Assembly: GCA_002718595.1 (NCBI GenBank)
Contig: PBFD01000007.1
Location: 27,845-67,481 of the forward strand
Source: Gemmatimonadota bacterium
GTDB lineage: Bacteria > Gemmatimonadota > Gemmatimonadetes > Longimicrobiales > Gaopeijiaceae
Reading direction: 5' to 3'
DNA length: 39,637 nt
The first letter of the stretch is position 1, and every line of letters begins with the position of its first letter. The position numbers and the translations under genes were made by a program. Shown here one piece after another: positions 1-39,637 of this stretch. The notes beneath the pieces are model-generated. The model searched no databases and had not been told where the DNA came from. It was given only the letters and a program-made list of their open reading frames with translations.

Positions 1-944
1 TAATCTGCTATCTGAGTTTCCCACACTGTCTCCCCAGTCCGAGCATCTAAAGCCAACATGTAAGCATCACTCGTAGCCACAAAAACCTTGTCCCCATAAA
101 GAGCAAGGTTTCTAAGCTGGCTGAAAAATGGCACGTCGAAGTCCTCTGCAAATTCTCTTCGATATTCCCAAAGAAGTGTGCCGGTAGTCGCATCCAAGGC
201 TTGAATCACGTTTTGTGGATTGGCTAGGTACATCACACCATCACGAATAAGTGGGGTAGGTTGATTGGTCCCGGGACCCATAGACCAAACCCATGCCAGT
301 TGCATGTCGCCCACATTCTCTTTGGCTATCTGATCCAGAGGACTATACCCCCAAGCGTCATATGTGCGCCTATACATAATCCATTCAGAGGGATCAGGTT
401 TAACCAGATCATTTTCTGTCACGGATTTATATTCTGAAATGTCTCCCCATGTATTTGTTATGCCATAAGGCCCTCTGACCGACCTGGATGTGCCAGGATC
501 GGAAACACCTGGACTGGGCTCGTTTGGAATTGACGACAGAACAGTACCTAAGGAATCAGCTGGTTCAGAACCAAGTAAAGCTCCATTCACTGGGACCCCA
601 TTTACATTCAGTAGATAAACCGTAATCGCATCATAGTCATCCGCACTTAAAGACCCCGGTGACATCGGTGGCATAGCTTTAATTTCATCAACTAACATTT
701 GAAAAGGTCTTCGGCCCCATACTGCAGTGAAATTCGGACCTGCAAGCCCTGGGGCTTCGAAAGATCCCTGGAAGTCTGAGAGATGACAACTGGCGCACTG
801 ATTTTCATACACCAGTTTCCCCCGCTCATTTTGAACTGGAGACATATGTAGACTATACGAGGGGTCAACCTGGGCAGAAACTTGTGCATTAGATAGCAGT
901 ATCATCAAGCAGATTACCACGAGTGTTTCCCTTTCAAAAACCAC
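1..944 (-). CDS. PQQ-dependent alcohol dehydrogenase-type quinoprotein with N-terminal cytochrome c domain (3' part outside window)
   Basis: Only the first 314 codons are in the window; the protein continues past base 1. Translation from a GTG at 944-942, preceded by AGGAG at a 6-base gap, gives a signal peptide (hydrophobic VVICLMILL, then an AQVSAQ cleavage-like region). A c-type heme motif CASCH follows at residues 50-54, with a plausible Met ligand in MPPMSPGS. From about residue 180 the start of a quinoprotein beta-propeller is visible (YRRTYDAWGYSPL, then LAWVWSMGPGTNQPTPL and ALDATTGTLLWEY), the usual entry of PQQ alcohol dehydrogenases. It probably oxidises an alcohol or sugar in the periplasm and passes electrons to its own cytochrome. 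In known families the cytochrome is often C-terminal; here it leads. Substrate is not predictable. It diverges from the amidase gene. Confidence 0.85.
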   Translation of the reverse strand, partial: MVFERETLVVICLMILLSNAQVSAQVDPSYSLHMSPVQNERGKLVYENQCASCHLSDFQGSFEAPGLAGPNFTAVWGRRPFQMLVDEIKAMPPMSPGSLSADDYDAITVYLLNVNGVPVNGALLGSEPADSLGTVLSSIPNEPSPGVSDPGTSRSVRGPYGITNTWGDISEYKSVTENDLVKPDPSEWIMYRRTYDAWGYSPLDQIAKENVGDMQLAWVWSMGPGTNQPTPLIRDGVMYLANPQNVIQALDATTGTLLWEYRREFAEDFDVPFFSQLRNLALYGDKVFVATSDAYMLALDARTGETVWETQIAD

Positions 945-1019
945 TACAATCTCCTGTCTTCCAATGAAAATAGATGCTTGGCACAATAAGATCATATAGC
1001 TTGAAGGAACAGATTGGGG

Positions 1020-1048
1020 GTATAATGATTTTTATCTTTTAACTGCAA
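1020..1048 (-). promoter_or_regulatory. Putative sigma-70 promoter for the PQQ dehydrogenase
   Basis: Read on the minus strand, TTGCAG (1048-1043) and TTATAC (1025-1020) are separated by 17 bases, about 75 bases upstream of the GTG start. The match is by eye only. The same few bases read TATAAT (1021-1026) on the plus strand, so a promoter for the amidase could overlap it, although I see only a poor -35 for that direction. Confidence 0.3.
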
Positions 1049-1095
1049 GCCACACAGGAAATCTGAAAGGCCAACAACTAAACGAGTACAATCCC

Positions 1096-3006
1096 ATGAA
1101 AAAATGGAGTCCCATTTATTCAGTAAAACTTCTGTTATTTCAGAGCACTACATTTCTTCTGATCTTAGTTGGCTGCACAACTTCTTCAGAGAACGATCAA
1201 GCCAATTCAGTCGATTTCAAAGTGACCGAAGCTACAATTACAGAGTTACATACCGCTATGTCAGAAGGTCGGATAACGAGCTCTGAATTGGTAGCATCCT
1301 ACCTGGCTCGCATAGACAGATACGACCGAAATGGTCCTAAACTAAATTCTATCATCCGACTGAATCCAAATGCTCTCGAGCAAGCCATAGCTCTGGATAA
1401 AGAGAGAGTGGAAAGTGGAATGAGAGGCCCTCTTCATGGCATACCTATTCTGTTAAAAGACAACTACAACACGGCTGACATGCCCACCAGCGCCTCGTCG
1501 GTAGCTCTCGCATCTTTTGTCCCACAAAGCGACGCATTCCAAGTTACAAAACTTCGAGAAGCGGGTGCCGTGATTCTTGGCAAAACCAACATGCACGAAT
1601 TGGCTGCTGGGATCACTACTATAAGCTCCCTTGGAGGGCAAACTAAGAATCCCTACGACATAACCAGAAACCCTGGTGGTTCAAGCGGTGGAACTGGAAC
1701 CGCCATTGCAGCCAGTTTTGCTGCTATTGGATGGGGGAGTGACACATGTGGATCTATTCGAATTCCTGCTTCTAATAACAACCTATTTGGGCTTCGTCCT
1801 ACCAAAGGATTAGCGAGTACCCAAGGAATCATACCTTTATCCCATACCCAGGATGTTGGTGGCCCTTTATCCCGAACAGCCACTGATCTGGCAATCGGAC
1901 TCAATGCAGTAATTGGTCATGATCCAGCAGACCCATATACCAGCGCCATGGCAGAAAACCATTCGATCGATTTCTTAGAAGCATTGGACAAAAATGCTTT
2001 AAGGAAAGCTAGGATCGGTGTACTCACCGCACTTTTTGGAGATGCCCCAGAGGACCAAGAAATTGGCCTCTTGGTAAAAAAAGCAGTCGCCGTAATGGAG
2101 GGCCTTGGATCGGAGATCATAGAAGTTTCCCTGCCGAACTTGAGCACCATGCTCCAAGGCTCAAGTGTAATTGGACATGAATTTAAGTGGGACCTGATAG
2201 ATTACCTTCAGGATGAACCAACAGCACCCATCAATTCTTTAGAGGAACTTGTGGAACAAGGTCTATTCCACGTAGCACTAGAAGGAACTTTTCGTCGACG
2301 TATGGCTGATGAAGAGAGGGACGATCCAGAATACCGAGAATCCCTGGAAAAACAAGAAAATCTGCGAAACGCCGTCGTTGGACTTATGAGACGTATGGAA
2401 TTAGACGCTCTCGTATACCCTACGATGCGCAGACCGATTGCAAGGATTGGAGATCGTCAAGCAGGATCCACATGCCAATTGAGCGCCTCTACAGGTTTGC
2501 CAGCACTCAGCGTTCCTGCTGGCTTCACAGAAGATGGCTTGCCATTCGGAATAGAACTTCTAGGGCTCCCATTCTCCGACCCCGATCTACTATCACTTGG
2601 CTACTCTTTCGAACAAAATACAGACTATAGACGAGTTCCTTCTTACGCTTCTGCTATTGGCAAAGATAAATCTCTTTACATCCCTATTCAAACCGACTTC
2701 CCCACTGCCGAAACACCCCATACTGAACTCGTCTTTGAGGAAGCCACTGGTACCCTAAAGTATCTGGTTTCAGTTCCAGAAGAAACGCTAGGAGACATTT
2801 ACGCCATGGCCCTGCAACTAGAAGAAAACCAGGAGCCTGGAGGGATCATCCATAGGATTGCCGGACCTAACAGCCAAATGGTTGAAGGAGAAATCCTTCT
2901 GGCTCCCAATACAATAGAAAAGCTCAGAGAACATCAGGTATTTTTCACCATTTTCAGCAGTAAATACCCTAAAGGTCAAATGAGAAGTCGGTTAGCGATT
3001 CCATAA
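1096..3006 (+). CDS. Lipoprotein amidase (amidase signature family) with C-terminal CHRD-like domain
   Basis: 636 residues. A hydrophobic N-terminus ending in LILVGC (Cys27) is a lipobox, so the enzyme is predicted to be a membrane-anchored, exported lipoprotein. The amidase signature core spans roughly 45-530 with the Ser-cisSer-Lys triad: Lys121 in LLKDN, Ser196 in GGSSGG, and Ser220 in CGSIRIPAS. The spacings (75 and 24) equal those of fatty acid amide hydrolase (142/217/241). It should hydrolyse an amide bond; the substrate is unknown. Residues about 540-636 look like a CHRD domain (ATGTLKYLVSV, then IHRIAGP, and a final KGQMRSRLAIP), which is unusual behind an amidase. The Shine-Dalgarno sequence is weak. 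No partner subunits (such as GatB/C) are nearby, so it is not a glutamyl-tRNA amidotransferase. Confidence 0.88.
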   Translation: MKKWSPIYSVKLLLFQSTTFLLILVGCTTSSENDQANSVDFKVTEATITELHTAMSEGRITSSELVASYLARIDRYDRNGPKLNSIIRLNPNALEQAIALDKERVESGMRGPLHGIPILLKDNYNTADMPTSASSVALASFVPQSDAFQVTKLREAGAVILGKTNMHELAAGITTISSLGGQTKNPYDITRNPGGSSGGTGTAIAASFAAIGWGSDTCGSIRIPASNNNLFGLRPTKGLASTQGIIPLSHTQDVGGPLSRTATDLAIGLNAVIGHDPADPYTSAMAENHSIDFLEALDKNALRKARIGVLTALFGDAPEDQEIGLLVKKAVAVMEGLGSEIIEVSLPNLSTMLQGSSVIGHEFKWDLIDYLQDEPTAPINSLEELVEQGLFHVALEGTFRRRMADEERDDPEYRESLEKQENLRNAVVGLMRRMELDALVYPTMRRPIARIGDRQAGSTCQLSASTGLPALSVPAGFTEDGLPFGIELLGLPFSDPDLLSLGYSFEQNTDYRRVPSYASAIGKDKSLYIPIQTDFPTAETPHTELVFEEATGTLKYLVSVPEETLGDIYAMALQLEENQEPGGIIHRIAGPNSQMVEGEILLAPNTIEKLREHQVFFTIFSSKYPKGQMRSRLAIP

Positions 3007-3076
3007 AGAGCCAAGTTGTACTATTGTCCTCAATAGATCCTCACCCTCTCACTTTTTTCACAAAGAATATCAATCC

Positions 3077-4381
3077 TTGATAAGATCCACCTGGTCGATT
3101 TTTCTGTTCTGGCTCCCATTATCCGCACAGTGGCTTATGATGGCTACAGAGGGTCCCTTTCTAGCAGCTGTAATCGCAAGGCTCGCAGATCCAACAATCA
3201 ATTTAGCAGCATACGGGGTTGCTTTCGCCTTTGCAATTTTAATTGAATCACCCGTCATCATGTTAATGAGTGCATCTACTGCACTAGTAACCAACTCTCA
3301 GACATATAGAAAGCTGCGCAACTTCATGCACGTTATGAATGTGACGGCAACAGCATTTCTCTTGATTGTCTTAATTCCCTTCGTTTATGAATGGCTGACC
3401 ATACGATTGCTCGGATTACCTCCTGAAATAACTCGACTGACATATGGAGCTCTGTGGATCTTACTGCCGTGGCCTAGTGCAATTGGATATCGACGGTTTC
3501 TTCATGGCCTGCTGATAAGAGCGGGACACACCCGCTTACTAGCGTATGGCACCACATTAAGACTCGGAGTAATGATCCTAACAGCAATCAGCCTTTACAC
3601 ACTTTGGGACTGGCCAGGAGCTTGGATTGGAGCTGCATCACTATCCCTTGGCGTAACCGCAGAAGCATTGGTAGCTCGAATCATGGCAGCCAAAACCCTG
3701 AGAAACCTCAACACGAATAAAAACCTATCGACTACCAATGTTGATGATAAATTGAATTACCTTGAAATAGTTAAATTTTACTATCCCTTAGCCCTGACCT
3801 CTTTTATAAGTCTAACTGTTCAACCATTACTGACTTTCTTAATGGGAAGAGCGCCATCACCTCTGGAATCGCTAGCCGTCTTTCCAGTTGTTCATTCGCT
3901 TTCATTCTTCTTCAGATCCTTCGGTCTCAGTTATCAGGAAGTCGCCTTGGCTGTACTGCAGGAAAATAGAGAGAATTTTCCTAGACTAGCTAGATTTGCA
4001 TTGTGGTTAGGACTCGCAACTTCTCTTGGAATAGCTTCGATAGCTTTCACTCCTTTCACTATTATCTGGTTTGAGCAAATAGCTGGACTTAGGCCAGAGC
4101 TAACTGGGTTGGCGTCTACCTCGCTGAAAATATTGGTCCCAGTACCGGCACTTTCAGTATTCTTGTCTTTCCTTAGATCAATTTATATCCAAGCCAGAAT
4201 GACAAGCCTAATTACAGCAGCCACTGTCGTCGAAGTCCTAACACTCGCCATACTCTTCATACTCCTAGGGTGGACCCTCGATATGCCAGGAGTGATTGCA
4301 GCCTTCTACGCCTTCTTAGGAGGAAGGCTTGCTGGGGTCCTTTTTCTTCTTAAGGATATTAAGAAATGTGAATTAGTCTGA
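3077..4381 (+). CDS. Multi-spanning membrane transporter, MOP superfamily-like (resembles ANKH / MATE)
   Basis: 434 residues, almost entirely hydrophobic, with about 12 predicted membrane segments and no signal peptide beyond the first helix. Two halves of similar layout are visible, the second starting near YLEIVKFYYPLAL. That segment and the later FTPFTIIWFEQIAGL / ILVPVPALSVFL stretch recall the FWWPLAL and FFPVPV regions of the vertebrate pyrophosphate/citrate exporter ANKH. The resemblance is from memory and weak; a polysaccharide flippase or other MATE-type carrier is the alternative. The reading frame opens with TTG at 3077; ATG at 3137 would cut off the first helix, so TTG is preferred despite a poor ribosome site. 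It lies 70 bases after the amidase on the same strand, and so may be cotranscribed. It converges on glutamate dehydrogenase. Confidence 0.65.
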   Translation: MIRSTWSIFLFWLPLSAQWLMMATEGPFLAAVIARLADPTINLAAYGVAFAFAILIESPVIMLMSASTALVTNSQTYRKLRNFMHVMNVTATAFLLIVLIPFVYEWLTIRLLGLPPEITRLTYGALWILLPWPSAIGYRRFLHGLLIRAGHTRLLAYGTTLRLGVMILTAISLYTLWDWPGAWIGAASLSLGVTAEALVARIMAAKTLRNLNTNKNLSTTNVDDKLNYLEIVKFYYPLALTSFISLTVQPLLTFLMGRAPSPLESLAVFPVVHSLSFFFRSFGLSYQEVALAVLQENRENFPRLARFALWLGLATSLGIASIAFTPFTIIWFEQIAGLRPELTGLASTSLKILVPVPALSVFLSFLRSIYIQARMTSLITAATVVEVLTLAILFILLGWTLDMPGVIAAFYAFLGGRLAGVLFLLKDIKKCELV

Positions 4382-4403
4382 TGAATAAAAACTTGCAATT
4401 AAT

Positions 4404-7400
4404 TCAGACACTCGACTCGAGTTCCTGCCTCACTTTTTCAGCCAATAGCGACATTTGGCGAACAGCTACGGATAATCCTGCCACAGAGACGGAATCTTCT
4501 GACTTCATATCATCAATCAAAGAGCCAAACAACCTGTAATCTCTAGAGTAGATGTTCATGTTGTTTTCCTTCTGCAAGGCCAGCAACTTAGTTCTGGTGA
4601 GGCTATACAGGTGTCGATTCAAATCTTCCAGAAGAGTATTTGCGGCCCTTTCTTCCCACCTATTATTGTGAACCACTTTGAGTATCCGCTTCATCATCCA
4701 ACGCACCTTGAAACGATCTGCAACTTCATAATAAACCTCGGCAGCCAAAGACAAGTCTGAACTAACATCTTCAGCGACCTGAACCACTACTAGCAACTGA
4801 TCGAAAAATTGTAGCTTCGCCAGAGAATTTGCCGTTCCTTCTGGAACACCCTGACTCTGCAGCTGCCGCAGATAGCCCTGGAAATCCAGGTCATCTTCAC
4901 CCGAGACAAAATCTGAAAATGTTGTAAGTAGCTCCGCGACCTTGCCCTGGCTTCCCTGAATAGTATCACCTGCATCGGCGCCCATATCCAAATTCACAAG
5001 AAGCCATCGAACCGCCCTCTCGAGAGCCTCTGAAAAGCTAACCATCCAGTCATAGAATAATCCGTAGGGCAAACTTTCAGTTGCCTGCTCAATTGATTTT
5101 CTGTGATCAGTGAGACGAGCCGCCACCAGCCAGGCTCGGGCCACATCTGCTGGCGTACGATTAGTATCTCTAGAGATACGATGAACGAAGGTGCAACCCA
5201 TTAGACCGACCAAGTCATTCGTCATTTGGGAAGCAATGATCTCACGTCCGAGACGATGGCTTTCTAAGCTACTTTCACCGATCGCAGCCAAAGCTTCTTT
5301 TGGAAAATATTGCCTGAGATATTCCTGTGTCGCTGGCTCATCGGGAAGCCGACTTCGAAGCAGCAAGCTCATGAGCTTCATCTTAACATAAGCCATCACT
5401 ACATAAAGCTCAGGACGAGTCAAAGAGCGTCCTTGGTCCTCAATACGGGCACACAAATTTTCCCAAGACGGAAGCTCTTCTTCCTCCCTAATAAGGTCCC
5501 CAGATTTTTCCAAGAAAGATATTACATCACGGAAGTCATCGGGCTCAGTTCTAGCTCGAATTGCGTCTAATGACACCGTTACGCTTTGAACTCTGTTGTC
5601 CTCCAGCACTAACAAGGCCACATCATCCGTCAATTGCTCCAGGAGGCTATTTCTCTCTGTTTCCTTCATAGCTCCCGACCGCACTTCCTGTCCCAAAAGT
5701 ATCTTTAGATTGACCTCTCTATCTGAAAGGTTCACTCCTCCTGAATTATCCAAGGCATCGGTGTTGATCCGACCACTGCTCAATGCAAAATCAATTCGCG
5801 CTTTCTGGGTCAGTCCGAGATTTCCTCCTTCACCCACCACCCTACACCGCAACTGATCTGCATCGATGCGCACACTATCATTGGTGGAATCTTCCACGTC
5901 TGAATCTTCTTCCTCTGAAGATTTGACATAAGTCCCTATGCCTCCGTTCCACATCAAATCAACTGGAGCCCTTAGAACTGCACGCACCAGTTCTTCCCCG
6001 TTCACAACTTCTATATCTTCAGCCATCCCTAAAGCGTCACGCACTTCGGAATTTAGAATGACTTCTTTCGCTTCTCTTGAAACGACCATACCACCCTTGC
6101 TAATACATTTGCGATCATAGTCATCCCAACTCGATTTACCAAGCTGAAATAGCCTTTTGCGCTCCTGATATGAAGCACTGGGATTTGGATTTGGATCTAT
6201 AAAAATATGTCGATAATCGAAAGCAGCTTTAAGTTTGATTTGCTCAGACAACAACATTCCATTGCCGAACACATCTCCACTCATATCCCCTATTCCAACC
6301 ACTGTAATGGGTTCGGATTGGACGTCTATCCCTTCTTCAGAAAAATGCCGCTTAACACATTCCCATCCTCCCCTTGCCGTAATACCGATCTCTTTATGGT
6401 CATAGCCATTTGAACCACCAGAAGCAAATGCATCACCCAACCAAAAATCATACTCGTTGGCGACATCATTGGCTGTATCGGAATACTTCGAAGTACCTTT
6501 ATCTGCCGCAACTACTAGATACGGATCTACACCGTCCCAGCATACCACTCCACTCGGAGGCAAATATGATCCATCTACAGCTATGTTATCTGTTACGTCC
6601 AGCATTCCCCTAATAAGAGTCTTGTACTGTGCTTTGGCCTCCATAGCCATCTCACCTGGATCCTCCGACTCGTGGAGAGTAATGAAGCCACCTTTCGATC
6701 CGGCAGGAACGATTACCGAATTCTTGACCATCTGGGTATTTACCAGGCCGAGCACTTCTGTACGAAAATCATCGGGGCGATCACTATATCGAATTCCCCC
6801 TCGGGCCACACGTGCACCCCTCAGATGAATCCCTTGCATCCGCGAAGACTGGACCCAAATCTCATATAAAAGGTTAGTGCGAGCGACATCAGCTCGATCA
6901 CGCACTGCCACCTTGAATGACAGATAGGGAACCTTTCCAGATCTCTGACTTGGAAGCTTCCCTCCATATCTATAGTAGTTCGTTCTCATCGAAGCATCGA
7001 CCAGTGCCAGCATACTTCTCAAGGCCCGATCTTCCGAAAGCGATTTTACCGATCGTAATGAGTGTAGCAATATCGATTCGAGGCCTTCAATCTCCTTTTT
7101 CCTCTCTTCGATAGTTGATTCATTATCTTCAAATTTTACCGCAAATATCTCGAAAAGTGTCCTTGAAATTGCTGGATATTTAATTAGAGATTGAGTCAGG
7201 GCCGATCTGCTCTGTACTAGCCCCAACTGAAATGCATAGGATGCGTAGGCCCTCAAAACATCAACCTCTCTCCAAGCAAGTCCTGACCTTAACACAAGTG
7301 CGTTGAGGCCATCACTAGTTGCATCTCCATCCCGCACCGCCAAAATTGCTTCGGCCAACAAGCCTCCACCATTTTTTATCGCTAGGTTGCGACCATCCTT

Positions 7401-9275
7401 TTGCTTGACGGAAAAAGAATAGATCGCAGCTTCTAGAGCATCTTCTACTTCTATCTCAAACGGAGTTACATCAATGACCCTCAAACCCATATTGTCCAGA
7501 ATTGGCATAAAATCGGACAGTACAAGTTTTTCTCCGATCAGGTAGAGTTTCATTTCAGTAGCAAAAGGAGGTTCTCCATTTTCCTCTGTAACTACTGAAA
7601 ATGAAATTGAAGCCTTAGTGTCTGTCTCCTTCATTTCTTCAAGACAAAGAATGTCGGTCAAAGCGACCTCTGGATCTGTTGCGGCAATATAGTCTGGACC
7701 GAACGCCTCAGAATAGGAACGGGTCAAGTGACGAGCCTGATCGGCAGGCCTGATTTTTTCAAAGCAGCTCAGCAGTCTGTCAGTCCAAGAAAGAATTATT
7801 TCCCGCACCGTCAATTCCAGATTTTCTATTTCTACACTAAGTAGTTTGTCACCTAAGGGTACCAAATAGAAATGTAATCGGGCCTGATCTCCTTCCCCAA
7901 GGGTAAGATGATAGTTCAGGACCTCTGATTCTAGCGATTCATTCAATGTTTTTCCTATCTTCCTGCGGACCTCGCTAGAAAACTTGTCTCTCGGAATGAT
8001 GACCATGGCTGAGGTACCGCTCCGCACCTCGTCCTGATTCAAAGTGACCCTGACGTCATCTGTGTTGTAGGAGGTAAGAACTACTTGGGCATCTCCTGCA
8101 ATACGTTCGACTGAAGAAAGAAACAGCTCTTCCTTTGGCATGGAACTGAATATTGTTTTGATTGCTTTGTAATCGTGGGACCCTTCCTTAACTCCAGCAC
8201 TTTCCAAAACCATTTGAAGTTTTCTCCGCAGAATTGGTATCTCTTCCGCAGACTCTACTTCTACCTTGGAGGTAAAGAGTCCAATGAAAACAGTTTCTTC
8301 GAGCAACCCATCTTTCTCGTTTATCTTCTTCAGCCCGACATAATCAAGCCGTGACAATCTGTGTACCGTGGACCTTTCACTAGTCTTAGTGACAACCAAG
8401 TTAGGTCCTTCGCAAACCAACTTATCCATCTCTATTTTCAGAGCCTCTAGAAGTGTTGAGTCCTTACCTTCTGAAGAATGGAGCAAGCCCAAAGTCGAAC
8501 CTTGATCCATTTCCATCTTCTTTCCAGAAGTCCTTTTATAGGTACAAGCCCCTAGAAAAACAAAGGCTCCATCCTTAAGCCAAGAAAAGAATTTCCCTGT
8601 CTCTAGGAGTTCGTCTCTATGCTCTAGGGAATTTTCCGCTCTCAATTTCAAATCTTCTACAGTCTTGTCGAGCTTACCCAGCATGTTCGGAAAATCCTCA
8701 GTCACTTTTATGACATCTCGCAACCTTTTCTCGACTTGATGCTTCAAAGAATTTCTGCTCTCTGAATCAGCAATTTGAGTAAGCTCACAATGAACTAGTG
8801 ATTCTCTCGACTCCCCCTCCTCGGAAGGCTTGATATCAATAATTCTTCCTTCCTCATTACGTAGCAGGTGAAGAACTGGATACACCATACTCTCTATAGA
8901 TAGACCTTGACTGTGCACAAATTCCCGTAATGAATCGATTACGAAAGGACGTTCTGAGATATTCGTCCTGAGAACTGTGACAGGAGCACGCCAACCCTCA
9001 TTATCCGCATCTGGATTGAAAATCTGTACGTCTATAGCTGTAGAATCAGCAGACTGGAGAAACCTCCAAGCTCCTAAGGTCGTGTGAGCCAGAGCGTCTG
9101 GACTTCTATTTTGAAGAAAGGATTCTGTTGCTTTGGACAGAAAGATCTCTGCAAAGGATATTACTAACTTCAGTTCTACTGGTTGAACCATCCGTTCAAG
9201 TCGTCTTCGCATGGCAGCAAAAGCACGAGATTCGTGACGTAAACGGAGTACGGTGGATTTCGAAGTATCACTCAT
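4404..9275 (-). CDS. gdh: NAD-specific glutamate dehydrogenase, large (180-kDa) type
   Basis: 1623 residues, the usual size of the bacterial L-180 GDH family. It catalyses reversible oxidative deamination of glutamate to 2-oxoglutarate and ammonia with NAD, generally in the catabolic direction. The first ~700 residues form the long regulatory N-terminus (ACT-like segments are known for this family). The catalytic core is obvious: GIRYSDRPDDFRTEVLGL, then VIVPAGSKGGF with the catalytic lysine near residue 861, followed by GDMSGDVFGNGML, FIDPNPNPSASY, and NSGGVNLSDREVNLKI. The C-terminal helical part is present and no frameshift is seen over 4.9 kb. The start ATG has no clear Shine-Dalgarno sequence. 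It is monocistronic in appearance, diverging from rmuC. This gene links amino-acid catabolism in the window to the TCA cycle. Confidence 0.96.
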   Translation of the reverse strand: MSDTSKSTVLRLRHESRAFAAMRRRLERMVQPVELKLVISFAEIFLSKATESFLQNRSPDALAHTTLGAWRFLQSADSTAIDVQIFNPDADNEGWRAPVTVLRTNISERPFVIDSLREFVHSQGLSIESMVYPVLHLLRNEEGRIIDIKPSEEGESRESLVHCELTQIADSESRNSLKHQVEKRLRDVIKVTEDFPNMLGKLDKTVEDLKLRAENSLEHRDELLETGKFFSWLKDGAFVFLGACTYKRTSGKKMEMDQGSTLGLLHSSEGKDSTLLEALKIEMDKLVCEGPNLVVTKTSERSTVHRLSRLDYVGLKKINEKDGLLEETVFIGLFTSKVEVESAEEIPILRRKLQMVLESAGVKEGSHDYKAIKTIFSSMPKEELFLSSVERIAGDAQVVLTSYNTDDVRVTLNQDEVRSGTSAMVIIPRDKFSSEVRRKIGKTLNESLESEVLNYHLTLGEGDQARLHFYLVPLGDKLLSVEIENLELTVREIILSWTDRLLSCFEKIRPADQARHLTRSYSEAFGPDYIAATDPEVALTDILCLEEMKETDTKASISFSVVTEENGEPPFATEMKLYLIGEKLVLSDFMPILDNMGLRVIDVTPFEIEVEDALEAAIYSFSVKQKDGRNLAIKNGGGLLAEAILAVRDGDATSDGLNALVLRSGLAWREVDVLRAYASYAFQLGLVQSRSALTQSLIKYPAISRTLFEIFAVKFEDNESTIEERKKEIEGLESILLHSLRSVKSLSEDRALRSMLALVDASMRTNYYRYGGKLPSQRSGKVPYLSFKVAVRDRADVARTNLLYEIWVQSSRMQGIHLRGARVARGGIRYSDRPDDFRTEVLGLVNTQMVKNSVIVPAGSKGGFITLHESEDPGEMAMEAKAQYKTLIRGMLDVTDNIAVDGSYLPPSGVVCWDGVDPYLVVAADKGTSKYSDTANDVANEYDFWLGDAFASGGSNGYDHKEIGITARGGWECVKRHFSEEGIDVQSEPITVVGIGDMSGDVFGNGMLLSEQIKLKAAFDYRHIFIDPNPNPSASYQERKRLFQLGKSSWDDYDRKCISKGGMVVSREAKEVILNSEVRDALGMAEDIEVVNGEELVRAVLRAPVDLMWNGGIGTYVKSSEEEDSDVEDSTNDSVRIDADQLRCRVVGEGGNLGLTQKARIDFALSSGRINTDALDNSGGVNLSDREVNLKILLGQEVRSGAMKETERNSLLEQLTDDVALLVLEDNRVQSVTVSLDAIRARTEPDDFRDVISFLEKSGDLIREEEELPSWENLCARIEDQGRSLTRPELYVVMAYVKMKLMSLLLRSRLPDEPATQEYLRQYFPKEALAAIGESSLESHRLGREIIASQMTNDLVGLMGCTFVHRISRDTNRTPADVARAWLVAARLTDHRKSIEQATESLPYGLFYDWMVSFSEALERAVRWLLVNLDMGADAGDTIQGSQGKVAELLTTFSDFVSGEDDLDFQGYLRQLQSQGVPEGTANSLAKLQFFDQLLVVVQVAEDVSSDLSLAAEVYYEVADRFKVRWMMKRILKVVHNNRWEERAANTLLEDLNRHLYSLTRTKLLALQKENNMNIYSRDYRLFGSLIDDMKSEDSVSVAGLSVAVRQMSLLAEKVRQELESSV

Positions 9276-9427
9276 GGCAAACCATTAAGTTGTTTTCGCT
9301 ACCATCCAGAATGGAAACAGAATAGACTCTTTGCACCAGCCTTAAAGATAATTGGGGTTGTGCAACTTACAAGAACCCTTCTCAACCAGGAATTTTTTGA
9401 TTTTCCCCCAACAGTCTACTATCAACA

Positions 9428-9472
9428 GGTCAAGCATCTCTTTACTGAACCATTGCGACATCATGCTTGACC
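9428..9472. promoter_or_regulatory. Perfect 10-base inverted repeat in the gdh-rmuC intergenic region
   Basis: GGTCAAGCAT at 9428-9437 is matched exactly by ATGCTTGACC at 9463-9472, with 25 bases between the arms. It sits inside the 282-base spacer (9276-9557) separating the divergent gdh and rmuC genes, about 100 bases from the rmuC start and 150 from the gdh start. It is not followed by a T-run in either direction, so it is not a usual terminator. It could be a two-site operator or a hairpin in the rmuC leader. Apart from this repeat I see nothing recognisable in the spacer. Confidence 0.45.
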
Positions 9473-9575
9473 ATATAGCCTGACTGAAACAACCTCGACT
9501 CTTTAGAACGATACCACTCAATGAGATTTTACTACGCTGTAATCACACCGCTAACGGTTGGACAATAAATTTACC

Positions 9576-10772
9576 ATGGATGTCTTCCTATCTCTCATCG
9601 CAGGGGCAGCCCTTGGAACTATCTTAACCTATGTACAGGTGAATAAAGGGAAACAAGAACTCCGTGATCGAATGATTAAAGCTGAAGCCCTGCTTAAACA
9701 AAAAAGTGAAGATATCCAGACCGAAGAAGAAGTCAGAAAATCACAGGAAACCATTTTCGAAGCGACAGCTATTGGTGCTCTCCAGAAAAATAGCGAAAAC
9801 TTCATTAAACTGGCGAAGCAAACTTTCGAATCCCACGAAAAAGCGACCACAATACAATCGGAGAATTTGAAGGATACGGTTGAGGCACTCCACAAAGAAG
9901 TACTCAAGAGGCACGCGGAGACCTCCACCGTAGTAGCAGGGTTGGCCGAGCAGACGACTAGGTTCTCTAATATCTTAGCGGCACCCAAAATAAGAGGTAA
10001 CTGGGGTGAAACGACTCTAAAGAACCTGGTGGAAATGGCTGGAATGAGTAGCCACTGCGATTTTACCGACACAAATACGAGTTCGATTGATTCAGAAGGA
10101 CGAAAACGAATTCCAGATATGATTGTAAATCTGCCTGGTGGTAGAACTATAGCCGTGGATGCCAAAGTGAATTTGGACCACTGGGATGCCTACCATAATG
10201 CCGAAACAGACGATCAGAGGAAAGAACACCTCTCGCGACATTGGGAGAGTGTTGATAAGACCGCAAAAGAACTAGGACAAAAGAGATATTATGAGAACCT
10301 AGCTTCTTCCCCAAATTATGTTCTCATGTTCATGCCTGATTCAGTCTATTTCGCAGCAATGCAGCATGACGACAAACTATTCATGCGAGCCCATGAAAAC
10401 AAAGTGTTTCTAGCACCCCCTAGCCTTTTATTGCCAATTCTCCATATGCTCGCGAAAGAATGGACCCAGGACAGCATTAACAAAAAGTCAGCAGAAATTT
10501 ATGACATGGGAAAACTATTATACAAAAGAGTGGGCACAGTAAAACAGCATCTCGATAAACTCGGGAAAGGATTGGGGAGAGCTCTGACATCATACAATGA
10601 AGCTATGGCTTCCATTGAGAATCGATTGCTTGTGACAGCGCGCGAATTTGACAAAATGGACATGAACTTGGATGAAGAAATCGGCAAGTTGAAACACTTA
10701 GAAATTTTACCCAGAATTCCATCCGCACCAGAGCTACAAACGAATCAAGAGGACCCCCCAGAAAATGACTGA
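9576..10772 (+). CDS. rmuC: DNA recombination protein RmuC
   Basis: About 398 residues from ATG 9576; an in-frame TTG at 9558 would add six residues (MDNKFT) and cannot be excluded, as neither start has a good ribosome site. An N-terminal membrane helix (VFLSLIAGAALGTILTYV) is followed by a coiled-coil stretch to about residue 150. The conserved RmuC domain comes next: GNWGETTLKNLVEMAGM, DMIVNLPGGRTIAVDAKVNLD, and YVLMFMPDSVYFAAM. RmuC is a predicted nuclease-fold protein that limits rearrangements at inverted repeats; its exact activity is not settled. The gene converges on the ketopantoate reductase gene with a 13-base gap. Confidence 0.93.
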   Translation: MDVFLSLIAGAALGTILTYVQVNKGKQELRDRMIKAEALLKQKSEDIQTEEEVRKSQETIFEATAIGALQKNSENFIKLAKQTFESHEKATTIQSENLKDTVEALHKEVLKRHAETSTVVAGLAEQTTRFSNILAAPKIRGNWGETTLKNLVEMAGMSSHCDFTDTNTSSIDSEGRKRIPDMIVNLPGGRTIAVDAKVNLDHWDAYHNAETDDQRKEHLSRHWESVDKTAKELGQKRYYENLASSPNYVLMFMPDSVYFAAMQHDDKLFMRAHENKVFLAPPSLLLPILHMLAKEWTQDSINKKSAEIYDMGKLLYKRVGTVKQHLDKLGKGLGRALTSYNEAMASIENRLLVTAREFDKMDMNLDEEIGKLKHLEILPRIPSAPELQTNQEDPPEND

Positions 10773-10785
10773 AATAGAGAAAAAC

Positions 10786-11790
10786 CTACTGTGAAGTAAG
10801 TCGTACTATTCCATTTTGCTTTCTGAGTGTTTCATCAAGTAAAGCAACCATCGCATGCACAGTATCTATACTTGGAGTGGGAATATTCACCAATCGGCCG
10901 AGCTCCGCCACCACTGCAATGATCGCATCAATTTCAAGTGTCCGTCCAGCTTCGACATCTTGGAGCATAGAAGTTTTGTGTGCACCTACTTTTTCTGCTC
11001 CACCTATACGGCGGTCTATGTCTACCCTGAAAGTAATTCCCAATTTGTTGGCAACGTCTTGGGCTTCCTCCATTAATGTACGTGCTAGAGTTCTGGTAAG
11101 ATCAAACTGGCAAATATCCACCAATGTAGCATGTGTCATAGCGCTAATTGGGTTAAAGGACATATTACCCCAAAGTTTTAGCCACATTTCTGCACGTATA
11201 TCACTAATCTGAAAAGATTTGAAACCTGCATCGGTCAAAAGTTGAACAAGAGATTCTACTCTCTCTGATTCGTTTCCATCCAGTTCACCTAGAGGAAACC
11301 GATTCCCTTCAATGTGACGAACGACTCCAGGTTCGGCTATTTCACCTGCGGGAAATACTACACAACCAATAATGCGGTCTACATCGATACTTTCGGTGAG
11401 GATGCCTGTGGGATCCAAAGTTTCCAGTCTATGCCCCTCAAACTCACCACCGTGTTTCTGAAAATACCACCATGGAAGTCCATTCTGTACAGGAAGGATC
11501 ATGGTATCGGGCCCGCACATTTTGGAAATCCCAGTTGCCACTAACGGGAGCACCTGTGCCTTAACAGCCAAAATTACCAAATCTTGTTCCCCAATATCCT
11601 CCGAAATTTCTACAGCACGGAGATGAGCGTGATGTTCAGAACCATCGCCCATTAACACCTTAAGCCCACCACTCTTTATTGCATCTAGGTGTTCTCCAAC
11701 GTCGACCACTGTAACGTCATTCCCAGAATTACTTAAGTGAACAGCCAGCAACCCTCCTATAGCACCTGCACCAACCACACAAATCTTCAT
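10786..11790 (-). CDS. panE: 2-dehydropantoate 2-reductase family oxidoreductase (ApbA/PanE)
   Basis: 334 residues. The N-terminal Rossmann fold is shown by VVGAGAIGGLLAVHLSNSG. Mid-protein is NGLPWWYF, and the C-terminal helical domain contains WLKLWGNMSFNPISAMT, KTSMLQDVEAGRTLEID and IPTPSIDTVHAM, all typical of ketopantoate reductases, with the conserved Lys, Asn and Ser/Glu positions present. The classical role is NADPH-dependent reduction of ketopantoate to pantoate for coenzyme A. Many family members act on other 2-oxo acids, and the neighbour argues for that possibility. Its ATG overlaps the stop of the upstream FAH gene (TAATG) with a strong GAGGAG site, so the two are translationally coupled. 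Confidence 0.85.
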   Translation of the reverse strand: MKICVVGAGAIGGLLAVHLSNSGNDVTVVDVGEHLDAIKSGGLKVLMGDGSEHHAHLRAVEISEDIGEQDLVILAVKAQVLPLVATGISKMCGPDTMILPVQNGLPWWYFQKHGGEFEGHRLETLDPTGILTESIDVDRIIGCVVFPAGEIAEPGVVRHIEGNRFPLGELDGNESERVESLVQLLTDAGFKSFQISDIRAEMWLKLWGNMSFNPISAMTHATLVDICQFDLTRTLARTLMEEAQDVANKLGITFRVDIDRRIGGAEKVGAHKTSMLQDVEAGRTLEIDAIIAVVAELGRLVNIPTPSIDTVHAMVALLDETLRKQNGIVRLTSQ

Positions 11791-12581
11791 TAATTCTCCT
11801 CATAGAAATTACTGAGAGTGCCTATTCCATCGATATTAACCTCTATTTTAGTGCCAGGCCTCATGGAACCCACTCCTATAGATGTTCCACAACAAATCAC
11901 GTCACCAGGGAACAAAGTCACATCCTGGGAAATCTTACTCACAATAGCTTTCGGTGAAAAAACCATATCGCTCACAGGATAATTTTGTCTTTCTTGCACT
12001 TCTGTAGTGCCAGGTTTGGTCAGAAATGTTTGAACCACCAATTTTTCCGGATCCAATCCAGTGGCAATTACTGGTCCCATCACTCCAAATGTGTCGAAGC
12101 TCTTGGCCCTGGTCCACTGAGGAAAAGTTTCATCTCGATTTACTATCTCAACCGCTGTCACGTCATTGATACACGTATATCCAAATATATAATCTGGCGC
12201 TTGATCTTCATTGACCCCACTACAGATGGACCCTATAACAATTCCCAACTCTCCTTCGAAAACAACCTTACCATCATAGCTAGTTGGCTTCAGAATGTTT
12301 TCTCCATGCCCCAAGTAGCAACCATCTGTCTTCACCCAATACAAGGGCTCTGGAGGTGTGTCCATTCCCAATTTTTCCGCTAACGCATGAAAATTATTCC
12401 AAAGGGCTAACATTTTACCTGGAACACAGGGTATCAAGATCTCAACTTCCTCAAGGCCCACGGTGACTCCTGTGGATTTTGCGCCACCAAACATATCACC
12501 TTCGAAAACCTTAATCCTATCCTCTTCAAGGGTGCCAAAACCTACAGCCTCTTTATGCCTAAAACGAAGCCAGTGCAACAT
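11790..12581 (-). CDS. Fumarylacetoacetate hydrolase (FAH) family protein
   Basis: 263 residues with the FAH fold: metal ligands in VFEGELGIVIG, then GYTCINDVTAVEI, WTRAKSFDTFGVMGP, and the terminal LFPGDVICCGTSIGVGSMRPG with IEVNIDGIGTLSN. Family members hydrolyse or decarboxylate/isomerise 2-oxo or acylpyruvate-type substrates with Mg2+ in aromatic or sugar-acid catabolism; the exact substrate cannot be told. The start ATG has GAGGTG four bases upstream. It forms a two-gene coupled unit with the reductase behind it, which suggests that both act on the same 2-oxo acid pool. Confidence 0.88.
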   Translation of the reverse strand: MLHWLRFRHKEAVGFGTLEEDRIKVFEGDMFGGAKSTGVTVGLEEVEILIPCVPGKMLALWNNFHALAEKLGMDTPPEPLYWVKTDGCYLGHGENILKPTSYDGKVVFEGELGIVIGSICSGVNEDQAPDYIFGYTCINDVTAVEIVNRDETFPQWTRAKSFDTFGVMGPVIATGLDPEKLVVQTFLTKPGTTEVQERQNYPVSDMVFSPKAIVSKISQDVTLFPGDVICCGTSIGVGSMRPGTKIEVNIDGIGTLSNFYEEN

Positions 12582-12683
12582 TTACACCTCACAGCTAGTC
12601 AGAAGATGTGTGCAATAATTTCACTCAATCCAAAGATGTATATCTGGTCATGGAGGCCAGAAGTCAAGTTGATCGTCTTTTTA

Positions 12684-12857
12684 TTACTTGCTTACAGGCG
12701 GTAACTTTTTAAATCCAGGACATGAAACTACAGGCAATGCTGGGTACTTGGGAAAACTCTTGTCTTCCACAGAGCGACGACACAAGAAAAACTTGGATCC
12801 CTTGTTATTCTCCACTTTCCGGAGGAATGTACAATTCTGACACAAACCGACAAACAT
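12684..12857 (-). CDS. Small four-cysteine protein of unknown function, directly behind pgeF
   Basis: 57 residues, too short for common ORF cut-offs, read by me from the minus strand. It starts MFVGLCQNCTFLRKV and has Cys6, Cys9, Cys26 and Cys46 (CQNC, FFLCRRS, VVSCPGF), plus the ordered block SFPKYPALPVVSCPG. The CxxC pair with two later cysteines suggests a small zinc-binding fold. From memory, short proteins with the same plan (CxxC, then FxLCxRS, then YPxLPVxxCPG) occur in several phyla, but I cannot name a characterised member. The ATG lies 2 bases after the pgeF stop, so it probably is the third gene of the MDR-pgeF unit. The opposite strand also holds an open frame (12722-12940), but it looks like no protein I recognise. 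Confidence 0.72.
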   Translation of the reverse strand: MFVGLCQNCTFLRKVENNKGSKFFLCRRSVEDKSFPKYPALPVVSCPGFKKLPPVSK

Positions 12858-12859
12858 CC

Positions 12860-13615
12860 TTATGGCCTGACACCTATCACAGCAACCTGCCTTCCTACAT
12901 CTCCATTTCTATGGGAAAAAAAATCTCTTTCACCACATAAGGTGCAGTCTCCCGAAACGGAAATATTTTCTTTTTTTATGCCTAAATCCCTAGCCTGTCT
13001 CGTTAGAATACCTCTTAAATCCACTGGGGTCGGTTCGGTTGGTTTAGTGAGACCTAAGCTCCTGAAAACTTCTGGTCCAACTTCATAACAATCTCCGCAA
13101 ATAGCAGGTCCAAGATGAACAACAATATCTTCCAATTGAGACCTCCATCTTTCTAACAACAATTCAATACCTTTGGTAACTATCTTACCAGCTACGCCAC
13201 GCCACCCTGCGTGCAACAACATGACTGCCCTGCTCTGCGGATCAAGAAGATATACTGGAACACAGTCAGCAACCGTTATAGATAAAAGTACGCCCGGCCT
13301 GCAAGTGGCATGACCATCTGCGGCCTCCGTTAACACTATGTATCCAGATAACTCCGAGTCATGCACTAATAGGTTGGTTCCATGCACCTGAGGAATTCTA
13401 ACCAAGCTGTTAAAACCAGTTTCTTTCTGAATCTGCTGCATTCGATCATCGCAGTTTATGTCCTCCTTCCTGAGATCAAAAATGTCTGACACAGCACCCT
13501 TATATGTGATTCCAGCCACTGCCCAGGGAAATTGTTCAGACCATTCTTGTAGGGTGTACATTGGCAAGCTAGAACCCATCACATTCTCAGACGTACATGA
13601 CTTCGCAAGGATCAT
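12860..13615 (-). CDS. pgeF: Laccase-domain protein, PgeF/YfiH family (polyphenol oxidase or peptidoglycan editing factor)
   Basis: 251 residues if started at ATG 13615, which overlaps the upstream stop as ATGA; TTG 13621 is an alternative. The conserved metal-site motifs are all there: IPQVHGTNLLV (His), TVADCVPVYLLD (Cys), MLLHAGWRGVAGK (His), then GPAICGDCYEVGPEV and the C-terminal GDCTLCGERDFFSHRN. Known members have been described as polyphenol oxidases, as purine nucleoside phosphorylase/adenosine deaminase enzymes (FAMIN-like), and as editing enzymes that keep L-Ser out of muropeptides. The sequence does not decide between these. It is the middle gene of a coupled trio with the MDR oxidoreductase and the small Cys protein. 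Confidence 0.9.
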   Translation of the reverse strand: MILAKSCTSENVMGSSLPMYTLQEWSEQFPWAVAGITYKGAVSDIFDLRKEDINCDDRMQQIQKETGFNSLVRIPQVHGTNLLVHDSELSGYIVLTEAADGHATCRPGVLLSITVADCVPVYLLDPQSRAVMLLHAGWRGVAGKIVTKGIELLLERWRSQLEDIVVHLGPAICGDCYEVGPEVFRSLGLTKPTEPTPVDLRGILTRQARDLGIKKENISVSGDCTLCGERDFFSHRNGDVGRQVAVIGVRP

Positions 13616-14592
13616 TCCCAATCTATAAGGAGTTTTCCAAAATTCTCGTTGCAGGCCATCATATTATGAGCATCGGCAACTTCATCGGGCGAAAAGATCT
13701 TTTCGACCACTGGTAATATTGCGCCTCCTCCAAAAAACGGAAGAATATCTTTTTCAAAGCTCTCCGTTAATTCTACCTTCTCTTGTAAAGATCGAGCCCT
13801 CAGGACCGTTCCTCTCAGGGTAACCCTCTTACCCATCATCGCACGTAAGTCTATAGTCCCAGACAGCCCTCCGGGAACTCCTACTACTACGTGCCTCCCC
13901 TTAAGAGCTATAACCTTCTGATTGCCACTCAAATAAGGGCCTCCGACCAGATCCAAAATGACATCGACTCCACGTCCATCGGTCGCATCAAGAACGACCT
14001 CAGGCCAACTGTCATCAGCTAAAACCGCATGGTCTAATCCATAGGCGTTGGCTTTATCCAATTTATGAGGGCTCCGAGAAGTCCCAATGGTTTTAACTCC
14101 CAGTACCTTTCCAATTTGCAGCGCTGCCGTTCCCACACCGCTTCCCACTGCATGTACTAATAATGTTTCTCGATTGACAAGACCCATTTGAAGTACAATC
14201 GCATCGAAGGCGGTCATAAAAACTTCTGGTATAGCCCCCGCCTCTTTCAGACCTATACATTCAGGAATTGGTACAACACAAGAAGCATCTGTATTCACGT
14301 ATTGAGCATACCCGCCGCCGCCCAAGATACCCATCACTCGATCACCGATCTTCCATCGATCAACACCTGTACCAAGGGCGTCTACTACACCCGCACACTC
14401 CATTCCAAGTATGTCTTCAGGCCACCCAGCTGGAACTGGATATTGACCCATTCTCTGCAGGAGATCGGCCCTGTTTATTCCTGCAGTAGATATACGCACC
14501 GTTATTTCACCAGCTCCAGGCTGAGGCTTCGGCACTGTCCTCAACTCCAAAACTTCCACACCACCGTGACCGTTTAGGACTACTGCTTGCAT
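13612..14592 (-). CDS. NAD(P)H:quinone oxidoreductase-like zinc-free MDR enzyme (PIG3 family)
   Basis: 326 residues from ATG 14592 (MQAVVLNGHGG), which has AAAGAG six bases upstream and matches the usual family start; the frame is open to 14667, but that would overlap the divergent exonuclease gene. Motifs: INRADLLQRMGQYP, ILGMECAGVVDALG, a cofactor loop in VHAVGSGVGTAALQIGK, and FGGGAILPVVEKIFSPDEV. No structural or catalytic zinc cysteines are seen. PIG3/QOR enzymes reduce quinones or electrophilic enones with NADPH. The stop overlaps the pgeF start by four bases (ATGA), indicating coupled translation. Confidence 0.9.
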   Translation of the reverse strand: MQAVVLNGHGGVEVLELRTVPKPQPGAGEITVRISTAGINRADLLQRMGQYPVPAGWPEDILGMECAGVVDALGTGVDRWKIGDRVMGILGGGGYAQYVNTDASCVVPIPECIGLKEAGAIPEVFMTAFDAIVLQMGLVNRETLLVHAVGSGVGTAALQIGKVLGVKTIGTSRSPHKLDKANAYGLDHAVLADDSWPEVVLDATDGRGVDVILDLVGGPYLSGNQKVIALKGRHVVVGVPGGLSGTIDLRAMMGKRVTLRGTVLRARSLQEKVELTESFEKDILPFFGGGAILPVVEKIFSPDEVADAHNMMACNENFGKLLIDWE

Positions 14593-14654
14593 AGTGTCTC
14601 TTTCATTCATAAGAGTTATGATAATCTTTTGCTTCCACTCAGTCACCCTAAGAA

Positions 14655-15422
14655 ATGAAACTTCCAATTAAACTCGACCGACCGATAGCGTTTTTCGATC
14701 TCGAAACCACTGGATTAGATCCTAAGAGAGATCGGATAGTTGAGCTAGCCATAATCCGACTATCTCCAGACGGAGATGACTTCCAACGGGTAAGAAGATT
14801 CAACCCTGGAATACCCATCCATCCTGAGGCTAGTGCAGTACATGGAATTTTTGACGAAGATCTGAAGTCAGAGGCGCCATTCGAGTCAAGAGCAAGAAAT
14901 CTTTTTCAATTATTAGATCCCTGTGATTTAGGCGGCTTTAATGTGAGACGTTTTGATCTGCCGATGCTCATAGCTGAATTCGCACGATGTGGAATACAAT
15001 TCGATCATCGAAACAGACGCATCATAGATGTTCAAACTATATATCACAGAAAAGAACCCCGAGATCTGTCTGCGGCCGCTAGGTTTTACTTGGACGTTCA
15101 GCACACGGAAGCACACACTGCCATGTCCGACATCCAAACAACGGTAGCTGTTCTTGGCGCCCAGTTAACGAGGTACCCGGATTTGTCTCCCGAAATGGAT
15201 TCCCTTCATTCCTACTGTGATCGATCTCCACTTCGAATCGGTTTTGACGAATGGTTTCAGCGAGAGGGTACGGATGTCCTTTTCGTAAAAGGAAAACACA
15301 AGGGACAGACCTTGAAGAGTGTAGCAGCTGATAAGCCAGACTATCTATACTGGATGCAGAACAACATCGAAGATCTCCATCCTGAAGCCAAAAAGGAAAT
15401 ACAAAAAGTACTTAACTCTTGA
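14655..15422 (+). CDS. DEDDh 3'-5' exonuclease with ExoX-like C-terminal domain
   Basis: 255 residues. Exo motifs in order: FFDLETTGLDPKRDRIVEL (Asp/Glu pair), NVRRFDLPML (second Asp), and HTAMSDIQTTVAV (His and third Asp), defining the DEDDh family of DNA polymerase III epsilon and exonuclease X. The last ~50 residues (VKGKHKGQTLKSV, DYLYWMQNN) match the short C-terminal domain typical of ExoX-like proteins, so a repair exonuclease fits better than the polymerase proofreading subunit. It starts 62 bases from the divergent MDR gene, with a weak ribosome site. Confidence 0.88.
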   Translation: MKLPIKLDRPIAFFDLETTGLDPKRDRIVELAIIRLSPDGDDFQRVRRFNPGIPIHPEASAVHGIFDEDLKSEAPFESRARNLFQLLDPCDLGGFNVRRFDLPMLIAEFARCGIQFDHRNRRIIDVQTIYHRKEPRDLSAAARFYLDVQHTEAHTAMSDIQTTVAVLGAQLTRYPDLSPEMDSLHSYCDRSPLRIGFDEWFQREGTDVLFVKGKHKGQTLKSVAADKPDYLYWMQNNIEDLHPEAKKEIQKVLNS

Positions 15423-15507
15423 TATATCATGGATACCATCTAGACCCAGTAATCCCTATTTACCCTTCAGGAAACGAAGATAACAAAACACCTCTAAATT
15501 AGGTTTG

Positions 15508-18456
15508 ATGAAAAACATGAAAACCATTTTCAAATCTCAAATGATCGCGTTATTAGCCTGCATATCAATTGCGCCTCCCTTGGTTGGCGCACAAAGTGGT
15601 GTGATTAGTGAGTCCGATCTTTCCACCTTCAAACCCCGTTTGATCGGTCCAGCCGTGACCGGAGGAAGAATTCACAACCTGGCAGTACTGCCAGGAAACC
15701 CCTCTGTAATTTTTGTTGCTTCTGCCTCTGGAGGTCTCTGGAAGACAACAAATAGGGGGCACACTTGGCGAAATATTTTCGCCGATCAGACGGTTAGCAC
15801 CTTTGGGGATGTCGCCATAGCACCTTCAAACACAGATATCGTTTATGCAGGTACTGGCGAGCAAAATAATCGTCAAAGCACTTCGTGGGGCAATGGGGTC
15901 TATCGCTCGGACGATGCCGGAGAAACTTGGCAACACCTTGGACTAACACAGACACGTCATATTGGAAAAGTGATAGTCAATCCTATAAACCCTGAAATTG
16001 TCTATGTAGCTGCGCTAGGCAACCTATGGCAACCCAGTGAAGAAAGAGGCGTTTTCCGTAGCCTTGATGGTGGACAGTCTTGGGAGAAAACCCTGTTTGT
16101 TGATAGCTACACAGGAGCAGTAGACCTCGTAATAAACCCTGAAGATCCAAGTATTCTCTACGCCGCCACCTACCAAAGGCTTCGTCGTACCTGGGGCTTC
16201 AATGGTGGAGGGCCAGGCAGTGCAGTCTATAAGAGCGAAGACTCTGGAGCAACTTGGAAACAGCTCACAAATGGTATTCCCACTGGAGACAAAGGGCGCA
16301 TTGGCTTAGCCATATCCGAATCCAATCCAAACATCCTCAACGCCCTGATAGAACATGCCGATGCTAGTGCACAGGGAACTTACCGAACAGAAAACGGTGG
16401 TAACAGTTGGGCCAAAGTCAGTTCACTAAACCCTAGACCTATGTATTACTCTAAAATATTTATTGATCCTTCAGATTCAAATAGAGTTTATGTGCTAGCC
16501 ACCTCATCCTACAAGAGTGAAGATGGCGGAGCTACTTTCTCAGAAATAGCAGAGCGACCTACCTATGACGTAGGTGTTCACGCTGACCAACACGCTGTCT
16601 GGATTAACCCTTCCGACCCAAACCACTTTTACCTAGCTGGAGATGGAGGGTTATGGGAAACTTATGATCAGGGGGACAACTTTCGTAAACTCAATAACAT
16701 TCCAATAGGACAAATATATGCTTTAGGTCTGGACAATAGAGATCCATACTATGTCTATGTAGGGATGCAAGACAATCACTCGTGGATGGGACCCTCTCGG
16801 ACAAGAGGATGGATTGGCATTACCAATGATGACTGGAGACAGACTGGATTTGGAGATGGTATGTATCAGCAACCCAATCCCATTGACCATCGCTTTGTAT
16901 ACGGCAACTCCAATGGAGGCGGGTACTATCGTTTTGACCCTGAAACAGGTGATATGATCGATATACGACCAAGAGCAAACTTAACTGAAAGCCGATATAG
17001 ATGGGACTGGGTATCACCAAGCCTGGTATCATCCCATGACCCAGCCAGAGTCTATTTGGGTGGCAACAGACTATTCGTCTCTCAAGATAATGGTGAATCC
17101 TGGACACGCACCGAAGACTTAACTCGACGTGAAGACCGAAATGAAATGGAACTAATGGGAGTGAGAGGTGCCGACATAACCATCTCAGCCAATGACGGAA
17201 CTTCATCTTACGGTGAAATTGTAGTGATCGCAGAGTCAACCATCGATTCAGAAGTGCTCTGGGTCGGAACGGATGACGGGAACCTCCAAATGTCACGTGA
17301 CGGGGGAACAACTTGGAGCGAATTAAGCAACAACGTACAAGGCGTGCGAAATGGAACCTATGTGAGCCGGATCGCCAGTTCCATACTTGGCCCCGAAGTA
17401 GCTTACGTAGCATTTGATGCGCATCGCGATGGAGACTTCTCTCCCTACCTGTTCGTCACCAAAGATTTCGGTGAAACATGGACTCCATTGATGAACAACT
17501 TGCCCTCAGGTTCAATCAACTCCTTTCTGGAACATCCTGACAATCCAAACACCTTGTTCGTGGGTACTGAACACTCTGTCTTTGTGAGCACCAATAATGG
17601 ATCTGACTGGGCAAAACTCGAAAATCTTCCAACTACCGCTATGGATGACATGGCCATACATCCAAGAGAAAAAGACCTCGTTATAGGAACCCATGGGCAA
17701 AGCGTTTGGATCCTAGACGATACTTCCCCTCTTGCGGAGTGGGCTCTTTCAGATTCGGAACAATCACCACACATTTTCAGTATTAGAGATGCTACTATTT
17801 TCAACTATAAGAAAGACACATCCTACAGGGGACAAGCCGAATTCCATGGAACTAATCCAGTGTCAGGAGCCATTATCACCTATCGCCTTGGAGAAGGTAG
17901 TGGGCCAGCCATAATGCATATTCAGAACCCCACAGGTGAAACAATTCGAAGCATGTCCGTTCCACCCAGCCCAGGGACCCACAGGGTAAATTGGGATCTT
18001 CGACATTCACTCACCGATGCACAGGAAGTCTGGAAAAGCCACGACGATCCCAACTTAGCTAGACCCATAGAAAACCTTGGCGCTTGGGTTTCCCCAGGTA
18101 TTTATACCGTCCAAATAGAGGCGAGAGGGACAAAGGTTAGTCAGTCAGTAACTGTAAAACCTGACCCTTTAATGCCCACAATAAACCAAGAAATGTACGA
18201 ACAAAGAGAAGCGTTTTTGCTAGACTTGAGAGACTGGAAGGAACGTATTGATCGAGAAGAACCATCCTGTTTTGGACAAAGTAATGAAACTGATAGAGAT
18301 CTCTGTCAAATTCTAAGAGAAATCCTCCAACTAGAACAAGGGCTCACTGGAGGAGGTGTCCGACCTGGATCACTTTATCCTCCAACAAAAGATCATCAGG
18401 CAAGAAAGTCGTCTGTGAATGAAAGACTGATTAACATACTGCGAAAAAATCAATAA
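15508..18456 (+). CDS. Secreted sortilin/BNR-repeat beta-propeller protein
   Basis: About 982 residues from ATG 15508, with an N-terminal signal peptide (MIALLACISIAPPLVGAQS). Eleven Asp-box-like S/TxDxGxxW/F motifs are visible, for example TTNRGHTW, SDDAGETW, SLDGGQSW, SEDSGATW, SQDNGESW, SRDGGTTW and TKDFGETW; this is the pattern of VPS10/sialidase-type propellers, probably two of them. After ~residue 760 comes a beta-sandwich like the FlgD/Por-type Ig module (GTHRVNWDLRHSL) and a short helical end. Such proteins are abundant in Gemmatimonadota, Acidobacteria and Bacteroidetes and are usually annotated only as WD40/YVTN/BNR repeat proteins; no catalytic residues can be assigned. A four-helix protein follows after 17 bases, probably in the same transcript. 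Confidence 0.88.
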   Translation: MKNMKTIFKSQMIALLACISIAPPLVGAQSGVISESDLSTFKPRLIGPAVTGGRIHNLAVLPGNPSVIFVASASGGLWKTTNRGHTWRNIFADQTVSTFGDVAIAPSNTDIVYAGTGEQNNRQSTSWGNGVYRSDDAGETWQHLGLTQTRHIGKVIVNPINPEIVYVAALGNLWQPSEERGVFRSLDGGQSWEKTLFVDSYTGAVDLVINPEDPSILYAATYQRLRRTWGFNGGGPGSAVYKSEDSGATWKQLTNGIPTGDKGRIGLAISESNPNILNALIEHADASAQGTYRTENGGNSWAKVSSLNPRPMYYSKIFIDPSDSNRVYVLATSSYKSEDGGATFSEIAERPTYDVGVHADQHAVWINPSDPNHFYLAGDGGLWETYDQGDNFRKLNNIPIGQIYALGLDNRDPYYVYVGMQDNHSWMGPSRTRGWIGITNDDWRQTGFGDGMYQQPNPIDHRFVYGNSNGGGYYRFDPETGDMIDIRPRANLTESRYRWDWVSPSLVSSHDPARVYLGGNRLFVSQDNGESWTRTEDLTRREDRNEMELMGVRGADITISANDGTSSYGEIVVIAESTIDSEVLWVGTDDGNLQMSRDGGTTWSELSNNVQGVRNGTYVSRIASSILGPEVAYVAFDAHRDGDFSPYLFVTKDFGETWTPLMNNLPSGSINSFLEHPDNPNTLFVGTEHSVFVSTNNGSDWAKLENLPTTAMDDMAIHPREKDLVIGTHGQSVWILDDTSPLAEWALSDSEQSPHIFSIRDATIFNYKKDTSYRGQAEFHGTNPVSGAIITYRLGEGSGPAIMHIQNPTGETIRSMSVPPSPGTHRVNWDLRHSLTDAQEVWKSHDDPNLARPIENLGAWVSPGIYTVQIEARGTKVSQSVTVKPDPLMPTINQEMYEQREAFLLDLRDWKERIDREEPSCFGQSNETDRDLCQILREILQLEQGLTGGGVRPGSLYPPTKDHQARKSSVNERLINILRKNQ

Positions 18457-18473
18457 AGGATGAAAGACAAATC

Positions 18474-18866
18474 ATGGATAACTTTTTATTCAATGCACAC
18501 TCAGGCCTAAGGTACATAATACTCCTTTTCGGAGTGCTGACGCTCGGGTATTCAATCTACGGTGCTATTAGCGCAAAACCCTACGATTCTAGGATTCGAA
18601 TCCTAGCCTCAAGCTTTGTTGGATCAATACATCTTCAACTTTTGTTAGGATTCGCATTGATTCTGAGTGGACGGTTCCAACCTGCCTTGATTGGCCATAT
18701 CTTTATGATGATTTTAGCAGCGGCAGTGGGACAAATACCAGTATCCATAATGAGAAGACGGCCCCTAGAAGAGAAGTCGTACACTCCTCACGGAGTTGGT
18801 GCTCTTCTGGCACTGGGATTCATTGTCTTAGGAATTAGAGCCATAGGAAGAACTGTTCTTGGTTAA
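18474..18866 (+). CDS. Small four-helix membrane protein of unknown function
   Basis: 130 residues, four hydrophobic segments, both ends probably cytoplasmic or periplasmic together. It begins NAHSGLRYIILLFG; a His-Ser-x-Leu-Arg start like this recurs in small membrane proteins of Bacteroidetes and related groups. Further histidines lie at the helix edges (SIHLQLLLG, IGHIFMM, TPHGVGAL), which would suit heme or metal binding as in b561-like bundles, but this is only suggested by their placement. GAAAGA sits seven bases before the ATG. It lies between the BNR protein and heme A synthase, so a link to respiratory cytochromes is possible. Confidence 0.75.
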   Translation: MDNFLFNAHSGLRYIILLFGVLTLGYSIYGAISAKPYDSRIRILASSFVGSIHLQLLLGFALILSGRFQPALIGHIFMMILAAAVGQIPVSIMRRRPLEEKSYTPHGVGALLALGFIVLGIRAIGRTVLG

Positions 18867-18896
18867 AAAAGGGTATTCAAGCTGATAATTTAGAAC

Positions 18897-18933
18897 AACA
18901 GTAAGACTGTTTAGCAGGGAGGTTAAATCTCCC
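18897..18933 (+). other. Two tandem small hairpins upstream of ctaA
   Basis: AACAGT-AAG-ACTGTT (18897-18911) is followed at once by GGGAG-N7-CTCCC (18917-18933). Neither is followed by a T-run, so they are poor intrinsic terminators. They could be an RNA processing or attenuation structure between the four-helix gene and ctaA. Confidence 0.3.
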
Positions 18934-18984
18934 AGAGAACAACAATCATTCACGATATCAGTAAACCCCTATCTAACGAGAGAA

Positions 18985-19902
18985 ATGAACCTGATCATGA
19001 AATCTTCTGCCCATCATAAGTTATACCTCCTGGCCACTTTCTGGACCTTAGGATTGCTATTTCTTGGAAGTATAGTACACGCAACTGGATCCAGCCTAGC
19101 ATGCCCCGACTGGCCTACCTGTTACGGCACCATGTTTCCAAAAATGACTGGTGGAATTTTTTGGGAACACCTTCATAGATTAGTTGCTGGTGCCCTCGTG
19201 ATATTATTTGCAGTAGCCACCTGGATTGGGTGGAAAGCAGAAGAAAAAAGACCAGGGATAAGAATTTGGTCATGTGTAGGCATTTTGCTCTTATTGGTTC
19301 AAAGTGTTTTTGGAGGACTGACAGTAATCTTAAAGCTTCCAGATGCAATATCCACAACACACTTGGCACTAGCCTTCTTATTTCTCACACTAGTAACAGT
19401 TCTTACAGCGGTGACGTCTCCCCAAAGTACTACCGTTGAGAAGCAAAACTTGAAAAAACTTTCTGATGTCGAAAAAATAGGTGTGTTGAGCGCCGTCTTG
19501 ATATTTGGTCAATCGGTATTGGGAGGAGTTGTGAGACATACTGGAGCTGGCTTGGTATGTCCAGATGTTCCGCTCTGTTTTGGAGAATGGATCCCACCAT
19601 TAGAAGCAGTCTCAGTAATAACCCATTTTACCCACCGATTGCTGGGGATCATCGTATTGATATCCTTGATAGTTTTGGCTTATAAGTCATTTGATCTTCA
19701 AAGGGGCTCACAAATAAGGACCTTTGCGATGACAGCCGCTGTTCTTGGGGTTTTTCAAGTCATATTAGGTTTTCTATCTGTCTACTCTTTATTGGCAATC
19801 ATCCCCGTTTCACTTCACACACTCATAGCAGCTACCCTGCTGTCCTGTACAACTTATCTGGTCTCTCTCAGTTGGCGAGAGCGATTAATACTGGAAAATT
19901 GA
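18985..19902 (+). CDS. ctaA: Heme A synthase (COX15/CtaA family)
   Basis: 305 residues with about eight membrane helices in two similar halves. Each half has a cysteine-pair loop (CPDWPTC and CPDVPLC) and paired histidines (EHLHRLVAGAL and THLALAF; HFTHRLLGII and SLHTLIAATLL). CtaA hydroxylates the C8 methyl of heme O to give heme A for aa3-type cytochrome c oxidase, so the organism should respire with a heme-A oxidase. The two intact cysteine pairs match the Bacillus-type short enzyme. ctaB and the oxidase genes are not in the window. GAGAG lies just before the ATG; ATG 18997 is a second possible start. Confidence 0.94.
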   Translation: MNLIMKSSAHHKLYLLATFWTLGLLFLGSIVHATGSSLACPDWPTCYGTMFPKMTGGIFWEHLHRLVAGALVILFAVATWIGWKAEEKRPGIRIWSCVGILLLLVQSVFGGLTVILKLPDAISTTHLALAFLFLTLVTVLTAVTSPQSTTVEKQNLKKLSDVEKIGVLSAVLIFGQSVLGGVVRHTGAGLVCPDVPLCFGEWIPPLEAVSVITHFTHRLLGIIVLISLIVLAYKSFDLQRGSQIRTFAMTAAVLGVFQVILGFLSVYSLLAIIPVSLHTLIAATLLSCTTYLVSLSWRERLILEN

Positions 19903-20049
19903 AGAAGGGGAGACACTAGTAGAAGGATAGTGGCAGGAAGTCCCAGAACGATTTAATGAAGATGAGAAGTTCGGATTAGAGACAATATACCGGGAGCGGT
20001 AGCAGGAACAGAGTGGAATCTAGAAAATTCGGATGAACCTGCAAAGAAT

Positions 20050-20616
20050 TCACATCCCTCGAATATCCCATCTACAGAAAGCATCACCCGCTGATTCACA
20101 GGCGGTATGTTCCACCTGAATACCAGTCGCACCCAAACCTCTCACAGACTCTAAACAGATACCCCCAACTAAGGCACAAGCATTTCCGGTAGGGTCCATC
20201 TCCATAAAAAGATGGGATCTGCTTTCCAAAGTCAGGCCTGACCCAGAAAAGCCACCAATCCTCCTTCCAAATAACCTTATGAAACTCCGGTTTATTCTTC
20301 TTTTTGCCCGTAGAACTATGAATAGCCTTGAAACAATTTTTGGTAAGTTTAACGGATCAAAAGCCAACCGCTTCCCACACTCCAAAAAGATGTCTACAGA
20401 ATCTGGCCTTTTATTTACGAGTCCGACTAAATCCTTGAATTCAAGATCTGTAATCTTACGGTTTCTCTTGACTTCTTGGTGGTAGACATCAATCCGATCT
20501 ACTATAACCTGACTGAGTCCAAGCCTTCGTGGAATTGTCACTGAAGTGTTTTCTTCTTTCAAGACCTCACGAGGCTGATCTTTTTCCTGGATTGTTTCCA
20601 AAAGAACTAAAGCCAC
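20050..20616 (-). CDS. V4R-like (4-vinyl reductase) domain protein, function unknown
   Basis: 188 residues from a GTG at 20616; an in-frame stop lies 16 codons upstream and no better start or clear ribosome site exists, so the exact N-terminus is uncertain. The C-terminus reads GIQVEHTACESAGDAFCRWDIR, which fits the closing signature of V4R domains (a Cys, then AxGDxxCxW/F). V4R domains bind small hydrophobic ligands and occur in bacteriochlorophyll vinyl reductase and in sensor proteins. Residues ~45-75 (NRKITDLEFKDLVGLV) are helical and unassigned. It lies alone on the minus strand between ctaA (convergent, 147 empty bases) and the coiled-coil gene (divergent). Confidence 0.7.
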   Translation of the reverse strand: MALVLLETIQEKDQPREVLKEENTSVTIPRRLGLSQVIVDRIDVYHQEVKRNRKITDLEFKDLVGLVNKRPDSVDIFLECGKRLAFDPLNLPKIVSRLFIVLRAKRRINRSFIRLFGRRIGGFSGSGLTLESRSHLFMEMDPTGNACALVGGICLESVRGLGATGIQVEHTACESAGDAFCRWDIRGM

Positions 20617-20896
20617 AAAAGATGAGATACGACTAGAATCGGATATAGAAAACTCCTTTTGTTACTACTTCTTTCATCGACATAGTAAGGCCCGCTCTAT
20701 TGCGTCCGTGACAACCGACAAGAACCGCTTATTAAAACGTTAGTTCCAAAAAAGCAAATAAAAGGGCTTGCCCCTTCATCCACTTCAAATAACATCAGTG
20801 TATAGTAGGTTGAATACAAGTCTAGAATGTTACTAATCTTAAAAACACATAGCACGAAATCGTTTTCTCCACACTTAGCGGATAGCGAACTGGAAC
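20617..20896. other. Intergenic region between two divergent genes; no gene seen
   Basis: 280 bases. I find no ORF, tRNA-like fold or long repeat here. A short hairpin (AAGGG-CTTGC-CCCTT, near 20762-20776) is present. It must hold promoters for the V4R-like gene (minus) and the coiled-coil gene (plus), but I cannot pick them with confidence. Confidence 0.5.
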
Positions 20897-21316
20897 ATGT
20901 TTAAAAATTTGCGTGCGTCATGGCTGGAAGCCGTTGAAAATTTTAAATACGAATTGGAACAAGATTCAACCTTGGACAGCTCACAAGCCCAAACAGAAAA
21001 GATGCAGAGCAAAATCCGGGAGGCCGAAAACCTGATCAACAGACTCAGGATGGAAATTGAACATTGCTCAACCCAAACAGAAAAAGAAATCGAAGAGATA
21101 TCTAAATGCAAAAGAAGGAAACAACTAGCCCTGGATATCGATGATAAAGAAACTGCAACAATAGCTCAAGAATACCTATTAAGGCATACCAGAAACAGTG
21201 AGATTTTTCAACAAAAAATCCTTGCACTACAAAACGAACTGACAATGCGTGAAGAGCAACTTCTATTCATGCTTGGAATGTTTAAAGAAGCCAAACTTGG
21301 AGAAACTGAAACTTAA
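20897..21316 (+). CDS. Short coiled-coil protein (PspA-like in character), function unknown
   Basis: 139 residues, highly charged and almost wholly helical. It opens with an amphipathic stretch (MFKNLRASWLEAVENFKYEL), followed by heptad-like runs (KMQSKIREAENLINRLRMEI and FQQKILALQNEL). An amphipathic start followed by coiled coil recalls PspA/IM30 membrane-surface proteins, but at 139 residues it is much shorter and direct homology is not shown. GGA lies close before the ATG. A small hairpin (CGAGG-TAAAG-CCTCG, 21318-21332) follows the stop. Next on the strand is a GlsB-like membrane protein, so an envelope role is plausible. Confidence 0.7.
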   Translation: MFKNLRASWLEAVENFKYELEQDSTLDSSQAQTEKMQSKIREAENLINRLRMEIEHCSTQTEKEIEEISKCKRRKQLALDIDDKETATIAQEYLLRHTRNSEIFQQKILALQNELTMREEQLLFMLGMFKEAKLGETET

Positions 21317-21423
21317 GCGAGGTAAAGCCTCGATCAATAGAACTGCCTCTGGCGCAGAAAAGAACTTACCGTTTAGATTTATCTTAAATAAACAGAAACT
21401 TTGAAATTTTAAGGAATGAATCA

Positions 21424-21702
21424 ATGGAAAACTGGATTGGTATAGGGATATGGATCTCCGTAGGTTGCATGGTGGGACTACTAATGAGAAAGGTGATCAG
21501 CAGGTCAGAAGAAACTCCTGGCCATCTGCCCATTTTGCTAATCCTTAGCAGTTTTGGAGCTACTATTGGTGGCATGTTGGGCGTGGGCATCTTTGAGTTC
21601 CAAGAACCGGCAGCTTTAAGTCCAGGTGGTATGGCAGGCGCAATATTCTTTTCATTCTTCATTAGCTTTATCTATCGATGGGGCATACGTGGACTACTTT
21701 GA
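21424..21702 (+). CDS. Small membrane protein, GlsB/YeaQ/YmgE-like
   Basis: 92 residues, three hydrophobic segments with glycine-rich turns (GIGIWISVGCMVGLLM, SSFGATIGGMLGVGIF, and a last helix ending YRWGIRG). This glycine-patterned three-helix layout matches the transglycosylase-associated/GlsB family, small stress-linked membrane proteins of unknown mechanism. AAGGA stands before the ATG. Its end overlaps the start of the M20 peptidase gene. Confidence 0.65.
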   Translation: MENWIGIGIWISVGCMVGLLMRKVISRSEETPGHLPILLILSSFGATIGGMLGVGIFEFQEPAALSPGGMAGAIFFSFFISFIYRWGIRGLL

Positions 21703-23087
21703 ACTACTTGCGATCCCCCCAAGAATACATTGGTGAAAATCTTGAGACCTTCAAGTCTGAAATGCTTGAGTTCCTACGAATCCCTTCCATAAGTACCAGC
21801 CCTGATCACCTCGAAGAAGTTCAAGAAGCAGCATCATGGCTGAAAGGCATGATCGAACAATCTGGCCTACAGGCGGAAATTCATCAAACTCCTGGGCACC
21901 CGATCGTACTGGGAGAATGGCGAGAAGCTGGAAACAATGCTCCGACAGTTTTAGTCTACGGACATTACGATGTACAACCTCCAGAGCCACTTGAGCTGTG
22001 GAACTCCCCACCGTTTGAGCCCGAGATAAGAAATGGACGCCTTTATGGCAGAGGGTCTGCGGACGATAAAGGGCAATTGTATCTGCACCTCAAGGCTGCC
22101 GAGGCTTTCCTCAAGGGCCCTGGAAACCTTCCAGTCAACCTTATTCTACTGATCGAAGGTGAAGAAGAAGTAGGGTCTCCCAATCTGCTCCCCTTCGTAG
22201 AAAGTCAAAAAGATCGTCTATCTTGTGACGTCACTCTTATTTCCGACACTAGTATGATCGCTCCAGGGCTACCATCTATTCTTTGTTCACTAAGAGGACT
22301 AGCCTATTTTGACATTGAGGTGAGAGGTCCGTCTAGCGACTTGCACTCGGGAGTCTGTGGTGGGCCAGTAGTAAATCCCGCTTTAGCTCTGGCACAGATC
22401 TTAGCTAGCCTGCAGAATTCAGAAGGGCAGATCGCAATTGATCATTTTTACGATGACATTGTGGAATGGCCGGCGCAGCAGGTAGAAGCTCTAAAAACAC
22501 TTCCTTTTGACAAAGGAGATTTCGAAGAATCAATAGGTAGAGAGCTCTGTGGTGGAGAGCAACAATACACAGTACTAGAACGTCTTTGGACAAGACCGAC
22601 GGTTGAAGTTAATGGACTAAATTCTGGTTACACAGGTGAGGGAGCAAAAACCGTACTCCCCAGCGTAGCTCAGGCCAAGGTGAGCTTCCGTCTAGTATCT
22701 GACCAGACTCCAGAAAGGATTGAAGTGCTATTCCGACAACATGTGGAGCAAGTTGCGCCAAAAGGGGTTGAAGTCACTATCAGACACCTACACGGTGGTA
22801 TGCCATGGCGATCTCAACTGAATGAAAAATTGAAATCAGCCGTGGATTCTGCATTGACAAAAGTATTTGACAAGGAGTCGGTTATTGCTGGAGAAGGTGG
22901 GAGTATACCTATCGTAAATGTCCTAGAACAAGTGCTGGAAAGCCCTGTTTTGTTGCTTGGATTCTCCTACCCTGGATGTAACCTCCATGCCCCGAATGAA
23001 TGGTTCCCAGAAGAAAATATTGAAAATGGAATACGGACAATAGCACATCTTTACCAAGAGTTTTCCAGTGTAAACAAGCTGCGATAG
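21678..23087 (+). CDS. M20 family metallo-dipeptidase
   Basis: 469 residues from ATG 21678, or 462 from TTG 21699, which makes a TTGA overlap with the preceding stop and may be the real start. Zinc ligands of the M20A family are all present: GHYDVQP (His96), GRGSADDKGQ (Asp129), EGEEEVGS (catalytic Glu and ligand Glu), SDTSM (Asp), and CNLHAPNEW (His). The lid domain (ASLQNSEGQ to VRLV-type RLVSDQTPE) is complete. By similarity of layout it is a cytosolic dipeptidase of the CNDP/PepV-like group acting on dipeptides; deacylase or carboxypeptidase activity is the alternative. Confidence 0.92.
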   Translation: MGHTWTTLNYLRSPQEYIGENLETFKSEMLEFLRIPSISTSPDHLEEVQEAASWLKGMIEQSGLQAEIHQTPGHPIVLGEWREAGNNAPTVLVYGHYDVQPPEPLELWNSPPFEPEIRNGRLYGRGSADDKGQLYLHLKAAEAFLKGPGNLPVNLILLIEGEEEVGSPNLLPFVESQKDRLSCDVTLISDTSMIAPGLPSILCSLRGLAYFDIEVRGPSSDLHSGVCGGPVVNPALALAQILASLQNSEGQIAIDHFYDDIVEWPAQQVEALKTLPFDKGDFEESIGRELCGGEQQYTVLERLWTRPTVEVNGLNSGYTGEGAKTVLPSVAQAKVSFRLVSDQTPERIEVLFRQHVEQVAPKGVEVTIRHLHGGMPWRSQLNEKLKSAVDSALTKVFDKESVIAGEGGSIPIVNVLEQVLESPVLLLGFSYPGCNLHAPNEWFPEENIENGIRTIAHLYQEFSSVNKLR

Positions 23088-23118
23088 AATAAGTATATCA
23101 AGCAGTGTAACCCGCTCT

Positions 23119-24621
23119 TCAATCCTCGCTATTTTCGAGCATCGATACTGCTCTTAAAAGGGCCCTGGCTTTGTTGACCGTTTCATCGAACTCCCTTCTA
23201 GGTTCAGAATCGGCCACAATACCAGCACCTGCTTGAACAAAAGCCCTTCCCTCGCTGACTAAAACCGTCCTGATAGTAATGGCAAGATCCATCGACAAAC
23301 TTCCCCAACCAAAGTAACCGACAGCTCCAGCATAAGGCCCTCTCGCAAGCGGCTCTAGTTCGTCAATAATTTCCATAGCTCTGACCTTGGGAGCGCCAGA
23401 GACTGTTCCAGCTGGGAAACAGGCCTTGAAGACGTCCATGGCACAAAGCTCCTCAGCTAAATTTCCTTCCACCTGACTCACCAAATGCATGACATGAGAA
23501 TACATTTCTACCACCATCAAATCAGTCACTTTGACAGACCCATACTCCGCTATTCTCCCTATATCATTCCTTCCTAAATCCACAAGCATGCGATGTTCAG
23601 CCAGTTCCTTTGCATCCCGCCTTAAATCCAATTCAAAATCCATATCTTCTTTTGGATTTTTACCCCGAGGGCGTGTTCCAGCAATTGGTCTGACCGTTAC
23701 CTTGTCGTCCCTAAGGCGCACGAGAACTTCTGGTGAGCTTCCCACTAGGGAAAAATCTTCCATTTCCAGTAAGTACATATAAGGAGATGGGTTGAGATTT
23801 CTTAGCACACTATAGAGGTCAAATGGAGTCCCCGTTATTGTCATAGAAAATCGTTGGCTCAGGACAACCTGGAAGACATCCCCAGCAGTTATATATTCTC
23901 TTATCTTTAGGACATTTTCTTCGAAAACACTCTGTTCCACAGTACTGGAGAATTCTGGATCTTTAGATGGTTCCAGTCCTGGATTTACAACAGCAGAATT
24001 GGTATCAGACTTTATAGAGTCGATTAATCCAGTGATTTTCTTCGCTGCTGCATCATATCTGTACCTAAGCTCTTCTTCATCCAATTCCATATCTACTTCT
24101 ACAGATGCGATGGCCATTGCAGAACCAGCCATATTATCCACTGCTAGGACAACATCCATAAAGGCAAATAAACCATCTGGCAGATTTAAGTCGTCCTCTG
24201 GTTGGTTCGGTAATTCTTCGATCATCCGAACGACATCGTATCCGAAATATCCCACAGCACCGCCCCAAAATTTGGGCAAATCATACGATGATACCGGACG
24301 ACGTTGCTCCAATCGATTACTTAAATCTTGGAGAGGATCATTCGTTTGCACTAGTTCCCAAGAAGTCCCGGGCGTCCAAATTTCAACAACCCCTCGACTC
24401 AATCGCCAAATTTGAGAAGGTTTAGTTCCTAGAAATGTATACTGAGACCATTGATCACCACCAACCACAGATTCAAAAAGGAAACTAAAGGGCGCACATC
24501 GAATTTTTGAATAGGCTATTACGGGATCGTCACCATCAAGCGAGAACTCTTCCCATATCGGAAGAACTCCCCTGTCAGTCACTTGGGTTAGAAATTCTTT
24601 GAAGCTAGGTTTGTTTGTCAT
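23119..24621 (-). CDS. trpE: Anthranilate synthase component I
   Basis: 500 residues. It makes anthranilate from chorismate in tryptophan synthesis, using ammonia delivered by a TrpG glutaminase that is not encoded next to it here. Conserved blocks: FLFESVVGG near the N-terminus (the LLES-type tryptophan feedback site), GDVFQVVLSQRF, SPEVLVRL, IAGTRPRG, EHRMLVDLGRNDIGR, FPAGTVSGAPKVRAMEII and GPYAGAVGYFGW. The intact feedback element argues for allosteric control by Trp. Only 49 bases separate it from divergent hyuA, so there is no room for a classic trp leader peptide. Aminodeoxychorismate synthase (PabB) is less likely given the length and feedback motif. Confidence 0.94.
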   Translation of the reverse strand: MTNKPSFKEFLTQVTDRGVLPIWEEFSLDGDDPVIAYSKIRCAPFSFLFESVVGGDQWSQYTFLGTKPSQIWRLSRGVVEIWTPGTSWELVQTNDPLQDLSNRLEQRRPVSSYDLPKFWGGAVGYFGYDVVRMIEELPNQPEDDLNLPDGLFAFMDVVLAVDNMAGSAMAIASVEVDMELDEEELRYRYDAAAKKITGLIDSIKSDTNSAVVNPGLEPSKDPEFSSTVEQSVFEENVLKIREYITAGDVFQVVLSQRFSMTITGTPFDLYSVLRNLNPSPYMYLLEMEDFSLVGSSPEVLVRLRDDKVTVRPIAGTRPRGKNPKEDMDFELDLRRDAKELAEHRMLVDLGRNDIGRIAEYGSVKVTDLMVVEMYSHVMHLVSQVEGNLAEELCAMDVFKACFPAGTVSGAPKVRAMEIIDELEPLARGPYAGAVGYFGWGSLSMDLAITIRTVLVSEGRAFVQAGAGIVADSEPRREFDETVNKARALLRAVSMLENSED

Positions 24622-24631
24622 CTGACCAGTC

Positions 24632-24645
24632 TATCACTATTGATA
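24632..24645. promoter_or_regulatory. Palindrome between divergent trpE and hyuA
   Basis: TATCA-CTAT-TGATA is a perfect 5+5 base palindrome with a 4-base centre, lying in the middle of the 49-base spacer (24622-24670). Promoters for both genes must overlap this spacer or run into the coding regions, so a regulator bound here could affect both. A match of this size can also occur by chance. Confidence 0.3.
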
Positions 24646-24670
24646 AACGTCCTTCAAGGGACAGAAACAT

Positions 24671-26659
24671 ATGAGTACAGAAAAAAAGGGAAAGATCTCA
24701 CGGATAATTTCCGTTGATACTGGGGGTACTTTTACAGACTTTCTCCTTTTTCAGAATAACCAATTGCGCACCCTAAAGATACCATCGACACCGGGTGATC
24801 CAGCCGAAGCGGTCTTGCAGGGTATAAACAGTCTATTCACAAAGACTACGAACGACTACAGTCTTCTCCACGGTTCCACTGTCTCGACCAACACCATGCT
24901 AGAACGTACTGGTGCCAGAGTAAAGCTGATTACGAACTCAGGCTTCGAAGATATAATTGAAATAGGCAGGCAAAATCGACCGCAACTATACGAGCTTGTT
25001 GGTCATCGGCTACCTCCTATAGTCGCTAGAAGTGATAGGAAAGGCATTCGTGGACGGATGGGGCCAACCGGAGAGGTGATCCAACATTTAAATTCTGATG
25101 AGATAAAAGAACTCCTTGATTACCTAAAAGACGCAGAATCGATTGCTATCGTTTTCTTACATTCCTATGCCAACCCTGAGCACGAAGACAAAATTGAAGG
25201 AAGTGTGTCTTCTCTGGGCATATCTATTTCTACCTCCTCTAAATTACTGCCTGAATACAGAGAGTATGAGCGCACGTCAACAACAGTTACAAACGCCTAT
25301 GTTGCTCCAAAAATGGCCAAGTACCTTGCTCGTCTAGAGTCTGAATCAGGTGCCCAAAGAATAAATTTGATGGGATCCAATGGTGGTTCCTTACCGATAC
25401 GGAGAGGGACCCTAGAACCAGTTCACACATTACTTTCTGGACCAGCTGGAGGTGTAGTTGGAGCTCTTGCCTGGAGCAAGAGGGGAGGCGATGACCATAT
25501 CATTTCCTTTGATATGGGCGGCACCTCTACCGATGTTTCTTTATGTCCAGGTATTCCAACCCATACAACAGAATTCGAAATTGCTGGACAAGCAGTAGCT
25601 ATTCCTGTGATTGACATCCATACCGTTGGATCAGGAGGCGGTTCTTTGGCAAGGATAGACCCAGGTGGGGCACTTAGAGTCGGACCACAATCAGCTGGAG
25701 CAGATCCTGGACCTATTTGCTATGGTAAGGGTGGGAAAGGAGTCACTGTAACCGATGCACACGTCTGGCTAGGGCACCTTCCTGTAGATGGTTTGCTAGA
25801 TGGATCTACTTCATTAGAGCGAGCGTCGATTGAACCACACTTGCAACAAATCGCAAATTCCTTAGGCTGTGGGCTCGAAGAGGCAGCTGATGGAATACTG
25901 AAGATCGCTGATTCTACAATGGAACGTGCCTTGAGAGTAATCTCCGTGGAAAAGGGCTATGATCCTGCAGAATTCTCCTTAGTCGCTTTTGGGGGGGCGG
26001 GCGGACTCCATGCCGCTAGCCTTTCTGAAAAACTGGGCACTGCTAAAGCCATAATTCCCCCTCTTCCTGGTCTTTTATCTGCCTATGGCATCCTTTCGGC
26101 TGATATAACTCGTGAAACATCTAGAACTGTATTGACATCCTCTGACAGAGTCGGGGCACAGGAGGATATGGAAGCTATTTTTCTGGAACTCGAAGAAACC
26201 ATCATAAATGAGATGGTCTCCGAAGGAATCGACAAAGAAGGACTCATTCTGAAGCGTTGGGTGGAAGCACGATACGAAGGCCAGAGCTTTGAATTGCGCG
26301 TTCCTGCAGAATCTTGGGACTCGTGTTTCCACGCTTTGCATGAGGAACGTTATGGGTATCAACACTCCAACAGACCCGTAATAGCTGTCACCCTAAGATC
26401 AGTTGTTTCAGCACCTGGTCCTGAGTTTGAAACGAAGCAATTGGAAAGTTCTGACACTCCGCCCAAGAGTAGCTCTACAGTAGTCTTCTTGGATGGACAA
26501 TGGAGGGAAGTCAAAAGATTTCAGCGAACTGATCTCTACCCTGGATACGATCTCCTCGGACCATTGGTAATCACAGAGTATAGCTCTACCACCTGGATCC
26601 CACCTCGTTGCAGTGTGAAAGTTGACCGATGGGGAAACCTACACCTGACTAGGGACTAA
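24671..26659 (+). CDS. hyuA: Hydantoinase/oxoprolinase family subunit A (HyuA-like)
   Basis: 662 residues with AAGGGA before the ATG. N-terminal ATPase-type domain: DTGGTFTDFLLF, GSTVSTNTMLERTGA and FEDIIEIGRQNRP. The central domain has SGPAGGVVGALAW, SFDMGGTSTDVSL, HTVGSGGGSLARID, and SAGADPGPICYGKGG; the C-terminal part is complete. HyuA works with HyuB in ATP-dependent opening of 5-oxoproline, N-methylhydantoin or related rings (the same fold serves acetone carboxylase beta subunits). No hyuB follows; instead the stop overlaps the next start (TAATG) of an unknown lipoprotein, and a BtuFCD-type importer continues the operon. Substrate therefore is open. Confidence 0.9.
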   Translation: MSTEKKGKISRIISVDTGGTFTDFLLFQNNQLRTLKIPSTPGDPAEAVLQGINSLFTKTTNDYSLLHGSTVSTNTMLERTGARVKLITNSGFEDIIEIGRQNRPQLYELVGHRLPPIVARSDRKGIRGRMGPTGEVIQHLNSDEIKELLDYLKDAESIAIVFLHSYANPEHEDKIEGSVSSLGISISTSSKLLPEYREYERTSTTVTNAYVAPKMAKYLARLESESGAQRINLMGSNGGSLPIRRGTLEPVHTLLSGPAGGVVGALAWSKRGGDDHIISFDMGGTSTDVSLCPGIPTHTTEFEIAGQAVAIPVIDIHTVGSGGGSLARIDPGGALRVGPQSAGADPGPICYGKGGKGVTVTDAHVWLGHLPVDGLLDGSTSLERASIEPHLQQIANSLGCGLEEAADGILKIADSTMERALRVISVEKGYDPAEFSLVAFGGAGGLHAASLSEKLGTAKAIIPPLPGLLSAYGILSADITRETSRTVLTSSDRVGAQEDMEAIFLELEETIINEMVSEGIDKEGLILKRWVEARYEGQSFELRVPAESWDSCFHALHEERYGYQHSNRPVIAVTLRSVVSAPGPEFETKQLESSDTPPKSSSTVVFLDGQWREVKRFQRTDLYPGYDLLGPLVITEYSSTTWIPPRCSVKVDRWGNLHLTRD

Positions 26660-27735
26660 TGAACCGTTTCAAGCAACGTCACAGTTTTAGTTACCTTCGC
26701 AAAACATCATTATCCCCCAAATTTAGAATACTTTCCCCCGGCATCCTTACGCTTTTTTGTGGCACCGTAGGAATCTTCACCTCCTGCGAAGCTGTTCAAT
26801 GGGGGGGCATCGAAATAAGTGTGGAAGCCCCTGAGAAACTTCCTGTAGAAGACACCGTTGGCATCCATTCGATAGCAAACTCAGATCGACCTATCCTAAC
26901 AGGACGCACCTTCTTGTATCTAGGATCAAAGGCAGGAGATGAAGGCTCTCTCATTCCTATAGTAGAAATTCTCCCCAATGGATTCCTATCCACTCCCTCC
27001 AACAGCTATAAGGAAAGATCAAAGGAGTTTGCTAAACATTACTTTGAATTGGGATCTCAATTCTCTCTTTTTTCAAATGGTCACAAAATTGGAACACTAA
27101 CAACCACCCATAACCAATTAAATGCAAATTACTGCCACGCAAGGCCAGAAGCCAAAGGAATTGTCCGGTTGGCACCTGGTGTTGATGAAGCCGAATCTTT
27201 CTTGGCTCTTGCTCAAGAATTTTCAACTAGCAATGATGTTCGAGACTATCGTCCCGTCATTCAAACCAGAGCCTTGAGGCAAGCCTCAATCGATATGATT
27301 ATAGACGTAATTCCTTCTGTTGGAGCAACTTGGCCATCATCGGTCCTCGAAAGTCGTCAAGCACTCAATTTCTTTAGGTTGAGAGAGGATCAAACACCCA
27401 CTATAATAGCCACGTTCACCAAGAATGGGTCCCTGGAAATAAGCCCCGCTTCTGAAGGAATGTATTCCATTCTTCTCATCGGATCGAATAGCGATGGAGT
27501 GGGCTACAAGCCCACTTACGTCGACTATCGGCCAGCCGTTCCAGAAGGTAAAGCAGCTGGACGTTATTTCGATCACTTAGACCTAAACGGAGATGGAATA
27601 TCCGAAATCATTTTGGAGGTAATGGGAGAAACTTCCAAATGGATTTCTGTTCTAGGCAACACGGGAGATACCTGGAACAGAATGTACATCGACTCATGTG
27701 GGCCTTTCGATACTTCACAGAACGAAATATCCTGA
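26659..27735 (+). CDS. Predicted lipoprotein of unknown function
   Basis: 358 residues. A basic N-region is followed by a hydrophobic stretch and TSC (Cys43), which would make a lipobox, although the -3 residue is Phe and the n-region is long; an internal start is possible. No domain is recognised. Visible features are a central block with NANYCHARPEAKG, and a C-terminal segment HLDLNGDGISEIILEVMG that resembles a FG-GAP/EF-type D-x-N-G-D-G calcium loop, then a last pair of aromatic strands. It starts inside the hyuA stop codon (TAATG) and ends three bases before btuF, so it is probably produced with the import system as an envelope partner. Confidence 0.72.
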   Translation: MNRFKQRHSFSYLRKTSLSPKFRILSPGILTLFCGTVGIFTSCEAVQWGGIEISVEAPEKLPVEDTVGIHSIANSDRPILTGRTFLYLGSKAGDEGSLIPIVEILPNGFLSTPSNSYKERSKEFAKHYFELGSQFSLFSNGHKIGTLTTTHNQLNANYCHARPEAKGIVRLAPGVDEAESFLALAQEFSTSNDVRDYRPVIQTRALRQASIDMIIDVIPSVGATWPSSVLESRQALNFFRLREDQTPTIIATFTKNGSLEISPASEGMYSILLIGSNSDGVGYKPTYVDYRPAVPEGKAAGRYFDHLDLNGDGISEIILEVMGETSKWISVLGNTGDTWNRMYIDSCGPFDTSQNEIS

Positions 27736-27738
27736 ACG

Positions 27739-28644
27739 ATGCTAAATTTTGGAGCCTTTCGTCTACACTTACCCCTGGCAGTCCTGACTATTTGCTTTGG
27801 ATGTGAATCTCCAAAAAATAATAGTGCTAGTGGTCACTTTGGGTATACACTCGTATCTACCTCTCAAGCTTACCCAATCCAAGTCACTGATTATGAAAAC
27901 AAAACGCATACATTTTCAAAATCACCGACCCGAATTATATCTCTAGTTCCTTCAGCTACAGAAACCCTCTTGGCTATGGATGCTGGAAATAGTTTAATAG
28001 CAAGAACAGATTTTGATGATGCGCTAGAAATCATCGACTTACCATCGGTAGGAACAGGTCTGAATCCTGATTTAGAAATACTACTTTCTTTGCGTCCAGA
28101 TTTAGTAATTGGATTTGCAGGAAATTCTGATCCATCAATAAAAAGACACCTGGAGAACGCTGGGGTCACTGGTTTCATGATCCGACCAGATAAGCTGGAC
28201 GACGCAAGAGAGATTATTAAAAAACTAAGCATAATCACTGACAGGGTACCCCTAGGAGACTCAATAGTGTTGAGTATAAATACCTCCCTAGAAGCGGTTA
28301 AGCTAAAAGTGGCAAATAAAGCTAAACCTAAGGTAGCTTATATACTGGGTGGTGAACCACCATGGGTCTCTGGTCCCGACACATATATACATCAACTGAT
28401 AGTAGCAGGCGGTGGCTACAACATTTTTGAAGACCTGGAACACCAATATGTACCAGTAAGCCTGGAAGAGTTCTATATTAGACCACTGGATCTAATCTTA
28501 TCAACAGAAAACACACTACTGTCAGACAACCTGCAAAACATTGAAGTTGCAACACTCTCACCTTCCATTGAAATACCTGGCCCGAATTTAGGACAAGCGG
28601 TTGTTGAGATTGCTAAAGTCCTTCACCCTGAGGTGTTTCGATGA
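27739..28644 (+). CDS. btuF: ABC transporter substrate-binding lipoprotein, BtuF/FhuD class
   Basis: 301 residues. The leader ends ICFGC (Cys at about 23), a lipobox, as expected for an anchored binding protein. The class III binding-protein start RIISLVPSATETLLAM is the BtuF-like hallmark, followed by NPDLEILLSLRPDLVIG and a long connecting helix. BtuF-like proteins capture cobalamin, and relatives bind Fe-siderophores or heme, so the ligand is not certain; the SLVPSATE wording favours a corrinoid. Its last four bases overlap the permease start (ATGA). No corrinoid riboswitch was noticed upstream of the operon. Confidence 0.85.
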   Translation: MLNFGAFRLHLPLAVLTICFGCESPKNNSASGHFGYTLVSTSQAYPIQVTDYENKTHTFSKSPTRIISLVPSATETLLAMDAGNSLIARTDFDDALEIIDLPSVGTGLNPDLEILLSLRPDLVIGFAGNSDPSIKRHLENAGVTGFMIRPDKLDDAREIIKKLSIITDRVPLGDSIVLSINTSLEAVKLKVANKAKPKVAYILGGEPPWVSGPDTYIHQLIVAGGGYNIFEDLEHQYVPVSLEEFYIRPLDLILSTENTLLSDNLQNIEVATLSPSIEIPGPNLGQAVVEIAKVLHPEVFR

Positions 28645-29639
28645 AACCCTTGGTATACGGATTAATCTTCTTTACTGCTTTGGTGGTAGCAACTGGACTA
28701 AGTATATGGCTAGGTCCAGTAGATTTAACATCAGCACAAATATTGGAAACCCTCAGAGGAGAAGGGCCTCCTGAAAACCTTTACATTGTCAGGGAAATTC
28801 GTGGTCCTAGGACGATACTAGCAATCATGGTAGGTGGTGGGTTAGCATTAGCTGGTGCTGTATTTCAGGCTTTGCTGAGAAATCCTCTGGCAGAACCATA
28901 CATCCTGGGTATTTCTAGTGGGGCCGCCACAGGAGCAGTGTTGGTCCTTTCCCTTGGGTTAGTGGCCTCACAAGCATGGACCCTTCCAGCAGCAGCTTTT
29001 ATAGGATCCCTCTTAGCAATATCCATTGTATTAGCCGTTTCTTCCAACCACAGCCAGAAGATAGATGTTCGGGTTCTTTTATTGGCTGGAGTGGTGACTG
29101 GCGCATTCTTTTCTGCGTGTATTTCGCTGATTTTGACACTCTCAGACGCTCCTAACCTTAGAAGCGCTGTCCTATGGATGATGGGAAGCCTTTCAGGGGC
29201 AGAGTGGTCAACAGTAACAGTGGTAAGCGTGTACACCTTCCCCTGTGTAATCATCCTCCTTGGCTTAGCGAGACCCTTAAATCTTCTAACTATTGGTGAA
29301 GACACAGCAAATTATCTCGGAGTAAAAGTAGAACGCGTGAAGCTGACGGGATACATCGTTGCATCACTCATGACCGCTGCGGGTGTAGCAGCAACTGGCA
29401 TAATCGGATTTGTCGGGCTTATCGTGCCCCACGGGATCAGACTACTTATTGGTAATGACTATCGCTTCCTACTTCCTCTCTGTTTCCTTTGCGGCGCCAC
29501 CTTCCTCACTCTCGCAGACACCTTGTCTCGCATCCTAATTTCACCTGCCGAAATTCCAGTAGGAGTTGTAACAGCTCTCTTTGGAGTTCCAGCATTCTTG
29601 TGGCTACTGCGTCGGAACATGAAAACGGGACGCTCATGA
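28641..29639 (+). CDS. btuC: ABC transporter permease, FecCD/BtuC family
   Basis: 332 residues with about ten membrane helices. Family marks: REIRGPRTILAIMVGGGLALAG, FQALLRNPLAEPYILGISSGA, and GIIGFVGLIVPHGIRLLIG (the cytoplasmic coupling region that contacts the ATPase). It forms the channel for cobalamin, siderophore or heme import as a homodimer. It overlaps both neighbours by four bases (ATGA at each side), so binding protein, permease and ATPase are translated as a block. Confidence 0.92.
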   Translation: MKPLVYGLIFFTALVVATGLSIWLGPVDLTSAQILETLRGEGPPENLYIVREIRGPRTILAIMVGGGLALAGAVFQALLRNPLAEPYILGISSGAATGAVLVLSLGLVASQAWTLPAAAFIGSLLAISIVLAVSSNHSQKIDVRVLLLAGVVTGAFFSACISLILTLSDAPNLRSAVLWMMGSLSGAEWSTVTVVSVYTFPCVIILLGLARPLNLLTIGEDTANYLGVKVERVKLTGYIVASLMTAAGVAATGIIGFVGLIVPHGIRLLIGNDYRFLLPLCFLCGATFLTLADTLSRILISPAEIPVGVVTALFGVPAFLWLLRRNMKTGRS

Positions 29640-30484
29640 TTAACCAAGTAACCAAAGTCCAAACTTCTAACCTTACCGTGCACTACCCTAACTCTGAAAA
29701 ACCTGCATTGGATAGTGTGACGATGACAGTTCTCCAATCCTCTTTTTATACAATTTTAGGACCAAACGGATCAGGAAAGTCCAGCTTACTAAAAGCAATA
29801 ATGGGATTAGTGAAACCTAGGACTGGCAACGTATCTATAAATGGACTGTCGCTCTCTCACTGGACTCGGCCAGCATTGGCCAAAGAAGTCGCTGTAGTCC
29901 CACAGTCGGAAACATTCGCTTTCCCGCTGACTGTCAGAGAACTGGTAGCCATGGGCCGCTATCCCTATTTACGCTCTTTCCAATCTGAAACCATCGTGGA
30001 TCAAAAAGCTATCTCGGCATCCTTAAAAAATTGTGATATAGAGCATTTAGTAAATCGACAGTTGTCTACACTCTCTGGAGGGGAACTACAAAGGGTACGT
30101 ATAGCTAGATCCTTAGCTCAAGAGCCAGAAATCCTGATACTAGATGAACCCACTGCAAATCTGGACGTCAGATATGAAATGTCCATCTTCAACCTACTAA
30201 AAACGCTGACTGTTGAAGGTATGACCATAATCTTGATTACACATCACCTCAACCTTGCCTCAGAGTTCTCCGACCACCTCCTATTACTGAGTCAAGGAAA
30301 GGTTGTCGCTACAGGGACACCTAAAGAAGTACTTAGTGAATCCAAACTGAGAGACGCTTACGAATGGCCCATAGAGGTCGCAACCAATCCTGCTATAGGG
30401 GGGCCTCAGATTCGCCCACTGTCCACAGTCCCTAAAGTTCCCCATAGAGGACCTGGTAACTCTCAAACCGACTCCCAAGAATAG
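29636..30484 (+). CDS. btuD: ABC transporter ATP-binding protein, BtuD/FecE family
   Basis: 282 residues from ATG 29636, chosen for its ATGA overlap with the permease stop; the frame is open further upstream, but that part is out-of-frame permease sequence. Walker A GPNGSGKSS, Q-loop in VVPQSETFAFPLTVREL, signature LSGGELQRVRIA, Walker B EILILDEPTANLD and switch histidine ITHHLNL are all intact. It powers the importer with BtuC and BtuF. The tail after VATNPAIGG is not conserved in the family and runs 53 bases into the 3' end of rsgA on the other strand. Confidence 0.93.
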   Translation: MINQVTKVQTSNLTVHYPNSEKPALDSVTMTVLQSSFYTILGPNGSGKSSLLKAIMGLVKPRTGNVSINGLSLSHWTRPALAKEVAVVPQSETFAFPLTVRELVAMGRYPYLRSFQSETIVDQKAISASLKNCDIEHLVNRQLSTLSGGELQRVRIARSLAQEPEILILDEPTANLDVRYEMSIFNLLKTLTVEGMTIILITHHLNLASEFSDHLLLLSQGKVVATGTPKEVLSESKLRDAYEWPIEVATNPAIGGPQIRPLSTVPKVPHRGPGNSQTDSQE

Positions 30485-31340
30485 AACCCTTTAACAGAGC
30501 CTGCTTGACAGAACAATCTGGCTCATGAAGATGGCTACAGCTACGAAACTGACAGCCCGAAATATAGGGAATAAAATCAGGAAAACATGAGTCTAGGTCG
30601 TCTCGGGTAATGAGTCCTTTTACTCCAGCATTACTAAACCCAGGGGTATCAGCGAGCCAGCCTCCGTTACTAAATGGAATCAATCTTGACCTGACTGTGG
30701 TGTGGCGACCAGTTCCATGTTTAGCACTAACCTCTGAGGTCTTCAACGAAATATTGGGATCTAAGCAATTGATCAAACTTGATTTACCAACACCTGACTG
30801 ACCCGCCAATGCTGTAATACCACTTTTTGTTTCGTAAGCAAGATGGTCAATCCCTTCCTTAGTTTCCGCACTCGTCCGAATCACGTCATACCCAACCGAT
30901 TTATATATAGTGCTTAGACATTCCATCTCTTTTTTTGTGTCGGCAAGATCTATTTTGTTAATGACTACCACCGGTTTGATGCCCTCTGACTCAGCGAGAA
31001 CTAACATCCTGTCTATGAAATTCTTGCGAGGCTGAGGATCCTTCACTGCAACAACCAAAAGAACTCTGTCGACATTGGCCACTAATACTTTGATTTCAAC
31101 CCCACTGCCACGACTTCTTAGGATAGCATTTTCGCGGGGAAGTATTTTTTCAATAACATAGGAACCATCAGATGTCTCAACCACAGCCACTCTGTCCCCG
31201 ATGACAACCCGATCCCCTACTCGATTTTGGAGTTTTAGTCTTCCCCGCAGATATGCCTCTACTGGACTATCTTCTGGAGAGACCGAGACTTGATAGGCTC
31301 CGCCACCGACTGAATTTACCACTCCAGTCATCCAATCCAA
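30432..31340 (-). CDS. rsgA: Ribosome small-subunit maturation GTPase RsgA
   Basis: 302 residues (ATG 31331 is an alternative, three codons later). Circularly permuted GTPase motifs in the expected order: VVINKIDLAD (G4), GQSGVGKSSLIN (G1), switch/HTTVRS region, and ADTPGFS (G3). An OB-fold precedes, and a zinc knuckle follows (GCQFRSCSHLHEPDC: Cys, Cys, His, Cys). It helps 30S subunit maturation and is a target of (p)ppGpp in other bacteria. The conserved C-terminal helix (FESYQVLYGEL) lies inside the overlap with btuD, which shows that rsgA is not the extended partner. Confidence 0.94.
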   Translation of the reverse strand: MDWMTGVVNSVGGGAYQVSVSPEDSPVEAYLRGRLKLQNRVGDRVVIGDRVAVVETSDGSYVIEKILPRENAILRSRGSGVEIKVLVANVDRVLLVVAVKDPQPRKNFIDRMLVLAESEGIKPVVVINKIDLADTKKEMECLSTIYKSVGYDVIRTSAETKEGIDHLAYETKSGITALAGQSGVGKSSLINCLDPNISLKTSEVSAKHGTGRHTTVRSRLIPFSNGGWLADTPGFSNAGVKGLITRDDLDSCFPDFIPYISGCQFRSCSHLHEPDCSVKQALLKGSILGSRFESYQVLYGEL

Positions 31341-31403
31341 AACTTAGAATGACTCCCTATTCAAGGAGCTCTCACACTAAAAAGAATGACCAAAAAAGAA
31401 AAA

Positions 31404-32327
31404 TTATGCGGCGAACGATTCTAGAGCGTCGCCTTTTCTTCCTTCACGAAGCCGACGCAATGCCCGATCACGAAGCTGGCGAATCCTTTCCCTAGTCACG
31501 CCCAACATATTTCCTATCTCTTCCAAGGTATGTTCCCTCTCACCCTGAAGCCCGAAATAGAGCTTAAGCACTTTAGCATCCCTAGCATCTAAAGTGGTCA
31601 AAGCAGACTCCACAGTTTCCGCAAGCAAGCGTCCCTCTACTTCCTGTTCGGGCTCAGCTGCTTCCTCACTTACGAAGCGCTCAACCAATTGGGAATCTTC
31701 GCTATCTCCAATTGGTGCGTCTAGCCTGATTTCCGAAGAGTTTAGGGTTTGCAAAGATTCTATAAGCTCGGCTGTAAGATCTGTGACCCTACTCAATTCC
31801 TTAAAAGTCGGCTCCCGATTCAGTTCCTGCTTTAGTCTTTCTTTCTCTCTAAATATGCGTGCCAAATCAGATGCCCGATTCAGGGGAACCCGAACTGGAC
31901 GTCCTTGATTAGCTAAAGCTGCCAAGATAGCCTGGCGAATCCACCAAACAGCATAGGATATAAACTTCACACCCTGCTCCGGATCAAATTTTCTGGCTGC
32001 AGTCACTAGGCCAACATTACCCTCCTGGATGAGATCTGTGAGTGAAACACCTCTGTTCTGGTATTTCTTCGCCACACTGATCACGAATCGAAGATTGGCT
32101 CTTGCCAAACGTTGAATAGCATCTTGATCACCTTCTTGCGCCAGTGCACCAAGCTCTTTTTCCATCTCTGGGGTGATCAGCTCATAACGACTCACATCCC
32201 GAAGGTATTGATCAAGGGCAGTCTTTTCATCTAGCGAAGAATCAAAACTAGCAAGTGGGTTTACTTGCTTTTTCCGAGTCTTTTTCCTGGGAGACCGAGC
32301 GGCCTTAGTAGCTGGAACCGTAGCCAT
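31404..32327 (-). CDS. rpoD: Compact sigma-70 family RNA polymerase sigma factor (RpoD/SigA-like)
   Basis: 307 residues. A basic N-tail leads to region 1.2 (LDQYLRDVSRYELITPE), region 2 (ANLRFVISVAKKYQNRG, LIQEGNVGLVTAARKFD, KFISYAVWWIRQAIL), region 3 (VRVPLNRASDLARIF) and region 4 with the -35 helix-turn-helix (TLEEIGNMLGVTRERIRQL). Region 1.1 and the non-conserved region of E. coli RpoD are absent, a size seen for the principal sigma of some phyla and for group 2 sigmas; which it is cannot be told from one locus. The ATG has a very strong AGGAGGA site, at a long 12-base gap. rsgA follows 63 bases downstream. Confidence 0.92.
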   Translation of the reverse strand: MATVPATKAARSPRKKTRKKQVNPLASFDSSLDEKTALDQYLRDVSRYELITPEMEKELGALAQEGDQDAIQRLARANLRFVISVAKKYQNRGVSLTDLIQEGNVGLVTAARKFDPEQGVKFISYAVWWIRQAILAALANQGRPVRVPLNRASDLARIFREKERLKQELNREPTFKELSRVTDLTAELIESLQTLNSSEIRLDAPIGDSEDSQLVERFVSEEAAEPEQEVEGRLLAETVESALTTLDARDAKVLKLYFGLQGEREHTLEEIGNMLGVTRERIRQLRDRALRRLREGRKGDALESFAA

Positions 32328-32346
32328 GAAAATTTGATTCCTCCTG

Positions 32347-32393
32347 ACCCCTTTTCAGGGTCGAAAGTGGCGACATCCACTGCCATACAGCAC
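32347..32393 (-). other. Two hairpins in the sigma factor leader, one touching the ribosome site
   Basis: On the minus strand an AGTGG-ATGTCG-CCACT hairpin (about 32382-32367) is followed by GACCC-N7-GGGTC (32363-32347), whose 3' arm ends one base before the AGGAGGA site of the sigma gene. A stem stacked on the site could control translation initiation; there is no T-run, so termination is unlikely. Confidence 0.4.
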
Positions 32394-32410
32394 CAGATGT
32401 CTATCCGTAT

Positions 32411-32438
32411 CCTATACAGCCCAGTATTTTAATGTAAA
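32411..32438 (-). promoter_or_regulatory. Putative sigma-70 promoter of the sigma factor gene
   Basis: On the minus strand TTTACA (32438-32433) and TATAGG (32416-32411) stand 16 bases apart, about 85 bases before the sigma ATG, in the largest gap on this strand nearby. By-eye match only. Confidence 0.3.
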
Positions 32439-32451
32439 CTGGCAATTCTGT

Positions 32452-32562
32452 CTAGTCCCTCTCTGCTTCCCCGATCAGCCTTAATACACAACCACAGAAA
32501 CATTGTTCCTGATGGCTTATTACTGGACCGATCCTCTCTCCCAAAATCTGTTTAGTTGTCAT
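32452..32562 (-). CDS. Possible 36-residue peptide gene behind the rhomboid gene
   Basis: An ATG overlaps the rhomboid stop as ATGA and opens a 36-codon frame with a CFCGC cluster (three cysteines in five residues) and a charged end (GEAERD). The coupling and Cys cluster make it worth noting, but at this length chance is a real alternative and I know no relative. Confidence 0.25.
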   Translation of the reverse strand: MTTKQILGERIGPVISHQEQCFCGCVLRLIGEAERD

Positions 32563-33248
32563 TCTTTCAAAGGTTTCCGGAAAAGAAAAACCAACAATAA
32601 TCCAGCGCCTAGACCACCGATGTGGGCCATATAAGCCACCCCTGCGCCCACTGGATTTGCTGTAGATCCAAACATCTGAATTAGTGTCCATATTCCCAGG
32701 AAAACCCAGGCTGGAATGGGGGTGATAGTAACAGCATACCCAAGTACCAACAGAGTACGAATTCGTGCCCTTGGATAGAGTACCAAGTAGGCTCCCATAA
32801 TTCCACTGATTGCCCCTGAAGCACCGACCATCGGAATAGTTGAATTGGGTTGACTGATAGTGTGAACTAAGCTGGCCACGACCCCAGTGAAGACAAAAAA
32901 GAGCAGAAATCGCGAATGCCCCATCGCATCTTCAATATTATTTCCGAAAATCCACAAGAACCAAACATTACCAATTAAGTGCAGCCAACTGCCGTGCAGA
33001 AAAATAGACGAAAATAGGGTTTGCCAGCTATAGCCACCTATTTGACAAGGTGAACTCTCAATACCAATCCCCACACTGCCAGTCACTTCTACGGGAATAG
33101 TTCCGAATTTGCATATCGAAGCCAAAAGTACTTGGCTGGAAAACCCACCATTTTGCAACACAATCCAGGTCAAAATACAGCAAGTAATGAGAACTGACGT
33201 GCCTATCGGTTTTAGATCGGTCGGATTTTCGTCTGATAGTGGAAACAT
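32559..33248 (-). CDS. Rhomboid family intramembrane serine protease
   Basis: 229 residues, about six to seven membrane helices. The catalytic pair is Ser144 in GASGAISGIMGAY and His209 in AHIGGLGAG. The L1-loop element FLHGSWLHLIGNVWFLWIFGNNIED, with the usual WR-like region position, is conserved. It should cleave membrane proteins within or next to their helices; the targets are unknown. The start ATG has GAG close by. It lies between the HD-domain gene and the sigma factor gene, all on one strand. Confidence 0.93.
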   Translation of the reverse strand: MFPLSDENPTDLKPIGTSVLITCCILTWIVLQNGGFSSQVLLASICKFGTIPVEVTGSVGIGIESSPCQIGGYSWQTLFSSIFLHGSWLHLIGNVWFLWIFGNNIEDAMGHSRFLLFFVFTGVVASLVHTISQPNSTIPMVGASGAISGIMGAYLVLYPRARIRTLLVLGYAVTITPIPAWVFLGIWTLIQMFGSTANPVGAGVAYMAHIGGLGAGLLLVFLFRKPLKE

Positions 33249-33304
33249 CTCTAAGTATCACTTTTTAACGATTTTCCGACATGAACAAATGGCATAGTTA
33301 TAAA

Positions 33305-34600
33305 CTAACTTGCCTCTTCAGTGGTTAGCTCTTCGAGTACACTCTCCATCTCCAGATTACCTTTTTCAAAGGCAAAAATCCTGAGAACTCTCGTTGCTGT
33401 ATAGAGAGATTCCGCCATCCGTGGGAGGTCGATAAGGCCTGAAACCCCTCTAAGGTCTAATCTTTCCACTCCTCCCCTTGTTCTCTTTATCAAAAGGTCT
33501 AGCTGAAACATCGATTCCTTCACTGGAAAATCAATGACTACCTCTCCAGATTCTAATCCCAATTCATTCGCCAAACGATCTTCGAACACTCTTCTCCTAT
33601 GGGAATCCTCGAGCACCCAATCTTTTATGACACGCCCCTCTAATTCGGCCGCAGTGATCTCCATAATCCGTTTGGGAAGCTTACGCTCCTTCAAGGCCGG
33701 TATCCAACGAGAAGTCAATCTGTGGCCGACCTCACTATCCTGGCTCTTAGCTCTCCTGTAAATTTCATAAATCAATTCTTCATCAGTAGGACCCACTAAT
33801 TCCTCTTTAGTCAACATACCAGCTCCAACGGCCTCATACACAATTCGTTTGTAGAGCGCAGAGGCAGACCTGACACCATGATGCCAATAAACATTTCTGA
33901 ACATCTGATACTTGGCAAACAAAAGGGATTCAAGTGCGGCAACAGCTTTCTCGTGAATACCTACTTCTAGGCCTCCTGAAACTGGGTCTTCAAGAAGCAA
34001 CATTCCTTGAATCAATCTATCTACATCCACTTCACCATAAGGGACTCCGCAGAAGCGAGCATCTCTCTTGAGGTACTCGATCTTGTCTAGATCAAGACTT
34101 CCGCTAACCAGCCCCCTCAATGGGTTAGCACTTTCACTTCTAATAAGGGCTTTAATATCCTCTCCTGCGGTCTCTCCGAGTAATTCTAGCACGGGCTTCA
34201 TCTGGGCTGAATCGAAAAACCGAGCGCTTACGGCCTCATGATCACCCAGAAGAAAGTTGTCCTCAAGTTCTTCTAGGGCATGTGAAAATGCGTAATGGCC
34301 AATGTCATGTAGGAGGCCAGCATAGGGTATCAACCAGGCTTCTTCCAATGCTTCACCCTTTAGCTGGCCAGACCCCTTCAAGTGTCCCAGAGCGACTTTT
34401 GCCAAATGATATACCCCAAGGGCATGCCCGAAACGAGTGTGTGTTGCTCCTGGATAAACCAGATGGGCAAAGCCCAATTGCTTTATATAGCGCTGCCTCT
34501 GAAATGCTGGGGTATTGACTATTCTTACAGCATGCTCGTCCAAGCGAATAGTGTTCCACAAAGGATCACGAATGACTTGCTCGTAATTTTCAGAAGACAC
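33305..34600 (-). CDS. HD-domain phosphohydrolase (SAMHD1/dGTPase-related, YwfO-like)
   Basis: 431 residues from GTG 34600, which has GGAG eight bases upstream. Metal-binding HD motif: HTRFGHALG (His54), GLLHDIGHYAFSHALE (His98-Asp99), and a later Asp in SGSLDLDKIEYLKRD. This order, and the N-terminal QRQRYIKQLGFAHLVYPGA, are the signature of the SAMHD1/dNTP triphosphohydrolase branch. It likely hydrolyses (d)NTPs; the C-terminal ~130 residues are family-specific. It starts 68 bases after the symporter gene. Confidence 0.9.
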   Translation of the reverse strand: MSSENYEQVIRDPLWNTIRLDEHAVRIVNTPAFQRQRYIKQLGFAHLVYPGATHTRFGHALGVYHLAKVALGHLKGSGQLKGEALEEAWLIPYAGLLHDIGHYAFSHALEELEDNFLLGDHEAVSARFFDSAQMKPVLELLGETAGEDIKALIRSESANPLRGLVSGSLDLDKIEYLKRDARFCGVPYGEVDVDRLIQGMLLLEDPVSGGLEVGIHEKAVAALESLLFAKYQMFRNVYWHHGVRSASALYKRIVYEAVGAGMLTKEELVGPTDEELIYEIYRRAKSQDSEVGHRLTSRWIPALKERKLPKRIMEITAAELEGRVIKDWVLEDSHRRRVFEDRLANELGLESGEVVIDFPVKESMFQLDLLIKRTRGGVERLDLRGVSGLIDLPRMAESLYTATRVLRIFAFEKGNLEMESVLEELTTEEAS

Positions 34601-34668
34601 GAAAGTACTCCATAATCCTCTCTCAGTTTTTCAATTTTCCTGGTAACCCCTAACTTACCCCCTCTCTA

Positions 34669-36153
34669 CTAAAAAAAACTTTTCCTTGCTTCTACCATGA
34701 TTGAAGTCATTTCCTCTTTCGCTCCTTGCGGAGGCCTACTGAACAAACTCACCCCAATAACCATCGCAAATCCAACAATAAATCCTGGAATCATTTCATA
34801 GAGATCGAAAAACCTTTCTTTGAAAAAAAGGACCCATACAATTGTCGCTACAAATCCTGATATCATCCCACCTATCGCCCCAGCTTTGGTGGTTTTATCC
34901 CAAAACAGAGAACAGATAATCGTGGGTGTAAAAGCAGCTGCAATACCTGACCATGCAAAAAGAACAAACCAGAATATAGCCCTTACTTCCATCAACGCAG
35001 CTACTAACGCCATAGTACCTATCACCACAGTGACTAATTTCCCGATCAGCGAAAGCACCCTTTCTCGGATTGCTACTTTCAGGGTCTGCTGAATAACATC
35101 TCTGACAACTGAAGCAGAAGCTAGAATTAACAATGAATCCACGGTAGACATTATCGCTGCCAAGACTGTTACCAAGAATAAACCCGTTACTATAGATGGA
35201 AATAGCTCTATACTCATTACAGGAAGAACAGTTTCTGGATCAGTCAAAGCTGGAAACAAAACTCTGCCAGCCATGCCAGCAAAAACTGCTCCAACATCAA
35301 AAACCAGGATGCAAGGAATTGCTATTCTGGCACCTCTAATGATGTCCGACTGGCTACGAGCTGCCATGAATCTAGTAAGCAACTGAGGTGAACCAAGAAA
35401 AGCACATCCAATAGCAACAAACCCAATCGCACTGAACACAGATGTCAAATTGAACCCTCCACTCCCCATTAAAGTCAAAAGAGCTGGGTCTTGCAAACGA
35501 AGATTTTCTATAAAAGAATCCCACCCTCCAGATGCCAATATCCCCGCAACTGGAAGTAGTAAAAGACAGCTAAACATCAATACTCCCTGAAGTAGGTCGC
35601 TATAAGCTACAGCCTTAAAGCCACCCACTGTCGTATAGAACAATATGACCACAGCACCAAGTGTTACACCTGTGGCATAATCGGCTCCTAAAAAGGAATT
35701 GAAAGCTTTGCCGGATGCTGTCAGTTGTGCAGCAGTATAGGCAGTAACCATGCTGAGGATTATGACTGTTCCGACGAGCCGAAGGACATGTTTATTGTCT
35801 CTAAATCTAGCTTCTAGATAGTCCATGACCGTTATAGAATCATACCGGTCGGTGTATTCTTTGAATGGCCGGGCCACATATTTCCACGCAATTAAAACAC
35901 CCAGAAACTCCCCCAATACAACCCATAAGGCATGAAAACCGACCATATATCCCATACCAGTGAGACCCAGTAACAACCAGGCACTTTCACCGGTTGAGGT
36001 AGAGCTAAACGCTATCACCCACGATGGAAGTTTCTTTCCAGCTACATAGTATCCTGCCAGACTTTTTGAATCTCTAGACCCCCAAAACCCCAAGGCTAAT
36101 AACACAAGGAGATAGCCACCTAGTACCAGGACTATCCCCCCTGAAGATTCCAC
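34669..36153 (-). CDS. Sodium:solute symporter (SSS family, PutP-like)
   Basis: 494 residues and about 13 membrane helices. It has the SSS start GYYVAGKKLPSWVIAFSSTS with GESAWLLLGLTGMGY, the Na+-site region of the proline/glucose-type carriers, plus TVVGGFKAVAYSDLLQG in the middle. The GESAWLLLG stretch aligns best with PutP-type proline carriers, but the substrate may be another amino acid. The GTG start overlaps the stop of the aminotransferase gene (TAGTG) with a G-rich run upstream, so it belongs to the aminotransferase operon and probably brings in its substrate. Confidence 0.9.
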   Translation of the reverse strand: MESSGGIVLVLGGYLLVLLALGFWGSRDSKSLAGYYVAGKKLPSWVIAFSSTSTGESAWLLLGLTGMGYMVGFHALWVVLGEFLGVLIAWKYVARPFKEYTDRYDSITVMDYLEARFRDNKHVLRLVGTVIILSMVTAYTAAQLTASGKAFNSFLGADYATGVTLGAVVILFYTTVGGFKAVAYSDLLQGVLMFSCLLLLPVAGILASGGWDSFIENLRLQDPALLTLMGSGGFNLTSVFSAIGFVAIGCAFLGSPQLLTRFMAARSQSDIIRGARIAIPCILVFDVGAVFAGMAGRVLFPALTDPETVLPVMSIELFPSIVTGLFLVTVLAAIMSTVDSLLILASASVVRDVIQQTLKVAIRERVLSLIGKLVTVVIGTMALVAALMEVRAIFWFVLFAWSGIAAAFTPTIICSLFWDKTTKAGAIGGMISGFVATIVWVLFFKERFFDLYEMIPGFIVGFAMVIGVSLFSRPPQGAKEEMTSIMVEARKSFF

Positions 36154-37457
36154 TATCTAGCCCCCAATTTGTGACAGGCTCTCCCAAACCTTTCAAGTCC
36201 TTCTTCTATTTCAGTTGCGGTGACAAGTAACGAAGGTCCCAACCTGATGACATGACCATGAAGTCCTCCTATTCCTACCAGAAGCCCTTCTTCCCTGCAG
36301 GACTCTAACAATGCCTGTGCCTTACTGGCAAATGGTTTTTTCTCATCCTTGTTTTCTACTAATTCAAGGCCAAGCATTAATCCTTTCCCTCGCACATCTC
36401 CAATCCAATCAAACTCATCTTTAAACTTTAAGAGACCCTCTAGGAGCTGGCCTCCCTGTTCTGAGGCCCTTGCAGGAACATTTTCCTCTATCATCACCTC
36501 CATGGTAGCACTTGCAGCAGCCATAGAGATTGGGTTGCCTCCGAAAGTAGAAATGGTTTTAGACTGCCATGAATCTGCGATTTCTGGGCGCGTCGTCATA
36601 GCACCAACTGGAGCTCCGTTAGCTATTCCTTTAGCCATGACCATGATATCTGGCTCTACGTTGGAGTGCTCAATCCCAAACCAATGATCACCTGAACGAC
36701 CAAATCCAGACTGCACCTCATCAGAAATAAATAAACCCCCATAGGATCTTATTATCTCTGCCGCCCTCTCAAAATATCCTTCAGGAGGAACTATGTAACC
36801 ACCCACACCCATTACGGATTCAGCTATAAATGCCGCCGGTTTACCATTAGTGGTTGTCCGAATAACATCCTCTATGTCATTCGCAAACTTCTCGGTACAA
36901 CTGGCATCACAGGGCTGTTTATATGGACACCTGTATGGGTAGGGTGTCTGCACATGTTTGATGCCCGGAAACGACGTCGCTAGTGGACGCCAAGAACCTA
37001 CAGCCGTCAAATTGCTCGTCATGAAACTTCTGCCATGATAAGACTGGCGGAGGCCTATGACTTCACTGCGGCCTGTATGCACGAAAGCCATCTGAATCGC
37101 AGATTCTATGGCCTCAGTTCCAGAATTAGTAAAGAATGTCTGACTGAGTTTTCCTGGTGCGATCGATGCTAAAAGTCTAGCCGCTTCGACTTGTGGTTTT
37201 GTCACATACAGGGTAGAAGTATGTCCTAGTGTCTTTAATTGGTCACTCATACGAGCAACCACCTTTGAGTTGCAGTGACCAACCGAAGTCGTGAGAATGC
37301 CAGCGAACATATCCAAGTATTCCCTTCCATCTATATCCTTAACCCTCACCCCCTGGCCTTCGGTAAGTACCAATGGATTTTCGTATAGTGGCCTTACTGC
37401 AGGAAAAATAAACTCATCTTGCACATTCAACACATCCTGGTCGTGCGACATAGTCAT
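36153..37457 (-). CDS. Class III PLP aminotransferase (GABA/beta-alanine/AGXT2-like)
   Basis: 434 residues. Motifs: NSGTEAIESAIQMA, GLRQSYHGRSFMT, FISDEVQSGFGRSGDHW, and MAKGIANGAPVG with the PLP lysine at 276. A Cys cluster at 177, 183 and 187 (RCPYKQPCDASC) corresponds to the cysteine-rich segment seen in 4-aminobutyrate aminotransferases. It transfers the amino group from an omega- or beta-amino acid to 2-oxoglutarate, pyruvate or glyoxylate; the acceptor is not predictable. GGGG stands before the ATG. Between mmsA upstream and a Na+ symporter downstream, it looks like the first enzyme of beta-alanine, 3-aminoisobutyrate or GABA use, feeding a semialdehyde to MmsA. Confidence 0.9.
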   Translation of the reverse strand: MTMSHDQDVLNVQDEFIFPAVRPLYENPLVLTEGQGVRVKDIDGREYLDMFAGILTTSVGHCNSKVVARMSDQLKTLGHTSTLYVTKPQVEAARLLASIAPGKLSQTFFTNSGTEAIESAIQMAFVHTGRSEVIGLRQSYHGRSFMTSNLTAVGSWRPLATSFPGIKHVQTPYPYRCPYKQPCDASCTEKFANDIEDVIRTTTNGKPAAFIAESVMGVGGYIVPPEGYFERAAEIIRSYGGLFISDEVQSGFGRSGDHWFGIEHSNVEPDIMVMAKGIANGAPVGAMTTRPEIADSWQSKTISTFGGNPISMAAASATMEVMIEENVPARASEQGGQLLEGLLKFKDEFDWIGDVRGKGLMLGLELVENKDEKKPFASKAQALLESCREEGLLVGIGGLHGHVIRLGPSLLVTATEIEEGLERFGRACHKLGAR

Positions 37458-37551
37458 AGCACCCCGTTTTATATTGTAAAGCGTCTACATCTACTAGATC
37501 TAATCGGATTCTAAGCAACAATGACTGGGTTCTAGGTGACTCCCCTGGTAA

Positions 37552-39090
37552 CTAGTTATTACTAGGAAAAGCAAACCTTATGTCCTCTCCATCCCCGGCG
37601 GACGAGGGCCAACGTTGGGTGATTGTTTTCCTCCTGGTGTAAAAACGCACTCCGTCTGGACCATATGCCGCCAAATCTCCGAATAGGGATCTCTTCCACC
37701 CTCCAAAACTGTGTGATGCCACAGGAACGGGTAAGGCTACATTAACTCCCACCATACCCACCTTGATATGATCGGTAAAATACCGAGCCACTTCCCCGTC
37801 TCTAGTGAAGATACAAGTTCCATTGCCATATTCATGGTCATCAATTAACTCCATCGCATCCTGGAGTGTTTTTACTCGAACAACACACAAGACTGGACCA
37901 AATATTTCGTCTGTATAAATACTCATCTTTGAATTGACATGATCAAACAAACAAGCTCCCAAGAAAAAGCCGCTTTCGAGTCCTTCCACTTCGATATCTC
38001 TTCCATCCACAACCAACGAAGCTCCTTCCTCAACGCCACGATCAACATAGCCAGCTACTTTAGCCTTATGCTCCCTTGTAACCAACGGTCCCATGTCAAC
38101 ATTTTGGGAGCATCCAGAACCTACCTTTAAAGTTCCTAAACGTTTCTTCAAACCTAGGATTAGTTTGTCAGCCGTGTCTTCTCCTACAGCGACTGCTACT
38201 GAAATTGCCATACAGCGCTCCCCTGCTGAGCCAAATGCAGCACCCATTAATGCATTTACTGCAGTTTCTGTATTCGCGTCTGGCATGACGACAGCGTGAT
38301 TCTTTGCGCCTCCTAAGGCTTGAACGCGTTTTCCATTAGCTGTCCCTGTCTGATAGATATACTCTGCGATAGGTGTAGACCCCACAAAACTTATCGCCTC
38401 CACTCTTGTATCATTCAAAAGAGCATCAACTGCCTCTTTCCCACCATTTACCACATTGAAAACTCCCTGTGGCAGCCCGGCTTCTGTAAGTAGCTCAGCC
38501 AGAACTATCGAAGCGCTTGGGTCCCTTTCAGAAGGCTTCAGAACAAAAGTGTTTCCACAGGCTAAAGCGATTGGAAACATCCACATTGGAACCATCGCTG
38601 GAAAATTGAAGGGCGTTATGCCTGCGACAACACCCAATGGCTGGAACTCAACCCAACTATCGATAGCGGGTCCAGCATTCTTACTATATTGGCCCTTAAG
38701 TAATTCTGGAGCTCCACAGGCATACTCTACATTTTCAATACCCCTCTGGACTTCTCCCATGGCATCATCTAGAACTTTACCATGCTCCTCACTGATGATC
38801 CTGGCCAACCTTTCTGAATTTTCTTCTAGTAAAGACTTGAATCGAAACATGACCCGTGATCTCTTTCCAGGAGGTATTTCCCTCCATGCTGGAAAGGCTG
38901 CCTCGGCTGCCTCGACAGCCATCTTCACTGTTTGGTCCGTGCCCATTGTAACCACACGAAGCACGCTTCCGTCAGCTGGATTATAAACTACCTGGGTGTC
39001 CTCAGAACCAGAAACGATTTTTCCATTTATGAAATGACCAACAGTGTCGACTTGAGCTTGTGATTCTAATTCAGGATTAGTGTTTTTCAT
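37552..39090 (-). CDS. mmsA: CoA-acylating methylmalonate-semialdehyde dehydrogenase
   Basis: 512 residues of the aldehyde dehydrogenase superfamily. The catalytic Cys is in GSAGERCMAIS, with the general pattern of MmsA: GVVAGITPFNFPAMVPMW, FVLKPSERDPSAS, FVGSTPIAEYIY, ALGGAKNHAVVMPDA, and EIFGPVLCVVR. MmsA converts methylmalonate or malonate semialdehyde plus CoA to propionyl- or acetyl-CoA and CO2, in valine, beta-alanine and inositol breakdown. GAGG lies ten bases before the ATG. It leads a three-gene unit with the class III aminotransferase and the SSS carrier (94-base gap, then overlap). Confidence 0.94.
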   Translation of the reverse strand: MKNTNPELESQAQVDTVGHFINGKIVSGSEDTQVVYNPADGSVLRVVTMGTDQTVKMAVEAAEAAFPAWREIPPGKRSRVMFRFKSLLEENSERLARIISEEHGKVLDDAMGEVQRGIENVEYACGAPELLKGQYSKNAGPAIDSWVEFQPLGVVAGITPFNFPAMVPMWMFPIALACGNTFVLKPSERDPSASIVLAELLTEAGLPQGVFNVVNGGKEAVDALLNDTRVEAISFVGSTPIAEYIYQTGTANGKRVQALGGAKNHAVVMPDANTETAVNALMGAAFGSAGERCMAISVAVAVGEDTADKLILGLKKRLGTLKVGSGCSQNVDMGPLVTREHKAKVAGYVDRGVEEGASLVVDGRDIEVEGLESGFFLGACLFDHVNSKMSIYTDEIFGPVLCVVRVKTLQDAMELIDDHEYGNGTCIFTRDGEVARYFTDHIKVGMVGVNVALPVPVASHSFGGWKRSLFGDLAAYGPDGVRFYTRRKTITQRWPSSAGDGEDIRFAFPSNN

Positions 39091-39133
39091 ATTTCAATTG
39101 CCTCGGCTACCTTCTTCCTAACCAGTACTACAA

Positions 39134-39598
39134 CTAACTTTGTGACTGACTCATTTGTAAAATCCAGTCAAATTCTTTTTTAGACACTGGCTGCACAGAT
39201 AAACGCGAATTGTTAACTAGGACCATATCAGCCAATGGCTTTTGCTCCTTGATCTCCGTTAAGCTTATTTCTGAGTCAAATTTCTCTACAAATTCAACAT
39301 CTACCATTTGCCACCTGGGATTTTCTTCACTTGATCGAGCGTCGAAATAGCTGGATTCCTCATCAAACTGAGTGAAGTCTGGGTAGAATTCCCTTACAAC
39401 TTTTGCTCGCCCGACTACCGCTGGAGGAGTTTGCCTACTGTGATAGTAAAGTACCTCATCTCCGACTGCCATTTTCATCATATTGTTACGAGCCTGATAA
39501 TTTCTTACACCATCCCAATGAGTTCTCCCATCAGCAATCAAATCATCGATAGAGTACACATCGGGCTCGCTTTTCATTAACCAGAAGGATTTTTTCAT
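39134..39598 (-). CDS. EVE-domain protein (PUA-like fold)
   Basis: 154 residues from ATG 39598 (KKSFWLMKSEPD), the usual start of this family; an in-frame TTG at 39610 would add four residues. Typical EVE blocks: FWLMKSEPDVYSIDDL, WDGVRNYQARNNM, GDEVLYYHS, AVVGRAKVVREFYPDFTQFD, and WQMVDVEFVEKF. EVE/PUA-like domains bind modified bases in nucleic acids; standalone bacterial members are widespread, and their target is unknown. It ends 44 bases before mmsA starts. Confidence 0.93.
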   Translation of the reverse strand: MKKSFWLMKSEPDVYSIDDLIADGRTHWDGVRNYQARNNMMKMAVGDEVLYYHSRQTPPAVVGRAKVVREFYPDFTQFDEESSYFDARSSEENPRWQMVDVEFVEKFDSEISLTEIKEQKPLADMVLVNNSRLSVQPVSKKEFDWILQMSQSQS

Positions 39599-39637
39599 AA
39601 AATCAACCAAGAGCTGAAGTTTATCTTTTACCTGACT

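Follow-up and report, generated by a model that had tools for sequence, protein, structure and literature searches.

A Conserved Four-Cysteine Small Protein behind pgeF in Gemmatimonadota Is Unlikely To Be a Dedicated Partner of PgeF

Introduction

Directly behind a pgeF-like gene in a 39,637-nt stretch of Gemmatimonadota DNA (the whole stretch that was analysed, hereafter the window) lies an open reading frame of only 57 codons, four of which encode cysteine. This locus raises two questions: is the frame a gene, and does its product serve PgeF? An initial annotation of the window had proposed an overlooked gene for a small zinc-binding protein that works with, or regulates, PgeF or the nearby MDR enzyme. 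Of the PgeF/YfiH proteins (PF02578), YfiH acts in the cytoplasm as an amidase and removes UDP-MurNAc-L-Ser (PMC8844914). An unnamed family of small proteins would not be unusual, since only 6.1% of the small-protein families in GMSC contain a known domain (PMC11364881).

Results and Discussion

The Frame and Its Neighbors in the Window

The frame is read on the minus strand from position 12857 down to 12684 (MFVGLCQNCTFLRKVENNKGSKFFLCRRSVEDKSFPKYPALPVVSCPGFKKLPPVSK) and comprises 57 codons followed by a stop. The encoded protein carries Cys6, Cys9, Cys26, and Cys46 and contains the FPKYPALPVVSCPG block. Its ATG is located 2 nt past the stop codon of pgeF (12860–12862). The initial annotation, which did not state the strand, had described a complete frame at this spacing with a CxxC pair and two later cysteines, and this description is exact. 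The accompanying statement that such a composition is far from that of a random frame did not stand up to counting: 13 of the 263 window ORFs of 40–80 residues contain a CxxC motif and at least four cysteines, and shuffled sequence gave about 8 of 331, which places the pattern within chance. Because the pattern is not rare among the ORFs of the window, composition alone does not prove a gene; it is homology that shows this frame to be one.

Table 1. Features around the four-cysteine small gene (window coordinates)
Feature	Position	Strand	Basis
57-aa conserved four-Cys small protein gene	12684..12857	minus	ORF, homologues, invariant residues, dN/dS
Cys codons of the small gene	12842-12840, 12833-12831, 12782-12780, 12722-12720	minus	
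pgeF-like gene (Cu-oxidase_4 / peptidoglycan editing factor family)	12860..13621	minus	PF02578, E = 9.5e-49
PIG3-family NAD(P)H quinone oxidoreductase gene	13612..14667	minus	TIGR02824, E = 6.6e-98, above cut-off
FAA-hydrolase family gene	11790..12581	minus	PF01557, E = 4e-45

The pgeF-like protein of the window scores 128.3 bits against TIGR00726, just below the cut-off of 141.15 that NCBIfam sets for PgeF equivalogs. Upstream of pgeF, and with its own end overlapping that gene, is the gene for a PIG3-family quinone oxidoreductase, which is the MDR enzyme of the initial annotation, and 102 nt downstream of the small gene lies an FAA-hydrolase family gene. Neither arrangement extends beyond the genus of the window. 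G000, G001, and G002 are the only genomes in which the PIG3 gene is found close by, and the FAA-hydrolase gene adjoins the small gene within this genus only (linked in G001 and G002). Since the proximity to PIG3 is confined to one genus, the proposal that the small protein works with the MDR enzyme is unsupported. Scans for consensus matches detected no promoter- or terminator-like sites between pgeF and the small gene.

A Conserved Four-Cysteine Family

By protein search the small protein was found in 56 of 59 relatives. A 23-row profile detected it in 84 of 200 Gemmatimonadota genomes with best E-values of 1e-18 to 1e-26, and within the order a profile search recovered it from 88 of 105 genomes representing 45 of the 48 genera. 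The gene is nearly always present as a single copy. Two contigs labelled as Acidobacteriota (L002, Bryobacterales; L003, Acidobacteriales) also encode the protein, so that, given correct binning, it probably occurs in this phylum too; these were the only two found by a contig scan with a single-sequence query, which under-samples the spread to other phyla. A DNA search intended to place L002 within the phylum yielded no close match. The plasmids, phages, and viral contigs that were searched did not contain the protein.

From 116 loci we extracted 114 cores, 113 of which have the standard length of 47 residues. The spacing C-x2-C-x16-C-x19-C is preserved in all 113 of these cores, and 108 of the 114 contain exactly four cysteines in this register. 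In core numbering, the invariant residues are Gly1, Cys3, Cys6, Cys23, Tyr35, Pro36, Pro39, and Cys43. Arg10 (107 of 113 cores), Gly17, Ser18, Phe20, Asp29, and Val40 are retained in more than 90%, and the family core can be written as GLCxxC...GSxFxLC...D..F.KYPxLPVxxCxGF. The cores are basic, with a mean charge of about +6 (+5.9), Arg or Lys without exception at position 34, and Arg or Lys also at position 16. A conserved histidine was not found in the cores. The dN/dS ratio between the window and G002 from the same genus is 0.076, at a dS near saturation; among other, closer pairs the values lie mostly between 0.04 and 0.25, with a few at 0.33–0.45 (full range 0–0.45). By this measure, the small gene is under purifying selection.

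Pfam and NCBIfam returned no match for the window protein and hold no model for the family, relatives of which gave only sporadic weak matches. Solved structures in the PDB provided no credible match, and a literature search on the protein found nothing. Taken at sequence level, these comparisons describe an unnamed, single-copy family with a basic four-cysteine domain of about 47 residues that is widespread in Gemmatimonadota. The expectation of the initial annotation that the gene is real and has been missed by domain libraries is thereby borne out by more than 100 homologues with invariant cysteines, as are its anticipated conservation of all four cysteines and low dN/dS.

Linkage to pgeF and Its Limits

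One answer to the second question would be that the small protein is, in families f1 and f2, a dedicated accessory of PgeF: a metal-binding partner that stabilizes or tunes the UDP-MurNAc-L-Ser amidase, with other genomic contexts being secondary. We consider this reading unlikely, even though the linkage that suggests it is extensive. In f1 and f2, the lineage of the window, the small gene lies directly behind pgeF on the same strand in 57 of the 67 genomes with enough upstream sequence, corresponding to 36 of 42 genera. In G020 and G027, which belong to two different genera, the C-terminus of PgeF is even fused in frame to the small protein. The repeated proximity to pgeF foreseen by the initial annotation is thus found in this lineage.

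Part of this proximity is inherited gene order, since the region is broadly syntenic in f1. In many f1 genomes, the gene for the E1 component of 2-oxoglutarate dehydrogenase (odhA) is located upstream of pgeF in divergent orientation, and a glycosyltransferase-like gene, named from its sequence, follows the small gene in 22 of 42 genera. The adjacency of pgeF and the small gene is more persistent than that of odhA and pgeF or that of the small gene and its downstream neighbor. The link to pgeF is therefore stronger than other local synteny but not isolated, and with the two PgeF fusions it leaves some coupling to PgeF conceivable in f1 and f2. In some species of genus g25, an additional 1.6–2.2 kb separates the small gene from pgeF: G026 (L079, 6310–8054), G189 (L080), and G229 (L140). 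In G026 this insert contains a partial copy of the start of the small gene (VGLCARCVR) together with a segment that resembles the region upstream of pgeF, which gives it the look of a local duplication.

Outside f1 and f2, none of 44 genomes (f3, f4, f5, f7, and f9) carries the small gene beside pgeF. Judged by these counts, the link is real but confined to the lineage of the window. The upstream partner differs by lineage instead. In f7 the gene ahead of the small gene is uvrC in 12 of 13 genomes, and in f3 the small gene follows genes for DUF2339 membrane proteins or dnaG in several genomes. The contexts in f4 vary, and in four genomes from three genera of this family (G123, G155, G124, and G088; loci L118, L125, L127, and L130, respectively) a YciI domain (PF03795) is fused in frame to the four-cysteine domain; fusion to a neighbor is thus not specific to PgeF. 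In GC-rich genomes of f3, f4, and some of f1, long open frames that span the small gene had suggested further fusions. In these cases, the upstream part proved to be another gene read out of frame or in antisense, which leaves the two PgeF and four YciI fusions as the only ones that hold.

INDEPENDENCE from PgeF is seen in G021, which has cleanly lost pgeF and kept the small gene, while G158 from the same genus (g20) contains pgeF. Alignment of the two loci (L014 and L121) shows that the flanks of the missing gene meet flush at 85–87% identity, consistent with a deletion that removed pgeF, which would otherwise separate the small gene from the divergently oriented odhA. PF02578 gave no match in G021 (99% complete) even at E = 10, although G021, like G040, is a draft genome in which the absence of pgeF could partly reflect assembly. 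Without pgeF, the small gene of G021 still shows a dN/dS of 0.12. In G010 the small gene adjoins odhA and pgeF is located on another contig.

The converse also occurs. Thirteen sampled species of genus g25 lack the small gene, and at least seven of them have pgeF: at seven g25 pgeF loci this gene is kept, with only weak, chance-level matches to the small protein nearby. Across the phylum, pgeF is present in 191 of 200 genomes versus 84 of 200 for the small gene, so that most genomes with PgeF do without the small protein. The two genes are therefore not lost and kept together, with G021 as the exception in one direction and the seven g25 genomes in the other. The small protein is also a separate domain that is not related to PgeF. 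Since different genes precede the small gene elsewhere and the small gene persists past the loss of pgeF, it is improbable that the small protein is dedicated to PgeF. As a general role, working with or regulating PgeF, as the initial annotation had it, is not supported by these distributions. With pgeF deleted in G021, and with uvrC, dnaG, and YciI as partners elsewhere, a hypothesis built on PgeF only is unlikely to be the whole answer.

A Putative Metal Site

Four invariant cysteines without a conserved histidine suggest one structural metal ion, most likely zinc, which could be held in a zinc-ribbon-like fold. Four ligand-type cysteines in register, as expected for a Cys4 zinc protein, are present in all 113 standard cores, and from the C-x2-C-x16-C-x19-C spacing zinc binding is plausible. 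A lone CxxC knuckle with isolated, widely separated cysteines after it is also the arrangement that is more usual for zinc. An AF2 model computed from two sequences reached a mean pLDDT of 51.8, too poor for a fold search, and suggested a hairpin (E12–16/E22–26) past the knuckle.

Known zinc ribbons matched the family weakly and sporadically, in one or two of 112 members. The GRF zinc finger (PF06839, Zn_ribbon_GRF) shares a CxxC knuckle and, behind it, a G-x-x-F-x-x-C strand, and its model matched one of 112 members at E = 0.00096 but not the window protein. In GRF fingers the spacing between the third and fourth cysteines is shorter than the 19 residues observed here, and the present protein is free-standing rather than a domain of a DNA repair enzyme. 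Small zinc proteins of the YacG type (PF03884) are similarly small and consist of one domain with C-x2-C and a further cysteine about 16 residues on. In YacG, however, the fourth cysteine is close to the third, whereas in the small protein it follows 20 residues later, and the PF03884 model matched no member at E ≤ 1.

The same four cysteines might instead bind an iron–sulfur cluster, in which case the protein would be a small module for redox chemistry, electron transfer, or sensing. The lack of a conserved histidine fits this reading as well, and the LRV protein FeS4 cluster domain (PF05484), which likewise has four cysteines in a short domain, matched one of 112 members at a weak E = 0.0016. 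The other 111 members and the window protein did not match this model, and no repeats are attached to the small protein. Moreover, equally weak matches point to zinc ribbons (GRF as above, and those of recombinase and TFIIB), no redox partner recurs in the neighborhoods of the small gene, and the cysteine spacing is more usual for zinc. We therefore regard an iron–sulfur protein as doubtful, on a par with the PgeF accessory.

Proposed Role

The reading that we favor, with confidence no more than moderate, is that of an autonomous, likely metal-binding factor that binds nucleic acid or protein, is translationally coupled to whichever gene precedes it, and is not dedicated to PgeF. The coupling is suggested by the consistent trailing position: in f1, f2, and f7 the small gene nearly always follows its upstream gene tightly. 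The small gene would be co-transcribed with the gene upstream, and its translation would be coupled to that of a housekeeping gene, here pgeF with its 2-nt spacing. Such coupling would provide convenient, steady expression rather than answer a requirement of PgeF. The protein itself may act alone and bind either nucleic acid or protein. The basic core and the association with the DNA enzymes UvrC and DnaG make nucleic-acid binding a first guess, which we put forward with modest confidence. Encoded by a single-copy gene in 45 of the 48 genera of the order and with invariant cysteines, the protein is well placed as a candidate for some basic function of the cell in Gemmatimonadota, few members of which have been cultured. 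This family is absent from Pfam and NCBIfam, and our alignment would allow its annotation.

A portable metalloprotein module might be envisaged in place of this autonomous factor: coupled or fused, depending on the lineage, to PgeF, UvrC, DnaG, YciI, or DUF2339 proteins across the phylum, it would modulate each of these partners. We judge this version to be improbable, and more so than the PgeF accessory or the iron–sulfur protein.

One genome bears on the frame itself. The initial annotation had named the absence of homologues with conserved cysteines, or frameshifts in close relatives, as evidence against a gene. Such homologues are abundant; a frameshift does occur in G001 from the genus of the window. 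This frameshift, together with the chance-level frequency of the cysteine pattern in the window (13 of 263 ORFs), is what could be held in favor of a spurious or non-translated frame, a reading with hardly any probability left in view of the many homologues, their invariant cysteines, low dN/dS, and many different neighborhoods. The break in G001 is a loss of 2 nt in a T-run inside the frame (L061, around 1340–1350) with the codon pattern intact on both sides, and both a sequencing or assembly error and a very recent break fit this observation.
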